Position numbers and translations under genes: made by a program
The notes under the pieces: generated by a model
The model's input: only the letters and a program-made list of their open reading frames with translations
Databases searched by the model: none
What the model was told of the DNA's origin: nothing
From: Blastococcus sp. TBT05-19
Lineage (GTDB): Bacteria; Actinomycetota; Actinomycetes; Mycobacteriales; Geodermatophilaceae
DNA length: 64,000 bases
Reading direction: 5' to 3'
Assembly (NCBI RefSeq): GCF_003319095.1
Contig: NZ_QOHI01000005.1
Span: 62,001 to 126,000, forward strand
Shown here: in pieces, positions 1 through 64,000 of the stretch
Numbering within the stretch: position 1 is the stretch's first letter
Layout: each line of letters starts with the position of its first letter

Positions 1-336
1 CACCACCACGCCCTCGCACCCGAGCTGGGCGCCCCGCCGCAGGTTGTGGGCGATGGAGGCGACGGACTGCTCGACGGTGGCCTCGGTGGGGGAGCCGACG
101 TTCACCAGGAACGGCGTGTGGATGAACGAGGGCACGCCCCGCTCGGTGCAGCCGGCGGTGAACAGCGCGTCCTGCTTCGGGTCCCCGTCGGTCAGCTTCC
201 AGCCGCGGGGGTTGCCCACGAAGACCTGGACGGCGCGGGCGGCGACGGCGTCGGTGTAGGCGAGCCCACCCCTGGCCAGGCCGCCCTTGATCTGGATGTG
301 CGCCCCGACGGGCGGCACGGGAGTGCTGTTCGACAC
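1..336 (-). CDS. nfo: Deoxyribonuclease IV (endonuclease IV), C-terminus cut by window edge
   Basis: Only the first 112 codons are present, read from a GTG start at 336. The N-terminus has the AP-endonuclease 2 TIM-barrel opening: GAHIQIKGGLARGG at about residues 11-24, then VQVFVGNPRGWK, FIHTPFLVN, and a Val-Glu-Gln helix. Endonuclease IV cuts the backbone 5' of abasic sites in base excision repair with a trinuclear zinc centre; the zinc ligands lie mostly in the missing part. It starts 12 bp after the stop of the kinase gene at 349-2340, so it is probably cotranscribed with it. Family assignment rests on the N-terminal motifs only. Confidence 0.85.
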   Translation of the reverse strand, partial: MSNSTPVPPVGAHIQIKGGLARGGLAYTDAVAARAVQVFVGNPRGWKLTDGDPKQDALFTAGCTERGVPSFIHTPFLVNVGSPTEATVEQSVASIAHNLRRGAQLGCEGVVV

Positions 337-348
337 GGAGCGAGGTGC

Positions 349-2340
349 CTATCCGAAGGTGAGCAGGATGGTGACGGAGGTGCCGCGCTCGACCTGCTCG
401 CCGGCCGCCGGTGTCTGCCGGAGCACCTTGTTGCCGAAGAAGCGGGTCGCCTCCACCTGGAGGCCGGCCGCCTGCAGGATCTGCGCCGCCTCGTCGCCGG
501 TCTTCCCGACGACGTCGGGGACGGCGACGACCGGGACCCCGGCGGAGACCTGGATCTTCACGGTGCTGCCGAAGGGGATCCGGCCGTCGGCGGGGCCGGG
601 GGCGATCGCCATGACCTCGCCCTTGTCCACCGCATCGCTGCGCCCGTCCTCGATCCGCTCGACGGTGAAGCCGAGGTCCTGGAGGATCTTGGTGGCCTGG
701 TCGGGGGCCTGCCCGGTGACGTCGGGGACGGCGACCGGTGCCCGGCCCTGGCTGACCACGACGGTGACGACCTGGTCGCGCTTGAGCTCGGTGCCGGCGG
801 CGGGGTCGAAGCGGATCACGTGCCCCGGCGGGATCTGGTTGTCGTAGTCCTGGCCGCGGGTGATCTGCACCGGCAGGTCCTCGAGCTGGGTCTCCACCTG
901 CTCGACGGGCAGCGAGACGAGGTCGGGGGAGACCGTGTAGCGCTCCTTGCCCTTGGAGACGACGAGGCGCACGTCGGTGCTGCGGATGACCTCCGCGCCG
1001 GCCGCCGGCTCGGTCGACAGGACGGTGCCGGCGGGGACGTCCTCGCTCCAGACCTCATCGCAGCAGTCCGGGTCGAGCCCGGCGTTCTGCAGCAGGTCGA
1101 TCGCGGCCGCCTGGTCCTTGCCCGCGAGCTCCGGCGTCGTCGTCCAGCGCCCCTCGCCGAACCACCAGCCGATCGCGCCGGCGGTGACGGCCAGCAGCGC
1201 CACGACGGCGATGGCGAACCGGGCCCGGCGCTTGCGGATGTGGTCGGGCACGCCGGGACGCGGGCGGGCGGGGGCGGGGCGGCGGCCCTGCACGTCGGTG
1301 GTGGGACCGGCGCCCATGCCCGGCAGCATGCTCGTGCGCCCGCCGCGGCCGGGGTTGCGGCCGTTCAGGACCGCGGTGCCCGGGTTGCTCGGGTGCCGGT
1401 CGTGGGGGCGCGGGCGGGTGGGCCGGTTGGTCGGCCGCAGCGTGCCGGGGCCGGCGCTCTGGCCGGTGGGCACCGGGACCGGGTCGATGCCGAGGTCGCG
1501 GCGCACGTCGGAGAGCTCGGCGAGGAACGCGCCGGCGTCGATCGGCCGGCCGGCGGGATCGCGGCGGGTGGTGCGCGCGACGAGGTCGTCGACCTGCCAG
1601 GGGAGGCCCGGGACCTCGGCCGACGGGGCCGGGACGTCGTGGTGCACGTGCTGGTAGGCCACGGCCAGCGGCGTGTCACCCCCGAACGGCGGGTGCCCGG
1701 TGAGCATCTCGTAGAGCACGATGCCGGCGGCGTAGATGTCGGAGCGGGCGTCGGCGCGGCCGCGCTCGAGCTGCTCGGGGGAGAGGTAGGCGACCGTGCC
1801 GATGAGCACGCCACCGGTCTGGCTGGTCTGCCCGGTGCCGACGACGGCGCGGGCGAGCCCGAAGTCGGCCACCTTGACGACGCCGTCGACGCCGATGAGG
1901 ACGTTCTCGGGCTTGATGTCGCGGTGCACGATGCCGGCCCGGTGCGCGGCGGTCAGGCCGCTGAGCACCGGCTCCAGCACCGCGAAGGCCTCGGCGACGG
2001 TCAGCCGCCCGCGGGCGCTCAGCAGGTCGCGCAGGGTGCGGCCGCGCACGAGCTCCATGACCAGGAACACCAGGCCCTGGTCGCTGCCCTGGTCGCTGAC
2101 CCCGACCACGTTGGCGTGGCTGAGCATGGCGGCGGCGCGCGCCTCGCGGGTGAACCGGTCGACGAACGTCGGGTCGTGGGCCAGGTGCTCGGCCATGACC
2201 TTGACCGCGACCGTCTTGTGCAGCCGGAGGTCCGTGGCCGCGTAGACGGTGGACATGCCGCCGCGCGCGAGCCGCTCCTCGAGGCGGTAGCGCCCCTCGA
2301 GGAGGAGGCCGACCACGGGGTCGGTCACGGCAGTGTCCAC
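349..2340 (-). CDS. pknL: PASTA-domain Ser/Thr protein kinase (PknL locus)
   Basis: 663-residue membrane kinase. The cytosolic kinase domain spans about 16-280, with a Gly-rich loop (ARGGMSTVY, 25-33), Lys47 in AVKV, the HRD loop at 139-141 with Lys143, and DFG at 159-161. A Pro/Arg-rich linker follows, then one membrane segment at about 375-394, then four extracellular PASTA repeats (about 401-464, 466-532, 535-601, 604-661). PASTA repeats bind muropeptides in this family, so the kinase probably senses cell wall state. The GTG start at 2340 has a TACACT box at 2349-2354, 8 nt upstream, which suggests a leaderless mRNA. Neighbours match the M. tuberculosis pknL-Rv2175c locus, although as I recall PknL itself lacks PASTA repeats. 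The symbol is given by synteny; pknB-like is an equal description by architecture. Confidence 0.9.
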   Translation of the reverse strand: MDTAVTDPVVGLLLEGRYRLEERLARGGMSTVYAATDLRLHKTVAVKVMAEHLAHDPTFVDRFTREARAAAMLSHANVVGVSDQGSDQGLVFLVMELVRGRTLRDLLSARGRLTVAEAFAVLEPVLSGLTAAHRAGIVHRDIKPENVLIGVDGVVKVADFGLARAVVGTGQTSQTGGVLIGTVAYLSPEQLERGRADARSDIYAAGIVLYEMLTGHPPFGGDTPLAVAYQHVHHDVPAPSAEVPGLPWQVDDLVARTTRRDPAGRPIDAGAFLAELSDVRRDLGIDPVPVPTGQSAGPGTLRPTNRPTRPRPHDRHPSNPGTAVLNGRNPGRGGRTSMLPGMGAGPTTDVQGRRPAPARPRPGVPDHIRKRRARFAIAVVALLAVTAGAIGWWFGEGRWTTTPELAGKDQAAAIDLLQNAGLDPDCCDEVWSEDVPAGTVLSTEPAAGAEVIRSTDVRLVVSKGKERYTVSPDLVSLPVEQVETQLEDLPVQITRGQDYDNQIPPGHVIRFDPAAGTELKRDQVVTVVVSQGRAPVAVPDVTGQAPDQATKILQDLGFTVERIEDGRSDAVDKGEVMAIAPGPADGRIPFGSTVKIQVSAGVPVVAVPDVVGKTGDEAAQILQAAGLQVEATRFFGNKVLRQTPAAGEQVERGTSVTILLTFG

Positions 2341-2464
2341 AGCGACTCAGTGTAGGAGCGCCGGGGCCCGGGTGTGCCCCACCACGCGGCACGGGGGACC
2401 GCCGTGGCCCGTGGTGCGGATGAACTCGTGGTGGGGGTCACGCCCGTGCCCGCGCCCATGCGGC

Positions 2465-3937
2465 TCAGCCGAGGTCCAGGCCCGGGTAGAGCGGGTGCTC
2501 GGCCAGCAGCTCGGCCGCGGCGGCGCGGGTCCGGTCCGCCACGCCGTCGGCGATCGCGTACTTCGCCTTCGACGGCGCGCCCGCGCTCGTCGTGGCCGGG
2601 GTGGTGGCGCGCAGGACGTCGGCGATGAGCTCGGCCACGCGGTCGAACTCCGCGGCCCCGAAGCCCCGGGTCGTCAGCGCCGGGGTGCCGATGCGCACGC
2701 CGGAGGTGTACCAGGCGCCGTTCGGGTCGGCCGGCACGGCGTTGCGGTTGGTGACGATCCCGGCGTCCAGCAGCGCGGACTCGGCCTGCCGCCCGGTGAG
2801 GCCGAAGCCGCTCACGTCCAGCAGCGCCAGGTGGTTGTCCGTGCCGCCGGTGACCAGCTCGACGCCGCGGCGGGTCAGCCCCTCGGCCAGGGCCACGGCG
2901 TTGTCCGCGATCGCCCGGGCGTACTCCGCGAACGCCGGCTGCCGGGCCTCGGCGAAGGCGACCGCCTTGGCGGCCATGACGTGGGGGAGCGGCCCGCCGA
3001 GCACCATGGGGCAGCCGCGGTCGACGGCGTCGGCGAACTCCGGCTGGGCCAGGACGAACCCGCCGCGCGGGCCGCGCAGCGACTTGTGGCTGGTGCTGGT
3101 GACCACGTGGGCGTGCGGCACCGGGTCGAAGTCGCCGGTGAGCACCTTGCCCGCGACCAGGCCGGCGAAGTGCGCCATGTCGACGACGAGGGTGGCGCCG
3201 ACCTCGTCGGCGATCTCGCGCATCGTCGCGAAGTCCACCCGGCGCGGGTAGGCGGAGTAGCCGGCCATGAGGATCAGCGGGCGGAACTCCCGGGCGGTGG
3301 CGCGGACGGCGTCGTAGTCCAGCAGCCCGGTGCCCGGGTCGGTGCCGTAGGAGGACTGCTCGAACATCTTGCCGCTGATGTTCGGGCGGAACCCGTGGGT
3401 CAGGTGGCCGCCGGCGTCCAGCGACATGCCGAGCATCCGCTGGTCGCCCAGGGCGCGGCGCAGCTCGGCCCACCCGGACTCCGAGAGGTCGTTGACGTGC
3501 TTCGCGCCCGCCTTCTCCAACGCCGGCGACTCGATCCGCGAGGCCAGCACCGCCCAGAAGGCGACCAGGTTGGCGTCGATGCCCGAGTGCGGCTGGACGT
3601 AGGCGTGCGAGGCGCCGAAGAGCTCGCGGGCGTGCTCGGCGGCCAGCGCCTCGACGGTGTCGACGTTCTGGCAGCCGGCGTAGAACCGGTGCCCGACGGT
3701 GCCCTCGGCGTACTTGTCGCTGAACCAGTTGCCCATGGTGAGCAGCACCGCGGGGCTCGCGTAGTTCTCGCTGGCGATCAGCTTGAGCGAGGCGCGCTGG
3801 TCGGCGAGCTCGGCGCCGATGGCGTCGGCCACCCGGGGCTCGACGGCGCCGATGACCTCCAGCGCGCTGCGGTAGGCGGTCGAGGCGGCGGCGCCGTCGA
3901 AGGCGGCGGTGGGGGCGGTGCGGGGCGTGGCGGTCAT
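2465..3937 (-). CDS. glyA: Serine hydroxymethyltransferase
   Basis: 490 residues, PLP-dependent, fold type I. It converts serine and tetrahydrofolate to glycine and 5,10-methylene-THF in one-carbon metabolism. Visible motifs: ASENYASP near 55-62, [13 protein letters not shown] near 76-88, VDMAHFAGL at about 252-260, and the PLP lysine K285 in [13 protein letters not shown]. It is longer than the usual roughly 420-residue enzyme because of an insert at about 136-166, as in one actinobacterial subtype. The ATG at 3937 is chosen because the open frame upstream (to 4045) runs through a riboswitch, and its predicted peptide looks nothing like a SHMT. The enzyme feeds methylene-THF to MetF (9862-10773). 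Confidence 0.97.
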
Positions 3938-3963
3938 GAGGGCTCCTGCTCGTGACGACGGGT

Positions 3964-4049
3964 AGGTGCCCAGGCGCACGGCGGTGGTGGTGCAGGCCGC
4001 TCCCCGGTGGTGGCCCACCTCGACGCGCCAGTCACAGCCCGGCACCAGG
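3964..4049 (-). promoter_or_regulatory. ZTP (pfl) riboswitch upstream of glyA
   Basis: Read on the minus strand, the 112-bp gap before glyA contains the conserved pieces of the pfl/ZTP aptamer in order: TGACTGGCG (about 4028-4036), a short helix, CCACCGGGGAGCG (about 3997-4009), then a variable hairpin and CGCCTGGGC (about 3968-3976). These are the hallmark sub-motifs of the riboswitch that binds ZTP/ZMP, the purine intermediates that build up when 10-formyl-THF is short. glyA is one of the classic genes under this switch. It lies directly before the glyA start, so it likely acts on glyA expression. The exact 5' and 3' limits are approximate. Confidence 0.88.
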
Positions 4050-5189
4050 CTAGCGCGCGGCTCGGACCGAGTCCCGGGGCACCGACCGGACGTCCTCGAG
4101 ACCGCACAGCACCATCATGTGCGCCAGCTCCTCGGTGAGCCCGGCGAGCACGCGGGCGACGCCATCGGCTCCGCCGTCGGCCAGCCCCCAGGCGGTCGGC
4201 CGGCCCAGGAACACCGCCCGTGCCCCGAGCGCGAGGGCGGTCAGCACGTCGGACCCCGTGCGGATGCCGCCGTCGGCGTAGACCTCCGCGTCGTCGCCCA
4301 CGGCGTCGACGATCTCGGGGAGGGCGTGCGCGCTGGCGATCGCCGGGTCGGCCTGCCGGCCGCCGTGCGTGGAGACCCACACCGCCGACGCGCCGGCCTG
4401 CACGCAGCGCACGGCGTCGTCGCCGCGGAGCACGCCCTTGACGACGACCGGCAGCCCGGACACCTCGCCGAACCGGGCGATGTCGTCGAAGGTCCAGGTG
4501 GCGGTCGCCAGGTCCCTGAGGTCGGGCCGCTCGTCCCCGGCGGCCGGGTGGTTGGCCATGCGCAGGCCCTCGGGCAGCGCGAAGGCGTTGGTCAGGTCGC
4601 GGTGCCGGCGCCCGAGCAGGGGCACGTCGACGGTCATGACCAGCGCGCGGTAGCCGGCGTCGCCCGCGCGCCGGGCCAGGTCCTCGGTGTGCGCGGTGGA
4701 GTGCAGCCGGTAGAGCTGGAACCAGGCGGGCGAGTCCCCGGTCTCCGCGACGATCTCCTCCAGCGTGTGCGTCGCGCTGGTCGAGGCGGTCATGAGGGCG
4801 CCGGTGGCCACCGCGGCGCGTGCCGTCGCCAGCTCGCCGTCGGGGTGCGCCATGCCCTGGTACGCCCACGGGGCGACGCCGATCGGGGTGCCGACGGCGC
4901 TGCCGAGCAGCTCGGTGCCCAGCCGGGGTGCGGTGACCCCGCGCAGCACCCGGGGCCGCAGCCGCCACGACCGCCAGGAGTCCGGCGCCTCGCGCATCGT
5001 CGTCTCGGTCTCCGAGCCGCCGGCGTAGTAGTCGAAGACGGCGCGGGGCAGCGAGTCGCGCGCCCGGGCCTCGAGCAGGGCCAGGTCGAGGAACGGCGGC
5101 TCCTGGCCCGGCGCGTCAAGGGTCATCTCGTGCACCGCGCGGACCCGCTCGCGCGGTACCGGGCTGTCGGTCCCGTTGTCGGTCGCCAT
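4050..5189 (-). CDS. FMN-dependent alpha-hydroxy acid oxidase (lactate oxidase/monooxygenase-like)
   Basis: 379 residues, TIM-barrel FMN enzyme that oxidises 2-hydroxy acids to 2-oxo acids. Family motifs: [11 protein letters not shown] near the N-terminus, [35 protein letters not shown], a PVVVKGV lysine strand, then [10 protein letters not shown] with the active His-Gly-Gly-Arg, and [18 protein letters not shown] near the C-terminus for the FMN phosphate. The usual Asn before HGGRQ is Thr here. Start 5189 lies 13 bp from the divergent start at 5203, so the two genes share a very compact promoter region. The substrate (lactate, mandelate, glycolate or other) cannot be set from sequence alone. 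Confidence 0.88.
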
Positions 5190-5202
5190 AGGCTCGCACT
5201 CT

Positions 5203-5526
5203 ATGGACACGCTCACCCCCGCGGAGGTGGCCCAGCTGATCGGCACCTCGCCGAACCGGGTCCGCCAGCTGCTGCGCGACCGGAAGCTGCTGGCCGTCCC
5301 CGGCAGCGGCAACGGCAAGATCCCCGCGGACTTCATCCAGGACGGCGTCGTCCTCAAGCACCTCGCCGGTCTGCTGACCGTCCTGCAGGACGGCCGGTTC
5401 ACCGACGAGGAGGCCTTCGAGTGGCTCTTCCGCGAGGACGAGTCGCTGCCCGGGACGCCGGTGCAGGCGCTGCGCGACAACCGGCACACCGAGGTCACCC
5501 GCCGCGCCCAGGCCCTGGCGCTGTAG
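5203..5526 (+). CDS. Rv2175c-like winged-helix DNA-binding protein
   Basis: 107 residues. The helix-turn-helix TPAEVAQLIGTSPNRVRQLL (about 5-24) is followed by RDRKLLAVPGSGNGK, IPADFIQDG, LAGLLTVLQDGRFTDEEAFEWLF and a C-terminal EVTRRAQALAL helix. This pattern matches Rv2175c of M. tuberculosis, a DNA-binding substrate of the kinase PknL, whose gene is a neighbour there. Here glyA and a hydroxy acid oxidase gene separate it from the kinase. With the ATG at 5203 the protein lacks the long N-terminal tail that carries the phosphorylated Thr in Rv2175c; a start at 5176 adds only nine residues. A TAGGCT box at 5189-5194 fits a leaderless start at 5203. Confidence 0.82.
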   Translation: MDTLTPAEVAQLIGTSPNRVRQLLRDRKLLAVPGSGNGKIPADFIQDGVVLKHLAGLLTVLQDGRFTDEEAFEWLFREDESLPGTPVQALRDNRHTEVTRRAQALAL

Positions 5527-5569
5527 CCCGCGTGCATCCGCGCGGCGGCCCGGTGCCGAAGGTGCTGCC

Positions 5570-5914
5570 GTGGAGCAGCTGACCTACCTGGGCCTGCTGG
5601 CCGGCTGCCTGGTGGTGACCGCCCCGCTGGAGCTGCTCCTGCGGGTGCGCGTCTACGCCCGCTGGCGGCGGCTGCTCCTGGCGGTCGTCCCGGAGTTCGC
5701 CGTCTTCGTCGTCTGGGTGCTCTACGCGATCGCGCAGGGGCATTGGGACTACTCGGCCACCCGCACCCTCGACGTCCGCCTGCCCGGTGGGATCCCGGTC
5801 GAGGAGGTGCTGTTCTTCCTCGTCGTCCCGCTGTGCTCGGTGCTGGCGCTGGAGGCGGTGCGCCGCGTGACCGGGTGGGACGCCGGCTATCCCGCCGAGG
5901 AGGCCGAGCGATGA
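5570..5914 (+). CDS. crtYc: Lycopene cyclase subunit CrtYc-like
   Basis: 114 residues with three membrane helices (about 5-25, 36-54, 76-98). It carries the lycopene cyclase domain motif GIPVEEVLFFLVVP at about 74-87, whose acidic PVEE residues are typical of the bacterial heterodimeric and fungal CarRA-type cyclases. With the next gene it would form a two-subunit integral membrane cyclase acting on lycopene or a C50 relative. GTG start at 5570. The stop overlaps the following ATG by 4 bp (ATGA at 5911-5914), a sign of translational coupling. Whether the ring formed is beta, epsilon or gamma cannot be told. Confidence 0.85.
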   Translation: MEQLTYLGLLAGCLVVTAPLELLLRVRVYARWRRLLLAVVPEFAVFVVWVLYAIAQGHWDYSATRTLDVRLPGGIPVEEVLFFLVVPLCSVLALEAVRRVTGWDAGYPAEEAER

Positions 5915-6258
5915 GCTACTCCGCGCTGGCGGTCACCGCCGTCGTCGCCGTCCTCGTGGTGGACCTCGCCGTCTACCGCACCCGCATGGTCACCCGGCCG
6001 GTGTTCTGGGTGGCCTACGCGATCATCGTGACGTTCCAGCTGCTGATGAACGGCGTGCTCACCGGCCTGGAGGTCGTGGTCTACGACGAGCGGGTGATCT
6101 GGGGCCCGCGGATCGCCTACGCGCCGGTGGAGGACCTGCTCTTCGGGTTCGCGATGGTGACCCTGACCCTGGCGAGCTGGGCAGCGGTCAACCGGCGGGC
6201 GAACACCGCCAGGCGCCGCGGCTTGGACACCGACACCCGGCGGTCGAGCACCCGGTAG
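5911..6258 (+). CDS. crtYd: Lycopene cyclase subunit CrtYd-like
   Basis: 115 residues, second half of the heterodimeric lycopene cyclase. It has three membrane segments (about 4-22, 28-52, 74-94) and the conserved APVEDLLFGF motif at about 70-79, the counterpart of PVEE in CrtYc. It is translationally coupled to crtYc by an ATGA overlap. Its last 142 bp overlap, in antisense, the 3' end of crtB, which converges from the other side; the overlap covers the PVEDLLFG motif, so this is not just a ragged tail. The basic C-terminal tail after about residue 96 is not conserved-looking. Confidence 0.83.
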   Translation: MSYSALAVTAVVAVLVVDLAVYRTRMVTRPVFWVAYAIIVTFQLLMNGVLTGLEVVVYDERVIWGPRIAYAPVEDLLFGFAMVTLTLASWAAVNRRANTARRRGLDTDTRRSSTR

Positions 6259-7052
6259 TCGGCCCGCTCGATCTCCTGGAGGATGCCGCCGTACAGGTCG
6301 GTGGCGGCGCGCACGCAGTCCCGGGACTCCGGGGCGAGCATCGGGGTGCCGGGCGCGGCGTCGTCGTAGCGGCGGCGGACCACGGCCACCATCTCGCGCA
6401 TCAGCTCGCGGAAGCGGTCGTCGAAGCGCTTCTCGGCCAGCTGCTCGCGGGTCACCCCGTGCGCGGCCATGAGGTCGGCGGGCAGGTACACCCGGCCGCG
6501 GTCGACGTCCTCGCCGACGTCGCGGAGGAAGTTGGTCAGCTGGAACGCCTCGCCCAGGGCGATCGCGTGCGGCGCGGCCTCCTCGCGGGCGACGCCGGGT
6601 GCGGTGCCGAGGACGGGGAGCACCTGCAGGCCGATGACCGACGCCGAGCCCCACATGTACCGGTCGAGGGCGTCCATCGTGGGATAGCCGGCGACCGTGA
6701 GATCGCTGGTCATCGCGGCGAGGAAGTCGACCAGGTGCTCGAGGGGGATGTCGTAGCGGCGGTAGGTGTGCACCAGCGCCAGCCGTACCGGGTCCTCCGA
6801 CCAGCCGGCCTCCAGCTCCTCCAGGAGCGCCTTCGACCAGCTCATCAGGTCGCCCGCGGGGTCGGCGCCGGGGTGGTCGACGAAGTCGTCGGCGACCCGG
6901 GCGGCGGCGTAGAGCGCGTGCACCGCGGGCCGCCGGTCGGGGGAGAGCAGGCGGGTGGCGAGGAAGTAGCTCTTGCCGTGCTCGGCTGCGATCGCCGCGC
7001 AGTGCCGGTAGGCGGCGGACAGCTGCGCCTGCCGGTCGTCGACCGCCGTCAT
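6117..7052 (-). CDS. crtB: Phytoene synthase
   Basis: 311 residues. It joins two geranylgeranyl diphosphates head to head into phytoene. The two Asp-rich motifs are visible: ADDFVDHP in the first third and NFLRDVGEDVDRGRVYLP (NFLRDVGED) in the middle, plus AFQLTNFLRD and YRRYDIPLEHLVDF. The ATG at 7052 overlaps the crtI stop (ATGA). The final residues after about 290 (RVRVTIANPKSRSSTGA) look non-conserved and are encoded antisense to crtYd. It is the last gene of the crtE-crtI-crtB operon. Confidence 0.93.
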   Translation of the reverse strand: MTAVDDRQAQLSAAYRHCAAIAAEHGKSYFLATRLLSPDRRPAVHALYAAARVADDFVDHPGADPAGDLMSWSKALLEELEAGWSEDPVRLALVHTYRRYDIPLEHLVDFLAAMTSDLTVAGYPTMDALDRYMWGSASVIGLQVLPVLGTAPGVAREEAAPHAIALGEAFQLTNFLRDVGEDVDRGRVYLPADLMAAHGVTREQLAEKRFDDRFRELMREMVAVVRRRYDDAAPGTPMLAPESRDCVRAATDLYGGILQEIERADYRVLDRRVSVSKPRRLAVFARRLTAAQLARVRVTIANPKSRSSTGA

Positions 7053-8533
7053 CCGGTGATCCTCTCCGCGGCCAGCCGGCCGCTGATCAGCACCATCGGC
7101 ACGCCGACGCCCGGCTGCACCGACGACCCGGCCAGCACCACGTTCTCCGGTCCCCGCCGCGGCAGCGTGGCGGGGCGGAAGGGCCCGGTCTGCCCGAAGG
7201 TGTGCGCCAGCGCGAACGGGGTGCCGGCGGCCATGCCCTGGTCGGCCCAGGTGCGCGGGGTGTCCATGTGCTCCACCTCGATCGCGCCGGTGAGGCCGGT
7301 GAACCCGCGGGCCTCCAGCGTCTCCAGCAGCTCGTCGCGGTAGCGGGGCGCCAGGGCGTCCCAGTCCAGGTCGGGGTTCCCGCCGCTGCGGCGGTCCAGG
7401 TTGGGGGTGGGGGCCACCACGCTGAGCACCTGGCCGCCCTCGGGGGCCAGCGACCGGTCGGTCACCGACGGCATGCTGATCAGCAGGCTGGGATCGCTCA
7501 TGGGGCGGCCGTCCCGGGTGAGCTCGGCGAACACGCCGCGCCACGAGTCGCCGAAGCTGATCGTGTGGTGCGCCTGCCCCGGCACCTCGGTGCGCACGCC
7601 GACGTGCAGGGCGACGCACGAGGGGGAGTAGACCGGCCGGCGCGGGCCGCGCAGGCCCGGCACCAGCGCGTGCGGGGCGTCGGTGGTGACGACGACGGCG
7701 TCGGCGGGCAGCCGCTCGCCGTCGGCCAGCCGCACCGCACCGACCCGCCCGCCGCCGGTCTCCAGCTCCGCGACCGGGGCGCCGTAGCGGAAGGTGACGC
7801 CCGCGTCGGCGGCGGCCGCGGCCAGCGCCCGGGGCACCGCGCCGATGCCGCCGGTCGGGTGCCAGACGCCGGCGCCGATGTCGAGCTGGGCGATGACGGC
7901 GTAGGCGGCGATGGCGCGGAACGGCGAGACCCCGGCGTAGAGCGCCTGGAAGCTGAACAGCCGCCGCAGCCGGTCGTCGGCGAAGTACTTCTCCACGTGC
8001 CGCGACAGCCGGCCGAAGCCGCCGCGCCGGGCGAGCTGGACCAGCTCCGGGCCGACGAGGTCCAGCGGGGAGTCGAGGTTGCGGTCGATGAAGGTGGTCA
8101 GCTGCAGCCGGTAGAGCTCGGCGAGGTCGGCCAGGTACCGCCGCAGCGCCACCGCCTCGGCCGGGCCGCACAGCGCGGACACCTCGGCGGCGAAGGCCTC
8201 GGGGTCGGCGTGCACGTCCAGGGTGGTGCCGTCGGCGTACTGCGCCCGGTAGCTGGTGTCCAGCCGGCGCAGGTCCAGCCGGTCCTCGAGCTTCTCGCCG
8301 ACGGCGGCGAGCGTGTCGGCGACGACCTCAGGGGCGGTGAACACCGAGGGGCCGGTGTCCAGCACGTAGCCGTCCTGCTCGACGCGCCCGGCGCGGCCGC
8401 CGGGGCCCTCGCCGCGCTCCACGACGGTCACCTCGCGCCCGGCGCCGCGCAGCCGCAGCGCCGCCCCGAGGCCGGCCAGCCCGGCACCGACGACGACGAC
8501 GCGGTCGGTGCGGCCCGGGACGGTGCGCACCAT
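7049..8533 (-). CDS. crtI: Phytoene desaturase
   Basis: 494 residues, FAD-dependent CrtI-type desaturase that converts phytoene to lycopene by stepwise dehydrogenation. The N-terminus has the dinucleotide-binding fold [17 protein letters not shown] (about 12-28) with an acidic residue ending the second strand ([13 protein letters not shown]). The C-terminus has the family signature [20 protein letters not shown] (about 467-486). It starts at ATG 8533, overlapping the crtE stop by one base (TGATG), and its stop overlaps the crtB start, so E-I-B are coupled. Confidence 0.93.
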
Positions 8534-9729
8534 CAGGCGGCGCGGGTGGTCGCGGCCACCGCGAGCGCGTCGAGCGCGGCCCGGGCGTCGTCGGCGATCG
8601 GGGCCTCGGCGATGGCCTCGCGGGCCTCGGCGGTCCGGCGGGCGATCCGCTCCTCGACGCGGTCGCGCGCACCGGTGGACACCAGCAGCCCGCGCAGCGC
8701 GTCGAAGTCTGCGGTGCTGGCGTCCGGGTCGCCGAGCAGCTCGTCCAGCAGCCGGCGGCCGGCGTCGTCGGCGGCTTCCTCGGCCAGCGCGATGAGCAGG
8801 GTCTGCTTGCCCTCGCGCAGGTCGTCGTCGGCGGACTTGCCGGTGACGGCCGGGTCCCCGAACACGCCCAGGACGTCGTCGCGCAGCTGGAACGCCTCGC
8901 CCAGCGGCAGGCCGATCGCGGTGCAGGCCTCCACGACGGCCGGGCCGCCGCCGGCGATGGCGACCCCCAGCTGCAGCGGGCGCTGGACGGTGTAGCCGGC
9001 GCTCTTGTAGCGGGCGACGGTGAGGGCGCCGTCGGGGCCGGGGAGCCCGCCGGCCGCGCGGAGCAGGTCCAGGTACTGGCCGGCGGTGACCTCGGTGCGC
9101 ATCGTGTCCCACACCGCGCGGGCGCGGCCGAGCGCGGCCTCGGAGATCCCGGAGCAGCGCAGCATCTCGTCGGACCAGACCAGGGCCAGGTCGCCGACGA
9201 GGATGGCGGCGCCGATGCCGAACAGGTCGCGGTCGCCGTCCAGGGACTCGGCGGCGTGCTTGTCGGCGAAGCCGACGTGGGTGGTCGGCCGGCCGCGCCG
9301 GGTGCCGGCGGCGTCCATGACGTCGTCGTGCACCAGGGCGCTGGCGTGCACGAACTCCAGGGCGGCCACCGCGCGCAGGACGTCGCCGTCGTCCTCGCCG
9401 CTGCCCTGCCCCTGGGTGCGGGCTCCGCGCCAGCCCCAGTACGCGAACGACGGGCGGAGCTTCTTGCCGCCCTCGGCGAGGGCGCACACCTCGTCGACCA
9501 CCGGCGCGAGGCGGGCGTCCATCGCGGCGAGGGTGACCCGCTGCTGGTCCAGGAACGTGGTGAGGGCCTCGGCGACCGCGGCGCGCACGCGGTCGAGGTC
9601 GGCTGCCGCCAGCGGGGACGAGGGGCGGACTGGCTGGCGGTGCTGCGCCCCGGCGATCATGCGGCCAGTATCGCCCAACACGGTGGCGGCCCACCCACCG
9701 AGCGGGCTGACTGCGGTGCTCCGATCCAT
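8533..9729 (-). CDS. crtE: Geranylgeranyl diphosphate synthase (polyprenyl synthetase)
   Basis: 398 residues from ATG 9729. Trans-prenyltransferase that builds the C20 precursor of phytoene. The first Asp-rich motif DDVMD lies in [17 protein letters not shown]; the second appears as [12 protein letters not shown], with the DDxxG variant common in this actinobacterial group (IdsA2-like). GGKKLRPSF marks the isopentenyl diphosphate site. Start choice: AAGGAG lies 7 nt before 9729, a strong ribosome site. A later ATG at 9660 is also possible, since a GATACT box 6 nt upstream would make a leaderless mRNA, and it would drop a poorly conserved 23-residue tail. Confidence 0.9.
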
Positions 9730-9861
9730 CGCCGATCTCCTTCGTCCTCGCGCCGCTGCTGGTCCTCGACCTCCTTCTGCCGCCGGCCCGGCTCCGGATG
9801 CAGCCGGTCCGCGGGAGCTGCCCGCCCGGCCCGCCCGGGGACGCCCGTACCCTCGGGTGCC

Positions 9862-10773
9862 GTGACCCGGACCGTGCGCGAGCTGCTGGCCACCGAGGGC
9901 CCGACCTGGTCGTTCGAGTTCTTCCCCGCCAAGTCGGCCGAGGGGGAGGCCCAGCTGTGGACGGCGCTGCGCGAGCTCGAGCGGCTGCGCCCCTCGTTCG
10001 TGTCGGTGACCTACGGCGCCGGCGGGTCGACCCGGGAGGGCACGCTCGCGGTGACCGAGCGGATCGCCGCCGAGACGACGATGACGCCGCTGGCGCACCT
10101 GACCGCCGTCGACCACACGATCGCCGAGCTCCGGCACATCGTGAGCCGGCTGGTGGCGGCCGGCGTCCGCAACGTCCTGGCGCTGCGCGGCGACCCGCCC
10201 GGCGCGGACCCGCAGGCGGACTGGGTCGCCCACCCCGAGGGGCTGCAGTACGCCGCCGAGCTGGTGGAGCTGATCCGGTCGATGGGTGACTTCTCCGTCG
10301 GCGTCGCCGCCTTCCCGGAGCTGCACCCGCGGTCGCCCGACCCCGACTCCGACGTCCAGCAGTTCGTGGCCAAGTGCCGGGCGGGCGCCGACTTCGCGAT
10401 CACCCAGATGTTCTTCCGGGCCGAGGACTACCTGCGGCTGCGCGACCGGGTGGCCGCGCACGGCTGCGAGGTGCCGATCCTGGCCGGGGTCATGCCGGTG
10501 ACCGACGTCCGGCAGATCGCCCGGATCGTGCAGCTCTCCGGTCAGGCGTTCCCCGAGGACCTGATGGAGCGGTTCACCGCCCTCGACGGGGACCGCCCGG
10601 AGGACAAGGCCGCCGTGCGCGACCTCGGCGTCGAGGTGGCCACCGACCTGTGCCGGACGCTGCTCGACGAGGGCGTGCCCGGGATCCACTTCATCACCAT
10701 GAACCGGTCGACGGCGACGCGTGAGGTGTTCACCAACCTCGTCGACCGGTCCGGGGACGCCGTCACGCCCTGA
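9862..10773 (+). CDS. metF: Methylenetetrahydrofolate reductase
   Basis: 303 residues, TIM-barrel flavoprotein that reduces 5,10-methylene-THF to 5-methyl-THF for methionine synthesis. Motifs: [10 protein letters not shown] near residue 16-25, [34 protein letters not shown], and [13 protein letters not shown]. The C-terminus [10 protein letters not shown] is typical. The GTG at 9862 follows a TACCCT box at 9849-9854 by 7 nt, which points to a leaderless transcript. It is divergent from crtE and converges on the next gene with an 11-bp overlap. It uses the product of GlyA. Confidence 0.95.
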
Positions 10774-11398
10774 CGGTGTCCTCCAGCACGTCGGCGGTGC
10801 GCGCCGCCGCGCGGCGCAGCCCCTCGCGTTCGGCCAGGTAGCCCCCGGCGAGGCCGACCACCGGCAGGTTGGACAGCACGCGGGCGCCCCAGCGCCCCTT
10901 CGGCCGGGCGTCCAGGGCGTCGTCGATGCGGGTCAGCAGCCGGGCGGCCCGCCACAGCGTCTTCGCCGCACCCGAGACGCCGGTGCGCTCCTCCCGCGGG
11001 CCCAGCGTGCCCTCGACGTAGGCGCCCTTGCTGCGGGTCAGCAGCGGCGTCACCCGCTCGGCCGGCAGGTCGCGGTCGAGCAGCACCTTCGCGAGCACCG
11101 ACACCCGCTCGGCCGGGGCCTCGACGCCGTGCTCGCCGGCGACGCCGAGGACGACCAGCGACTGGACCGCCGTTCCCACCGTGTTCTGCAGCGGCAGCAG
11201 GTCGGCGAGCTTGCCGGCGAACCGGGGTGCGGCGGACACGCCCGCGGCGACCTTGGAGACCTCGTCGGCCCACCAGCGCTCGCGCTCGCCCCGCGGCAGC
11301 GCCGGCGGGCGGCCGAGGCGGGTGGCCAGCGGGGTGAGCAGCCGGTCGACCCGGCGCAGGACGTCGACGACGACGGCGTCGGACAGGGGAGCAGCCAT
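10763..11398 (-). CDS. Conserved actinobacterial protein of unknown function
   Basis: 211 residues from ATG 11398 (an in-frame GTG at 11434 would add 12). I do not recognise a catalytic motif. The sequence is Arg/Leu/Ala-rich, mostly helical in character, with an amphipathic start ([18 protein letters not shown]), a hydrophobic stretch [21 protein letters not shown] at about 69-89 that may touch the membrane, and a second one [14 protein letters not shown] near 185. Its 3' end overlaps metF by 11 bp in convergent orientation. It lies just downstream of the lipase gene (44-bp gap) and may share its transcript. Confidence 0.7.
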
Positions 11399-11441
11399 GC
11401 CCCCCGTCCTGCCCGGGATGCCCGATCCCGACACGCGGGCC

Positions 11442-12230
11442 TCAGCCGTCGAGCGCCGCGCAGTCCGCGGGCGTGGGGGCGACGGGGTCCGCCGGGCCCA
11501 GCGAGGCGAGCACGATGCCCTGGACGACCGGGTCGCCGGGCAGCTGGAGGTGGCTCACCTGCCGGCCGGCGCAGACCGACTGCACGGTCAGGTTCAGCGC
11601 ACCGTCCAGCCGCGCGGAGTCCGGCGGGGTGACCACGGTGTCCTGGTCGGTCCACAGCGACACCCACCCGACGTCGTCGGGGGTCTCGTCGGTGCCCAGG
11701 CCGGCGATCAGGTCGCTGCCCGGCACCATCTGCCGGCAGGCCTCCGGGCACCGGTCCGGCGCGAAGGCGGCGGCGAACTGGGCCACCTCGGTGCCGTGGT
11801 GCGGAGACCCGAGGGTCACCACGCGACGGGCGACGTCGGCGTTGCCGTCGGTGATCCAGAGCCGCGCGACCAGGCCGCCGGCCGAGTAGCCGACGACGTC
11901 GACGCTGTCGGCGCCGGTGCGGTCGAGGGCCGCTTCCGCCGCGTCGTCCAGGGCGTCGGCGACGGCCCGCAGGTCCCCGGTCCCGGGAGCGGGCCAGGCG
12001 ACCACGGTCGCGTCGCGCCCCTCGGTCCGCAGCCGGGCGGCCAGCGGCTCCATGCTCTGCACGCTCCCGCCGTAGCCCGGGACCAGCAGCACCGGGCCGG
12101 GCTCCTCCACGACGGGCTCGCCGACCGGCGCGGGCGCGCCGCTCCGCTGCAGCAGCAGCGCCACTCCGGCGCCGAGCAGCGCCACGACCACGAGGATCAG
12201 CAGGAGAGGTCTCCGGAGGACGGCGGGCAC
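11442..12230 (-). CDS. Secreted or membrane-anchored alpha/beta hydrolase (triacylglycerol lipase-like)
   Basis: 262 residues from GTG 12230. An N-terminal hydrophobic helix (LLLILVVVALLGAGVALLL, about 8-26) acts as signal or anchor. The alpha/beta hydrolase core shows LVPGYGG (oxyanion region), the nucleophile elbow GYSAGG with its Ser, and LGSPHHGT, a pattern of bacterial LipA/EstA lipases. The two Cys of RCPEAC and the later ones suggest disulfides outside the membrane. The start sits 41 bp from the divergent phosphotransferase gene. The substrate is not known; ester or lipid hydrolysis is inferred from family. Confidence 0.82.
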   Translation of the reverse strand: MPAVLRRPLLLILVVVALLGAGVALLLQRSGAPAPVGEPVVEEPGPVLLVPGYGGSVQSMEPLAARLRTEGRDATVVAWPAPGTGDLRAVADALDDAAEAALDRTGADSVDVVGYSAGGLVARLWITDGNADVARRVVTLGSPHHGTEVAQFAAAFAPDRCPEACRQMVPGSDLIAGLGTDETPDDVGWVSLWTDQDTVVTPPDSARLDGALNLTVQSVCAGRQVSHLQLPGDPVVQGIVLASLGPADPVAPTPADCAALDG

Positions 12231-12271
12231 CCGCCTACTGTCCCTGGTGCGTACGACGAGGAGGAGGCGCG

Positions 12272-12970
12272 GTGCTCGACCGGGAGGAGTACCTCGCCGC
12301 GTGGTCCCGCTGGCACGGCGGGGCCGACACCAGCGCACCGCTCGTGCGCGGGTGGCTGACGATCGCCCACACCCTGGCCCGGCCGCTGGCCGCGCTGCCC
12401 CCGGCCGCCGCGACCGCCGCCGGGGCCGTCGTCGCCGCGGCCGCGGTCGGCCCGGCCGCCGCGGGCGGTGCGTGGCTCGTGGTCGCGGGTCTGCTCGTGG
12501 GCGTCTCCGGGCTGCTCGACAGCCTCGACGGCGCGCTCGCCATCGGTACCGGACGGGCGTCCCGCCGGGGGTACGTGCTCGACTCCGTCGTCGACCGGCT
12601 GACCGAGGCCGCCTACGCCGCGGCGCTGTGGGCGGCCGGTGCACCCGGATGGCTGGCGGTGACCTTCGGGGCGCTGTGCTGGCTGCCCGACTACCTGCGG
12701 GCTCGGGCCGGGCAGGCCGGCGTGCGCCGCACCGGCCCGATCTCGGTCTGGGAGCGGCCCACGCGGGTGGTGATGACCGGCCTCACGCTCGGTGGCGCCG
12801 GGGTGGTCTCGGGCCTGGACGTGGCCGACCTCGACCCGGTGCGCGTGGTGGTCACCGCCGGGGCCGCGGTCGGCGCGCTGCTGGGTGCCCTCGGCACGGC
12901 CCAGCTGGGGCGGTGGCTGCACGGTGAGCTGGGCGGCCCGGACGACGCCGCGGTCCCTCCACCGGACTGA
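12272..12970 (+). CDS. CDP-alcohol phosphotransferase family membrane protein with altered motif
   Basis: 232 residues, several membrane helices. It carries the CDP-alcohol phosphotransferase signature D-x2-DG-x2-A-[R]-x8-G-x3-D-x3-D at about residues 90-115 (DSLDGALAI, then RGYVLDSVVD), but the Arg that normally follows the Ala is Ile here. All four Asp residues and the Gly are kept. Family members transfer a phospho-alcohol group from a CDP-lipid or CDP-alcohol at the membrane. Start GTG 12272 has AGGAGGAGG just upstream. Product lipid unknown; the altered Arg makes the exact activity less certain. Confidence 0.78.
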   Translation: MLDREEYLAAWSRWHGGADTSAPLVRGWLTIAHTLARPLAALPPAAATAAGAVVAAAAVGPAAAGGAWLVVAGLLVGVSGLLDSLDGALAIGTGRASRRGYVLDSVVDRLTEAAYAAALWAAGAPGWLAVTFGALCWLPDYLRARAGQAGVRRTGPISVWERPTRVVMTGLTLGGAGVVSGLDVADLDPVRVVVTAGAAVGALLGALGTAQLGRWLHGELGGPDDAAVPPPD

Positions 12971-13096
12971 GCGGTCACCTGGGGGACCGGTGACGGGTCC
13001 CGGCTCCTAAGGTGTGCGGTGCCCCGACCCCCTCCCAGGCCATCGCAGCCGCACCGCGTGCCGCCGACGCCCGCCACCCTCTCCAGGAGCGCCCCC

Positions 13097-14074
13097 GTGC
13101 CCGTCGTCGTCACCGGCTCCATCGCCACCGACCACCTCATGACCTTCCCCGGCCTGTTCACCGAGCAGTTCGTGGAGGGCCAGATGGAGAACGTCTCGCT
13201 GTCCTTCCTGGTCGACGACCTGGTGCAGCACCGTGGCGGCGCCGGCGCGAACATGGCCTACGGGCTCGGCCTGCTCGGCCTCTCGCCGGTCCTGGTCGGC
13301 GCCGTGGGCAGCGACTTCGCCGACTACCAGGCCTGGCTGAGCCGGCACGGGGTGGACACCGGGAGCGTGCACTGGTCGGAGCTGAAGCACACCGCGCGCT
13401 TCGTGTGCACCACCGACCAGGCGAACAACCAGATCGCGTCGTTCTACTCGGGCGCGATGGCCGAGGCCTCGCAGATCGAGCTCGCGCCCGTGGTCGGCCG
13501 GGTCGGTGCCCCCGACCTCGTCGTCGTCGGCCCCAACGACCCCACCGCGATGGTGCGGCACACCCAGGAGTGCCGGGACCGCGGCTTCGCCTTCGCCGCC
13601 GACCCCAGCCAGCAGCTGGCCTGGGCCGCCGGCGACATGATCATGGAGCTGGTGTCCGGCGCCGAGGTGCTGTTCACCAACGAGTACGAGTCGGCGCTGC
13701 TGCTGCAGAAGACCGGCTGGACCGCCGACGAGGTGCTCGACCGGGTGGGCTGCTGGGTGACCACCCGCGCGGCCGACGGCGTGCTGGTCCGCCGGGCCGG
13801 CGAGGAGCCGCTCGAGGTCATCGCGGTCCCCGAGACCAAGCCGGTCGAGCCCACCGGCGGCGGCGACGCGCTGCGTGCCGGGTTCATCGCCGGGCGCATG
13901 TGGGGCCTGTCGCTGGAGCGGGCCACCCAGCTCGGCTCCGCCGTCGCCACCGCCGCCGTCGAGGTCATCGGGACCCAGGAGTACGACCTGCCGCGGGAGA
14001 GCTTCCTCGCCCGCTTCGGCGAGGCCTTCGGTGCCGAGGCCGCCGACGAGGTCGCCGCGCACCTGCCGGGTTAG
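13097..14074 (+). CDS. adoK: Adenosine kinase (PfkB/ribokinase family)
   Basis: 325 residues. It closely follows the mycobacterial AdoK pattern: VTGSIATDHLMTFPG at the N-terminus, SLSFLVDDLVQHRGGAGANM, FADYQAWL, HTARFVCTTD, ASFYSGAM, FAADPSQQLAW and LFTNEYE. The catalytic loop that is usually TGxGDAF reads PTGGGDALRAGF, keeping the base Asp. It phosphorylates adenosine to AMP in purine salvage. The GTG at 13097 is chosen because AGGAG lies 7 nt upstream and the N-terminus then matches AdoK; a TAAGGT box at 13009-13014 marks the promoter. Its stop overlaps the convergent flavin reductase gene by 4 bp. Confidence 0.93.
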   Translation: MPVVVTGSIATDHLMTFPGLFTEQFVEGQMENVSLSFLVDDLVQHRGGAGANMAYGLGLLGLSPVLVGAVGSDFADYQAWLSRHGVDTGSVHWSELKHTARFVCTTDQANNQIASFYSGAMAEASQIELAPVVGRVGAPDLVVVGPNDPTAMVRHTQECRDRGFAFAADPSQQLAWAAGDMIMELVSGAEVLFTNEYESALLLQKTGWTADEVLDRVGCWVTTRAADGVLVRRAGEEPLEVIAVPETKPVEPTGGGDALRAGFIAGRMWGLSLERATQLGSAVATAAVEVIGTQEYDLPRESFLARFGEAFGAEAADEVAAHLPG

Positions 14075-14730
14075 TCCCCCCGGAGCCGCTCGCCGATGGA
14101 GGGGTCCGCGGCCCACGTGCGGTAGGGGATGCGGGGGATCTCCTTGATCTCGCCGATCGTGGACCACTCGTTGCCGCCCAGCCGGGCCAGCGGGCGCAGG
14201 TGCTCGATCCTGGGGCGGCCGTCCCGCACCGCCTCGGTCCACGCGCTCACGTGCACGACCCGGCCGAACACCACGGTGCTGTCGCCCAGCCGCATCGTGG
14301 AGTGCAGCGTGCACTCCACGGTCACCGGTGAGTCGGCCACGCGCAGCGCGCTCACCTTCTCGGCCGGCTCCAGCCGCACGCCGGTGGCCTCGGCCTCGCT
14401 CTGGTCGGCCGGGAAGTCGGTGCCGGTGGCGTTGATCTGCTCGAACAGCGCCTCGGGCGTGAGGCTCACCGTGAACTCGCCGGTGGCCTCGACGTTGCGC
14501 AGCGAGTCCTTCCGGCCGACCGAGGTGAACTGCACGATCGGCGGGTCCACGCAGGCCACGGTGTAGAAGGAGTGCGGCGCCAGGTTGTGCACGCCCTCGG
14601 CCGAGCGGCTGCACACCCAGGCGATCGGTCGCGGGACGACGACGGAGTTCAGCACCCGGTAGAAGGCGCGCACCTCCATGTCGGCGGGGTCGAACGACGT
14701 GCGCGGCCGGGACGGATCGGGGGAGGTCAC
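14071..14730 (-). CDS. Flavin reductase-like protein (FMN-binding split barrel)
   Basis: 219 residues. The N-terminal half shows the flavin reductase-like pattern FYRVLNSVVVPRPIAWVCSR, VHNLAPHSFYTVACVDPPIVQF and RKDSLRNVEATGEFTVSL, which form the FMN site of the split barrel. Such proteins supply reduced flavin to a monooxygenase or act as oxidoreductases themselves. GTG 14730 overlaps the stop of the glycosyltransferase (GTGA), making it the last gene of a six-gene coupled operon for carotenoid tailoring. A link to a carotenoid oxidation step is inference from position only. Confidence 0.82.
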   Translation of the reverse strand: MTSPDPSRPRTSFDPADMEVRAFYRVLNSVVVPRPIAWVCSRSAEGVHNLAPHSFYTVACVDPPIVQFTSVGRKDSLRNVEATGEFTVSLTPEALFEQINATGTDFPADQSEAEATGVRLEPAEKVSALRVADSPVTVECTLHSTMRLGDSTVVFGRVVHVSAWTEAVRDGRPRIEHLRPLARLGGNEWSTIGEIKEIPRIPYRTWAADPSIGERLRGD

Positions 14731-15863
14731 CGCTCCATCGTCGCCGAGAGCGCAGGCGCCGGCGCGACCGGCCGTCCGCGCCAGTGCAGGGTGCCCCGGC
14801 GCCGGCCGCGCACCGACCCGACCATGAGCACGTCCAGCAGCAGCACCGAGACCGGGTGCGCCAGCGCGTCCGGCCAGGCCCGGCTCCCCGACGCCCGCGC
14901 GCTGAGCAGCCGGCCGGCGACCCCGGCGAGGTAGCCCACCAGCCCGGCGCGCGATCCGCCGAGCGCGGCCACCGGCGGCACCACGTAGACGGCGGTGAGC
15001 GCGGCGGCGGCGGCCAGACCGGCGGCGGGCCGGCCGCCGACCGAGGCCCACAGCGACTTCCCGTAGCCCGCGCGCACCTGGGGCCACCCCTCGTACATCC
15101 GGCAGGCGGCCAGCCGGGACCCGTCGACCGGGCCACCGCGCCCGCCGGCCCGCTTCACCGCGCGCAGCAGCGCGATGTCCTCCAGCACCTCGCCGCGCAC
15201 GGCCGCGTGGCCGCCCGCGCGTTCGTAGGCCTCCCGCGAGACGACGAGGAACTGGCCGTTCGCCGCGGCCAGCGAGGGGCGCGGCGACCGCTCGGCGAGC
15301 CGCAGCGGCAGCGTCGTCGTCCAGAGCCAGGGGGCCAGCGGCTGCACCAGGCGCTCGGCGGCTCCGGCCGCCAGCGGGCGCGGCCAGGGCGAGACCAGGT
15401 CCAGGCCGCTGTCGCCGAGCAGCGCCACGGCGGCGGCGATCGCGTCGGGGAAGAGGCGCACGTCGGCGTCGACGAAGACCAGCACCTCGCCGTCCCGCCG
15501 GTCGGTGGCGGCGGCGCCGACCGCGCAGGCGTGCGGTTTGCCGAGCCAGCCCTCCGGCGGCGGGGGAGCGGTGACCAGCCGCACCCGGTGGTCGTGCACG
15601 GCGCGGACGACGTCGCCGGTGCCGTCGGTGGACCCGTCGTCGACCACGACCACCCGGAGCCGGTCCACGCCCCGCTGGTCGAGCAGCGCGGTCAGGCAGG
15701 CGCCCACCTGGCGGGCCTCGTCGCGCACCGGCACCACCACCGTGACCGGCCGCGACGTCGGGGGCGGGTCGGCGGGCGGGCGGCGCAGCAGGACCGTGTT
15801 GACGGCGGCGTGCGCGGCGCCCGCGGTGGCGAGCGCGGCCAGCCCGCGGACGAGCCGGCTCAT
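14727..15863 (-). CDS. Family 2 glycosyltransferase, CruG/CrtQ-like carotenoid glycosyltransferase
   Basis: 378 residues. GT-A fold family 2 enzyme: PVTVVVPVRDEA (about 38-49), VVVVDDGSTDGTGD, the metal-binding FVDADVRLFPD, and EDIALLRAVK in the acceptor region. An N-terminal hydrophobic helix and C-terminal membrane helices (about 285-320 and 340-355) place it at the membrane. The gene just upstream encodes a CruF-like hydratase; CruF and CruG act together in cyanobacteria to hydroxylate and then glycosylate the acyclic end of a carotenoid. ATGA overlap with that gene. Sugar donor unknown. Confidence 0.8.
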   Translation of the reverse strand: MSRLVRGLAALATAGAAHAAVNTVLLRRPPADPPPTSRPVTVVVPVRDEARQVGACLTALLDQRGVDRLRVVVVDDGSTDGTGDVVRAVHDHRVRLVTAPPPPEGWLGKPHACAVGAAATDRRDGEVLVFVDADVRLFPDAIAAAVALLGDSGLDLVSPWPRPLAAGAAERLVQPLAPWLWTTTLPLRLAERSPRPSLAAANGQFLVVSREAYERAGGHAAVRGEVLEDIALLRAVKRAGGRGGPVDGSRLAACRMYEGWPQVRAGYGKSLWASVGGRPAAGLAAAAALTAVYVVPPVAALGGSRAGLVGYLAGVAGRLLSARASGSRAWPDALAHPVSVLLLDVLMVGSVRGRRRGTLHWRGRPVAPAPALSATMER

Positions 15864-16651
15864 CGGCGGTGCCGGACGGCGAGCGCGACCAGCACCGCCA
15901 CCCCCAGCGCCGCGCCCCAGGCGGCCGAGCCCGGCAGGTCCAGCCAGCCGGCGTGCGCCAGCGCGCCGCCGAGGGTCATCCAGGCCAGGGCGAGCAGCGG
16001 GGCCGCCGGGCCGATCCGGGGCGGTCCCGCGGTGCGCGCCACCAGGAGGTCGAGCAGCGTCATGAGCACCGCGCCCGCGAGCAGCCAGCCGGCCAGGTTG
16101 GTCAGGGGCACGGTGTCGATGCCCGGCAGGCCCGGGGTGGGGTGCGCCCAGGTCCAGTAGCCGGCCTGCACCATCTGCGGGTCCAGGACGACGTCCCAGG
16201 CGGCGAAGATCCCGGCCGCCCAGGCGATCCGCGCCGGCCGGCGGTCGGCGAGGTACCCGGCCAGCAGCCAGCTCGGCCAGGCCATCATCAGCCAGGCCAG
16301 CGGCACGAGGAACGGGACGCCGAGCAGGGTGGGGCCCAGGGTGTCGCTGTAGGTGTAGCTGCCGTAGGGGTACCCGGTGGCCAGGCCGATGCTCTCGAAC
16401 ACGACCGAGACGACCCCGACGAGCACGAGGACGGCGACGCCGGTGCGCACGCCGCGGCTGAGCGAGGCGTGCACCACCGAGAGCGCCGCGCCCAGCAGCA
16501 CGATCGCCCAGCTCACCGCGTCGCGCGTGCCGCCCCCGGAGAGCGGATAGGCGATCGCCGTGCCGACGAGGGCCAGCGCCAGGACCACCGGCACGACCTG
16601 GCGGGCGGTCCAGGTGCGCGGCAGCGGGAACGCGGCGATCAACGGGATCAC
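15860..16651 (-). CDS. cruF: CruF-like carotenoid 1',2'-hydratase (DUF422 membrane protein)
   Basis: 263 residues with about seven to eight membrane helices. It carries the carotenoid biosynthesis protein (DUF422) pattern: VFESIGLATGYPYGSYTYSDTLG (FESIGLATGYPYGSY), GVPFLVPLAWLMMAWPSW, AAWDVVLDPQMV and GYWTW. CruF of Deinococcus and cyanobacteria adds water to the psi end of gamma-carotene or lycopene. Its GTG start overlaps the CrtO-like stop and its own stop overlaps the glycosyltransferase start. The order oxidase-hydratase-glycosyltransferase gives strong context for a glycosylated carotenoid. Confidence 0.85.
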   Translation of the reverse strand: MIPLIAAFPLPRTWTARQVVPVVLALALVGTAIAYPLSGGGTRDAVSWAIVLLGAALSVVHASLSRGVRTGVAVLVLVGVVSVVFESIGLATGYPYGSYTYSDTLGPTLLGVPFLVPLAWLMMAWPSWLLAGYLADRRPARIAWAAGIFAAWDVVLDPQMVQAGYWTWAHPTPGLPGIDTVPLTNLAGWLLAGAVLMTLLDLLVARTAGPPRIGPAAPLLALAWMTLGGALAHAGWLDLPGSAAWGAALGVAVLVALAVRHRR

Positions 16652-18306
16652 GACCGCGCCCGTGCGAGTCGTCCGCCGACGCGGCGCAGCGACCTGCCCG
16701 CTGCGGCCCGGGCGCGGGGGAGGAGGCCGCGGTCGGCGAGCAGCACGCGGGCCGCCGACCGCCCGGAGTTGCCCGACACGCCGCCGCCGGGGTGCGTGGA
16801 GGCGCCGGCCAGGTACAGGCCGGGCAGGCCGGGCACCTTGTATCCGGAGAGCCCCGGCACCGGCCGGAGGGCGAACATGCTGGACAGCCCCATCTCCACG
16901 TGCATCACGTTGCCGCGGGGCAGTGACAGCTCCCGCTCCAGCGCCAGCGGCGTCTGCACGTAGGTCTCCTGCACCGAGGCGGCGAAGCCGGGCGCGTAGC
17001 GGTCCACCGCGTCGATCAGCCGGCGGGCCTCGACGTCGGCGATCGCGTCCCAGTCGCCACCGCCGGCCAGCGCGTACGGGTACCACTGCCCCCAGATGGT
17101 GACCACGTGCCGTCCGGGCGGGGCCAGGGTGTCGTCGCTCGCGGAGAACGACATCGCCAGCGGCACCGGCTCGCGGGGCACCCGGCCGGCGCCCCAGTCG
17201 CCGTGCGCGGCGGCCAGCTGCCCGCGGTCGGTGCACAGCAGCTGGAGCCCGTGCAGCGCCAGGTCCGGATCGACGCCGGGGTAGGCGGGGAGGGCGTCGG
17301 TGAGGACCCGCACGACCAGGCCGAAGCCGTTGCCGAACGGCGGTGCGGCCTCGGCGAGCACCGGCGGGGCGTCGTCCCCGGCCAGCCGCCGGGTGACGTC
17401 GATGGAGCAGGCGGCGACGACGGCGTCGGCGCGCACGGTGCGGCCGGACCGGGTGCGGACACCGGTCACCCGGCCGTCCTCCACCAGCAGCCGCTCGGCG
17501 CCGTCGCCCAGGACGACCCGACCGCCGTCGGACTCCAGCCGCCTGCGCAGGGCGCGGGTCAGGCCGCCGGAGCCGCCGACCGGGTGACCGGGCGGGACGT
17601 CGTGCAGCAGCGCGACCCAGCCGACCATCGCCGCGGTGCCGGGCTCCGACATCGGCGGCCCGGACTGGGCGCCGAACCAGGCCAGCGCCGCCTTGAGCCG
17701 CTCGCTGGTGAACCACTTGTCCAGCAGTGCGTCGCCCGAGCCCAGGAAGTCGGCGGCCAGCTCGCCGCCGGAGGTGCGCGGGCGGCCCTCGGCGGGCGCG
17801 CCGAGCGGCCAGAAGGACCCGATCAGACCGCGGGCGTTCGGAGCCCGGCCGAAGGAGGCGACGACGGCGCGGCTGCGCGGCCCCCACACCTCGACGAAGC
17901 GCCGGTAGGCGGCGGCGTCGTCCGGACCGCACGCGGCCTCGATGGAGGCGCAGGTGGCGTCCAGGTCGACGGAGAAGACCAGCGGCCGGCCCTCGGGCCC
18001 GGCGTCGTCCGGGTCCGGTGCCGGGGCGAAGCCCCAGGGGTCGCAGTCGATGTATCGCAGCCCGGAGGCGGCCAGGTCGAGCTCCTCGACGATGCCGCTG
18101 TGCCGGACGATCACGTGCGCGCTGGAGCCGCGGTCGACCTGGACGCCGGGCCAGCGCTCGACGGTCGAGACGGCGCCGCCCAGGACGTCGTCGGACTCGA
18201 CGACCTCCACGGTGAGGCCTTCGCGCGCCAGGTAGCAGGCGGCCACCATCCCGTTGTGGCCGGAGCCGATCACGACGACGTCGGCGGAGTTCTGCGCGGT
18301 GGTCAC
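16648..18306 (-). CDS. CrtO-like carotenoid oxidoreductase (phytoene desaturase superfamily)
   Basis: 552 residues, FAD-dependent. The N-terminus DVVVIGSGHNGMVAACYLAR (about 10-29) with VVESDDVLGGAVST is the form seen in CrtO-type beta-carotene ketolases and related carotenoid dehydrogenases rather than in CrtI. The C-terminus has GLYLAGASTHPGGGVSGNSG, the flavin-binding end motif. Likely reaction: 4-ketolation of a cyclic end or 3',4'-desaturation of an acyclic end; sequence does not decide. GTG 18306 overlaps the GNAT gene stop. It is distinct from the CrtI at 7049-8533, so the genome has at least two desaturase-family enzymes for carotenoids. Confidence 0.82.
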   Translation of the reverse strand: MTTAQNSADVVVIGSGHNGMVAACYLAREGLTVEVVESDDVLGGAVSTVERWPGVQVDRGSSAHVIVRHSGIVEELDLAASGLRYIDCDPWGFAPAPDPDDAGPEGRPLVFSVDLDATCASIEAACGPDDAAAYRRFVEVWGPRSRAVVASFGRAPNARGLIGSFWPLGAPAEGRPRTSGGELAADFLGSGDALLDKWFTSERLKAALAWFGAQSGPPMSEPGTAAMVGWVALLHDVPPGHPVGGSGGLTRALRRRLESDGGRVVLGDGAERLLVEDGRVTGVRTRSGRTVRADAVVAACSIDVTRRLAGDDAPPVLAEAAPPFGNGFGLVVRVLTDALPAYPGVDPDLALHGLQLLCTDRGQLAAAHGDWGAGRVPREPVPLAMSFSASDDTLAPPGRHVVTIWGQWYPYALAGGGDWDAIADVEARRLIDAVDRYAPGFAASVQETYVQTPLALERELSLPRGNVMHVEMGLSSMFALRPVPGLSGYKVPGLPGLYLAGASTHPGGGVSGNSGRSAARVLLADRGLLPRARAAAGRSLRRVGGRLARARS

Positions 18307-18893
18307 GCCTGGGGGTTCGCTGCCGACGACGCCCGCGGATGCAGCGGCAGCCTGGTGCCGAGGATGGCGAAGGGGCGGCTGTCGCCGGGGAAGTGGTAGT
18401 TCCGGGCCAGGTCGACGAAGCCGTCGGCCTGGTACAGCCGGAAGGCCTTCGTGTCGGCGTCGGGCGTGGACAGCAGGGCGACCGGGTGCGGCACGTCGAC
18501 GAGCGCGTGCAGCAGGCGGCGGCCGAGCCCCTGGCTCTGGGAGCCCGGGTCGACGTGCAGCTCGCACACCTCGAAGGCGCCCGGCAGCCACTTCTTCGCC
18601 GTGCGGCGGTCGAGCGCGGCGCGCACCTGGTCGTGCCACCACTGCCCGGGCGCGATCAGGTAGCCGTAGCCGAACCCGACGAGGCGCTCGCCCTCGGGGG
18701 TCTGTGCGAAGGCACCCACGGCGCGGAAGCCGGGGCGCTCGGTGTGCTGGATCGCGTAGCCGTAGCGGCCGGCGACGACGCCGGGGTCGTAGCCCATCGC
18801 GGCCCCGTAGATGGCCAGCACCGCGTGCATGTTCTCCCGCATCCACGGCGGGGGGAGCTCGACGATGCGGGTGTCCGGGCGGGTGCCGGTCAC
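18303..18893 (-). CDS. GNAT family N-acetyltransferase
   Basis: 196 residues from GTG 18893. The C-terminal half has the acyl-CoA binding pattern CELHVDPGSQSQGLGRRLLHAL (QSQGLG as the Q/RxxGxG/A loop), then VALLSTPDADTKAFRLYQADGFVD typical of GNAT strand-helix motifs A and B. The acceptor is unknown. It overlaps the ybaK stop and the CrtO-like start by 4 bp each. Its place in a pigment operon does not by itself show a role in carotenoids. Confidence 0.85.
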   Translation of the reverse strand: MTGTRPDTRIVELPPPWMRENMHAVLAIYGAAMGYDPGVVAGRYGYAIQHTERPGFRAVGAFAQTPEGERLVGFGYGYLIAPGQWWHDQVRAALDRRTAKKWLPGAFEVCELHVDPGSQSQGLGRRLLHALVDVPHPVALLSTPDADTKAFRLYQADGFVDLARNYHFPGDSRPFAILGTRLPLHPRASSAANPQA

Positions 18894-19384
18894 GGGGCCA
18901 CCACCTCGGCGCCGACCTCGACGGGGGTACCGGCGGTGAGGCGCAGCAGCTCGTCGTAGGTGGTGGGGAAGACGGCCGCGGGGTGACCGGCGGCGGCCCA
19001 CACCCGGTCGTGGCGGGCGAGCTCGACGTCGACCAGGGTGCCCAGCGGGTCGGGGTGCCCCAGCGGGGCGACGCCGCCGACGGGCTGGCCCGTGTGCCGG
19101 CGGACCTCCTCGGCCGGCGCGGGGGTCAGCGAGCGGACGCCGAGCAGGGTGGCGACCCGGTCGACGTCGACCCGGTGGGCGCCGCTGGTGAGGATCAGGA
19201 CGGGCGCGTCGTCGGCGAGGAACACCAGGCTGTTGACGATCGCGCCGACGGGCACGTCCAGCTCAGCGGCGGCGGCCGCGGCGGTGCGCACCTCGGCCGG
19301 GAGGACGCGCACCTCACCCCCGGCGCCGGCCTCGGCGAGGGCACGGGCGACGGCGGCCACCCGGGGGTGCGGTGGTCGGCTCAT
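18890..19384 (-). CDS. YbaK/EbsC-type aminoacyl-tRNA deacylase family protein
   Basis: 164 residues. YbaK/ProXp fold: VRVLPAEVRTAAAAAAELDVPVGAIVNSLVF, LILTSGAHRVDVDRVA, and a GQPVGGVAPLGHPDPL loop typical of trans-editing deacylases that hydrolyse mischarged tRNA. The residue where E. coli YbaK has its key Lys appears as Asn (IVNSLVF), which I believe is frequent in actinobacterial members. First gene of the six-gene coupled operon running down to 14071, so transcription of the pigment genes probably starts before 19384, next to the divergent SOS operon. Confidence 0.83.
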   Translation of the reverse strand: MSRPPHPRVAAVARALAEAGAGGEVRVLPAEVRTAAAAAAELDVPVGAIVNSLVFLADDAPVLILTSGAHRVDVDRVATLLGVRSLTPAPAEEVRRHTGQPVGGVAPLGHPDPLGTLVDVELARHDRVWAAAGHPAAVFPTTYDELLRLTAGTPVEVGAEVVAP

Positions 19385-19435
19385 GCGGTGATCCTGCCAC
19401 CGCCCCGACGGCGGCGCGCCGGGCCGTGCCGCGGC

Positions 19436-19464
19436 TTGACGACGCCGGGGCGCTCCGGTCTACT
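19436..19464 (+). promoter_or_regulatory. Promoter of the SOS polymerase operon
   Basis: TTGACG at 19436-19441 and TCTACT at 19459-19464 are separated by exactly 17 bp, a good SigA-type -35/-10 pair. Transcription would begin near 19471, right at the upstream edge of the LexA box, so bound LexA would block initiation. Confidence 0.7.
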
Positions 19465-19473
19465 TGACCTCGT

Positions 19474-19489
19474 TCGAACACGCGTTCGA
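19474..19489. promoter_or_regulatory. LexA (SOS) box
   Basis: TCGAAC-ACGC-GTTCGA, a perfect palindromic match to the actinobacterial and Gram-positive LexA consensus TCGAAC-N4-GTTCGA. It sits a few bases after the predicted start of transcription of the DUF6504-HEPN-DnaE2 operon. The flanking bases extend the symmetry (GTTCGAAC on both sides). Confidence 0.93.
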
Positions 19490-19577
19490 ACGAGGCGCGG
19501 CCCGTTCCACCCGGCTCTTCCCCGCCGGTGGGCGCCGGGTCGGGCGTGGGCGCGGGGCGAGGTGTGGGGAGGCTGTC

Positions 19578-19904
19578 ATGAGCCGGGTGCTCGGTGAGGT
19601 CGTCGGTCGGACCGGCGAAGAGGTGCAGGTCGAGCGCGGGCCGCTCGGGCCGGTGCAGTTCTGGCGCGGGCAGTCGCGCTACGTCGTGGGCGAGATGCTC
19701 GACTCCTGGGTCGAGACGGCGCCGTGGTGGCTGCGCGGGAACGACGCCGTCGGCGGGGCCTCGGCCGAGCTGGTGGCCCCTCGCGAGGTGTGGCGGGTCG
19801 AGGCGGTCCGGGCCGGGCGGTCGCGGATGAGCTTCGCCGGGGTCTACGACCTGACCTGGGACGCCGCGGGCAACCGCTGGTGGCTCGTCCGGGTGCACGA
19901 CTGA
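19578..19904 (+). CDS. DUF6504 family protein, first gene of the SOS polymerase operon
   Basis: 108 residues. It matches a small actinobacterial family (DUF6504) found beside dnaE2/dinB-type polymerase genes: short beta-rich protein with GPLGPVQFWRGQSRYVVGEMLDSW, ASAELVAPREVWRVEA and FAGVYDLTWDAAGNRWWLVRVHD. No enzyme motif is seen. Start ATG 19578 has GGGAGG 5 nt upstream; an open frame that begins earlier at 19464 would run through the LexA box and is rejected. Stop overlaps the HEPN start by one base. A role in mutagenic repair is inferred from position. Confidence 0.78.
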   Translation: MSRVLGEVVGRTGEEVQVERGPLGPVQFWRGQSRYVVGEMLDSWVETAPWWLRGNDAVGGASAELVAPREVWRVEAVRAGRSRMSFAGVYDLTWDAAGNRWWLVRVHD

Positions 19905-20371
19905 TGGGCGCCGCACGAGCCGTGCCGGCCGGCCAGCTGCCGCTGCCCCCCGTCCTGCCCGCCGCGGCCGCGGCGCTGCTGGACCAGGCGCACCGCGGCC
20001 TGGCCGAGGCCGCCGCGGCTCCCGATCCGCGGGACCGCTACGCCACCGCGCACCTGTCGGCGCTCCGGGCCGCCGCGGGGGTGCTGGCCGCCCGCACCCG
20101 TCCTGAGGGCGGCCGTCGCCGGCCGCGCAGCGCCTGGGTCCTGCTCGGTCAGGTCGCCCCGGAGCTGGGGGAGTGGGCCACCTTCTTCGCCGCCGGGGCC
20201 GCCAAGCGGGCCGCCGCCGAGGCCGGGCTGTCCCACGCGGTCACCGAGCGGGAGGCCGACGACCTGGTCCGCGACGCCCGGGGCTTCCTCGCGGTGGTGG
20301 AGTCCATGTTCGGGTCCCTGTCCGAGCCACCCCGCTACCCGCGGCCCTACGTCGTCCCTCCCCGGCGGTGA
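19904..20371 (+). CDS. SAV_6107-type HEPN domain protein
   Basis: 155 residues, all-helical. The helix-rich core has RDRYATAHLSALRAAAGVLA with R-x4-H (Arg-Tyr-Ala-Thr-Ala-His), the metal-free RNase-type motif of active HEPN domains. The family is known as a partner of actinobacterial DnaE2-type polymerase genes. TGATG junction before it and GTGA junction after it, so it is translated together with both neighbours. Whether it cuts RNA, binds nucleotides or only scaffolds the polymerase is not known. Confidence 0.8.
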   Translation: MGAARAVPAGQLPLPPVLPAAAAALLDQAHRGLAEAAAAPDPRDRYATAHLSALRAAAGVLAARTRPEGGRRRPRSAWVLLGQVAPELGEWATFFAAGAAKRAAAEAGLSHAVTEREADDLVRDARGFLAVVESMFGSLSEPPRYPRPYVVPPRR

Positions 20372-23300
20372 GCGACCCCTTCGTCCACCTGCACGTCGCC
20401 TCCGGCTACTCCATGCGGTACGGGGCCAACCACCCCGCCGACCTCGTGGCCCGCGCTGCCGAGCACGGCATGCCGGCCCTGGCCCTCACCGACCGGGACG
20501 GGCTCTACGGCTCGGTGAAGTTCGCGCTGGCGTGCCGGTCGGCCGGGATCCGGCCGATCTTCGGGGTCGACCTCGCGGTGGCGCCCATGCTCGACACCAC
20601 CCTCCCGCCGTCGTTGGCCCGTGTCCTGGACGGGTCGGCCGACGGCGCGCGGTCGCCGCGCTCGCGGGCCGCCGGGTCGCGATCCGGTGCGCCGGGAGCC
20701 CGCCGGTCTCCCGCGCGGGGCGGGGCGAGCGTCGACCCGCGGCTGCCCCGGGTGACCTTCCTGGCCCGGAACGGCGCCGGCTGGCGGTCGCTGTGCCGGC
20801 TCACCAGCGCCACCCACCTGCGCGGCACCCGCGGCGAGCCGGTGAGCTCGCTGGCCATCGCCGCCGAGCACGCCGAGGGCCTGACCCCGCTGCTGGGGCC
20901 GGGGTCGCCGGTGGGCCGGGCACTGCTGGCCGGCCGGGCCGACGAGGCCCTCGCCGTGCTCGACGCGTGGCGGGCGGTCTTCGGCCCGGGGCTGGCCCTG
21001 GAGGTGGTGCACCACCGCGGCCGGGGCGACCGGCAGCGCGCGCAGGCGGTGCTCCGGTTCGCCGCCGAGCACCAGGTGCCCGTCGTCCTCAGCAACGCCG
21101 TCCGGTACGTCGACGCCCTGGACGCGCCGACCGCCGACGTCCTGGACGCGGCCCGCCGGTTGGTCCCGCTCGGGCAGCGGAACGTCGACCGCACGACGGC
21201 CGAGGGGTACCTGAAGTCGGGCAAGGAGATGGCCGAGGTCGCCGAGGACCTGATGGGTCCCGACCGGGACGCAGCACTCCGGCTGCTCGAGCGCACCGCG
21301 CGGCTGGCCGAGCAGTGCGCCGTCGACGTCGTCGCCGACCTGGGGGTGGGCAGCGTCCGCTATCCCGAGCTCGACGTCGTCACCACGCCGTCCGAGCGGG
21401 GGATGACCTCCGCGCAGGTGCTGCGGGGGCGGTGCGAGGCGGGGATGGGCCGGCGCGGCCTGGCGCCCACGGTGCGGGTGCGGCAGCGGCTGGACGACGA
21501 GCTCGCCGTCATCGAGCAGCTCGGCTACCCGTCCTACTTCCTCACCGTGGCCGACGTCGTCGACCTCATCAAGAGCTTGAGGGTCCGGGCCGCGGCGCGG
21601 GGCTCCGGCGCCGGCAGCCTGGTCACCTACCTGCTCGGCATCTCCGACGTCGACCCGCTGCGGTACGGGCTGCTGATGGAGCGGTTCCTCTCGCCGCTGC
21701 GCCACCAGCTCCCCGACATCGACATCGACGTGGAATCCGCGCGCCGGATGGAGGTCTACGACGCGGTCATCGACCGGTTCGGCGCCGACCGGGTCAGCTG
21801 CATCTCGATGATGGACACCTACCGGGTGCGGCACGCGATCCGCGACGTCGGCGCGGCGATGGGGCTGCCCCCGGCGGAGGTCGACGCCGTCGCCAAGGCG
21901 TTCCCGCACATCCGGGCCAACCAGGTGCACGCCGCGCTGCGGGACCTCCCGGAGCTGCGGGCCAGCCGCTACGGGTCCAAGCGCGCCGGCGGTACCGGCG
22001 ACCTGGACCTGCTGTTCGACCTGGTGTCCCGGCTCGACGGGCTGCCCCGGCACATCGCGCTGCACCCGTGCGGCGTGCTGCTGTCCGATGCCACGCTGCT
22101 GGACCGCACACCGGTGGAGAGCAGCTACCTCGGCTACCCGATGAGCCAGTTCGACAAGGACGACGTCGAGGAGCTCGGGCTGCTCAAGCTCGACCTGCTG
22201 GGCATCCGGATGCAGTCGGCGATCGCGCACGCGCTCGACGAGGTGGCCCGGGTCGACGGCGAGACGGTGGACATCGACGCGGTCCCGCGCGACGACCCGA
22301 CGACGTTCGAGCTGATCCGCTCGACCCGCACGCTCGGGATGTTCCAGATCGAGTCGCCGGGGCAGCGCGAGCTGGTCGGCAAGTTCGGCCCGCGATCGTT
22401 CGAGGACATCATCATCGACATCTCGCTGTTCCGGCCCGGGCCGGTGAAGAGCGACATGGTGACCCCGTTCCTCATGGCCCGGAACGGCTGGCGGGACGCC
22501 GAGTACCCGCACCCCGATCTCGAGTTCGCGCTCGCCGAGACCGCCGGTGTGGTGGTCTTCCACGAGCAGGTGCTCCAGGTGGTGTCGCGGATGACCGGCT
22601 GCACGCTGGCCGAGGCCGACGAGGTGCGCCGGGCGCTGGGGGAGAAGGACGCCCACCCCGAGGTGCGGACCTGGTTCCTGCCCCGTGCCCTGGACGCCGG
22701 GTACCCGGTGGAGGTCGCCGAGCAGGTCTGGCAGGTGCTGGTGGCCTTCGGGTCGTTCGGCTTCTGCAAGGCGCACGCGGCGGCGTTCGCGCTGCCCACC
22801 TACCAGTCGGCGTGGCTGAAGACCCACCACCCGGCGGCGTTCCTGGCCGGGGTGCTCACCCACGACCCGGGCATGTACCCGAAGCGGCTGATCCTCGACG
22901 ACGCCCGCAACTTCGGCATCCGGGTGCTCGGGCTGGACGTGAACGCCTCCGGTGCCACCTACCGCGTCGAACGGCTCGACCCGGACCCTGAGGGGGAGGG
23001 TGAGGGTTGGCGTCGTCCGGAGTGGATGCCGGCGACGATGCGCGAGCCCTCGGGGTACGGGATCCGGCTGTCGCTGGCCGACGTGAAGGGCATCTCCGAC
23101 GACGAGGTGGCCAGGGTCGTCAACGGGCAGCCGTACCGGTCGCTGACCGACTTCTGGTCGCGGGCGTCGGTGTCCCGGCCGGTGGTGGAGCGGCTGGTGC
23201 TGGCCGGCGGGTTCGACTCGCTCTACGGCTTCGGGATGCGCGACCGCGAGGCCGGCCGGCCGACGCGGCGGCGCCGTCAGGTGACCCGCCGCGACCTGCT

Positions 23301-24183
23301 GCTGCAGATCAGCGAGCTGGACCGGTGGAGCCGCAGCGGGGCACGGGCCACCTCCGACGGGCAGCTGAGCCTGGACCTCATGGGGATGGAGGACGCCGCT
23401 CCGGAGATCCCCGGCCTGGAGCTCCCCGGCCTGGAACTCCCCGCCGCGGCGAGCGCCGCCGTCGGGCCGAGCTGGGCGGAGGGCAGCGGGCTGCCCGAGT
23501 TCACCGACGCCGAGCTGGTGCGCGCCGAGCTGGAGGTGCTCGGCCTGGACGCCAGCCGGCACGTCATCGATTTCTACAAGCCGTTCCTCGCCGCGCTGGG
23601 CGCGGTGCCGGCCGGTGAGCTGCTCGGGTGCCGCAGCGGCTCGGAGGTGCTGGTGGCCGGGGTCAAGGTCGCCACCCAGACACCGCCGATCCGCTCCGGG
23701 CGCCGGGTGGTGTTCGTGACCCTGGACGACAGCAGCGGCTGCACCGACTCGACGTTCTTCGAGGACGCGCAGGGCCCCTACGCGGCGACGGTCTTCCACT
23801 CGTGGCTGCTCGTCATCCGCGGGGTGCTGCGGCGCACGGGCCCGCGCGGGATGTCGCTGCGGGCGACGGGGGCGTGGGAGCTGCCGGCGCTGCACGAGGC
23901 GTGGGAGACCGGTGGGCTGGAGCAGGTGGCCGATCAGATGGCGGCTGGGCGGGTGGGGGACGGCGGAGCGATCACCGAGGAGTCGATCGCCGGGGCGGCC
24001 GCGTCGCGGGGTCCCCGGCCGGTGGTGGTGCGCCCGGTGCTGGTGCACCCGACCGGCTTCCGGATGTCGCCGTACGCCGACATCAAACCGGCCGGCGACG
24101 ACGCGGCGACCGCCGCCCGCCGGGCGGCCGCCGGTCCGCCCCGGAAGCTGTGGCACTCCAGCCCGGGCAGCTCCGGCCACTGA
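20368..24183 (+). CDS. dnaE2: DnaE2-type error-prone DNA polymerase III alpha subunit
   Basis: 1271 residues from GTG 20368. N-terminal PHP domain (HLHVASGYSMRYGANHPADL) in which the usual Asp-Gly after the Ser-Tyr-Ser motif is Tyr-Gly, as in the Streptomyces DnaE paralogue type. The palm has catalytic acids in LPDIDIDVES at about 449-458 and the later FRPGPVKSDMV. The helix-hairpin-helix follows, then an OB-fold near the C-terminus (SEVLVAGVKVATQTP, FVTLDDSSGCTDSTFFE, about 1090-1135). Replicative DnaE is expected elsewhere; this copy is under a LexA box and grouped with HEPN and DUF6504 genes, so it likely does damage-induced translesion synthesis. A duplicated IPGLELPGLELP stretch lies near residue 1014. 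Confidence 0.93.
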   Translation: MSDPFVHLHVASGYSMRYGANHPADLVARAAEHGMPALALTDRDGLYGSVKFALACRSAGIRPIFGVDLAVAPMLDTTLPPSLARVLDGSADGARSPRSRAAGSRSGAPGARRSPARGGASVDPRLPRVTFLARNGAGWRSLCRLTSATHLRGTRGEPVSSLAIAAEHAEGLTPLLGPGSPVGRALLAGRADEALAVLDAWRAVFGPGLALEVVHHRGRGDRQRAQAVLRFAAEHQVPVVLSNAVRYVDALDAPTADVLDAARRLVPLGQRNVDRTTAEGYLKSGKEMAEVAEDLMGPDRDAALRLLERTARLAEQCAVDVVADLGVGSVRYPELDVVTTPSERGMTSAQVLRGRCEAGMGRRGLAPTVRVRQRLDDELAVIEQLGYPSYFLTVADVVDLIKSLRVRAAARGSGAGSLVTYLLGISDVDPLRYGLLMERFLSPLRHQLPDIDIDVESARRMEVYDAVIDRFGADRVSCISMMDTYRVRHAIRDVGAAMGLPPAEVDAVAKAFPHIRANQVHAALRDLPELRASRYGSKRAGGTGDLDLLFDLVSRLDGLPRHIALHPCGVLLSDATLLDRTPVESSYLGYPMSQFDKDDVEELGLLKLDLLGIRMQSAIAHALDEVARVDGETVDIDAVPRDDPTTFELIRSTRTLGMFQIESPGQRELVGKFGPRSFEDIIIDISLFRPGPVKSDMVTPFLMARNGWRDAEYPHPDLEFALAETAGVVVFHEQVLQVVSRMTGCTLAEADEVRRALGEKDAHPEVRTWFLPRALDAGYPVEVAEQVWQVLVAFGSFGFCKAHAAAFALPTYQSAWLKTHHPAAFLAGVLTHDPGMYPKRLILDDARNFGIRVLGLDVNASGATYRVERLDPDPEGEGEGWRRPEWMPATMREPSGYGIRLSLADVKGISDDEVARVVNGQPYRSLTDFWSRASVSRPVVERLVLAGGFDSLYGFGMRDREAGRPTRRRRQVTRRDLLLQISELDRWSRSGARATSDGQLSLDLMGMEDAAPEIPGLELPGLELPAAASAAVGPSWAEGSGLPEFTDAELVRAELEVLGLDASRHVIDFYKPFLAALGAVPAGELLGCRSGSEVLVAGVKVATQTPPIRSGRRVVFVTLDDSSGCTDSTFFEDAQGPYAATVFHSWLLVIRGVLRRTGPRGMSLRATGAWELPALHEAWETGGLEQVADQMAAGRVGDGGAITEESIAGAAASRGPRPVVVRPVLVHPTGFRMSPYADIKPAGDDAATAARRAAAGPPRKLWHSSPGSSGH

Positions 24184-24190
24184 AGAAGGA

Positions 24191-24239
24191 CCCCGTCCTC
24201 CTCATCCCTCGCAGGCTCCGGACGAGCCTCTGGACGGGG
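24191..24239 (+). terminator. Candidate terminator after dnaE2
   Basis: CCCCGTCC (24191-24198) pairs perfectly with GGACGGGG (24232-24239). Inside the loop a second helix GGCTC/GAGCC (24214-24218 with 24224-24228) can form. It begins 7 bp after the dnaE2 stop. There is no U-tract, as is usual in very GC-rich actinobacteria. Confidence 0.55.
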
Positions 24240-24320
24240 CCGGCGGTGCGGCCAGATCTCTTTCGGAAAAGCCCAGCTGGGAGGCCTGAAAGTGTCGTAC
24301 CCCGTCCGTAGGTTCGGGTC

Positions 24321-25844
24321 ATGTTCGAGGGATGGGGTGTGGGGCTCGCGGTGGCGGAGATGCTGCCCGCGCACCCCGGCACGCCCGGACGGCCGTCCCG
24401 GCTGTCCGAGATCCTCCCGGTGGCGGTGCGCAGCCCCGAGGGGAAGGCGCACGAGCTCGGCCGCATCCAGCAGCTGAAGTCCGCGATCGCCGCCTACGAG
24501 GCCGATCTGATAGCCGGGCTCGCGGCCGACCGCCCCGCCACCGCCGACCTGCCCGCCGGCGCGCCCGGGGCGGCGGCCGAGCACTGGACCGGCCCCGCCG
24601 CCGCCGACCTCGCCCGGCTGGGCGGCGTCAGCGAGTTCTTCCCCGACGAGCTCGCCCAGGTCCTCGGCTGCTCCCGCGCGCAGGCGACCACCACGGCCAC
24701 GCACGCGCTGACCCTCGTGCACCTGCTGCCCGCGACCTGGGCCGCGCTGGCCGACGGTCACCTCGACTGGCCGCGCGCCCGCGGTCTCGCCCAGCAGCTC
24801 GGTCCGTGCGGCGAGGACGCAGCGCCCGGAGTCCTCGCCGCCGTGGAAGCCGCGGTCCTCCCGCGCGCCATGGAGCTCTCGGTCACGGGGCTCCGGGCCC
24901 TCGCGGAGCGCGAACTGGCCCGCCGCGATCCGCTCGCGGCTGCGCACCGCCGGCGCCGGGCCGCGAAGGCCGCCGACGTGACCGTTCGCCCGGCCCCCGA
25001 CGGGATGGCCGAGCTGTCGGTCTTCCTGCCGGCTCCGGCCGCCGCCGCCATCTACGACACCGCGGACCGCATGGCCCGCCTGGAGAAGGAGGCGGGCTCC
25101 GCTGCGCCGATCGGTCTGCTGCGGGCGCAGGCTCTCCTGGCCCTCGTGCTCCGGCCCTGGGACACCAGCCGCCCGCCGGTCACGGCCCAGCTGACCGTGC
25201 TGGCACCGCTCCCGGTCCTGGCCGATGGCGTCGGCGTCGGCGAGGTCGACGGCCGGCCGATCACGGCAGCAGACCTCCGCGACCTGCTCGAGCAGCTCGA
25301 CGCGCTGTGCCCCGGAGGTCTGCAGGCGCCGACCGGGGGCAGCATGCTCCTGGCCCTCACCGATCCTGGCACCGGACGGCTGCGCGCGACGGTCACCCGC
25401 CGCGAGCTGGAGGCCCTGGTCCGCCGCGGCTGCCCGCAGCACGGTGGAGCCGGCGCCGACTGCGGTTGCGCCGTGCTCGGCGAGCCCGAGGCGCCCGGCC
25501 GCTACCGCCCGACCCCGGCACAACGCCGCTTCCTCCGGGCACGCGACCACCGCTGCCGGATGCCCGGCTGCTCGTCGCGTGCCGGCTGGGTGGACCTCGA
25601 CCACGTCGTCCCGCACGACGAAGGCGGCGAGACGTCCTGCGACAACCTCTGCTGCCTGTGCCGCCGGCACCACCGGCTCAAGACCCTCGCACCCGGGTGG
25701 TCGTTCGTCATGGACGACGACGGGGTCCTGACCGTCACCACACCGAGCGGCGTCACCCGGGTGACGCGGCCGCCGGGCCACTACTGGCACCTGGAGCCCG
25801 CGCCCGCCTCTCCGGAACCCCCGGAGGACGAGCCGCCCTTCTGA
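24321..25844 (+). CDS. DUF222 domain HNH endonuclease-like protein
   Basis: 507 residues. DUF222 (13E12-type) N-terminal two-thirds, helical and Ala/Arg-rich, then a C-terminal HNH nuclease domain: RRFLRARDHRCRMPGC, WVDLDHVVPHDEGGETSCDNLCCLCRRHHRLK (DLDHVVPHDEGG), with zinc Cys pairs and the catalytic His. Such genes occur in many copies in actinobacterial genomes and behave like mobile or selfish genes, but no flanking repeat proves movement here. The ATG at 24321 follows a TAGGTT box (24309-24314) by 6 nt, so the mRNA is likely leaderless. Biological role unknown. Confidence 0.88.
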   Translation: MFEGWGVGLAVAEMLPAHPGTPGRPSRLSEILPVAVRSPEGKAHELGRIQQLKSAIAAYEADLIAGLAADRPATADLPAGAPGAAAEHWTGPAAADLARLGGVSEFFPDELAQVLGCSRAQATTTATHALTLVHLLPATWAALADGHLDWPRARGLAQQLGPCGEDAAPGVLAAVEAAVLPRAMELSVTGLRALAERELARRDPLAAAHRRRRAAKAADVTVRPAPDGMAELSVFLPAPAAAAIYDTADRMARLEKEAGSAAPIGLLRAQALLALVLRPWDTSRPPVTAQLTVLAPLPVLADGVGVGEVDGRPITAADLRDLLEQLDALCPGGLQAPTGGSMLLALTDPGTGRLRATVTRRELEALVRRGCPQHGGAGADCGCAVLGEPEAPGRYRPTPAQRRFLRARDHRCRMPGCSSRAGWVDLDHVVPHDEGGETSCDNLCCLCRRHHRLKTLAPGWSFVMDDDGVLTVTTPSGVTRVTRPPGHYWHLEPAPASPEPPEDEPPF

Positions 25845-25965
25845 TCGACCGGACCATCGTTCCGCGTCGCCGCGAGCACCGATGAGTTCACGGCTGCTGC
25901 CCGGTCGATAGCCATGACCAGCACGTCCCGCGCCCGGCACCGGCCGGCACCCGAAGGAGACCGCC

Positions 25966-26445
25966 ATGCCCAAGCAGATCCCCTGCATCTGGATGGACGG
26001 CACGGCCGAGCAGGCCGCCGAGCACTACACCTCGATCTTCCCGAACTCCTCGATCGGCGACGTCACCCGCTACGGCCCCGACCAGCCGATGCCCGAGGGC
26101 ACCGCGATGACCGTGAGCTTCACCCTCGACGGCCAGGAGTACGTGGCGCTCAACGGCGGGCCGCAGTTCCCGCACAGCGAAGCCATCTCCTTCCAGATCA
26201 TGTGCGCCGACCAGGAGGAGGCCGACCACTACTGGGACCGGCTCACCGACGGCGGCGAGGAGAGCATGTGCGGCTGGCTCAAGGACCGGTTCGGGGTCTC
26301 GTGGCAGGTGATCCCCACCGAGCTCATGAGCCTGCTCGGCGACTCCGACCCCGGGCGCGCCCAGCGCGCCGCCCAGGCGATGTTCCAGATGCGCCGCATC
26401 GACATCGAGGCCATCCGGCAGGCAGCCGACAGCGTCCCCGCCTGA
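25966..26445 (+). CDS. VOC family protein (PhnB / 3-demethylubiquinone methyltransferase-like fold)
   Basis: 159 residues. Vicinal oxygen chelate fold of the PhnB-like type: IPCIWMDGTAEQAAEHYTSIFPNS, VSFTLDGQEYVALNGGPQF, HSEAISFQIMCADQEEADHYWDRL, and GWLKDRFGVSWQVIPTEL. Members bind metals or small molecules but many have no known reaction. Start ATG 25966 has AAGGAG about 7 nt upstream. Single gene between the HNH gene and the methyltransferase pair. Confidence 0.85.
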   Translation: MPKQIPCIWMDGTAEQAAEHYTSIFPNSSIGDVTRYGPDQPMPEGTAMTVSFTLDGQEYVALNGGPQFPHSEAISFQIMCADQEEADHYWDRLTDGGEESMCGWLKDRFGVSWQVIPTELMSLLGDSDPGRAQRAAQAMFQMRRIDIEAIRQAADSVPA

Positions 26446-26483
26446 GGGGGAGCGGCGGCGCCGTCGCCACTAGGCTCCGGTGG

Positions 26484-27221
26484 GTGCCGACCGTTCCCGC
26501 CTCGCCGACCGCGGCCCAGCTGCCCGTCCGCACCGCCGCCGTGTGGGCCGCGCTCGACCCGCTCGTGGGCGCGGGCACCCCGCTGCGGGTCCTCGACGTC
26601 GGTGGCGGGAGCGGCGTGTTCGCCGTTCCGCTCGCCCGGCTCGGGCACACGGTCACCGTCGTCGACCCCAGCGCCGACGCCCTCGCCACCCTCTCCCGCC
26701 GTGCGCAGACCGACGGCGTGGGCGAGCGGGTCGTGGGCGTCCAGGGCGACGGCGACCTGCTGCACGAGGTGCTCGCCGACGACGACGGCGGCTACGACCT
26801 GGCGCTGTGCCACTCCGTGCTCGAGGTCGTCGACGACCCCGCGGTCACCCTCCGCGAGATCGCCGGCGCCCTGCGGCCGGGCGGCCAGGTGAGCCTCGCG
26901 GTCGCCAACCGTGCCGGCGGTGTGCTCGCCCGCGCCATCGCCGGGCAGCCGACCGAGGCGCTCGCCGTCCTCCGCGACCAGGAGACCGTCACCGGTCGCG
27001 CCGGGCGCCGGCGCTTCACCCACGGCGACCTCCTCGTCCTCGTCGACGGGGCCGGCCTCACCGCCGGCGAGTGGCGCGGCGTCTCCGTCGTCGCCGACCT
27101 GCTCGAGGCCGCCTCCGGAGCCGACGCGGCAGCCGTCCGCAGCCTGGAGCTGGCGCTCGCCGGCACCTCGCCCTACCGGGAGATCGCGGCCGGGCTGCAC
27201 CTGCTGGCCACCCGCCCGTGA
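26484..27221 (+). CDS. SAM-dependent class I methyltransferase
   Basis: 245 residues from GTG 26484, with a TAGGCT box at 26471-26476 giving a leaderless mRNA. Rossmann-type SAM site: LRVLDVGGGSGVFAVPLARLG (VLDVGGGSG, motif I), VTVVDPSADAL (acidic end of strand 2), GDGDLLHEVL, and DLALCHSVLEVVDD (motif IV). The substrate is not known. The stop overlaps the phosphodiesterase start by 4 bp (GTGA), and this gene pair is conserved in my memory of actinobacterial genomes, so the two may act on one pathway. Confidence 0.85.
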   Translation: MPTVPASPTAAQLPVRTAAVWAALDPLVGAGTPLRVLDVGGGSGVFAVPLARLGHTVTVVDPSADALATLSRRAQTDGVGERVVGVQGDGDLLHEVLADDDGGYDLALCHSVLEVVDDPAVTLREIAGALRPGGQVSLAVANRAGGVLARAIAGQPTEALAVLRDQETVTGRAGRRRFTHGDLLVLVDGAGLTAGEWRGVSVVADLLEAASGADAAAVRSLELALAGTSPYREIAAGLHLLATRP

Positions 27222-28387
27222 CCCTCCCGGCCGATCTGCAGCGGCCGGCCTACGGCGCCGCCAGCCTCGCCGACGTCCTCCCCGGTGCGGCCGCGGCGCT
27301 CGGGGCGCCGGTGCTGCGCGGCGACCTGCCCCCGGACCCGCTGGGCCTGACCGACGCGCTGCACGGCGCCCGCCGCGTCGCCGTCCTGCTCGTCGACGGG
27401 CTCGGCGCCGACCTGATCCGCGCGCACGCCGACCTGGCGCCCACCCTGGCCGCGCTGAGCACCCCGGCCGGTGACCTGTCCGCGCCGTGCCCCAGCACCA
27501 CCCCGGTCAGCCTCACCACCCTGACCACCGGCCTGCCGCCGGGTGGGCACGGCGTCCTCGGCTTCGTCACCGAGGTACCGGGGGAGGGGCGCACCCTCAA
27601 CCACACCCAGTGGGCCGACGACCCCGACCCCGCCGACTGGATGGCCGCGCCCACCGTCTTCCAGCGCGCCGCGGCGGACGGGATCGCCGTCACCGCCGTC
27701 GGACCGTGGGCCTACGCCGGCTCGGGGCTCACCGAGGCCGCCTACCGCGGCGGGAACTACACCGGCAGCGTCGGCCCCGGCGACCTCACCGCCCTGATGC
27801 GCACCGCGCTCGACGCCGGCCCGCGCGCGCTGGTCTACGGCTACCTCGCCGAGCTCGACCTCACCGGCCACGTCCGCGGCGTCGACTCCCCGAGCTGGCG
27901 GTCGCAGCTGCAGCAGGTCGACGCGCTGGTCGCCCAGCTCGTCGACGGCCTGCCCGACGACGCCGCCCTCCTCGTCACCGCCGACCACGGCATGCTCGAC
28001 GTCCCGGCGCACACCCGGTTCGACCTCGACGAGGAACCCGACCTCGCCGACGGCGTCCGGCTGCTCACCGGCGAGCCGCGCGCCCGCTACGTGCACGCCG
28101 AGCCGGGGGCCGAGGCCGACGTGCTGGACCGCTGGCGCGGGGTCCTCGGCGACCGCGCCTGGGTCGTCGGGCGCGACGAGGCGGTCGCCAGCGGGATCTT
28201 CGGCCCGGTCGACGACGCCCTCGTCACCCGCCTCGGCGACGTCGTGGCGCTCGCGCGGGGGGCCTGGGCGCTGGTGACCCCGCGCCTCGAGCCCGGGCCC
28301 AGCCGGCTCGCGGCCTACCACGGGTCCCTCACCGCCACCGAGCTCGCGATCCCGCTGCTGGTGGCCCGGGGGCGCGGCCTGGCCTAG
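27218..28387 (+). CDS. Alkaline phosphatase superfamily phosphodiesterase / nucleotide pyrophosphatase
   Basis: 389 residues. Type I phosphodiesterase fold: VAVLLVDGLGADL (first metal Asp), CPSTTPVSLTTLTTG with the Thr nucleophile, YGYLAELDLTGHVRGVDS (Asp and His metal ligands), LLVTADHGMLDVP (Asp-His), and YHGSLTATELAIPLLV near the C-terminus (His). It likely cleaves a phosphodiester or pyrophosphate bond, substrate unknown. No signal peptide is seen, so it is probably cytosolic. Convergent with the next gene, sharing the CTAG at their stops. Confidence 0.86.
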   Translation: MTLPADLQRPAYGAASLADVLPGAAAALGAPVLRGDLPPDPLGLTDALHGARRVAVLLVDGLGADLIRAHADLAPTLAALSTPAGDLSAPCPSTTPVSLTTLTTGLPPGGHGVLGFVTEVPGEGRTLNHTQWADDPDPADWMAAPTVFQRAAADGIAVTAVGPWAYAGSGLTEAAYRGGNYTGSVGPGDLTALMRTALDAGPRALVYGYLAELDLTGHVRGVDSPSWRSQLQQVDALVAQLVDGLPDDAALLVTADHGMLDVPAHTRFDLDEEPDLADGVRLLTGEPRARYVHAEPGAEADVLDRWRGVLGDRAWVVGRDEAVASGIFGPVDDALVTRLGDVVALARGAWALVTPRLEPGPSRLAAYHGSLTATELAIPLLVARGRGLA

Positions 28388-29358
28388 GCGCCGGCCCGCG
28401 GCCGGGTGGTCAGCGAGAGGTGGTGCCAGGTGCGCACCCGGCCCGGCCGGGCGGCCTGGCAGGTCAGGTGCACGGTCTCGGGCGAGGGCCGGCTCTCCAC
28501 GACCACGACGACGTCCCCCTCGGGCCCGGCGAGCGCCACCTCCCAGCGCTCCGCGCCGTCGCCGGGGGAGTCCAGGGCGGTCACCGTCAGCGGCAGCAGG
28601 TCGTCGACGCCGAGCAGCCCGAGCTCCTCGCGCGCGTAGTGCTGGGCCGCCTGCGCCGGCGCGGCCAGCCCGGCGCGTCCCCGCAGCCAGGGCAGTGCCA
28701 CCCGGGCGCGGTCGTGCGCGGCCACCACCAGCGCGCCGTCGCCGGGCACCTGGCCGTAGTAGAAGCCGTGCGGCAGCACGAGCAGGTTCGCCGCGAACCG
28801 GTCACCGCCGAGGTGGCTGCACTCCCACACCTCGTCGGCGCCGGTCGTCGGCAGGGCGCGGGCCAGCGGCCGCCCGCGCAGCGCGCAGCACGCGTCGTGC
28901 CCGCCGTGGGTGCACACCAGGTAGGTGCGGCCGGCGGCCGGCGTGCCCACCGAGCCGTCCCAGGGGGCGGTCAGCAGGTCGGCGTCGGACTCCCGCACCG
29001 ACCACCACAGCCCCTCCCGGCCGGGCCGGCTGTCGGCGTAGGCCCACCGCCGGCCGGAGTCGGCCAGCCGGTCACCGGGACGGCGCACCAGCAGCACCCG
29101 CACGCCCTCGCGCGCGGCCCGGTCGGCCAGCAGCGGCGCCACGCGGGCGTCGAACCGGGACTGCGGCAGCGCCTGCCGTCCCCACGGACCGGGCTGCTCG
29201 ATCAGCAACCAGCGGTCCAGCGGGGCGGCGGTGGCGATGCCGGAGTCGGCTCGGGCGAGCGCCCGCACCGAGCAGCGGTCGGCGTCGAGGCGGCCCAGCG
29301 GCCGGGCGGGGACGTCGGTCCGGCAGAAGTCCTCGCCGCCGGGCGGTCGGGCGGTCAC
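28384..29358 (-). CDS. Sucrase/ferredoxin-like family protein (thioredoxin-like [2Fe-2S])
   Basis: 324 residues. It belongs to the sucrase/ferredoxin-like family: RWLLIEQPGPWGR, YLVCTHGGHDACCALRGRPL (Cys-rich cluster motif) and VWECSHLGGDRFAANLLVLP. These proteins hold a thioredoxin-like ferredoxin fold; the Cys and His residues can bind an iron-sulfur cluster. GTG 29358 overlaps the stop of the JmjC gene (GTGA), so it is the third gene of the repeat peptide-hydroxylase operon. An electron-supply role to the iron-dependent hydroxylase is plausible but not shown. Confidence 0.82.
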   Translation of the reverse strand: MTARPPGGEDFCRTDVPARPLGRLDADRCSVRALARADSGIATAAPLDRWLLIEQPGPWGRQALPQSRFDARVAPLLADRAAREGVRVLLVRRPGDRLADSGRRWAYADSRPGREGLWWSVRESDADLLTAPWDGSVGTPAAGRTYLVCTHGGHDACCALRGRPLARALPTTGADEVWECSHLGGDRFAANLLVLPHGFYYGQVPGDGALVVAAHDRARVALPWLRGRAGLAAPAQAAQHYAREELGLLGVDDLLPLTVTALDSPGDGAERWEVALAGPEGDVVVVVESRPSPETVHLTCQAARPGRVRTWHHLSLTTRPRAGA

Positions 29359-30578
29359 GGCAGGGGCGGCTGGCCCGCGGCCTCCGCGCCGGGGACGACG
29401 GCGACCGACTCCGTCACCAGCCGGCGGGCCAGCGCGAGCCGCTCGGCCGGCTCCAGCCCGGGCAGGTCCCCGACCTTCAGCTCGCCGACGGCGATCAGCT
29501 CGGCCAGCGCGGGCCGTTCCGGAGCACCGAAGGAGTGGGTCCGCCGCCCGCCGATGAGCAGCACCCCGCCGTCCGCGCCGTCGCGCAGGGTGCAGCGCAG
29601 CCGGGTGCGCAGGCGCAGCACCGTGTCGGGGGTGAGGGCCGCGGCCGCGGTGGCCTGGGCCAGCGGCGCCACCGGCTCGGGGCGCACCTGCGCCCACGTC
29701 CGGGCGCGCAGGCGGTCGGCCACCTCGGCGGGGTCGACCCGGCCCAGCCACTCCCTCAGGGAGGAGACGACGGCGGCGACGTCGTCGGCGACCACGTCCG
29801 GGTCGGCCAGGTCGACGCCCAGGGGGAGCGAGCCGCGCAGCGAGCGGTCCTCCGCGGCGAGGGTGCGCACGAGGTCCAGCACCTGCTCCGCGGCCGCCCA
29901 GCGGGTGACGGAGTGGATGCCGACGGTCAGGTGGGCGCTGATCTCACCCAGCGCACGCGCCGAGTGCAGGTAGCCGCGGGGCAGGTAGAGCGCGTCGCCC
30001 GGGCGCAGCACGGCGTCGATGACCGGCTCCCGCTCCGCGGCGGCGGCCACCTCGTCGGCCCGGTCGGTCCACACCTGGGTGCGCAGCGGGTCGGGCAGCA
30101 CCGGCGCGTGGATGGTCCAGTGCTTCTCGCCGGCCACCTGCAGCACGAAGACGTCGTGGACGTCGTAGTGCGGGCTGAACCCCCGGGAGGACGGCGGCGT
30201 GATGTAGGCGTTGACCTGCGTGGGGTGGCCGAGGTCGGCGGCGAGCGCGTCGGCGAACTCGATCAGCGGCGGCCAGAGCCGGTGCAGGCCCTGCAGGACC
30301 ACGGTGCTGCCGTCGGCGAACAGCCGCAGCACCGAGTCCGAGCTGACCTGGTCGGCGATCTCGGCGCCGGCGCCACCGGAGGTCGTGAAGCGCTTGGGGT
30401 CGACGACGGCGCCGTCCTTGGCGATCCGCAGGAACGGCGTGCGCAGCCCGCGGCGGGACAGCAGCTCGTCCACCGCGGGCAGGTCGAGCAGGTCGGTGAA
30501 GGAGTTGCCGGTGTCCTCGGCACGGGTGAGCAGCGGCCGGCGGGCCCAGTACTCGGCGGCGAAGACCTCCGGCGCCAT
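29355..30578 (-). CDS. JmjC/cupin-4 domain protein hydroxylase (2-oxoglutarate/Fe(II) dioxygenase)
   Basis: 407 residues from ATG 30578. The cupin core has the iron-binding triad: H137 and D139 in FSPHYDVHDVFVLQVAGEKHW, and H205 in LPRGYLHSA. The layout matches cupin-4/JmjC oxygenases, which hydroxylate amino-acid side chains of proteins (ribosomal oxygenases in E. coli, FIH in animals). The open frame continues upstream with family-like residues (LLRPALRRCTD before the Met). A CTG at 30650-30648 overlaps the stop of the preceding peptide gene as CTGA, so the true start may be CTG 30650, adding 24 residues. It is coupled to the ferredoxin-like gene downstream. Confidence 0.86.
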   Translation of the reverse strand: MAPEVFAAEYWARRPLLTRAEDTGNSFTDLLDLPAVDELLSRRGLRTPFLRIAKDGAVVDPKRFTTSGGAGAEIADQVSSDSVLRLFADGSTVVLQGLHRLWPPLIEFADALAADLGHPTQVNAYITPPSSRGFSPHYDVHDVFVLQVAGEKHWTIHAPVLPDPLRTQVWTDRADEVAAAAEREPVIDAVLRPGDALYLPRGYLHSARALGEISAHLTVGIHSVTRWAAAEQVLDLVRTLAAEDRSLRGSLPLGVDLADPDVVADDVAAVVSSLREWLGRVDPAEVADRLRARTWAQVRPEPVAPLAQATAAAALTPDTVLRLRTRLRCTLRDGADGGVLLIGGRRTHSFGAPERPALAELIAVGELKVGDLPGLEPAERLALARRLVTESVAVVPGAEAAGQPPLP

Positions 30579-30646
30579 GTCGGTGCACCGCCGCAGGGCG
30601 GGGCGGAGCAGCTGCTCCGCCCCGCCCCGCGAGGTCGGGTCCTCGG

Positions 30647-30889
30647 TCAGGCCGAACCGTCCGCGCCGCCGTCGGCACCGCCGTCGGCGCCGCCGTCCGC
30701 ACCCGAGTCCGCGCCGCCGTCGGCACCACCGTCGGCGCCGCCGTCCGCACCGCCGTCGTGCCCGCCGGACGTGCCGGCCGCACCGTGGTCGGCCGGGCCG
30801 GCGCTGCCGTCGGCCGGGCCGTGGGCGCCGCCGTCAGCACCGCCGTCGGCGCCGCCGTCACCGGTCGTCATGTCGTCGTCCAGAGCCAT
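30647..30889 (-). CDS. Short (Gly-Gly-Ala-Asp)n repeat protein, unknown function
   Basis: 80 residues, acidic start MALDDDMTTGDGG, then nine exact GGAD tetrapeptides plus variants (SGAD, GGAH, GPAD), interrupted by one Gly/Ala/His section (GPADHGAAGTSGGHDGG). No Cys, no aromatic residue, no Lys or Arg, no membrane segment. GGAGG lies 4 nt before the ATG at 30889, so translation is likely real. Its TGA overlaps a CTG that may start the JmjC gene. The DNA repeat unit is 12 bp. I do not recognise a characterised family. Position suggests a substrate or partner of the hydroxylase; Asp residues in a fixed repeat are a plausible hydroxylation target. The divergent neighbour across the LexA box is dinB. 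Confidence 0.7.
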   Translation of the reverse strand: MALDDDMTTGDGGADGGADGGAHGPADGSAGPADHGAAGTSGGHDGGADGGADGGADGGADSGADGGADGGADGGADGSA

Positions 30890-30913
30890 GGCTCCTCCGA
30901 TCAGGGTCGATCC

Positions 30914-30933
30914 GGGCCGCCGGACGGCGGCCC
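30914..30933. other. Hairpin in the leader of the repeat-peptide operon
   Basis: GGGCCGCC and GGCGGCCC form a perfect 8-bp stem with a 4-nt loop. It lies between the repeat-peptide start (30889) and the divergent LexA box. It could be an attenuator in the 5' leader of the minus-strand operon, or an operator; nothing else in the sequence decides. Confidence 0.5.
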
Positions 30934-31038
30934 CTGGGCGCTGCTTACCTCGGAGATCGCGGAGTCACACCTGCGGCCCGACCTGCGCGGCGAGGCGCGC
31001 GGTGCGGCGCCCGGGCGGGCGCTACCCTCCATCCGGTG

Positions 31039-31054
31039 TCGAACACGTGTTCGA
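31039..31054. promoter_or_regulatory. LexA (SOS) box upstream of dinB
   Basis: TCGAAC-ACGT-GTTCGA, a perfect and fully palindromic LexA box. It lies 11 bp downstream of a TACCCT -10 box (31023-31028) and 13 bp before the dinB start, so LexA would cover the transcription start. It also lies between dinB and the divergent repeat-peptide operon and may affect both. Confidence 0.93.
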
Positions 31055-31067
31055 GCGAGGAGGAGTG

Positions 31068-32270
31068 GTGGACCGGACGACGGGGTGCACCGTCCTGCAC
31101 GTCGACATGGACGCGTTCTTCGCCAGTGTCGAGGTGCGGCGGCGGCCGGAGCTGGCCGGCACGCCGGTGATCGTCGGCGGGGCCGGCAACCGGGGCGTGG
31201 TCACCTCGGCCACCTACGAGGCCCGCCGCTACGGCGTGCACGCGGCCATGCCCACCGGCCGGGCGCTGCGGCTGTGCCCGACGGCGACCGTCCTGCCGGG
31301 GGACATGGCGCTCTACACCGAGGTGTCCCGCTCGGTCATGGCCCTGTTCCGGTCGATCACCCCGCTGGTCGAGCCGCTCTCCCTGGACGAGGCGTTCCTC
31401 GACGTCTCCGGGGCCGGGCGGCGGCTGGGGGACGCCGCGGAGATCGGCGAGTACATCCGTGCCCGGGTCTACGACGAGCAGGGCATCACCTGCTCGGTCG
31501 GGGTGGCCGGCACCAAGTTCGTGGCCAAGCTCGCCTCCACCTCCGCCAAGCCCGACGGGATGCGCGTCGTCCGCCCGGCGGAGGTCATGGGGTTCCTGCA
31601 CCCCCTGCCGGTGGGCGCCCTGTGGGGGGTGGGCCCCAGGACCGAGGAGACGCTGACCCGGCTCGGGCTGCGCACCGTCGGCGACCTGGCGCACGTCCCG
31701 GCGCGCACGCTGCAGCGGGCGCTCGGTGCCGCGGCCGGGAGTCACCTGCACGAGCTGGCGTGGGGTCGCGACCCGCGGCGGGTGGTCCCCGACGAGCCGG
31801 AGCGCTCCACCGGCGCGGAGGAGACCTTCTCCACCGACGTCGACGACCCTGCCGTGATCCACCGCGAGCTGCTGCACCTGTCCGAGCGCACGGCGGGACG
31901 GTTGCGCTCGATGGGCTGCCTGACCCGCACGGTGAGCATCAAGGTGCGGTTCGCCGACTTCGCGACGATCACCCGCAGCCGCACGCTCGGCACCCCCACC
32001 GACGTGGGCAAGGACCTGTACGACACCGCGCGCGCCCTCTTCGACGCCCTGGGGCTCGACCGGGCCCGGATCCGGCTGGTCGGGGTGCGCGCCGAACGGC
32101 TCGTCGACGCCGACGAGACCCCCCAGCAGCTGGAGCTCGGAGCCCGGGAGCACGGCCGCCGGGAGGCCGAGCTCGCCGCCGACCGCGCCGCCCGCCGGTT
32201 CGGCGCGGGCGCGGTCCGGCCGGCCACCCTGCTGCACCGATCGGGCCGTCCCGGGAGCGCCCCCCGCTGA
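31068..32270 (+). CDS. dinB: DNA polymerase IV (Y-family translesion polymerase)
   Basis: 400 residues from GTG 31068, with GAGGAGGA just upstream (the GTG at 31065 is too close). Y-family catalytic residues: VLHVDMDAFFASVEVRR (first Asp) and EPLSLDEAFLDVSG (Asp-Glu). TYEARRYGVHAAMPTGRAL and CSVGVAGTKFVAKLASTSAKPDG are the finger and palm motifs; a little-finger domain follows. PQQLELGA near 350 may bind the sliding clamp. It bypasses damaged bases with low fidelity. The LexA box predicts SOS induction together with the DnaE2 operon. Confidence 0.95.
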   Translation: MDRTTGCTVLHVDMDAFFASVEVRRRPELAGTPVIVGGAGNRGVVTSATYEARRYGVHAAMPTGRALRLCPTATVLPGDMALYTEVSRSVMALFRSITPLVEPLSLDEAFLDVSGAGRRLGDAAEIGEYIRARVYDEQGITCSVGVAGTKFVAKLASTSAKPDGMRVVRPAEVMGFLHPLPVGALWGVGPRTEETLTRLGLRTVGDLAHVPARTLQRALGAAAGSHLHELAWGRDPRRVVPDEPERSTGAEETFSTDVDDPAVIHRELLHLSERTAGRLRSMGCLTRTVSIKVRFADFATITRSRTLGTPTDVGKDLYDTARALFDALGLDRARIRLVGVRAERLVDADETPQQLELGAREHGRREAELAADRAARRFGAGAVRPATLLHRSGRPGSAPR

Positions 32271-32427
32271 GCTGCGCAGACGCGACGGGAGGGCCCCTCC
32301 GAAGGGTGATCGGCGAGCGCGCGCGACGGCTCGCCGTGCGGTCGCCTTTCGCAGCCTGCATTCGGCTCGTATCCTCGGTGGCACCGTCGGAGGAAGCCTT
32401 CGACGGAACTGGCATTTGGAGGTCGAC

Positions 32428-32829
32428 GTGCCGCTCTCCGAGCACGAGCAGCGTCTGCTGGAGCAGATCGAGCGCGCCCTCGTCGATGACGATCCGAAGT
32501 TCGCTTCGTCGGTCCGCACCGGTGACCGCCGGCTCAAGGCCCGGCGCAAGCTGCAGCTCGGGGCCCTGCTGGTCCTGGTCGGCCTCGCCGTCCTGGTCGC
32601 AGGCCCCGTCACCGGCTCCGTCGCCCTCGGCGTGGTGGGCTTCCTCGTCGCGTTCGGCGGGGTCACGCTCGGCGTCCTGAACTACCGCTCGGCGACCGGC
32701 GCGGTCGAGCCGGCCGGTCCCGCCGGTCCGCGCGGCTCCTCCGCCACCGGCCGCGGGAGCCGCGGCCGCGGCCGCCAGCCGATGAAGAACCGTCTCGAGG
32801 AGCGCTTCCGCCGCCGCTACGACCAGTAG
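32428..32829 (+). CDS. DUF3040 membrane protein (Rv2169c-like)
   Basis: 133 residues. VPLSEHEQRLLEQIERALVDDDPKFA at the N-terminus is the DUF3040 signature; two membrane helices follow (about 46-64 and 68-88), then a Gly/Arg-rich tail. GTG 32428 has GGAGG 5 nt upstream. The homologue Rv2169c also lies just before mraZ in M. tuberculosis. A TATCCT box near 32369 gives the promoter, and the leader holds an imperfect hairpin (32383-32405, CCGTCG/CGACGG arms). Function unknown. Confidence 0.85.
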   Translation: MPLSEHEQRLLEQIERALVDDDPKFASSVRTGDRRLKARRKLQLGALLVLVGLAVLVAGPVTGSVALGVVGFLVAFGGVTLGVLNYRSATGAVEPAGPAGPRGSSATGRGSRGRGRQPMKNRLEERFRRRYDQ

Positions 32830-32850
32830 CCCGCAGCAGCGATCCAGCAC

Positions 32851-32881
32851 CCGGCCGCCGTCCTCACCGGACGGCGGCCGG
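32851..32881. terminator. Bidirectional terminator hairpin
   Basis: CCGGCCGCCGTCC (32851-32863) and GGACGGCGGCCGG (32869-32881) form a perfect 13-bp stem with a 5-nt loop. The loop contains the TGA stop of the minus-strand transglutaminase gene (32864-32866), so the hairpin serves the plus-strand DUF3040 gene and the minus-strand operon. Confidence 0.8.
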
Positions 32882-35152
32882 TGCCGTTCCGGGGCGCCGT
32901 GGCAGCGCGTCCCGCACCCCGTCCAGCACCGACGCCGGCCACAGCCGCGCGCCCAGGCGCCGGGGCAGCGGCCGGGCGGCCAGCAGCGCGTGCTGAGCCG
33001 TCCGCAGCGCCTCGGGCAGCCGCGGGTCGGTGGTGCTGCCCGGAGGGCCGTACGCGGCCGCCTCCTCGGCGCGGGCCAGGGTGCTGAACGCCTCCGCGAG
33101 GCCGGGCTCCGGGCGCGCGACGGCGGTCAGCTCCTCGGCCACCCGGCGCGGCGTCCACGCCGGATCCAGCCGGATGCCGAGGTCGGTGGCGCCGGCCCGC
33201 AGCTCGTCCCACGCTCCGCCGGCGTCCCCGCCGGCCAGCCGCCGGCGCCGCTGCAGCAGCCGCAGGCCGGCCGGCAGCGCCAGCAGCGCAGCGACCCCGG
33301 CCACCGCGCCGGCGGTCACCAGCACCGGGCGCAGCGAGCCCGCCGCCTCCTGCGGCGTCTGCGCCTGCGGCACCGCCTCGGGCACCCGGTCCTCGCGCGG
33401 GACCTCCACCGGCGGCGCCTCGGTCGGCGCGGACGGGGCCGGGGCCTCCTCGACCTCCTCGCGACGGTCGGTGACGCGCGGCGACCACGGCAGGGCGACC
33501 CGCCGGTCGATCGCGATCGGCGTCGGGTCGAACGGCACCCAGCCGGAGCCCTGGAAGAAGACCTCGACCCAGGCGTGCGCGTCGTCGCTGGTGATCAGGC
33601 GGGTGCCGTCGGGCTGGACCTCGCCGGGGGTGTAACCGAGGGCCACCCGCGCGGGCAGCCCGGCCTGGCGCACCAGCACCGCCATGGCGCCCGCGTACTG
33701 CTCGCAGTAGCCCCGCTTGAGCCGGAGGAAGTCGAGGAGGTCGTCGCCCGTCGTCCCCGGTGAGGTCGACAGGCTGTAGGTGAACCCGTTGGCCCGGTCG
33801 GTGAGGTAGTCCTGGATGCGGCGCACCCGCTCGTACGGCGTCGCCGCGTCGGCGGTGAGCTCGGCGGTCAGCGCGCCGATCGAGGGGTCCAGCTCGGGCA
33901 GGCTGCCGAAGCGCTCCTGCAGGTCGGAGCCCTCGGGGAGCGGGGCGGTGCGGTCCAGCAGCTCGGCGGAGGGCCGCGGTTCGGCGGCGGTCACGCGGTA
34001 GCGCCCCTCCGCGGTCGTGACGTCGCGGCCGAAGACCGTTCCGGTGGACCCGTCGAAACGCCAGTCGCCGGTGTCGCCGTCCACCTCCACCGAGAGGGGC
34101 GACGTCGGCACCGGGAGGAACCGGTCGTCGTGCTCGAGCACCTCGACCGCGGCGGTCACCGGGCGGCTGGGCTGGCGGGGCGCCAGCGGGGCGAGCGGGT
34201 AGCGCTCGATCACCGCCGTCTCGCCGTCGAGGTTGCTCAGCGTCCAGCCCTGCTCCGGGTCGTACTGGTCCAGTGCCACGGCCCGCAGGTATCCCAGGTC
34301 GTCGACGGACGCGTCGACGCGCAGCAGGTCGATCGGCTCGGGGCGGCTCAGCTCGCCGCGCAGCTCGGCCACCGGGTCCAGCGCCGTCCCGGTGGAGCCG
34401 CCGATCCCACCGCCCAGGCCGGTGCCGAACGAGCCCTCGGGCTGGATCGGGACGAGGGGGCCGAGCAGGATGCCGGCCGCCAGCGCGACGGCGCCGATCC
34501 GCACCGCGGCCCCGCCGCCTCCGGCCCACCCGTGCAGCCCGGTGAGCACGCGCCGCTGGTCGGCCCACAGGAGGACGGCGAACCCGACGGCGGGACCCAC
34601 CAGCGCCGGCAGCCCGATACCGCCGGTCACCGTGCCCACCGGCACGCAGACGAGGACCAGCAGGACGAGCCCGGCCACGGCCGCCCGTCGCGCGGTCACC
34701 GCGAAGAGGTCCACCACGATCGCCACGAGGCCCACGAACAGGGTGGTGAGGGCCAGCAGTCCGGTCAGCGGAAGGGCCGGCGTGGCCTGCTCCCGCACCT
34801 CCGCCGCACCGTCGGCCAGCACCCCGCCCAGCCCGTCCAGGCTCATCGGCGTCGGCAGCAGGCCGGCGATCGCGCCGTCCGGGGCGAAGAGGGCGGTGAG
34901 CGCGCAGACCACCAGGGCCAGCTGGCCGACGGGCACGAGGACCGCCCACGGCCCGGACAGCTCCTGGTCCGATCCGCGGGACGTCCGCCGCGCGGCCGCC
35001 CGCAGCAGCAGCCCCCCGGCCAGCACGGCACCGACGACGACGATCGCGGGCGGCAACCAGCCGCGCGAGGTGAAGACCGGGGTGAGCGCGACGGAGCCCA
35101 GCAGCGTGGCGAGCGCGGCGGCGCAGGCGGTGCGGACGTCGGCGCGGATCAC
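32864..35152 (-). CDS. Transglutaminase-like membrane protein (TgpA family)
   Basis: 762 residues. About six to eight membrane helices in the first 220 residues, a large extracytoplasmic part, then a transglutaminase core with Cys-His-Asp: KRGYCEQYAGAMAVLVRQAGLPAR, DDAHAWVEVFFQGSGW and VPFDPTP. A further membrane helix lies at about 615-635, then a cytosolic tail with a DUF4129-like segment. GTG 35152 overlaps the DUF58 stop. With MoxR and DUF58 proteins upstream this is the common MoxR-DUF58-TgpA unit, linked to envelope protein processing or assembly. Substrate unknown. Confidence 0.88.
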   Translation of the reverse strand: MIRADVRTACAAALATLLGSVALTPVFTSRGWLPPAIVVVGAVLAGGLLLRAAARRTSRGSDQELSGPWAVLVPVGQLALVVCALTALFAPDGAIAGLLPTPMSLDGLGGVLADGAAEVREQATPALPLTGLLALTTLFVGLVAIVVDLFAVTARRAAVAGLVLLVLVCVPVGTVTGGIGLPALVGPAVGFAVLLWADQRRVLTGLHGWAGGGGAAVRIGAVALAAGILLGPLVPIQPEGSFGTGLGGGIGGSTGTALDPVAELRGELSRPEPIDLLRVDASVDDLGYLRAVALDQYDPEQGWTLSNLDGETAVIERYPLAPLAPRQPSRPVTAAVEVLEHDDRFLPVPTSPLSVEVDGDTGDWRFDGSTGTVFGRDVTTAEGRYRVTAAEPRPSAELLDRTAPLPEGSDLQERFGSLPELDPSIGALTAELTADAATPYERVRRIQDYLTDRANGFTYSLSTSPGTTGDDLLDFLRLKRGYCEQYAGAMAVLVRQAGLPARVALGYTPGEVQPDGTRLITSDDAHAWVEVFFQGSGWVPFDPTPIAIDRRVALPWSPRVTDRREEVEEAPAPSAPTEAPPVEVPREDRVPEAVPQAQTPQEAAGSLRPVLVTAGAVAGVAALLALPAGLRLLQRRRRLAGGDAGGAWDELRAGATDLGIRLDPAWTPRRVAEELTAVARPEPGLAEAFSTLARAEEAAAYGPPGSTTDPRLPEALRTAQHALLAARPLPRRLGARLWPASVLDGVRDALPRRPGTAPAAVR

Positions 35153-36498
35153 GCGGGCACCCCCGCGGGCGTGCCCGGGACCGCCGCCCAGGCGTCGGCG
35201 ACCCCCTGCCCGGCCCCGGCGACGACGACCCGCCAGCCGGCCGCGGTCAGCAGCGCCGCCGCGTCGTCCCGCTGGGCGGCGAGCGCGTCCCGGGCGACCG
35301 AGCCGCGGGCCCGGCCGCGGCCCGAGGGGGCCGCCCAGCCCGACACGTCCAGCAGCACGGCGATGTCGGAGCCCGTGCCCGGGCGCAGCTGGGTGAGCAG
35401 CCCGACGTCGTCGGGACCCACCGCGCCCAGCAGGCAGATCAGGGGGCCGTCGCCGGCGGCCCGGCACGCGGTCTCGACGGCGCCGTGCAGGTCCGCCACC
35501 CGGGACGGGCCGACGGTGGCCAGCCGGTCGAGCAGCTCCTCGGAGCCGAGCCCGGTCCGGCCGGAGGCGGGGGTGAGCTCGCCGGCGTCGGTGACGACCC
35601 GGACCACCGATCCGCGGCGCGCCAGCGTGCTGCCGATGCTGGCCGCCGCCTCCACGAGCCACTCCAGGCTGTCGCCGGGCGGGCAGTCGTCGCCGGGCGG
35701 GCCGGGCACCGCGACGCCGTCCAGCCGGGCCGGGGCGACCAGGTGCGCCCGGGAGCGGGTGTCGAGCAGCAGCGTGCCCTGGGGGTGCCAGGGCCGCTCC
35801 TCCATGCGCACCATGAGCTCACCGGTGCGCGCGGTCGCCCGCCAGTGCACCTTGCGCAGGTCGTCGCCCCGCCGGTACTCCCGCACGCTGACGTCGTCCT
35901 CGCCGTGGGCGGCGATCGAGCGGTGCACGCCCTCGCTGCCGCGGCCCTGCTCGACCCCGGTGCCCCCGGGACCCAGCGGCCGCACCCGCGGGACGACGAC
36001 GAGCGGGGCGGTGCCGGTGCCCGACGCCGACCGCTCGACCAGCCCGAACGGGTCGACGACGCGCAGCTGCAGCGGGCCCAGCTCGTAGCGGCCGCGGAAC
36101 CGCCCGGTGACCGAGTAGCGCAGCAGCGTCGTCGCGCCGGCCGGCAGCCCGGACACCGTGTAGCGGGGCGAGGGGCCCAGCGCCGCCGGGACGCGCTCGG
36201 TGAGCAGCCACAGCCCGCCGCGCCGGGTGTCGGTGCTGCCCAGCTCCACGAGGACCTCGGCCGGCGTGCCGCGGGGCACCCGCGCCGGCCTGGTCGCCCG
36301 CCGGGTGGTGATCCGGAACCGGCTGCGCGCCACGCCCAGCGCCGCCAGGAGGGGCAGCACGAGCACGAAGAGGGCGAGCTGCACCAGGGACCGCTCGCCG
36401 AGGAACGCCCCGACCAGCCCGAGCGCGAGACCGCCACCGATCAGGCAGCGGCCGCGCGGGGTGAGGGCGGACAGCGTCCGCCCGGGAACCCCGCGCAC
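35149..36498 (-). CDS. DUF58 domain membrane protein
   Basis: 449 residues from GTG 36498. Two close membrane helices at about 19-55, then a beta-rich section, then the DUF58 core VREYRRGDDLRKVHWRATARTGELMVR (RRGDDLRKVHW), and a von Willebrand A-like end with LLLDTRS. It starts 3 bp after the MoxR gene stop and its own stop overlaps the transglutaminase start. Partner of MoxR ATPases in metal-dependent complex assembly; exact role unknown. Confidence 0.87.
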   Translation of the reverse strand: MRGVPGRTLSALTPRGRCLIGGGLALGLVGAFLGERSLVQLALFVLVLPLLAALGVARSRFRITTRRATRPARVPRGTPAEVLVELGSTDTRRGGLWLLTERVPAALGPSPRYTVSGLPAGATTLLRYSVTGRFRGRYELGPLQLRVVDPFGLVERSASGTGTAPLVVVPRVRPLGPGGTGVEQGRGSEGVHRSIAAHGEDDVSVREYRRGDDLRKVHWRATARTGELMVRMEERPWHPQGTLLLDTRSRAHLVAPARLDGVAVPGPPGDDCPPGDSLEWLVEAAASIGSTLARRGSVVRVVTDAGELTPASGRTGLGSEELLDRLATVGPSRVADLHGAVETACRAAGDGPLICLLGAVGPDDVGLLTQLRPGTGSDIAVLLDVSGWAAPSGRGRARGSVARDALAAQRDDAAALLTAAGWRVVVAGAGQGVADAWAAVPGTPAGVPA

Positions 36499-36501
36499 GC
36501 C

Positions 36502-37485
36502 TCAGCGCCCGCGGGGGACGGGCACGGAGGCGAGCAGCTGGGCCACCACCTGCTCGGTGCTGCGACGGCCGACGGCGGCCTCGCTGCCCAGCAGCAGCCG
36601 GTGGGCGAGCACCGGCACGGCGAGGGCCTGCACGTCGTCGGGGAGCACGTGGTCGCGGCCGTCGAGGGCGGCCGACGCCCGCGCGGCCCGCAGCAGCTGG
36701 AGCCCGGCGCGCGGGGAGGCGCCCAGGCGCAGGTCGGGGGAGCGGCGGGTGGCCTCCACCAGCGAGACCACGTACCGGCGCACCGCCTCGGAGACGTGCA
36801 ACCGGCCGACCGCCTCCACCAGCGAGCGCACCAGCGCGGCGTCGGCGACCGGCCGCAGCCCGGCGAGCGGGTCGGCGGTCGCGCGGTCGTCGAGCATGGC
36901 CAGCTCGGCGGCGGGGTCGGGGTAGCCCATGGAGACGCGGGCGGTGAACCGGTCGCGCTGCGCCTCGGGGAGGGGGTAGGTGCCCTCCATCTCCAGCGGG
37001 TTCTGGGTGGCCATGACCAGGAACGGCCGGGCCAGCTCGTAGCTGACGCCGTCGACGGTGACCTGGCGCTCCTCCATGCACTCCAGCAGCGCGGACTGGG
37101 TCTTGGGCGAGGCGCGGTTGATCTCGTCGGCGACCACGATGTTGGCGAAGACGGCGCCGGGCTTGAACTCGAACTCCCGGGTCTCCTGGTCGTAGACGGC
37201 CACACCCGTGACGTCGCTCGGCAGCAGGTCCGGCGTGAACTGGATGCGCCGCACGCTGGCGTCGACCGAGGCGGCCAGGGCCTTGGCCAGCGTGGTCTTG
37301 CCGACGCCGGGCACGTCCTCGATGAGCAGGTGGCCCTCGGCGAGCAGGACGACCAGGGCCAGGCGCACCACGTGCGGCTTGCCCTGGACGACACGGCTGA
37401 TGCTCGCCGCGATCCGTGCACCTTCGGTGGCGACGTCGACCGACGGATCGGCCGTCCCGTCGGCGGCCCGTGTCGTCTCCGTCAC
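36502..37485 (-). CDS. MoxR-family AAA+ ATPase
   Basis: 327 residues from GTG 37485. Walker A GVGKTTLAKAL in IEDVPGVGKTTLAKAL, Walker B VVADEINRASPKTQSAL (ADEIN), sensor 1 VMATQNPLEMEGTYPLPEAQ, and Arg finger region DRFTARV; then the C-terminal lid domain. It acts as a chaperone for the DUF58/transglutaminase partners. Start: a TACGGT box at 37496-37501 is followed after 7 nt by GTG 37485, so the mRNA may be leaderless there; GTG 37494 (3 codons more) is the alternative. Divergent from mraZ. Confidence 0.9.
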   Translation of the reverse strand: MTETTRAADGTADPSVDVATEGARIAASISRVVQGKPHVVRLALVVLLAEGHLLIEDVPGVGKTTLAKALAASVDASVRRIQFTPDLLPSDVTGVAVYDQETREFEFKPGAVFANIVVADEINRASPKTQSALLECMEERQVTVDGVSYELARPFLVMATQNPLEMEGTYPLPEAQRDRFTARVSMGYPDPAAELAMLDDRATADPLAGLRPVADAALVRSLVEAVGRLHVSEAVRRYVVSLVEATRRSPDLRLGASPRAGLQLLRAARASAALDGRDHVLPDDVQALAVPVLAHRLLLGSEAAVGRRSTEQVVAQLLASVPVPRGR

Positions 37486-37611
37486 GCCTCCCACCGTACG
37501 TCGGGAACCGGCGGTGACGGGCTGTCGTGATCGCGCTGCGGTGAGCTGCCCGCCCTCCGTGCGACGACGCGGGGGCCGAGGTGGGGCCGGTGGGTCACGA
37601 CACGGCCTCAG

Positions 37612-37657
37612 GTGGTGTCCGGTGGGGGCCAGTGGGTTACTGTGGCGCCCGGTGGAG
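37612..37657 (+). promoter_or_regulatory. MraZ operator: five GTGG boxes in 10-bp phase
   Basis: GTGG begins at 37612, 37622, 37632, 37642 and 37652: GTGGTG, GTGGGG, GTGGGT, GTGGCG, GTGGAG, each with a 4-bp spacer. MraZ is a dodecameric ring regulator known to bind three or four such direct repeats with 10-bp spacing before its own gene. A TACTGT box at 37638-37643 overlaps the repeats, so binding would block the promoter of mraZ and the dcw cluster. Two more GTGGG copies lie at about 37581 and 37590 but out of phase. Confidence 0.85.
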
Positions 37658-37718
37658 AGGCAGGGACCGTCCGGGGTGCCTGCGGGGCCACGGGAGGACC
37701 GATGCAGGGGGTGATCCG

Positions 37719-38153
37719 GTGTTCGTCGGCAGCTATCCGTTGCGACTCGACGAGAAGGGCCGGCTCGCCCTCCCCGTCCGCTTCCGCGACCAGGTGGCCG
37801 ACGGCATGGTGATCAAGAAGGGCCAGGAGCGCTGCGTCTACGGCCTCACCATGGCCCGGGTCGCCGAGCAGAGCGCCGCGATGGCCGCCATGGCCCCCTC
37901 CGACACCGCCCGGGCGCGCATGGCCGCCCGCATGAGCTTCGGGTCGATGGTCGAGATCGAGCCCGACAAGACCGGCCGCATCACCATCCCGGCCAGCCTG
38001 CGCGAGTACGCCGGGCTGGACCGGGACGTGGTCGTGGTCGGCGTCGACACCCGCTTCGAGATCTGGGACGCCGCCAACTGGGAGGCCTACGTGGCCGAGC
38101 TGGAGGCCGCGTACGCCGACATGGAGAGCGAGGGGATGCCGACGCTGTCGTGA
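37719..38153 (+). CDS. mraZ: Transcriptional regulator MraZ
   Basis: 144 residues with two AbrB-like SpoVT/MraZ repeats: FVGSYPLRLDEKGRLALPVRFRD at the N-terminus and VEIEPDKTGRITIPASLREYAGL in the second half, each with the DxKGR/DxTGR turn and basic residues for DNA. It represses the dcw cluster by binding the phased repeats upstream. GTG 37719 is chosen for the family N-terminus and the AGGGGGTGA ribosome site 5 nt upstream. First gene of the cluster, separated from rsmH by an unusually long spacer. Confidence 0.96.
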   Translation: MFVGSYPLRLDEKGRLALPVRFRDQVADGMVIKKGQERCVYGLTMARVAEQSAAMAAMAPSDTARARMAARMSFGSMVEIEPDKTGRITIPASLREYAGLDRDVVVVGVDTRFEIWDAANWEAYVAELEAAYADMESEGMPTLS

Positions 38154-38591
38154 TCCCGGGAGCCCTCCCCGCCCCACCGGCCTCCGCGCCGCCCGTTCGA
38201 GCCGCCTTCCCCGCGGCTCGACCGGATCGCAGGCCCCAGCCGCCTTCCCCGCGGCTCGGTCCCGCAGCGGAGGACGTGCCCGGTTCGACGGAGGGCCCTG
38301 CCGGCAGGGGACGACCCCACCGGCCCCGCGGGACGCCACCTGACGCTCTTCCCCGACGCCAGGCGGACCCCGCGGGGCCGGAGACCACCCCCGACCGGCC
38401 TCCCGCGCCCCACTCCGCTCCACCGGCCCCATTCCGCTCCACCGGCCCCACCCCGCTCCACCGCACCCCCACGGCCCCCTGCGCCCCACCCGCCCGATCC
38501 CGCACAGCGCGCACCGCAGCCTCTCGTCGAGGCCTCCCCGCGCGCGGCACCATCGCGGGGAACGCCCGGACACCTCGAGAGGCAGCAGACG
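38154..38591 (+). other. Structured non-coding spacer between mraZ and rsmH
   Basis: 438 bp without a credible gene. The plus strand is very C-rich. Visible structures: a hairpin CGAGCCGC/GCGGCTCG with loop CTTCCCC at 38198-38220; a near copy (AGCCGC/GCGGCT, same loop) at 38238-38258; a 14-bp palindrome CCCTGCCGGCAGGG at 38296-38309; a long hairpin GGCCCCGCGGG/CCCGCGGGGCC at 38322-38332 with 38369-38379, extended inward by CGCC/GGCG; and a 19-bp tandem repeat at 38407-38463. Near the end GAGAGG serves rsmH. It may terminate part of the mraZ transcript, or act as a leader for rsmH. Confidence 0.6.
38407..38463 (+). repeat. 19-bp tandem repeat, three copies
   Basis: Three exact-length units of 19 bp start at 38407, 38426 and 38445, each of the form GCCCCAnnCCGCTCCACCG with one or two changes. 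They lie in the mraZ-rsmH spacer. Read on the minus strand they contain GTGGAG and GGGG runs. Origin (slippage) or function unknown. Confidence 0.8.
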
Positions 38592-39584
38592 ATGAGCAGC
38601 ACCGGAACGCCCGAGGCCCAGGGCCCGGCGTCCCCGGTGCACGTCTCGGTCCTCCTCGAGCGCGTGACCGAGCTCCTCGGCCCCTCCTGCGCCGCCGACG
38701 GCGCCGTCCTCGTCGACGCGACCCTCGGCCTCGCCGGCCACACCCTCGCGATGCTCGACGCCCACCCGGGTCTGCGCGTGATCGGCCTGGACCGCGACCC
38801 CGACGCCCGCGCCGAGGCCGCCCGCCGCATCGAGGCCGCCGGTCACGCCGACCGCGTCACCCTCGTCCCCGCCGTCTTCGACGAGCTGCCCGACGTGCTC
38901 GACCGCCTCGGCATCGACGAGGTGCAGGGCGTCCTGTTCGACCTCGGCGTCTCCTCGCTCCAGCTCGACCGCCCTGACCGGGGCTTCAGCTACTCCGCCG
39001 ACGCGCCGCTGGACATGCGCATGGACCCCACCGTCGGCCGGACCGCCGCCGAGGTGGTCAACACCTACCCGCCCAAGGACCTGGCCCGGGTGCTCCGCGT
39101 CTACGGCGAGGAGCGCTTCGCCTCCCGGATCGCCGGCGCCATCGACCGGGAGCGGGCCCGCGAGCCGTTCACCGGCACCGCGCGGCTGGCCGAGCTGGTC
39201 CGCGAGTCCATCCCCGCCGCCACCCGCCGCACCGGGGGCCACCCCGCCAAGCGCACCTTCCAGGCGCTGCGCATCGAGGTCAACGACGAACTCGGCGCGC
39301 TGGAGCGCGCCCTCCCCGCCGCGATCGACGCCCTGGCCGTGGGCGGCCGGGTCGCGGTCATCACCTTCCACTCCTTGGAGGACCGGATCGTGAAGCAGAC
39401 CCTCGCCGCCGAGGCGGCCGACCGGACACCGCCGGGCCTGCCCGTGCCGCTGCCCGAGCACGGGCCCGTCCTGCGCCTGCTGACCCGCGGGGGAGAGGCG
39501 CCCGGTGAGGCCGAGATCGCCGCCAACCCGCGCGCCGCCTCCGCCCGGGTCCGGGCCGCCGAGCGCATCCGGCGCGCCGCATGA
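38592..39584 (+). CDS. rsmH: 16S rRNA (cytosine-1402-N4)-methyltransferase
   Basis: 330 residues. SAM-dependent methyltransferase acting on C1402 in the decoding centre of 16S rRNA. Motifs: [24 protein letters not shown] (SAM loop), [39 protein letters not shown], and [11 protein letters not shown] near the C-terminus. ATG 38592 has GAGAGG about 9 nt upstream. Stop overlaps the next ATG (ATGA at 39581-39584). Standard second gene of the dcw cluster. Confidence 0.96.
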
Positions 39585-40174
39585 GCCGCGCCGCCGCCGT
39601 CCGCACCACCGCCGTCCGCACCGCGGTGCCGCGGGCGACCCCCACCCGGACCGCGTCGTCCCGGACCGCGTCGTCCCGGGTCGCCTCGTCCCGGACCGCC
39701 TCGCCGCGCAGCGCCTCCGCGCGGGTCACCGGGGCGAAGGCACCCCGGGCCGCGAGCACCCGCCCCGAGCTCCGGCTCGTGCCGACCGTCGGCGCCCGCC
39801 CGCGCCGTCGCGCACGCGGCGCCCTGCTGTCCCGCAAGGCGACCTTCGTCCTCGCCGTCGTGCTCATGCTCAGCCTCACCACCGTGGGTCTGCTGGTGCT
39901 CAACACCGCCATCGCCGTCGACTCGCTCGAGGCCAGCAAGGCGCGCGAGGCCAACGCCGCCCGGGCCCAGGAGGTCCAGCGCCTGCAGCAGGACGTCGTC
40001 TCGGGTGAGACGCCGGCCGCGGTCGCCGCCGCGGCGGCAGCAGCCGGGCTCGTGCCGGCGGGCGTCGCCGGCTACCTGGTGCTCGGCCCCGAGGCGACGG
40101 CGATGCGCGGCACCCCCGAGCCCGCCCCCGCGCCGGAGCCCGCTCCGCCGGCAGGCGTACCGGGCGGGAACTGA
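39581..40174 (+). CDS. ftsL: FtsL-like septum formation protein
   Basis: 197 residues. A long basic, low-complexity cytosolic tail with Thr-Ala-Ser-Ser-Arg repeats (about 22-45), one membrane helix (about 88-110, [20 protein letters not shown]), then a short periplasmic coiled coil with heptad-like [22 protein letters not shown] and a Pro/Ala tail. Size, topology and place between rsmH and ftsI fit FtsL (Rv2164c position), which bridges FtsQ, FtsB and the FtsWI synthase. Sequence similarity within this family is low, so the call rests on topology and synteny. Confidence 0.82.
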
Positions 40175-40177
40175 GCA

Positions 40178-42025
40178 GTGCCGAACAGCGTCCGCGGGCC
40201 CGGCAGCGGATCCCGCGCCGTCCGGTCGACCGCGCCCGGCCGGGCCGACACCGGTCCTTTCGTCTCCCGCCGGGCACCCGGCACCCGGCGCACCCGGGGT
40301 GCGGGGCTCTCGGTGGACCAGCGGGGCCGGCGCAACCGGTGGGGGCTGGTGGTCCTCATCGCCCTGCTCGTGCTGGTCGTGGGTCGCCTCGTGGTGGTGC
40401 AGGGCATCAGCGGCAGCGCGTACGCCAGCGCCGCCGAGCAGGACCGGCTGCGCGACTACACGATCGCGGCGCTCCGCGGCCAGGTGCTCGACCGCGACGG
40501 CAACCCGCTGGCCTACACCGTGGACGCCTCCCGCGTGGTCGCCGACCCGACCGTGGTCGAGGACCCGCGCCGCACCGCGCTGGCCCTGACCACGCTGCTC
40601 GGCGTCCCGGTGCCCGAGCTGACCGAGAAGCTCTCCCGCGAGGGCCGCTACGTCGTCCTGGCCCCCCAGGTGCCGTCGGAGACCAGCGACGCCGTGCAGG
40701 AGCTCGAGCTGCCCGGCATCGTGCTCGAGGACAACCCCCAGCGGCTCTACCCGGCCGGCGCGGTCGGCGGCCAGGTCGTCGGCTTCGTCGGCCGCGAGGG
40801 CGAGGGCCTGGCCGGCATCGAGCGCACCTTCGAGGAGCAGCTCTCCGGCACCGACGGCCAGCGCATCGTGGAGGTGGGCAGCGGCGGGCACCCGATCCCC
40901 TCGGGCATCGACGAGTCGACGCCGGCCACCGACGGGCACGACGTCACCCTCACCCTCGACCAGGACCTGCAGTTCGTCACCGACCAGCGGCTGGGCGAGG
41001 CCTGCTCCGACGGCGCCACCACCCAGGCCTCCGCCGTCGTCCTGGACGCGCGCACCGGCGAGGTCGTGGCGATGGGCTCCTGCCCCGGCTACGACCCGGG
41101 CGCCTACTCGACCACCGACCCGGACCTGCTCGGCAACCCCGTGGTCTCCGACGTCTTCGAGCCGGGCTCGATCATGAAGGCCGTCACGCTCGCCGCCGCC
41201 GTGGAGGAGGGGCAGGCGACGCCGGACCGGGTCCTCTCGGTCAACGGGCACATCCAGGCCGGCGACCGCGTCGTCACCGACGCCCACGACCACGCCCCGG
41301 TCGACTGGACGGTCACCGGGATCCTCGCCAAGTCCAGCAACGTCGGCACGATCATGCTGGCGCGCGAGATCGGCGACGCGACGCTGGAGAAGTACCTGCG
41401 CGCCTTCGGCGTGGGGGAGACGACGGGCGTCGAGCTCCCCGGTGAGAGCCGCGGCATCCTCCAGGACTCCGACGAGTGGACGGCCAGCCGCGCCGCCAAC
41501 GTGCCGATCGGGCAGGGCGTCTCGGTGACCACGCTGCAGATGGCCTCGATCTACCAGACGCTGGCCAACGGCGGCGTGCGCGTGGAGCCGCGGATCGTGA
41601 AGTCGGTGACCGGCCCCGGCGGGCGGGTCACGCCGGCCCCGGAGCCGGAGAGCACCCGGGTCGTCAGCCAGGCCACCGCCGACTCGCTGGCCTACATGCT
41701 GGAGGCCGTCGTCGGCCCCGGCGGCACCGCGCCCCTGGCCCAGGTCGAGGGCTTCCGCGTGGCCGGCAAGACCGGGACGGCGCAGCGGGCCAACCCCGAG
41801 ACCGGCAGCTACGCCGGCGGTGGCTACATCACCACGTTCGTCGGGTTCGCCCCGGCCGACGACCCGCAGTACGTCGTCGCCGTCGACCTGGAGCGGCCGA
41901 CCAGCTCCGCGGAGGGCGGGCAGGTCGCCGCCCCCGTGTTCGCCGACATCATGCGCGCGGCGCTCACCGGGAAGGGCGTCGTGCCCTCCGGCACCGCGCG
42001 CCCCGATTTCGACCTCACCGGCTGA
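40178..42025 (+). CDS. ftsI: Septal peptidoglycan transpeptidase (PBP3/PbpB class)
   Basis: 615 residues from GTG 40178. Cytosolic basic tail, one membrane anchor (about 56-75), the dimerisation domain, then the transpeptidase domain with the three active site motifs: S331-IMK334 in FEPGSIMKAVT, SSN in LAKSSNVGTIM (about 386-388), and KTG in FRVAGKTGTAQR (about 530-532). It cross-links septal peptidoglycan with FtsW. Starts 3 bp after the ftsL stop. Called pbpB in mycobacteria. Confidence 0.95.
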   Translation: MPNSVRGPGSGSRAVRSTAPGRADTGPFVSRRAPGTRRTRGAGLSVDQRGRRNRWGLVVLIALLVLVVGRLVVVQGISGSAYASAAEQDRLRDYTIAALRGQVLDRDGNPLAYTVDASRVVADPTVVEDPRRTALALTTLLGVPVPELTEKLSREGRYVVLAPQVPSETSDAVQELELPGIVLEDNPQRLYPAGAVGGQVVGFVGREGEGLAGIERTFEEQLSGTDGQRIVEVGSGGHPIPSGIDESTPATDGHDVTLTLDQDLQFVTDQRLGEACSDGATTQASAVVLDARTGEVVAMGSCPGYDPGAYSTTDPDLLGNPVVSDVFEPGSIMKAVTLAAAVEEGQATPDRVLSVNGHIQAGDRVVTDAHDHAPVDWTVTGILAKSSNVGTIMLAREIGDATLEKYLRAFGVGETTGVELPGESRGILQDSDEWTASRAANVPIGQGVSVTTLQMASIYQTLANGGVRVEPRIVKSVTGPGGRVTPAPEPESTRVVSQATADSLAYMLEAVVGPGGTAPLAQVEGFRVAGKTGTAQRANPETGSYAGGGYITTFVGFAPADDPQYVVAVDLERPTSSAEGGQVAAPVFADIMRAALTGKGVVPSGTARPDFDLTG

Positions 42026-42115
42026 CGGACCCCGCTGCCCCTTCCCGCGCGCGGACGCGCGGGTCGAGCCTCCGCGTGCCGGTCCGGCACCGTCCCGCCG
42101 GTAGATTGGAGTCCC

Positions 42116-43627
42116 GTGACCACGCTGCGCCTCGCCGACCTGGCCGACCTCGTCGGCGACCCGGTCGGTCCGGCTGCCGCAGCCGCCGTCACCGGCGTCA
42201 CGCTCGCCTCGGACGAGGTCCGCCCCGGCGACCTGTACGCAGCCCTGCCCGGCGCCCGCACCCACGGGGTCCGCTACGCCGCGGACGCCGTCGAGCGCGG
42301 CGCCGTGGCGCTGCTGACCGACCCGACCGGCCGGGACGACGCCGTGGCGACCGGGCTGCCGGTGTGCGTGGTCGACGACCCGCGTGCGGTGCTGGGCGCC
42401 GTGGCCGACCGCGTGTACGGCGAGCCCAGCTCCCGGCTCACCGTCCTCGGCATCACCGGGACCAACGGGAAGACGACGACCAGCTACCTGGTCGAGGCCG
42501 GGCTCGCCGCGGCCGGTCTCTCCACCGGGCTGATCGGCACGGTCCGGACCCAGACCCGCGCCGCCGACGGCTCGGTGACCGCGCTGCCCAGCGTCCGGAC
42601 CACGCCGGAGGCGCCCGCGCTGCACGCCCTGCTGGCCGGCATGGCCGCCGACGGGGTGTCCGCGGTGGTCATGGAGGTCTCCAGCCACGCCCTCGTGATG
42701 GGCCGCGTCGGCGGCGTGCGGTTCGCCGCCGCCGGGTTCACCAACCTGGGCCGCGACCACCTCGACTTCCACGCCGACATGGAGGACTACTTCCAGGCCA
42801 AGGCGCTGCTCTTCGACGGCCGCGCCGCCGTGGAGGTGGTCGACGTCGACGACGAGCACGGCCGCCGGCTGGCCGCACGGCCCGGCCGGCGCCCGGTCAC
42901 GGTGTCCAGCACCGAGGGCACCGCCGCCGACTGGACCGCCTCCGACGTGGCCACCGCGCCGGGCGGCGGGTCCACGTTCACGCTGTCCGGCCCCGGCGGC
43001 CGCACCTGGCCGGCCCGCGTGCGGCTGCCCGGCCGGTTCAACGTGGCCAACGCGGTGCTCGCCGTCGCGCTGCTCGACGGGGTGGGGATCGCCGTGGACG
43101 ACGCCCTGACCGGGGTGGCGCAGACCGTGGTCCCCGGCCGCATGGAGCCCGTCGACGCCGGCCAGCCCTTCGTCGCGGTCGTCGACTACGCCCACACGCC
43201 CGACGCCGTCCGCACCGCCCTGGCCGCCCTCCGGCCCGACACCCCCGGACGCCTCATCACCGTGCTCGGGTGCGGCGGGGACCGGGACGCGGGCAAGCGG
43301 CCCGGGATGGGTGCGGCCGCCGCCGAGGGGAGCGACGTGCTCGTGGTGACCGACGACAACCCCCGCTCGGAGGACCCCGCCACCATCCGGGCCGCGATGC
43401 TGGCCGGGACCTCCGACGTGCCGGAGGCGCTCCGAGCGGAGATCATCGAGGTCGCCGGGCGCCGGGACGCGCTCGCCGCGGCCGTGCGGCTGGCCCGGGC
43501 GGGGGACACCCTGCTCGTCGCGGGCAAGGGGCACGAGACCGGTCAGGAGGTCGCAGGGACGGTGCACCCGTTCGACGACCGCGACGTCCTCCGCGAACTG
43601 CTCGCTGCCGCGGGGACGCCGGCATGA
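42116..43627 (+). CDS. murE: UDP-N-acetylmuramoyl-tripeptide synthetase (MurE)
   Basis: 503 residues. Adds the third stem-peptide residue to UDP-MurNAc-L-Ala-D-Glu in the cytosol. ATP loop GITGTNGKTTTSYLV (GTNGKT at 115-120), MEVSSHAL, TNLGRDHLDFH, VDYAHTPDAV, and DNPRSEDP at about 413-420; DNPR is the mark of the meso-diaminopimelate-specific enzyme. GTG 42116 is preceded by a TAGATT box at 42102-42107, so the cluster has an internal promoter here that gives a near-leaderless mRNA. Stop overlaps murF by 4 bp. Confidence 0.95.
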   Translation: MTTLRLADLADLVGDPVGPAAAAAVTGVTLASDEVRPGDLYAALPGARTHGVRYAADAVERGAVALLTDPTGRDDAVATGLPVCVVDDPRAVLGAVADRVYGEPSSRLTVLGITGTNGKTTTSYLVEAGLAAAGLSTGLIGTVRTQTRAADGSVTALPSVRTTPEAPALHALLAGMAADGVSAVVMEVSSHALVMGRVGGVRFAAAGFTNLGRDHLDFHADMEDYFQAKALLFDGRAAVEVVDVDDEHGRRLAARPGRRPVTVSSTEGTAADWTASDVATAPGGGSTFTLSGPGGRTWPARVRLPGRFNVANAVLAVALLDGVGIAVDDALTGVAQTVVPGRMEPVDAGQPFVAVVDYAHTPDAVRTALAALRPDTPGRLITVLGCGGDRDAGKRPGMGAAAAEGSDVLVVTDDNPRSEDPATIRAAMLAGTSDVPEALRAEIIEVAGRRDALAAAVRLARAGDTLLVAGKGHETGQEVAGTVHPFDDRDVLRELLAAAGTPA

Positions 43628-45015
43628 TCACCCTCACCGCGGCGGAGATCGCCGAGGCGACCGGTGGGCGCCTGGAGGGCGACCCCGGCGCGCGCGTCAC
43701 CGGTGCGGTCACCCTCGACTCGCGTGCCGTCGGCGCCGGCGACCTGTTCGTCGCCGTGCCCGGCGAGCGGGTGGACGGGCACGACTTCCTCGCCGCCGCG
43801 GCCGGTTCGGGCGCGGTCGCCGCGCTGGTCACCCGCCCCGATCCCGCGCTGCCCTGCGTGGTGGTCGAGGACCCCGTCGTCGCGCTGGGCCGGCTGGCCG
43901 CGTCCGTGCACGCGCGGCTCACCGACGGCGGTCTGCGCACCCTCGGCATCACCGGCTCCTCGGGCAAGACCTCCACCAAGGACCTCCTCGGCCAGGTGCT
44001 GGCCGCGGCCGGCCCCACGGTGAGCCCGCCCGGCTCCTACAACAACGACATCGGCCTGCCGCTGACCGTGCTCTCGGCCGACGAGGGCACCCGGTACCTG
44101 GTGCTGGAGATGGGCGCGCGCGGGCCGGGGCACATCGCCCGGCTGTGCCGCGTGGCCCGCCCGCAGATCGGCGTCGTCCTCAACGTCGGCTCGGCGCACC
44201 TCGGCGAGTTCGGCAGCGCCGAGGTCATCGCGCAGGCCAAAGGCGAGCTGGTCGAGGCGCTGCCCGAGGACGGCACCGCCGTGCTCAACGCCGACGACCC
44301 CCGGGTCATCGGCATGGCCCCGCGCACGCGGGCCCGCGTCCTGGCGACCGGCCGGGGCGCCGACGCCGACGTCCGGGCCACCGACGTCGCGCTCGACGAC
44401 TCCGCCCGCCCCCGGTTCACGCTGGTCACCGCGGGGGAGGAGCACCGGGTCGAGCTGCAGGTCGTCGGCGAGCACCAGGTGGCCAACGCGCTGTCGGCCG
44501 CCGGCGCGGCGCTGGCCGCCGGGATGGCGCCGGCCGAGGTGGCCGCCGCGCTGTCGGCCGCCGGCCCGCGCAGCCGCTGGCGCATGGAGGTCACGCGCCG
44601 GGACGACGGCGTGACGATCGTCAACGACGCCTACAACGCCAACCCCGAGTCGATGCGCGCCGCGCTCGCGGCGCTGGCCGGACTGCCCGCGGAGCGCCGC
44701 ATCGCGGTGCTGGGCGGCATGGCAGAGCTCGGCCCGGACGCCGCCGCCGAGCACGAGCGGCTCGGGCGGGACGCCGTCTCCGCGGGGGTCGACGTCGTCA
44801 TCGCCGTCGGCACCGATGCGGTAGGCATTGCAGGAGGTGCGACCGCCGCGGGGCGGCGCGCAGGAGAGGAGTCGGTGCACGTGCCGGACCGGGCCGCTGC
44901 CCTCGCGCTCCTGACGGAGGTGCTGCGCCCCGGGGACGTCGTCCTCGTGAAGGCCAGCCGCTCCTACGGCCTGGAGCTGCTCGCGGCCGACCTGCTGGGC
45001 GGTGCCGGGCAGTGA
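43624..45015 (+). CDS. murF: UDP-N-acetylmuramoyl-tripeptide-D-alanyl-D-alanine ligase
   Basis: 463 residues. Adds D-Ala-D-Ala to the UDP-MurNAc-tripeptide. Mur ligase motifs: LGITGSSGKTSTKDLL (ATP loop), GSYNNDIGLPLT, LVLEMGARGPGHI, NVGSAHLGEFGS, VNDAYNANPESM, and VLVKASRSYGLE at the C-terminus. ATG 43624 overlaps the murE stop; its stop overlaps mraY. Length is normal for the family. Confidence 0.96.
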   Translation: MITLTAAEIAEATGGRLEGDPGARVTGAVTLDSRAVGAGDLFVAVPGERVDGHDFLAAAAGSGAVAALVTRPDPALPCVVVEDPVVALGRLAASVHARLTDGGLRTLGITGSSGKTSTKDLLGQVLAAAGPTVSPPGSYNNDIGLPLTVLSADEGTRYLVLEMGARGPGHIARLCRVARPQIGVVLNVGSAHLGEFGSAEVIAQAKGELVEALPEDGTAVLNADDPRVIGMAPRTRARVLATGRGADADVRATDVALDDSARPRFTLVTAGEEHRVELQVVGEHQVANALSAAGAALAAGMAPAEVAAALSAAGPRSRWRMEVTRRDDGVTIVNDAYNANPESMRAALAALAGLPAERRIAVLGGMAELGPDAAAEHERLGRDAVSAGVDVVIAVGTDAVGIAGGATAAGRRAGEESVHVPDRAAALALLTEVLRPGDVVLVKASRSYGLELLAADLLGGAGQ

Positions 45016-46088
45016 GGAGCATCCTGGTCGCCGCCGCGGTCGGCCTCATCGTCTCCATCCTGCTCACCCCGCTGGCCATCCGGGCCTTCCGGCGGCAGGG
45101 CATGGGTCAGGAGATCCGGGACGACGGCCCCGAGAGCCACCTGTCGAAGAAGGGCACGCCCACGATGGGCGGCACCGTCATCGTCGGCGCCACGGTGCTC
45201 GGCTACGTCGGCGCCCACCTCGTGTTCGTGGGCCAGTCCGGCTGGGGCTTCACCGCCACCGGCCTGCTGCTGCTCTTCCTGCTGGTCGGCATGGGCACCG
45301 TCGGGTTCCTCGACGACTACCTCAAGATCCGGCACCGGCGCAGCCTCGGCCTGAACAAGACCGCCAAGCTGGTCGGGCAGCTGCTCATCGGCGTCACCTT
45401 CGCGGTGCTCGCGATCAACTTCCCGCGCGACGGCGTCACGCCGGCGTCCACCACCGTGTCCTACGTCCGCGACATCGCGCCGCTGGCCCTGGGCCCGATC
45501 GCCTTCGTGATCCTCGCCTACCTCTTCATCGCCGGGTTCTCCAACGCGGTGAACCTCACCGACGGGCTGGACGGGCTCGCGGCCGGTTCCTCGGCGATGG
45601 TGCTGGCCTCCTACGTGGTCATCTCGTTCTGGCAGTTCACCCACGACTGCGCCAACGAGCTGATCGAGGGCTGCTACACGGTGCGCGACCCGCTCGACAT
45701 CACGCTCATCGCGGCCTCGGGGATGGGCGCCTGCCTGGGCTTCCTGTGGTGGAACACGAGCCCGGCGCGGATCTTCATGGGCGACACCGGCTCGCTGGCC
45801 CTCGGTGGTCTGATCGCGGGGCTCGCGATCGTCACCCGCACGGAGCTGCTGCTCGTCGTCCTGGGCGGGCTCTTCGTCGCCGTCACGCTCTCGGTGGTCA
45901 TCCAGGTGGCGTTCTTCCGCGCCACCCGCCGGCGGGTCTTCCGCATGGCACCGCTGCACCACCACTTCGAGCTGGCCGGCTGGACGGAGAGCACCGTCAT
46001 CGTCCGGTTCTGGCTGGTCACCGGCATGGCGGTCGCCTTCGGGCTGGGGCTGTTCTACGCCGACTGGCTGAGCTTCGTGGGCCTGTGA
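45012..46088 (+). CDS. mraY: Phospho-N-acetylmuramoyl-pentapeptide transferase
   Basis: 358 residues, about ten membrane helices. Transfers phospho-MurNAc-pentapeptide to undecaprenyl phosphate to make lipid I. Motifs: GTPTMGGTVI, FLDDYLKIRHRRSLGLNKTAKL (DDYLK), NAVNLTDGLDGLAAG, FMGDTGSLALGG, and the MraY-specific APLHHHFELAGW. GTG 45012 overlaps the murF stop. Confidence 0.96.
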   Translation: MRSILVAAAVGLIVSILLTPLAIRAFRRQGMGQEIRDDGPESHLSKKGTPTMGGTVIVGATVLGYVGAHLVFVGQSGWGFTATGLLLLFLLVGMGTVGFLDDYLKIRHRRSLGLNKTAKLVGQLLIGVTFAVLAINFPRDGVTPASTTVSYVRDIAPLALGPIAFVILAYLFIAGFSNAVNLTDGLDGLAAGSSAMVLASYVVISFWQFTHDCANELIEGCYTVRDPLDITLIAASGMGACLGFLWWNTSPARIFMGDTGSLALGGLIAGLAIVTRTELLLVVLGGLFVAVTLSVVIQVAFFRATRRRVFRMAPLHHHFELAGWTESTVIVRFWLVTGMAVAFGLGLFYADWLSFVGL

Positions 46089-46165
46089 GCGGACAGGGGC
46101 GTGAGCATCGCAGCGAGGAACGAGCGAGGAGCGGAGCGCACCGCGGGAGCGAACCAGAGGGCACT
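46089..46165 (+). repeat. Purine-rich spacer between mraY and murD, possible interspersed repeat
   Basis: The 77-bp gap is strongly purine-rich on the plus strand and built of near-repeats such as GAACGAGCGAGGAGCGGAGC (about 46119-46138). It contrasts with the overlapping junctions of most of the cluster. From memory, similar GAGCGAGGAGCGGAGC strings occur between genes in many actinobacteria; only one copy lies in this window, so the repeat status is inference. Confidence 0.4.
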
Positions 46166-47590
46166 GTGAGCGGGGACCTGACCGGCCGCACCGTCCTCGT
46201 CGCCGGACTCGGCGTCTCCGGGGTCGCGGCCGCCCGCGTGCTGCTCGACCAGCAGGCCCGCGTCCTGCTCACCGACGCCGCGCAGGTGCCGGCCGTCGCC
46301 GAGCTGACCGCCGCCGGCGCCACGTGGCTTGGCGCGGTCGACCGGGCACCCGCGGAGGTCGACCTCGTCGTCACCTCGCCCGGCTGGCGGCCGGACAACC
46401 CGCTGCTGGCCGACGCCGCTGCGCGGGGCATCGAGGTCGTGGGGGAGCCCGAGCTCGCCTGGCGGCTGCGCATCCCCGGCCCCGACGGCACGCCCGCGCC
46501 GTGGCTGGCCGTCACCGGCACCAACGGCAAGACCACCACGGTGACGATGCTCGAGGCGATCCTGCTCGCGGCCGGCCGCCGCGCGGTGGCGGCCGGCAAC
46601 GTCGGCCGCCCGCTGGTCGAGGTGGTCACCGCCCGCGCCGACGACGGCAGCCCCGCCTTCGACGCGGTCGCCGTGGAGCTCTCCAGCTTCCAGCTGCACT
46701 GGTCCTCGACGCTGGCGCCGGCCGCCGCGGCGGTGCTCAACGTGGCCGACGACCACACCGACTGGCACGGTTCCTTCCCGGCCTACCGCGACGCCAAGGC
46801 CCGCATCATCGAGCGCTCGCCGGTCGCTGTCGCCGATGCCGGGGACCCGGTCGCCGCGCGCCTGGTCGAGGGGCATGCCCGGCCGGTCACCGTGACGCTC
46901 GGCGAGCCGGCGCCCGGCCAGCTCGGAGTGCGCTCCGGTGCCCTGGTGGACAGGGCCTTCGCCGACGACCCCGCGGGCGAGGTGATGCTCCAGCGCTCGG
47001 AGCTCCAGGTACCCGGACCGCACAACACGGTCAACGCGCTCGCCGCGGCCGCGCTGGCCCGGGCGCTCGGCGTGCCGTCCGAGGCGGTCGCCCGCGGGCT
47101 GGCCGGCTTCCGCGGCGGCGCCCACCGCAACGTCCTCGTCGCCACGGTCGACGGCGTGGACTACGTCGACGACAGCAAGGCGACGAACCCGCACGCCGCC
47201 GGGGCCTCGCTGGCCGCCTACCCGCGGGTGGTCTGGATCGCCGGTGGCCTGCTCAAGGGCGCCGACGTCGACCCGCTGGTCGCGGCGGTGGGCCCCCGGC
47301 TGGCCGGCGTGGTGCTGCTCGGCCGCGACCGGGACCAGATCGCCCGGTCGATGGCGCGACACGCGCCGTCGGTGCCCGTCGTCGAGGTGGCCAGCGGCGA
47401 CGATGGCCGGATGGACGCCGCCCGGCCCGACCCCGCGGCGACGATGGCCGCCGTCGTCGCCGCGGCCGCGGAGCTGGCCCGCCCCGGCGACACCGTCCTG
47501 CTGGCGCCGGCCGCGGCCTCCATGGACGTCTTCCGCGACTACCACCACCGCGGCGAGGCCTTCGCCGACGCGGTGCGGGCCCTGGGGTGA
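46166..47590 (+). CDS. murD: UDP-N-acetylmuramoyl-L-alanine-D-glutamate ligase
   Basis: 474 residues from GTG 46166. Adds D-Glu to UDP-MurNAc-L-Ala. Motifs: VLVAGLGVSGVAAARVL (N-terminal Rossmann), VVTSPGWRPDNPLL, WLAVTGTNGKTTTVTML (ATP loop), GNVGRPLVEV, VAVELSSFQLH, NVADDHTDWHG, DDSKATNPHAA and APAAASMDVFRDYHHRGEAF. It is the one mur gene in the cluster not joined to its upstream neighbour by an overlap. Confidence 0.96.
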   Translation: MSGDLTGRTVLVAGLGVSGVAAARVLLDQQARVLLTDAAQVPAVAELTAAGATWLGAVDRAPAEVDLVVTSPGWRPDNPLLADAAARGIEVVGEPELAWRLRIPGPDGTPAPWLAVTGTNGKTTTVTMLEAILLAAGRRAVAAGNVGRPLVEVVTARADDGSPAFDAVAVELSSFQLHWSSTLAPAAAAVLNVADDHTDWHGSFPAYRDAKARIIERSPVAVADAGDPVAARLVEGHARPVTVTLGEPAPGQLGVRSGALVDRAFADDPAGEVMLQRSELQVPGPHNTVNALAAAALARALGVPSEAVARGLAGFRGGAHRNVLVATVDGVDYVDDSKATNPHAAGASLAAYPRVVWIAGGLLKGADVDPLVAAVGPRLAGVVLLGRDRDQIARSMARHAPSVPVVEVASGDDGRMDAARPDPAATMAAVVAAAAELARPGDTVLLAPAAASMDVFRDYHHRGEAFADAVRALG

Positions 47591-47594
47591 GCTG

Positions 47595-49061
47595 ATGACC
47601 AGCACCGAGGCCCGCCCGCGCTCCCCGCGCACCGACCGGGGTGGCTCCCGCGCTCCGCGGCCGACGCGACCCACCCGTCGCTGGACCGGTCCCGCCTGGC
47701 TCGACGGGCCCATGACCAGCGCCCACCTGGTGCTCGGCTCGGCCGGCCTGCTGCTGCTCATCGGCCTGGTCATGGTGTTCAGCGCGTCGGCGATCGAGGC
47801 CGCGCTGGACGACCAGCCGGCCTGGGCGCCCGGCGTCAAGCAGCTGGTCCTGGCCTGCGTCGGCGTGGGCGCGATGGTGGTCGGCATGCGCCTGCCGGTC
47901 GGCCTGGTCCGCCGGCACGCGCCGAAGGCCCTCGTCGTCGTCTTCGCGCTCCTGCTGCTGGTGCTGATCCCCGGCATCGGGATCCAGCGCAACGGCGCCC
48001 GGCAGTGGATCCCGCTGGGCGTCACCGACTTCCAGCCCTCGGAGCTGGGCAAGCTCGTCTTCGCGCTGTGGGGCGCGCACATGCTGGCGCTGCGCGAGCG
48101 CTACATGACCACCCGGGCGCTGCTGGTGCCGGTGCTGCCGGTGTTCGGCGTCCTCTCGCTGCTGCTCATCCTCGAGCCCGACTTCGGCGGCGTCGTCAGC
48201 CTCGGCCTGGTCCTGGTCGGCCTGCTGTGGGCCGGCGGGCTGCCCATGCGCTGGTTCGGCGCGTTCGCCGCCGTCGGCGCCGTCCTCGTCGGCCTGGCGG
48301 TGGTCGTGGCTCCCTACCGGATGGAGCGCATCACCGCGTTCCTCGACCCGTTCGCCGACCCCACGAACACCGGCTTCCAGGCCATCCGCGGCTTCTACGC
48401 GCTGGCCACCGGCGGGTTCTGGGGCGTGGGGCTGGGCAACAGCGCGATGAAGTGGAACATCCTCCCCGAGGCGGAGTCGGACTACATCTTCGCGATCATC
48501 GGCGAGGAACTGGGTTTCCTCGGCTGCCTGGTGGTGGTCACCCTGTACGGCGTGCTCGCCTACGCCGGCTTCCGGATCGCGCGGAACTCCGCCGACCGGT
48601 TCGTCCAGCTGGCCAGCGTCGCCATCACCGTGTGGCTCATCGGCCAGGCGACCATGAACATGGGCTACGTGGTGGGGATGCTGCCGGTGACCGGTGTGAC
48701 GCTGCCGCTGATCTCGGCCGGCGGCACGTCGCTGATCCTCACGCTGTTCATCGTGGGGTTGCTCGTCCGGTTCGCCTGCTCCGAGCCCGCCGCCGTCGAG
48801 CACCTCCGCACCGCCGACCGGAGCCGGCTGGCCCGGCTGCTGATGCCGGCGCCGTCGTCGGCCGTCGACCCGCTGCCGCCGCGGCGGTTCCCCGACGAGC
48901 CGGCCGCCGGGCAGCCAGTGGTCGGTGGGGCGCGCACCGTCGTGCACGCCCGGGGGACGGCGGCCCGCCGCTCCCCGGCCCGCTCCGAGACCGCCCGGCG
49001 CGAGGGATCGAGCCGGACCGGTGCACCCGCGCCGCGCCGGCGACCGGGTGGGAACCGGTGA
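47595..49061 (+). CDS. ftsW: Septal peptidoglycan glycosyltransferase (SEDS family)
   Basis: 488 residues. Basic cytosolic tail, then about ten membrane helices of the SEDS fold. Conserved: [71 protein letters not shown] and [19 protein letters not shown]. The catalytic Asp of the family lies in the extracellular loop. Long, disordered C-terminal tail. It polymerises lipid II together with FtsI. Starts 4 bp after murD; its stop overlaps murG. Confidence 0.95.
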
Positions 49062-50158
49062 GCGGCCCGCTCTCGGTCGTGCTGGCCGGCGGTGGCACCG
49101 CCGGGCACATCGAGCCGATGCTCTCCCTCGCCGACGCCCTGCGCCGCCGCGGTGGGCCCGACCTGCGGATCACCTGCCTGGGCACCGCGCGCGGTCTGGA
49201 GACCCGGCTGGTCCCCGCGCGCGGCTACGACCTGCGGCTCATCCCGCCGGTGCCGCTGCCGCGCCGGCCGACCCCGGACCTGCTCCGGGTGCCCGGCCGC
49301 GTGCTCCGCTCGGTGGCCGAGACCCGGGCGGTGCTCGACGAGGTCGCGGCCGACGTCGTCGTGGGCTTCGGCGGCTACGTGGCGCTGCCGGCCTACCTCG
49401 CCGCACGCAGGGCGAAGGTGCCGGTCGTGGTGCACGAGCAGAACGCGCTGCCCGGGCTGGCCAACCGCATCGGCGCGCGGCTCGCCGCCCGCGTCGCGGT
49501 CACCGTGCCCGGCACCCCGCTGCACCGCGGCGAGCACGTCGGCATGCCGCTGCGCCGCAGCATCTCCACCCTCGACCGCGCGGGCCTGCGGGCCGAGGCG
49601 CGGGAGGCGTTCGGCCTGGACGCCGACCGGCCGACGCTGCTGGTCTTCGGCGGCTCGCAGGGCGCCCGCACGCTCAACCTGGCCGCCGTCGCGGCTGCCG
49701 ACGCCCTGACCGAGGCGGGGGTGCAGGTGCTGCACGCCCGCGGGCCGAAGAACACCGGCGTCGTCGTGCCCGAGCGGCCCGCCGGCCGCGCGCCCTACGT
49801 CGTCGTCGACTACCTGGAGCGCATGGACCTCGCCTACGCGGCCGCGGACCTCGCGCTCTGCCGCTCCGGCGCGGTGACCGTGGCCGAGCTGTCGGCCGTC
49901 GGGCTGCCCGCGGCCTTCGTCCCGCTGCCCATCGGCAACGGCGAGCAGCGCCGCAACGCGCTGCCGGTGATCGAGGCCGGCGGCGGGCTGCTGGTGGAGG
50001 ACGCCGACCTCGACCCCGGGTGGATCACCGGCACCCTGCTGCCGCTGCTCACCGATCCCGCCGCGCTGGCCGGGCTGGCCCGGCACGCCGCCGCGGCCGG
50101 GGTGCCCGACGCCGACGAGCGCCTGGCTGACATCGTCTGCGGGGTGACGACCTCGTGA
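49058..50158 (+). CDS. murG: UDP-N-acetylglucosamine-lipid I GlcNAc transferase
   Basis: 366 residues, GT-B fold family 28 enzyme making lipid II on the inner membrane face. Motifs: [16 protein letters not shown] (G-loop 1), [16 protein letters not shown] (G-loop 2), [28 protein letters not shown] (G-loop 3), and [18 protein letters not shown] for the UDP-GlcNAc site. GTG 49058 overlaps the ftsW stop by 4 bp. Stop overlaps the murC GTG. Confidence 0.96.
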
Positions 50159-51615
50159 GCGCCTCCGACGTAGCGGCCTGGACCGGACCGGTGCCCACGC
50201 TGCCCGAGCTGGGCGCGGTGCACTTCATCGGCATCGGCGGTGCCGGCATGAGCGGGATCGCCCGCATCCTGCTGGCCCGCGGGGTGCGGGTCTCCGGCAG
50301 CGACCGCCGGGACGGCCCGACGCTGCTCGCCCTGCGCGCTCTCGGCGCGCGGGTGGAGCTCGGGCACGAGGGCGGGCACGTCGGCGACGCCGACACCGTG
50401 GTGGTGTCCACGGCGATCCGCCCGGACAACCCCGAGCTGGTGGCCGCCCGCGAGCGGGGCCTGCGGGTGCTGCCCCGTGCGGTCGCCCTCGCCGCGGTGA
50501 TGGCCGGACGGCGGAGCATCGCCGTGGCCGGCACCCACGGCAAGACCTCGACCACCTCGATGCTCACCGTCGCGGTGCAGGCGTGCGGGGTCGACCCGTC
50601 CTTCGCCATCGGCGGCACGCTCAACGAGTCCGGCAGCAACGCGCACGCCGGCGAGGGCGACGTCTTCGTGGCCGAGGCCGACGAGAGCGACCGCTCCTTC
50701 CTGCTGCTCTCGCCCTTCTGCGCGATCGTCACCAACGTCGAGGCCGACCACCTGGACAACTACGGCGACCTCGCCGCCGTCGAGGCCGCCTTCGACCGCT
50801 TCCTGCAGACGGTCGACCCGGCCGGGTTCGTCGTCCTCTGCGCCGACGACCCCGGGGCGGCGCGGCTGCGCACCGTGCCGACGCCGGCCCGCGTGCGCAC
50901 CTACGGCACCGCCGAGGACGCCGACCTGCGGCTCACCGGCCTCGACGTCGCGGCCGAGGGCACCAGCTACACGGCGGTGCTCGAGGGCACGGAGCTGGGC
51001 CGGGTCCGCATCCAGGTGCCGGGGGAGCACATGGCGCGCAACAGCGCGGCCGCGCTGCTCACCGGCCTGGAGCTGGGCCTGCCGGCCGACGCGCTGATCG
51101 AGGGGCTCGGCCGCTTCGGCGGCGTCCACCGCCGGTTCGAGCTCAAGGGCGTCGCCGGCGGGGTGCGGGTCTACGACGACTACGCCCACCACCCGACCGA
51201 GGTCGCAGCCCAGCTCCGCGCGGCCCGCGCGGTCGCGGGGGAGGGGCGGCTGGTGGTCGCCTTCCAGCCGCACCTCTACAGCCGCACCCAGGAGTTCGCG
51301 CAGGCCTTCGGCGTCGCGCTCGGTCTGGCCGACGACGTCGTGGTGATGGACGTCTACGGCGCGCGCGAGGACCCGGTGCCCGGCGTGACCGGCGCGATGG
51401 TCGCCGACGCCGTCCCGCTGCCGGCCGACCGCGTGCTGTTCGAGCCGTCCTGGTCGGCCACCGGTCCGGCGCTGGCCGCGCGGGCGCGGCCGGGTGACCT
51501 GGTCATGACCATGGGCGCCGGCGACGTGTCGATGGTGGGCCCGGAGGTCCTCGACGCCCTGCACGCCGCGGAGGGCACGGCGGGGACGGACGACGGGGCG
51601 GACGCCGGACGGTGA
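50155..51615 (+). CDS. murC: UDP-N-acetylmuramate-L-alanine ligase
   Basis: 486 residues. First Mur ligase, adds L-Ala to UDP-MurNAc. Motifs: [38 protein letters not shown] (ATP loop with the MurC-type THGKT), [38 protein letters not shown] and [15 protein letters not shown] start overlapping murG; GTGA overlap with ftsQ. Confidence 0.96.
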
Positions 51616-52406
51616 ACCGCGCCGGTCGCACCACCCGGGACCGCACGCGGGGCGGGCGCCGGCCTGCCGAGCGGCGCGGCGCCGGGGCCACCCCGCTGCC
51701 CAACCGCCGCGCGCTCGGCACCCGGCAGCGGCGCTCGCTCCAGGCCGCCACCCTGCTCACCGTCCTGGCCCTGATCGGCTGGCTGCTCTGGCTCGGGCCG
51801 GTGCTGGCGGTGCGCACCGTGCAGGTCGACGGTCTCGGCACGCTCAGCGCCGAGGAGGTCCGCGAGGTGGCGCGGGTGCCCGACGGCGTGCCGCTGCTGC
51901 GCGTCGACGTGGCCGCCGTGGAGGACCGCGTGGCGCAGCTGCCCCAGATCCGATCGGTGCAGGCGGCGCGGGGCTGGCCCGACCGCATCGTGATCACCGT
52001 CGCCGAGCGCGTCCCCGTGGCGGTGGTGGGGGAACCCGGCCGGCGGTCGCTCGTGGACGCCGACGGCGTCCTCTTCGACACCGTGACCGGGGACCCGCCG
52101 CGCGGCGTCGTCCCCCTCGAGGTGGCCGAGCCCGGTACCGACGACCCAGCCACCCAGGCCGGCATCGCGGCCATCCGCACGCTGCCCCGCGACCTGCGCG
52201 AGGACGTCGCCCAGGTGGCCGTGCCCGATGCGCGCGCGATCGAGCTGACGATGCGCGACGGCACGGTCGTCCGCTGGGGCGACGCCGAGGACTCCGCGAC
52301 CAAGGGCCGCGTGGTCGTGGCGCTGCTCGACCGGATCGGCGACGGCGAGCTGGACCCGGCCGCCGTCATCGACGTCAGCGCGCCCGACGCCGTCGTCCTC
52401 CGCTAG
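51612..52406 (+). CDS. ftsQ: Cell division protein FtsQ/DivIB
   Basis: 264 residues. Cytosolic Arg-rich tail (about 1-45), one membrane helix (about 50-72), then a POTRA domain (VRTVQVDGLGTLSAEEVREVA) and the FtsQ beta domain (IRSVQAARGWPDRIVITVAERVPVAVV, VDADGVLFD). Bridges early and late divisome proteins with FtsL/FtsB. Last of the unbroken overlap chain murG-murC-ftsQ. A small hairpin (CCTCCGC/GCGGAGG at 52397-52403 and 52416-52422) lies over its stop. Confidence 0.93.
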   Translation: MNRAGRTTRDRTRGGRRPAERRGAGATPLPNRRALGTRQRRSLQAATLLTVLALIGWLLWLGPVLAVRTVQVDGLGTLSAEEVREVARVPDGVPLLRVDVAAVEDRVAQLPQIRSVQAARGWPDRIVITVAERVPVAVVGEPGRRSLVDADGVLFDTVTGDPPRGVVPLEVAEPGTDDPATQAGIAAIRTLPRDLREDVAQVAVPDARAIELTMRDGTVVRWGDAEDSATKGRVVVALLDRIGDGELDPAAVIDVSAPDAVVLR

Positions 52407-52789
52407 CGGTCCGCGGCGGAGGGTGTCGCAGCGCCCGGTGGCACAGCGTCGCCGCGCGCCTCCGCAGCGGTCGTGACCAGCACGTCGACCGACACGCCCG
52501 TCCCCGCGACACGCCCGACACGCGATCTGTTCACGGATGTTTCTCGTCTCCCGCGTCCGCCGTCCCTGAACCCCGGCATGAGACGTTCGGGGGGCGAGTC
52601 GTCACGGTTCGTGAGGCAGATGTGACCACCGTGTCGCGAGCGCCTGGTGCGATCCGGGCCTACCGACACGCCGAGCCGGACGGGGTGCTTGTGACCGCTC
52701 CGTGACCCCACCTAGCTTTCTCCACGTCAACGAGTTGACATAACTGTAAGGCTGAACTTGAGGATGAGGGTCCAGTTGGGGAGCGCCGC
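52407..52789 (+). other. Regulatory gap between ftsQ and ftsZ
   Basis: 383 bp with no credible gene on either strand. It is clearly richer in A and T than the flanking coding DNA, especially in the last 100 bp, and so probably holds one or more ftsZ promoters. The palindrome and TTGACA described separately lie at 52726-52740. The leader from there to the ATG is about 45-50 nt. Confidence 0.6.
52726..52740. promoter_or_regulatory. Palindrome overlapping a TTGACA -35 element upstream of ftsZ
   Basis: GTCAAC-GA-GTTGAC at 52726-52739 is a perfect inverted repeat with 6-bp arms and 2-bp centre. Its right arm is part of TTGACA at 52735-52740, an exact -35 consensus. No convincing -10 stands 17 bp away; TAAGGC at 52747-52752 is the nearest candidate and would go with another -35. 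A dimeric regulator could bind here and control ftsZ. Confidence 0.6.
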
Positions 52790-54088
52790 ATGACACCTCC
52801 GCACAACTATCTAGCGGTCATCAAGGTCGTCGGCATCGGCGGCGGCGGGGTGAACGCGGTCAACCGCATGATCGAAGTCGGCCTCAAGGGGGTCGAGTTC
52901 ATCGCGATCAACACCGACGCCCAGGCGCTGCTCATGAGCGACGCCGACGTGAAGCTCGACGTCGGCCGCGAGCTGACCCGGGGCCTCGGTGCGGGCGCGC
53001 AGCCCGACGTGGGGCGCCAGGCCGCCGAGGACCACCGCGAGGAGATCGAGGAGGTCCTCAAGGGGGCCGACATGGTCTTCGTGACCGCGGGCGAGGGTGG
53101 TGGCACCGGTACCGGTGGCGCCCCCGTCGTGGCCTCGATCGCTCGCAAGCTGGGAGCGCTGACCATCGGCGTCGTCACCCGCCCGTTCGCCTTCGAGGGC
53201 AAGCGGCGCGCGGTGCAGGCCGAGTCGGGCATCGACGAGCTGCGCAACGAGTGCGACACGCTGATCGTGATCCCGAACGACCGGCTGCTGCAGCTGGGCG
53301 ACCGGAACGTGAGCGTCATGGACGCCTTCCGCACCGCCGACCAGGTGCTGCTGTCCGGCGTCCAGGGCATCACCGACCTGATCACCACGCCGGGTCTGAT
53401 CAACCTGGACTTCGCCGACGTCAAGTCGGTCATGTCCGGTGCGGGCTCGGCCCTGATGGGCATCGGCAGCGCGCGCGGTGACAACCGTGCGCTGCTGGCC
53501 GCCGAGCAGGCCATCGCGAGCCCGCTGCTGGAGGCCTCGATGGAGGGCGCCCACGGCGTCCTGCTGTCGATCTCCGGTGGGTCGGACCTCGGTCTGTTCG
53601 AGATCAACGAGGCCGCCTCGCTGGTGTCGGACGCCGCGCACCCGGACGCCAACATCATCTTCGGCGCCGTCATCGACGACGCCCTGGGTGACGAGGTGCG
53701 GGTGACGGTCATCGCCGCCGGCTTCGACGGCGGGCGGCCGAACACCCGCAAGGACGGCGCGACGAGCACCGCGCCGTCGTCGGGGGCGGCCTCGCCGTTC
53801 GCGACGCACCGCCGTTCGGTCGCGGCTCCGCCGGTGGCGACCACGCCGCCGCCGGCACCCGTGCCCGCCGCGGCTCCGCAGGCGACCCAGTCGTCGGTCC
53901 CGCCGGCGGGGGAGCGGCTCGCGCCGGCCCCCACCAGCGGGTCGGGCACGCCGGGGCGTCCCGGTGGTGGTGGCATCACCGTGCCGCCGCTCCCGCCGAT
54001 CCCGGGTCCGGCCGCCAACGGCCGCCGCCCGCTGTCGAACGAGGACTTCGAGGAAGAGCTGGACATCCCGGAGTTCCTCAAAGGCTGA
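52790..54088 (+). CDS. ftsZ: Cell division GTPase FtsZ
   Basis: 432 residues. Tubulin homologue that forms the Z ring. [18 protein letters not shown] near the N-terminus, the GTP signature [11 protein letters not shown] at about 102-112, [10 protein letters not shown], and NDRLLQL, followed by the T7 loop region [14 protein letters not shown] Pro/Ala-rich linker spans about 325-415, and the conserved C-terminal peptide for partner binding is DIPEFLKG-like. ATG 52790. Expressed from its own upstream region rather than only from ftsQ. Confidence 0.98.
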
Positions 54089-54115
54089 GCGCGTCACCTC
54101 GTAGGCTTCGCCTAC

Positions 54116-54856
54116 ATGAGCACCGACACGGCCGCCTCGTCGGCGGTGCGACCCCGCAGGGTCGTCACCGACCGGCGGGGCGGCCGCTCTCGTTCCCCGT
54201 ACGACTCCTTCAACCTGGGCGACCACGTCGGCGACGACCCGGCCGACGTGGCGGCGAACCGGGCCCGCGTGGCCCGGGAGCTGGGCGTGGGGGAGGACCG
54301 GCTGGTCTGGATGTCCCAGGTGCACGGCACCGGCGTCGCGATCGTGGACGGCCCGCAGGACGGTCCGCTGCCCGACACCGACGCGCTGGTCACCGCCACC
54401 CCGGGCCTGGTGCTCGGCGTGCTGGCCGCCGACTGCGTGCCGGTGCTGCTGGCCGACCACGACACCGGCGTCGTCGCTGCCGTGCACGCCGGCCGCGAGG
54501 GCGTGCGGAAGGGCGTCGTCCCGGCGACGCTGTCGGCGATGGCCAGCCTCGGCGCGAAGGCGCGGCACGTGACCGCGCTCCTGGGTCCCGCGGTCTGCGG
54601 CGAGTGCTACGAGGTGCCCGAGGAGATGCAGACCGACGTCGCCCGCGTCGCCCCCGCCGCGGCGGTGCGCACCCGGGCCGGCACGCCGGGCCTGGACCTG
54701 CGCGCCGGGATCGCCGAGATCCTCCGCAGGGCCGGCATCCCCGAGGTCGTCCAGGACCCGCGCTGCACCGCCGAGGACCCCACCCTCTACTCGCACCGCC
54801 GCGAGGGCGTCACCGGCCGCCAGGCCGGGCTCGTCTGGCTGGACGCGCGGCCCTAG
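54116..54856 (+). CDS. pgeF: Peptidoglycan editing factor PgeF (multicopper polyphenol oxidase / laccase domain)
   Basis: 246 residues. YfiH fold: SFNLGDHVGDDPADVAANR, WMSQVHGTGVA, DALVTATPGLVLGVLAADCVPVLL (Cys ligand), AAVHAGREGVRKGVV (His ligand), LLGPAVCGECYEVPEEM, and DPRCTAEDPTLYSHRREG. Family members remove mis-incorporated residues from muropeptide precursors or act as purine nucleoside phosphorylases. ATG 54116 follows a TAGGCT box (54102-54107) that lies inside a perfect hairpin GTAGGC-TTC-GCCTAC (54101-54115) ending right at the start codon. Confidence 0.9.
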   Translation: MSTDTAASSAVRPRRVVTDRRGGRSRSPYDSFNLGDHVGDDPADVAANRARVARELGVGEDRLVWMSQVHGTGVAIVDGPQDGPLPDTDALVTATPGLVLGVLAADCVPVLLADHDTGVVAAVHAGREGVRKGVVPATLSAMASLGAKARHVTALLGPAVCGECYEVPEEMQTDVARVAPAAAVRTRAGTPGLDLRAGIAEILRRAGIPEVVQDPRCTAEDPTLYSHRREGVTGRQAGLVWLDARP

Positions 54857-54877
54857 GCCCTTGGCAGGATGGCCGCC

Positions 54878-55672
54878 ATGACCCTCGCGGAGAACCTGCG
54901 CGCGGTCCGTGCCCGGATCGACGCCGCCGCGCGGGCGGCCGGTCGTGATCCGGCCGGGGTCGCGCTGCTCGCGGTGAGCAAGACCTGGCCCGCCGACGAC
55001 GTCCGCGCCCTCGCCGCCGCGGGCCAGCACGACTTCGGCGAGAACCGCGTGCAGGAACTCCTGGGCAAGGCGCGGGACCTGTCCGGCGTCGACCTGCGGT
55101 GGCACTTCGTCGGACAGCTGCAGCGCAACAAGGCGGCGGCGGTGGCCCGGACCGGTGCGGTCGTCCACTCGGTCGACCGCGAGGCGCTGGCCGCGACCCT
55201 GGACCGGGCCGGCCAGGAGCTGGACGGTCCCGTCGAGGTGTTCGTCCAGGTCGACCTGGGCGGCCCCGAGGGGGAGGCCGCGGCGCGCGGCGGCGCCGCG
55301 CCCGACGACGTCCCGGCCCTCTGCGACGCGGTGGCCGGGCTGCCGGGCCTGCGGCTGCGCGGGCTGATGGCGGTGGCTCCCCGCGAGGGCGACCCGGCCG
55401 CCGCCTTCGACCGGCTGGCAGCGCTCGCGGCGCGGGTCCGCGACGACCACCCGCAGGCCGGCGAGCTGTCGGCCGGCATGAGCGGGGACCTCGAGGCGGC
55501 GGTCGCGGCCGGCGCCACGCTCGTGCGTGTCGGTACCGCGTTGTTCGGCGCGCGCGCCCTACCCTGCGGTGAGTTCGAGGAACACCAGCCACGCGAGTCA
55601 CAGCAGTCACACGGGCCGCAGGCGACCCGAACGCCTGGGAACGATGTGACGACCGTGCAGACGCGACGCTGA
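54878..55672 (+). CDS. yggS: PLP homeostasis protein YggS/YlmE
   Basis: 264 residues from ATG 54878 (ATG 54869 would add three). PLP-binding TIM barrel without known enzyme activity, keeps cellular PLP levels. PLP lysine K35 in LLAVSKTWP, then [43 protein letters not shown], and [29 protein letters not shown]. The C-terminal 35 residues (Gln/Ser/His-rich) extend beyond the fold. Normal neighbour of ftsZ and sepF in Gram-positives. Confidence 0.93.
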
Positions 55673-55697
55673 GGACACCAGCAGAGGGGGAGGTCCG

Positions 55698-56426
55698 ATG
55701 GCTGGAGCCATGCGGAGGATGGGGATCTACCTGGGGCTCGTCGAGGACGACGACACCCGGGCCTACGGCCGGTACGACGCCCGGTCCGCGGACGATCTCG
55801 ACCACGGCCGGTACGGCCGGTACGGCGAGGACCGCTACGACGACGACTACGCCGACCCGGCGTACGCCGACGACTACGCCCGCGCCGGGTACGACGAGGA
55901 GCCGGCCCTGGCCGAGACCCCCGTCCGCGACCCCGAGCCGATCGGGGTGCGCCGGGTCGCGCCCCGCACGCTGGGCCTGGCCCCGACGGCCTCCGGTTCG
56001 TCGGCCGCCCGCCTGGGTGGTGCCTCGCACGGCTCCGCCCCGGTGCACAGCTCCGGTCCGGTGAGCGCCGCCGCGGCCCTCGTCCGCGAGCCCGTCGTGG
56101 CCCCGGAGCCGGAGCCGGCCCCCGCGCCCACGCCCGCGGCCGCGAAGTCCTACCGGATCACCACGCTGCACCCGCGCACGTACAACGAGGCGCGCACCAT
56201 CGGCGAGCGCTTCCGCGACGGCATGCCGGTCATCATGAACCTCACGGAGATGGACGACGCCGACGCGAAGCGGCTCGTCGACTTCGCCGCGGGTCTGAGC
56301 TTCGGCCTGCGCGGTAGTATCGAGCGCGTCACGGCGAAGGTGTTCCTGCTCAGCCCGCAGGACGTCGCCGTCACCCCTGAGGACAAGGCCAAGATCCGCG
56401 AAGGCGGGTTCGGCGACAAGTCCTGA
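55698..56426 (+). CDS. sepF: Cell division protein SepF
   Basis: 242 residues. N-terminal amphipathic membrane-binding helix ([16 protein letters not shown]), a long acidic Tyr/Asp/Arg-rich linker (about 20-75, repeats of GRY and DDYA), then the SepF core from about 148: [66 protein letters not shown]. Anchors FtsZ to the membrane in actinobacteria that lack FtsA. GAGGGGGAGG lies before the ATG. Confidence 0.95.
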
Positions 56427-56489
56427 CCGGTGGCGGAGCGGTGACACCGCTGGAGGCGGCACCGGAGGTGCCCTGAACGAACGAGGACT

Positions 56490-56786
56490 GTGGCTCTCTT
56501 CTGGTCGATCGTCTCATCGGTGCTGCTCGTCTTCCTCGTGCTGCTCTTCGCGCGGTTCGTCGTGGACTGGGTGATGGTGCTCGCGCGCAGCTGGCGTCCG
56601 TCCGGCCTGGTCGCGGCCGGGCTCGAGGTCGTCTACTCCACCACCGACCCGCCGCTCAAGGCGTTGCGCAAGGTCATCCCGCCGCTGAACCTGGGGTCCA
56701 TCCGACTGGACCTCGGGTTTATGGTGCTGCTGATCGCCGTGGTGATCCTCCGGAGCATCACGCTCGGGCTGGCGAACACCGCGTGA
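56490..56786 (+). CDS. yggT: YggT family membrane protein
   Basis: 98 residues from GTG 56490. Two membrane helices (about 4-26 and 72-92) joined by the conserved loop VYSTTDPPLKALRKVIPPLNLGSIRLDLGF. It sits between sepF and wag31 in nearly all actinobacterial dcw clusters. The family is linked to osmotic stress and envelope functions, but its biochemical role is unknown. Confidence 0.9.
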   Translation: MALFWSIVSSVLLVFLVLLFARFVVDWVMVLARSWRPSGLVAAGLEVVYSTTDPPLKALRKVIPPLNLGSIRLDLGFMVLLIAVVILRSITLGLANTA

Positions 56787-56882
56787 CCGCTCCGTACTTC
56801 CGGGGTAGGGACGCGGGGCGATTCCAGTCCCGCTCGTCAGAGAACGTCCCTGTGCCCGCCGTCCGACCTGAGGTGACCTGAG

Positions 56883-57614
56883 ATGCCACTCACGCCTGCC
56901 GACGTGCACAACGTCGTCTTCAAGAAGCCGCCCATCGGCAAGCGGGGCTACGACGAGGACGAGGTGGACGCCTTCCTCGACGTCGTCGAGGCCGAACTGG
57001 CCCGCTTGATCGAGGAGAACAACGAGCTGCGCGCCGGGGCCGGCCGCGGCGCCGCTCCGCGCGCCGAGGAGCGGCCGGAGCCCCCGGCTCCCGCGCCCGC
57101 CCCGGTCGTCGCCGCACCGCCGGTGCAGCAGACCCGCGAGGACGACAGCGCCCGCGCCTCCCGCATGCTGGCCCTGGCCACCGAGACGGCCGACCGGTAC
57201 GTCAACGAGGCCAAGACGCAGGCCGAGCAGATGCTCGGCAGCGCCAAGACCAACAGCGAGCGGCTCATGACCGAGGCGCGCGCCAAGAGCGAGCAGATGG
57301 TCACCGAGGCCAAGCACCGCGCGGACTCGATGATCGGCGACGCCCGCACCCGCTCCGAGACCATGGAGCGCGAGGCGCGCGCGAAGGCCGCCGCCCTGGA
57401 GCAGGACGCGGAGCGCCGGCACGTCGAGGCCATGGGCTCCCTCGAGGAGAAGCGCTCGAGCCTGGAGCGCAAGATCGAGGAGCTCCGCACCATGGAGCGC
57501 GAGTACCGCACGCGTCTGCGGTCCTTCCTCGAGTCGCACCTGCGCGACCTGGACAGCCGCAGCTCGGCGGAGCCCGCCACGGTGGGCCGGCAGAACCAGC
57601 ACGCCCCCGCCTGA
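56883..57614 (+). CDS. wag31: Polar growth protein DivIVA/Wag31
   Basis: 243 residues. N-terminal DivIVA lipid-binding domain: PLTPADVHNVVFKKPPIGKRGYDEDEVDAFLDVVEAEL, then coiled coil LARLIEENNELRAG, a Pro/Ala/Glu linker (about 55-85), and a second long coiled coil (about 90-225) rich in Glu, Ala and Arg. It marks cell poles and directs lateral wall growth and the placement of MurG/MraY-containing complexes. AGGTGA lies upstream of ATG 56883. Last gene of the cluster, followed by a strong terminator. Confidence 0.95.
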   Translation: MPLTPADVHNVVFKKPPIGKRGYDEDEVDAFLDVVEAELARLIEENNELRAGAGRGAAPRAEERPEPPAPAPAPVVAAPPVQQTREDDSARASRMLALATETADRYVNEAKTQAEQMLGSAKTNSERLMTEARAKSEQMVTEAKHRADSMIGDARTRSETMEREARAKAAALEQDAERRHVEAMGSLEEKRSSLERKIEELRTMEREYRTRLRSFLESHLRDLDSRSSAEPATVGRQNQHAPA

Positions 57615-57624
57615 CACCGCACGC

Positions 57625-57666
57625 ACGAGAGGGCCCCCGGACGAACTCTTCCGGGGGCCCTCTCGT
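57625..57666. terminator. Strong terminator at the end of the dcw cluster
   Basis: ACGAGAGGGCCCCCGG (57625-57640) and CCGGGGGCCCTCTCGT (57651-57666) form a perfect 16-bp stem with a 10-nt loop, 11 bp after the wag31 stop. It is the most stable simple hairpin in the window and marks the end of the cluster. Confidence 0.9.
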
Positions 57667-57720
57667 CGTTCCGGGCGGTCGAACAGGCGGTCCTGCCCGG
57701 TGCGCCCCTAAGGTGGCGGC

Positions 57721-58242
57721 GTGATCCTGGCTGCCGGAGTCCTCGTGCTGGTGGGCCTCGCGCTGTTCGTGGCCGGGCTGTCGACCGGCGCGAACGCGCT
57801 GTTCTGGGGATGCGTCGCGGCCTGCGTCATCGCCGCTGGGCTCCTCGTCGTGGCCTGGCGGAACATCGCGGCGCGGGCGAAGGCGCAGAAGGCGGCGGCC
57901 CAGCCGGCCCAGGTGCCGGTCGCCGCGGGCAGCGCCCCGAGCACGCCGGAGCCGGCCGCACCCGTGGCGGTGGAGCCCGAGCCGCCGCTCCCGGTCGTGG
58001 ACCCGCCGGTCGAGGAGGTCGAGGTCACCGACCTGCTGATGATCGTGGACCTGAAGGACGAGGTGCTCGTGGTCGACGAGCACCCGCGCTACCACGTGGC
58101 CGGCTGCTCCTGGGTCGGCTCGCGGGCCACCATCCCGCTGCCGCTGGACGAGGCGCGCACCGACGGCTTCACGCCATGCGCCGCGTGCCGGCCCGACCGG
58201 ACGATCGCCGGCCGGGCCCGCGCGAGCCGCAACGGGCGCTGA
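57721..58242 (+). CDS. Membrane protein with C-terminal His/Cys metal-binding-like motif, unknown function
   Basis: 173 residues from GTG 57721, with TAAGGT at 57709-57714 and a likely leaderless mRNA. Two membrane helices (about 3-22 and 27-46), a Pro/Ala/Glu-rich linker, then YHVAGCSWVG followed by [16 protein letters not shown] at the C-terminus. The spacing His-x3-Cys ... Gly-Phe-x-Pro-Cys-x2-Cys resembles the small Cys-rich module in secreted nucleases and Ada-type domains and probably binds zinc. Located between wag31 and ileS in this lineage. Confidence 0.75.
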   Translation: MILAAGVLVLVGLALFVAGLSTGANALFWGCVAACVIAAGLLVVAWRNIAARAKAQKAAAQPAQVPVAAGSAPSTPEPAAPVAVEPEPPLPVVDPPVEEVEVTDLLMIVDLKDEVLVVDEHPRYHVAGCSWVGSRATIPLPLDEARTDGFTPCAACRPDRTIAGRARASRNGR

Positions 58243-58260
58243 CGCCAGGGGCCTCCGGCC

Positions 58261-61200
58261 CTAGGCCTTCGTCACCCAGAACCGCGAGCCCTCGGGCCCC
58301 TCGACGCCGTCGCCGTCGCCCGCCGTGCCCGCGTGCACCGCGACGGCCAGCACCTCTCCGGCCAGCTGCTCGCCGTGCTCCTCGAGCGCCTGGGCGAGCG
58401 CGCCCTCGGCGGTCCAGCGGAGCTCGATCCGGTCGCTGACCTCGAGGCCGGAGTTCTTCCGCGCCTCCTGCACCAGGCGGACCACCTCGCGCACCAGCCC
58501 GGCCCGCTCCAGCTCGGGGGTGAGCGTGAGGTCCAGGGCCACGGTGAGCCCACCGGTGCTGGCCACCGTCCAGCCCTCGCGAGGCGTCTCGGTGACGATC
58601 AGGTCGCCGTCCTCCAGCGCCACCGGGGTGCCGTCGACGTCGACGGTCGCGGTGCCCGCGCGGTAGTCGGCGACCAGGGCCGCGGCGTCGGTGGCGGCGA
58701 CCGCCTGCGCGACCGCCTGCACCTGCTTGCCGAGTCGGCGGCCGACGGCCCGGAAGTCGATCTTCACGCTGACGTCGACCAGGTCACCGCCGACGGCGGC
58801 CAGCTCGAGGATCTCGGTGACGTTGAGCTCGTCGGCCACCTCGGCGACCAGGTCGCGGGGGAGAGCCGACCACGACGGCGCGGCCACGACGGCGCGGGCC
58901 AGCGGCTGGCGGGTGCGCACCTTGGCGGAGGTGCGGGCCGACCGGCCCAGCTCCACCAGGCGGCGCACCAGCGTCATCTGCGCGACCAGCGTGTCGTCCA
59001 GCGCGTCGGTGTCCACCTCCGGCCACGAGGCCAGGTGCACGGAGTCCGGCACCTCCGACCCGCCCGCCCCGGCCCGGCCCGGGACCACGGCGCGGACCCA
59101 CACCTCGTCGGTGACGAACGGCGTGAACGGCGCCATGAGCCGGGTGAGGCCGTCGAGCACCTCGTGCAGCGTGCCGAGGGCTGCGGGGTCGCCGTCCCAG
59201 AAGCGGCGGCGGGAGCGGCGGACGTACCAGTTGGACAAGTCGTCGACGAACTGCGCGAGCATCCGCCCGGCGCCCTGGGTGTCGAACTCCTCCAGGGCGG
59301 CGGTGACGTCGCGGGTGACGGCGGCGAGCTCGGCCAGCGCCCAGCGGTCCAGCAGCGGGCGCTCGGCGCGCGCCGGGGCGGGGGCCGACGCCGGGTCCCA
59401 GCCGTTCGTCTCGGCGTAGAGGGTGAAGAAGCTCGCGGTGTTCCAGTAGGTGAGCAGCACCTTGCGGACGACCTCGGACAGCGTCTCGTGGCCCACCCGG
59501 CGGGCCGACCACGGCGAACCGCCGGCCAGCATGAACCAGCGGACGGCGTCGGCACCGTGCCGGTCCATGAGCGGGATTGGCTCGAGGATGTTGCCCAGGT
59601 GCTTGCTCATCTTGCGGCCGTCCTCGGCCAGGATGTGGCCCAGGCACAGCACGTTCTCGTAGGAGCTCTGCTCGAACACCAGGGTGCCGACGGCCATGAG
59701 CGAGTAGAACCAGCCACGGGTCTGGTCGATCGCCTCGGCGATGAAGTGCGCCGGGTAGGCGGCCTCGAACTGCTCCTGGTTGCGGTACGGCGCGCCCCAC
59801 TGGGCGAAGGGCATGGAGCCCGAGTCGTACCAGGCGTCGATCACCTGCGGCACGCGCCGGTAGGTCCCCGCCTCGCCGGGCAGCGTGAAGGTGACCTCGT
59901 CGATGAACGGCCGGTGCGGGTCGAGGTCGGACAGGTCGCGGCCGGTCAGCTCCGAGAGCTCGGCCAGCGAGCCGACGACGACCATGCGGGCCGGGTCGTC
60001 CTCGTTGCGCCAGACCGGCAGCGGGGTGCCCCAGTACCGATCGCGGGACAGCGCCCAGTCGACGTTGTTGTTCAGCCAGTCGCCGTAGCGCCCGGTCTTG
60101 ATGTTCTCCGGGTACCAGTTGGTCTTCTCGTTCTCGGCGAGCAGCCGGCCCTTGATGGCGCTGGTCCGGATGTACCAGGACGGCAGCGCGTAGTACATGA
60201 GCGGCGTGTGGCAGCGCCAGCAGTGCGGGTAGCTGTGCTCGTACCGGATCTCGCGGAACAGCACCCCGCGCGCCTTCAGGTCCTCGACCAGCGCGGCGTC
60301 GGCGGCCTTGAAGAAGTGCCCGCCGACCAGCGGGACGTCGGCCAGGAAGTGGCCGGTCGTGTCGATCGGGTTGACCACCGGCAGGCCGTAGCCGCGGCAC
60401 ACGGCGAGGTCGTCGGCGCCGAACGCGGGGGACTGGTGCACCAGCCCGGTGCCGTCGTCGGTGGTGACGTACTCGGCCAGGACGACGAAGTGGGCGTCCT
60501 CGCCGGCCGGGAAGTCGACCAGCTCGAAAGGCCGCTGGTAGTGGGTGCGCTCCCAGTCGCGGCCGAGGGCGCGACCCAGCACCTCGACGTCCTCACCGAG
60601 GACGGCGGCCAGCAGCGGCTCGGCGACGACCACGGGCACGTCGTCGGTGCCGGCGGGGCGCGCGACGACGTAGGTGACCTCGGGGTTCACGGCGACGGCG
60701 GTGTTGCTCGGCAGGGTCCACGGCGTCGTCGTCCAGACCAGCAGGTCGGCCCGGCCGGCCCACGCGCCGTCGACGATCGGCAGGCGGACGTACACCGACG
60801 GGTCGGTGAGCGTCTCGTACCCCTGGGCGACCTCGTGGTCGGAGAGCCCGGTCCCGCAGCGCGGGCAGTAGGGCGCCACGCGGTGGTCCTCGACCAGCAG
60901 GCCCTTCTCGTGGACCTGCTTGAGCGACCACCAGACGCTCTCGATGTAGCTGGGGTCCATCGTCCAGTAGGCCTGGGAGAAGTCGACCCAGTAGCCCATC
61001 CGGCGGGTGAGGTCGGCGAAGTCCGCGACGTGCTTCTCCACCGACTCGCGGCACCGGGCGTTGAACTCGGCGATGCCGTAGCGCTCGATGTCGGGCTTGC
61101 CCGCGAAGCCCAGCTGCTGCTCGACGGCGATCTCCACCGGCAGGCCGTGGCAGTCCCAGCCGCCGCGCCGGGGCACGTGCCAGCCCTGCATCGTCTTGAA

Positions 61201-61428
61201 GCGGGGGAAGACGTCCTTGAAGGCGCGCGCCTCGATGTGGTGGGTGCCGGGACGGCCGTTGGCGGTCGGCGGGCCCTCGTACACGTTCCACTGGGGCCGG
61301 CCCTGCGAGGCCTCCAGCGACCGGTCGAAGACCTTCTCGCTCTCCCACCGATCGAGGATGCGGTGCTCGAGGGCGGGGAGGTCGACCTGCGGGGGCAGCG
61401 CGGCGAAGGGACCGGTGGGAGCGCTCAC
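58261..61428 (-). CDS. ileS: Isoleucyl-tRNA synthetase, eukaryotic-like type
   Basis: 1055 residues from GTG 61428. Class I synthetase charging tRNA-Ile. The HIGH signature appears as GRPGTHHIEA at about 57-66, and the second signature as RKMSKHLGN at about 605-613; KMSKHLGN with His is the mark of the eukaryotic-like (IleS2) group, which is often less sensitive to mupirocin. WTTTPWTLPSNTA in the middle is the CP1 editing domain. Cys pairs PYCPRCGTGL and HCWRCHTPL lie in the insertion. The gap to the divergent antiporter is only 95 bp, so no T-box leader fits; a small inverted repeat (61447-61466) lies there. Confidence 0.96.
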   Translation of the reverse strand: MSAPTGPFAALPPQVDLPALEHRILDRWESEKVFDRSLEASQGRPQWNVYEGPPTANGRPGTHHIEARAFKDVFPRFKTMQGWHVPRRGGWDCHGLPVEIAVEQQLGFAGKPDIERYGIAEFNARCRESVEKHVADFADLTRRMGYWVDFSQAYWTMDPSYIESVWWSLKQVHEKGLLVEDHRVAPYCPRCGTGLSDHEVAQGYETLTDPSVYVRLPIVDGAWAGRADLLVWTTTPWTLPSNTAVAVNPEVTYVVARPAGTDDVPVVVAEPLLAAVLGEDVEVLGRALGRDWERTHYQRPFELVDFPAGEDAHFVVLAEYVTTDDGTGLVHQSPAFGADDLAVCRGYGLPVVNPIDTTGHFLADVPLVGGHFFKAADAALVEDLKARGVLFREIRYEHSYPHCWRCHTPLMYYALPSWYIRTSAIKGRLLAENEKTNWYPENIKTGRYGDWLNNNVDWALSRDRYWGTPLPVWRNEDDPARMVVVGSLAELSELTGRDLSDLDPHRPFIDEVTFTLPGEAGTYRRVPQVIDAWYDSGSMPFAQWGAPYRNQEQFEAAYPAHFIAEAIDQTRGWFYSLMAVGTLVFEQSSYENVLCLGHILAEDGRKMSKHLGNILEPIPLMDRHGADAVRWFMLAGGSPWSARRVGHETLSEVVRKVLLTYWNTASFFTLYAETNGWDPASAPAPARAERPLLDRWALAELAAVTRDVTAALEEFDTQGAGRMLAQFVDDLSNWYVRRSRRRFWDGDPAALGTLHEVLDGLTRLMAPFTPFVTDEVWVRAVVPGRAGAGGSEVPDSVHLASWPEVDTDALDDTLVAQMTLVRRLVELGRSARTSAKVRTRQPLARAVVAAPSWSALPRDLVAEVADELNVTEILELAAVGGDLVDVSVKIDFRAVGRRLGKQVQAVAQAVAATDAAALVADYRAGTATVDVDGTPVALEDGDLIVTETPREGWTVASTGGLTVALDLTLTPELERAGLVREVVRLVQEARKNSGLEVSDRIELRWTAEGALAQALEEHGEQLAGEVLAVAVHAGTAGDGDGVEGPEGSRFWVTKA

Positions 61429-61523
61429 GGGCCCATTCTCCCCGAACCGGCAAACGGGTTCGCCGGTGCGTCCCCGTCGGCGTGCGACCCGGTACGGGAG
61501 ACTGCCCCCATGGCGGGGGCTCG

Positions 61524-63035
61524 GTGAACACGACGGTCACGGTGGCCCTCGCCGTCGGCGCAGTCGTCGTGCTGCTCGCGGCGGTCGCGCTGCGCCTGGC
61601 CGACCGGCTCGGTCTCCCCAGCCTGCTGCTCTACCTGGCCTTCGGCGTGGCGCTGGGGGAGAGCGGCCTGGGCGTGCAGTTCGAGGACTACCCGCTGGCC
61701 CAGACCCTCGGCGTCGCCGCGCTGCTGGTCATCCTCGCCGAGGGTGGGCTGACCACCCGGTGGGCCGACGTGCGCCGCGCCATCGGGCCGGGCCTGAGCC
61801 TGGCCACGGTCGGGGTGGTGGTGAGCATCGGCGTCACCGCCGCCGTGACGGTGTGGCTGCTCGGCTGGGGGTGGACCTTCGCGCTGCTGGTGGCTGCGGT
61901 CATCAGCTCCACCGACGCCGCCGCCGTCTTCGCCACGCTGCGCCGGCTCCCGCTGCCCCGGCGGCTGGCCGCGTCCCTGGAGACCGAGAGCGGCCTCAAC
62001 GACGCACCGGTGATCCTGCTCGTCGTCGTCCTGTCCGACGTGCTGATCGGGGGCGCCTCGGGCCCCTGGTGGACGGTGCCGGTCGTGGTCGTGGCCGAGC
62101 TGGTCGGCGGCGCGGTGCTCGGGCTGGCGGTCGGGTTCGGCGGGGCGGAGCTGCTGCGCCGGGTCGCCCTGCCGCTGTCCGGCTTCTACCCGCTGGCCAC
62201 GCTGGCGCTGTGCGTGCTCGCCTTCGCCGGCGCCTCGTTGCTGCACACCTCGGGCTTCGTCGCCGTCTACCTCTGCGGGCTCGTCCTCGGCAACGCCACG
62301 CTGCCGCACCGCTCGGCCAGCATCGGCTTCGCCGAGGGCATGGCCTCGCTCGCGCAGATCGGGCTGTTCGTCATGCTCGGGCTGCTGGTGTCGCCCTCGC
62401 GGCTGCCCGAGGCCGTGGGCCCGGCGCTGGTCGTGGGCGGGGCGCTGCTGCTGCTCGCCCGGCCGCTGTCGGTGCTGGCCAGCCTCGTGTGGTTCCGCTT
62501 CCCGGCCCGGCAGCAGGCGTTCATCGCGTGGGCGGGGCTGCGCGGCGCCGTGCCGATCGTCGTCGCCACCTTCCCGCTGACCGCGCAGGTGCCGGGAGCG
62601 ACGCGGGTCTTCGACACCGTGTTCGTGCTGGTCGTCGTCTTCACCCTGGTGCAGGGCTGGTCGCTGCCCTGGGTGGCCCGGCGCCTGGGCATCGCCGCCC
62701 CCGTGGCGCCGCGGGAGATCCAGGTGGAGGCCGCGCCGCTGGAGGAGCTGGACGCCGAGCTCATGCAGATGACCGTGCCGGCCGGATCGCGGCTGCACGG
62801 CGTGTACCTGCCCGAGCTGCGCCTGCCCGAGGACGCCGCCGTCGTGCTGATCGTGCGGCAGGGGCGGTCGTTCGTGCCCGACGAGAACACCCGGCTCATG
62901 CGCGGGGACCAGGCGCTGCTGGTGTCGGCACGGCGCTCGCGGGCCGAGGCCGAGCGCCGGCTGCGGGCGGTCAGCCGCGCCGGCCGCCTGGCCATGTGGC
63001 GCGGCGAGACCGGCCGCCCCGACGAGACGGACTAG
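61524..63035 (+). CDS. Potassium/proton antiporter, CPA1 family with TrkA-C domain
   Basis: 503 residues from GTG 61524. About twelve membrane helices of the Na+/H+ exchanger fold, with ISSTDAAAVFATLRR and LETESGLNDAPVILL as the ion-site region (Thr-Asp and Asn-Asp), AWAGLRGAVPIVVATFPL in helix 11, then a cytosolic TrkA-C (RCK_C) domain at about 415-490: VPAGSRLHGVYLPELRLPEDAAVVLIVRQG. It resembles NhaP2/CvrA-type K+/H+ antiporters. Ion preference is family-based inference. Confidence 0.88.
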   Translation: MNTTVTVALAVGAVVVLLAAVALRLADRLGLPSLLLYLAFGVALGESGLGVQFEDYPLAQTLGVAALLVILAEGGLTTRWADVRRAIGPGLSLATVGVVVSIGVTAAVTVWLLGWGWTFALLVAAVISSTDAAAVFATLRRLPLPRRLAASLETESGLNDAPVILLVVVLSDVLIGGASGPWWTVPVVVVAELVGGAVLGLAVGFGGAELLRRVALPLSGFYPLATLALCVLAFAGASLLHTSGFVAVYLCGLVLGNATLPHRSASIGFAEGMASLAQIGLFVMLGLLVSPSRLPEAVGPALVVGGALLLLARPLSVLASLVWFRFPARQQAFIAWAGLRGAVPIVVATFPLTAQVPGATRVFDTVFVLVVVFTLVQGWSLPWVARRLGIAAPVAPREIQVEAAPLEELDAELMQMTVPAGSRLHGVYLPELRLPEDAAVVLIVRQGRSFVPDENTRLMRGDQALLVSARRSRAEAERRLRAVSRAGRLAMWRGETGRPDETD

Positions 63036-63099
63036 GTTCCGCCGAGCGCGGGACGGCTCGACGACGCCCGCCTGGTGCCGGGAGCGAGGAGGGTGCGGG

Positions 63100-63600
63100 A
63101 TGGCTGCCCGGCGCGACGAGCTGCGCATCGCGCCGGAGCTGCGCGAGGTGTGGAGGCCGTTCTACGTCTTCGGCCCCATGGCGGTGCTCGCCGTGTCGTG
63201 CGGGGCGATCGCCACGGCAGCGGGAGAGCCGGACGGGCTCGGAGTCGGTCTCTTCGTGGGGGTGACCATCGTGCTCTTCGCGGCAGCGAGAACCCTCGTC
63301 TGGCGACTGATCCCGGGATCCGTCTGCGTCGTCCTCGCGGACGACGGTCTGCAGCTCCGGCGGTTCGGGAGGATCTTCCGCAGGCACGCGTGGGTGGACG
63401 TCGAGAGCGCGCACGTCGAGCCGGGGGACCGCTGGCCGGAGTGGAACACCTGGGCCGGGTTCGCGCAGCTCCAGATCGTCCGTCGCGACGGGAGCCGCGT
63501 GAGCAGCCCGAGCATCCTGATCGTGCGGTCCACCGATGTCGACGCCGTCCAGAAGCTGCTGGACGAGCAGCTCGAGAGGCATGCCGCCGGGAGTCCCTAG
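63100..63600 (+). CDS. Small membrane protein with PH-like domain, unknown function
   Basis: 166 residues. Two membrane helices close together (about 22-43 and 48-66), then a beta-rich end (SVCVVLADDGLQLRRFGRIFRRHAWVDVESAHVE, FAQLQIVRRDGSRVSSPSILI) that looks like the bacterial PH-like domain of small membrane proteins. AGGAGGGTG lies just before ATG 63100. Codon use is slightly less GC-biased than in its neighbours. No function can be assigned. Confidence 0.7.
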   Translation: MAARRDELRIAPELREVWRPFYVFGPMAVLAVSCGAIATAAGEPDGLGVGLFVGVTIVLFAAARTLVWRLIPGSVCVVLADDGLQLRRFGRIFRRHAWVDVESAHVEPGDRWPEWNTWAGFAQLQIVRRDGSRVSSPSILIVRSTDVDAVQKLLDEQLERHAAGSP

Positions 63601-63809
63601 CCTCGGCCGGTCCGCAGAAAGGTGGCGGACACGCGGGAGGCGATGGCCGATCCACTCCCTCGCCCCGGCCCGTGCCGAGGGTCCGGCCGGAACGCATGCA
63701 GCTGGTTCTGACCGCGACGCGTCTGCAGGCGAGCGGCACCGACGCGTGGCATCGTGATCGCACCGGCACCGGGCGGCGGTCGCCGTGCCGGGACCCACGG
63801 AGCAACGCC
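63601..63809. other. Non-coding gap, no feature recognised
   Basis: 209 bp between the PH-like protein and the DUF4032 gene. It contains no credible reading frame. CATCGT near 63749 could be part of a promoter for the next gene, but the match is weak. Confidence 0.4.
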
Positions 63810-64000
63810 ATGCGCTACCTCTTCCGGCCACCGGCCGCGGACGCGACGGGCCTGCTGACGCTGCCGTGGGACCAGCCGCTCGAGGAGTGGGACCACGAGC
63901 TGCTGCTCGACGTCCCCTCGCGCGGCATCTCCCGGCACGTCGTCCGCTTCGTCGCCGTCGAGGGCCGGGTCTACGCGCTCAAGGAGATCGACGAGCGCCT
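63810..64000 (+). CDS. DUF4032 domain protein (kinase-like fold), C-terminus cut by window edge
   Basis: The first 63 codons are present from ATG 63810. The N-terminus shows LLTLPWDQPLEEW, then RGISRHVVRFV and VYALKEIDER, in which ALKEI looks like the lysine strand of a protein kinase fold. This matches the start of the DUF4032 (lipopolysaccharide kinase-like) family common in actinobacteria. The catalytic loop lies outside the window. Role unknown. Confidence 0.78.
   Translation, partial: MRYLFRPPAADATGLLTLPWDQPLEEWDHELLLDVPSRGISRHVVRFVAVEGRVYALKEIDER

Follow-up and report, generated by a model that had tools for sequence, protein, structure and literature searches.

The window analysed here, a stretch of 64,000 nucleotides from Blastococcus sp. 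TBT05-19, probably carries a minimal RiPP-like cassette in which a precursor peptide is oxidised in its Asp core by an NO66-type oxygenase with a domain resembling RiPP recognition elements (RREs). The original prediction had read the locus as a repeat peptide that is hydroxylated by a JmjC enzyme with help from a ferredoxin-like partner. Its three minus-strand genes, encoding the peptide, the oxygenase and a sucrase/ferredoxin-like (Suc_Fer-like) protein, are present as judged from open reading frames and domain matches, and its interpretation was partly supported by comparative analysis.

The repeat peptide gene lies on the minus strand at 30647-30889, stop codon included, and encodes 80 precursor-like residues of the type (Gly-Gly-Ala-Asp)n. 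Directly 5' of its ATG is a Shine-Dalgarno-like GGAGGAG (30892-30898, minus strand), and many family loci have a similar stretch in the corresponding position. The gene for the JmjC_2 (ROX/NO66-like) oxygenase follows on the same strand (29355-30650), and the Suc_Fer-like gene (28384-29358, minus strand) has its GTG start on the oxygenase stop. The stop/start overlaps that had been described hold for this second junction, a 4-nt GTGA; the CTGA between peptide and oxygenase requires that translation of the oxygenase begins at the CTG at 30650 and not at the alternative ATG at 30578. CTG start codons are rare. The nearest oxygenase ATG is 68 bp past the peptide stop and the reading frame upstream of it is open. 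Among 86 family loci the overlap codon stands in the oxygenase frame in 83 (82 CTG, 1 GTG) and the length of the peptide-oxygenase gap changes mostly by multiples of three; outside the window's family the codon is in frame in just 43 of 77 loci. In the AlphaFold model of the oxygenase the block means are 36 for residues 1-10, 75 for residues 11-20 and 96 for residues 21-30, with a helix at 17-23; the ATG corresponds to residue 25, inside the last block. Because of the open frame, the in-frame overlap codon in the family, the gaps that change by threes and the model confidence before the ATG, the upstream CTG at the peptide stop is the likely start in the window. A sigma-70-like promoter or terminator was not found in 28200-31150, which is a weak guide for a 76% GC actinobacterium.

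The pairing of peptide and oxygenase is conserved. The oxygenase was present in 108 of 112 genomes of the window's family, and 29 of the 30 best family peptide matches lay at most about 300 bp upstream, in the same orientation, when positions were compared by eye; the remaining one (G098) is at a contig end. Weaker family matches included two stand-alone copies (G010:C20, G025:C5), and some others are unrelated (L298, L299; no repeat). With its presence judged by eye or by rules for GGAD-like motifs, as in all family, class and named loci, the peptide was upstream in each of 29 class-level loci (L061-L089). It was also found in 27 of 29 further class orthologues (L150-L176, L180, L181), 16 of GGAD type and 11 diverged, the diverged Asp-repeat peptides being recognised by inspection or selected by an acidity criterion, with that of L175 the least clear. 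The two exceptions without such a peptide, L150 and L152, come from one genus, in which the oxygenase is 47-48% identical, a different acidic ORF lies upstream, and a Suc_Fer homologue occurs elsewhere and not as a neighbour.

Among the best 80 of 570 relatives, all from named genomes, the peptide was found in 75, and the five misses have at most 141 bp of upstream sequence. The named genera with the system number about two dozen in this set and include Blastococcus, Geodermatophilus, Modestobacter, Klenkia, Actinoplanes, Kribbella, Micromonospora, Actinokineospora, Pseudonocardia, Amycolatopsis, Cellulomonas and Herbiconiux. For other classes of the phylum, 19 loci (L274-L292) were fetched from 31 matching genomes, 12 of which lie outside the sample, and the peptide was present in 18 of the 18 with upstream DNA (L292 has none). 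A uniform rule with a rough choice of start codons assigned a peptide to 214 of the 222 unique loci; L150 and L152 were wrongly positive, and L122 and L231 have the peptide but were missed. In the reverse direction, searching the repeat peptide against 296 class genomes (E<=1e-6) gave 18 places in 17 genomes, none of them more than about 320 bp ahead of the oxygenase gene; this search is insensitive, missed the window's own peptide, and shows specificity, not completeness. The co-occurrence check suggested with the original prediction, for GGAD-repeat frames next to JmjC_2 genes, was borne out across family, class and phylum and in both search directions. A plasmid-borne system was also considered and rejected: matches to the oxygenase occur in 29 plasmid records, but not one of them spans more than 80% of the protein.

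More distant JmjC_2 paralogues gave a different picture. Of 11 such loci, six (L183-L186, L188, L189; family f19) carry a different, conserved acidic peptide of 35-37 residues at a similar place, a hint that the rule may be wider; in the other five no peptide could be recognised. The upstream peptides of the six end in GGDSDGTDSSSDFI or a close variant and likely form a second family of JmjC-linked peptides, this one without repeats. A short peptide beside one JmjC_2 paralogue gave a sub-threshold match to NCBIfam RiPP_CPAC, scoring 17 bits where the cut-off is 60.

The composition of the window's peptide is 17 Asp, 30 Gly and 18 Ala in 80 residues, and it indeed lacks Cys, aromatic residues, Lys and Arg as its translation had suggested. 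No Pfam or NCBIfam family matched it at E<=1, and ten relatives gave no relevant Pfam or NCBIfam family. A six-frame scan of the window (80-residue windows, step 20) found three or more GGAD units at the peptide locus only. Repeat number, which had been proposed as a check, varies from 2 to 17 GGAD copies among 86 family loci, with a median of 10. Codon-level conservation was measured between adjacent 12-nt units in 163 unique loci, a set with rough start-codon choice and some incomplete peptides: codon positions 1, 2 and 3 differ in 698, 672 and 2786 of 6192 comparisons each, and 2245 synonymous changes stand against 1212 nonsynonymous ones. A random-change model gave an expected N/S of 2.56 for the near-identical locus set. 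Judged by this third-position excess and synonymous bias, the repeat peptide is evidently under protein-level selection. A GC content of 75.7% and a tandem 12-nt repeat are what a low-complexity artefact would look like, a microsatellite that stays open by chance, but there is practically no room for this explanation. It is ruled out by conservation across the phylum, where the peptide keeps its position, varies with a synonymous bias and is linked to one enzyme in both search directions.

Several peptides depart from the common form. The Geodermatophilaceae peptide L109 has an amphipathic-looking insert, LIDKVRDKVRDVIGG, within the repeat. Kribbella peptides (L225, L227, L238, L239) carry NSGSW at the C-terminus in place of GSA; this tail may be a signal for processing or recognition. 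In L300 a tandem pair of peptide ORFs near a contig end suggests precursor duplication, and L293 and L294, from two genera, are further copies of a GGAD peptide that stand alone, apart from the oxygenase, and look identical over the frame compared.

The peptides share a leader-like N-terminus, MALDDDMTT in the window (30863-30889, minus strand), which was delineated from a consensus and from motif counts against shuffles. With a rough start-codon choice, the strict pattern L-x-D-D-D-I/M-x-T/S (family motif LxDDDIxT) was matched by 148 of 208 peptide N-termini; 200 shuffles gave 0.3 matches on average and never more than 2. The Asp-repeat core of GGAD units, visible in the repeat DNA and its translation, occupies 30650-30859 (minus strand) and differs between clades: GGAD or EGPADGGANPGGHDGGADGSA is used in most of the class and DGTDGDATD or DADASDADA elsewhere. 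Constant across cores are Asp flanked by small residues and a strongly negative charge, the two groups having median net charges of -18 and -22.5. On an enzyme tree made by a quick method, with long branches, 147 candidate rows thinned to 78 and the L175 peptide classed as 'other', core type changes 6 times compared to 34.4 times when shuffled. Two features of RiPP systems are seen here: a gene-encoded precursor that goes with a modifying enzyme, and a conserved leader ahead of a variable core that tracks the enzyme. These comparisons argue strongly, if indirectly, for the peptide being the substrate of the oxygenase.

It is rather unlikely that the peptide instead serves as a regulator, decoy or translation-coupling leader ORF for an oxygenase acting on a ribosomal or other protein. 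The in-frame stop-start overlap in 83 of the 86 family loci would suit such a role, as would the ribosomal proteins that are described as ROX substrates in the accessible text of PMC6006756, but the peptide is long, keeps an N-terminal motif of its own, has a core type that follows the enzyme and also occurs as stand-alone copies away from it. The RRE-like C-terminal domain of the oxygenase, discussed below, would suit peptide docking.

The oxygenase, which we take to act on the peptide, matches PF08007 (JmjC_2) with an E-value of 7.5e-28. Its JmjC_2 domain (residues 142-248; 29907-30227, minus strand) was assigned from the domain match and the alignment of iron ligands. The predicted iron site is intact: H137, D139 and H205 counted from the ATG are H161, D163 and H229 from the CTG (H161-x-D163...H229), and all three residues are kept in every one of the 78 homologues aligned. 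FIH is a JmjC Asn/Asp hydroxylase of repeat proteins and in this respect resembles the proposed system. Of the suggested FIH/ribosomal oxygenase type, the ribosomal (ROX) part stood, with an NO66 fold spanning the full length and an architecture of JmjC, dimerisation and C-terminal winged-helix domains; the FIH type appears less likely, the whole-length relatives being NO66, MINA53 and YcfD. The winged-helix domain (29358-29648, minus strand) resembles, at moderate score, RREs, whose fold is a PqqD-like winged helix. By this analogy, it could dock the peptide in the manner of an RRE.

The closest solved relatives of the enzyme are His hydroxylases. A His stands before DGGAD in 190 cases, and 99 of 163 peptides contain HDGG. 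Hydroxylation of His in the repeat (GGHDGGAD, GQHDGGAD), as NO66 and MINA53 act on ribosomal His, with Asp as context, is nevertheless quite improbable: 18 of the 163 GGAD-type peptides contain no His at all (one of these, L122, is cut by a contig end), and the DGTD/DADASDA cores are mostly free of His and keep Asp. Comparison of the cores points to Asp as the modified residue. Since 2-oxoglutarate oxygenases are versatile, the repeat might also be desaturated, cross-linked or oxidatively decarboxylated. Such chemistry beyond hydroxylation appears unlikely, as NO66, MINA53 and YcfD are hydroxylases and the window's peptide has neither an aromatic residue nor a Cys with which a cross-link could form.

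The third gene product matches PF06999 (Suc_Fer-like, E 3.1e-16), in agreement with its first description as a sucrase/ferredoxin-like protein. C149-x8-C158 and H182 are present in 166 of 166 homologues. The CX8C motif and the family are shared with the Aim32/Apd1 thioredoxin-like ferredoxins as described in the accessible part of PMC8482512; the HX3H motif given there is absent here, as position 186, that of the second His, is Asp in 141 and Cys in 25 of the 166 homologues. A PDB search with the protein gave weak gelation-factor matches only (best E 0.019). The gene adjoins the pair in 21 of 29 class loci and is not adjacent in 8; among the best 80 of 570 relatives, a same-strand match occurs in 52 of 80 named loci, some of which end before the gene. 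Of the eight genomes without a nearby copy, five have a homologue elsewhere and three none at E<=1e-3. The proposed ferredoxin-like partner is therefore a frequent neighbour, but an obligatory role is ruled out by these 8 loci and three genomes. The Suc_Fer-like protein is a frequent helper and not a core part of the cassette.

Comparison of 2.5 kb flanks of 24 loci with 23 genus-level names, with frames overlapping the pair and Suc_Fer set aside and clusters compared without annotation, found no other ORF cluster common to more than five names. In the window the region is flanked by genes for a DNA polymerase III alpha-type protein (20173-24180, plus strand), which we take to be DnaE2-like, and a Y-family polymerase (PF00817; 31059-32267, plus strand) divergent from the peptide operon. 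Leader cleavage and export genes are common in RiPP systems but not part of their definition. Because no dedicated protease or exporter is evident in the 24 loci, the product may remain intracellular.

Parts of such a system have precedents. In biphenomycin biosynthesis the JmjC hydroxylase BipG acts on a RiPP precursor and hydroxylates Orn (PMC12707348, accessible part). Like BipG, the oxygenase described here is paired with a putative ribosomal precursor peptide; BipG belongs to a multi-enzyme antibiotic cluster, whereas the present cassette has two to three genes, a repeat core and no other widely shared neighbours. PMC12710340 touches in passing on RRE domains fused to PF08007 JmjC proteins and on JmjC homologues of bacteria in RiPP-like settings. 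The RRE-like domain inside the modifying enzyme, the leader-like N-terminus and the neighbouring precursor agree with RRE-dependent RiPPs; the Asp-repeat peptide is not named in the accessible text of that paper. Compared to the ROX enzymes NO66/RIOX1, MINA53/RIOX2 and YcfD (PF08007), a dedicated Asp-repeat peptide lies directly upstream here and no ribosomal substrate is recorded. A literature search by titles and abstract starts, with most subscription journals outside its scope and hence weak as evidence, found nothing on an Asp-repeat peptide/JmjC cassette, on the strings GGADGGAD, HDGGADG or DGGADGSA, or on the annotation 'BatC protein'. As far as these partly accessible sources go, JmjC enzymes on RiPP precursors and RRE-PF08007 fusions are already known, and the Asp-repeat peptide partner is without literature found.

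In the mechanism that we propose, the RRE-like C-terminal domain of the Fe(II)/2-oxoglutarate oxygenase would bind the short leader-like N-terminus of the precursor, after which the JmjC site would move along the Asp-repeat core and oxidise many side chains. The reaction would most likely be beta-hydroxylation of Asp next to small residues, giving a disordered, strongly acidic poly(hydroxy-Asp) peptide. The Suc_Fer-like protein may be an optional helper, for example by keeping iron reduced. A role of the product as a metal-binding or protective intracellular polymer is plausible because no widely shared neighbour other than Suc_Fer travels with the pair, and metal binding in particular because hydroxy-Asp is a good metal ligand.

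A broader reading, which we regard as possible but doubtful, is that Actinomycetota widely make unrecognised poly(hydroxy-aspartate) peptides with a RiPP-like cassette of two genes and no exporter, for the cell's own use in metal buffering or protection, and with an NO66-type enzyme gripping the peptide by its RRE-like winged helix. In human NO66 and MINA53 the winged helix would then be an RRE by descent, and ribosomal oxygenases and peptide-maturation enzymes would have one origin. If this is true, a peptide-modification system of about two dozen named actinobacterial genera (among the best 80 of 570 relatives) and of several other classes of the phylum has been overlooked, and ROX-type oxygenases, known from ribosome hydroxylation, would gain a dedicated bacterial peptide substrate. 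The origin of the NO66/MINA53 winged helix would become testable, and poly(hydroxy-Asp) repeats would be a new genetically encoded metal-binding material.
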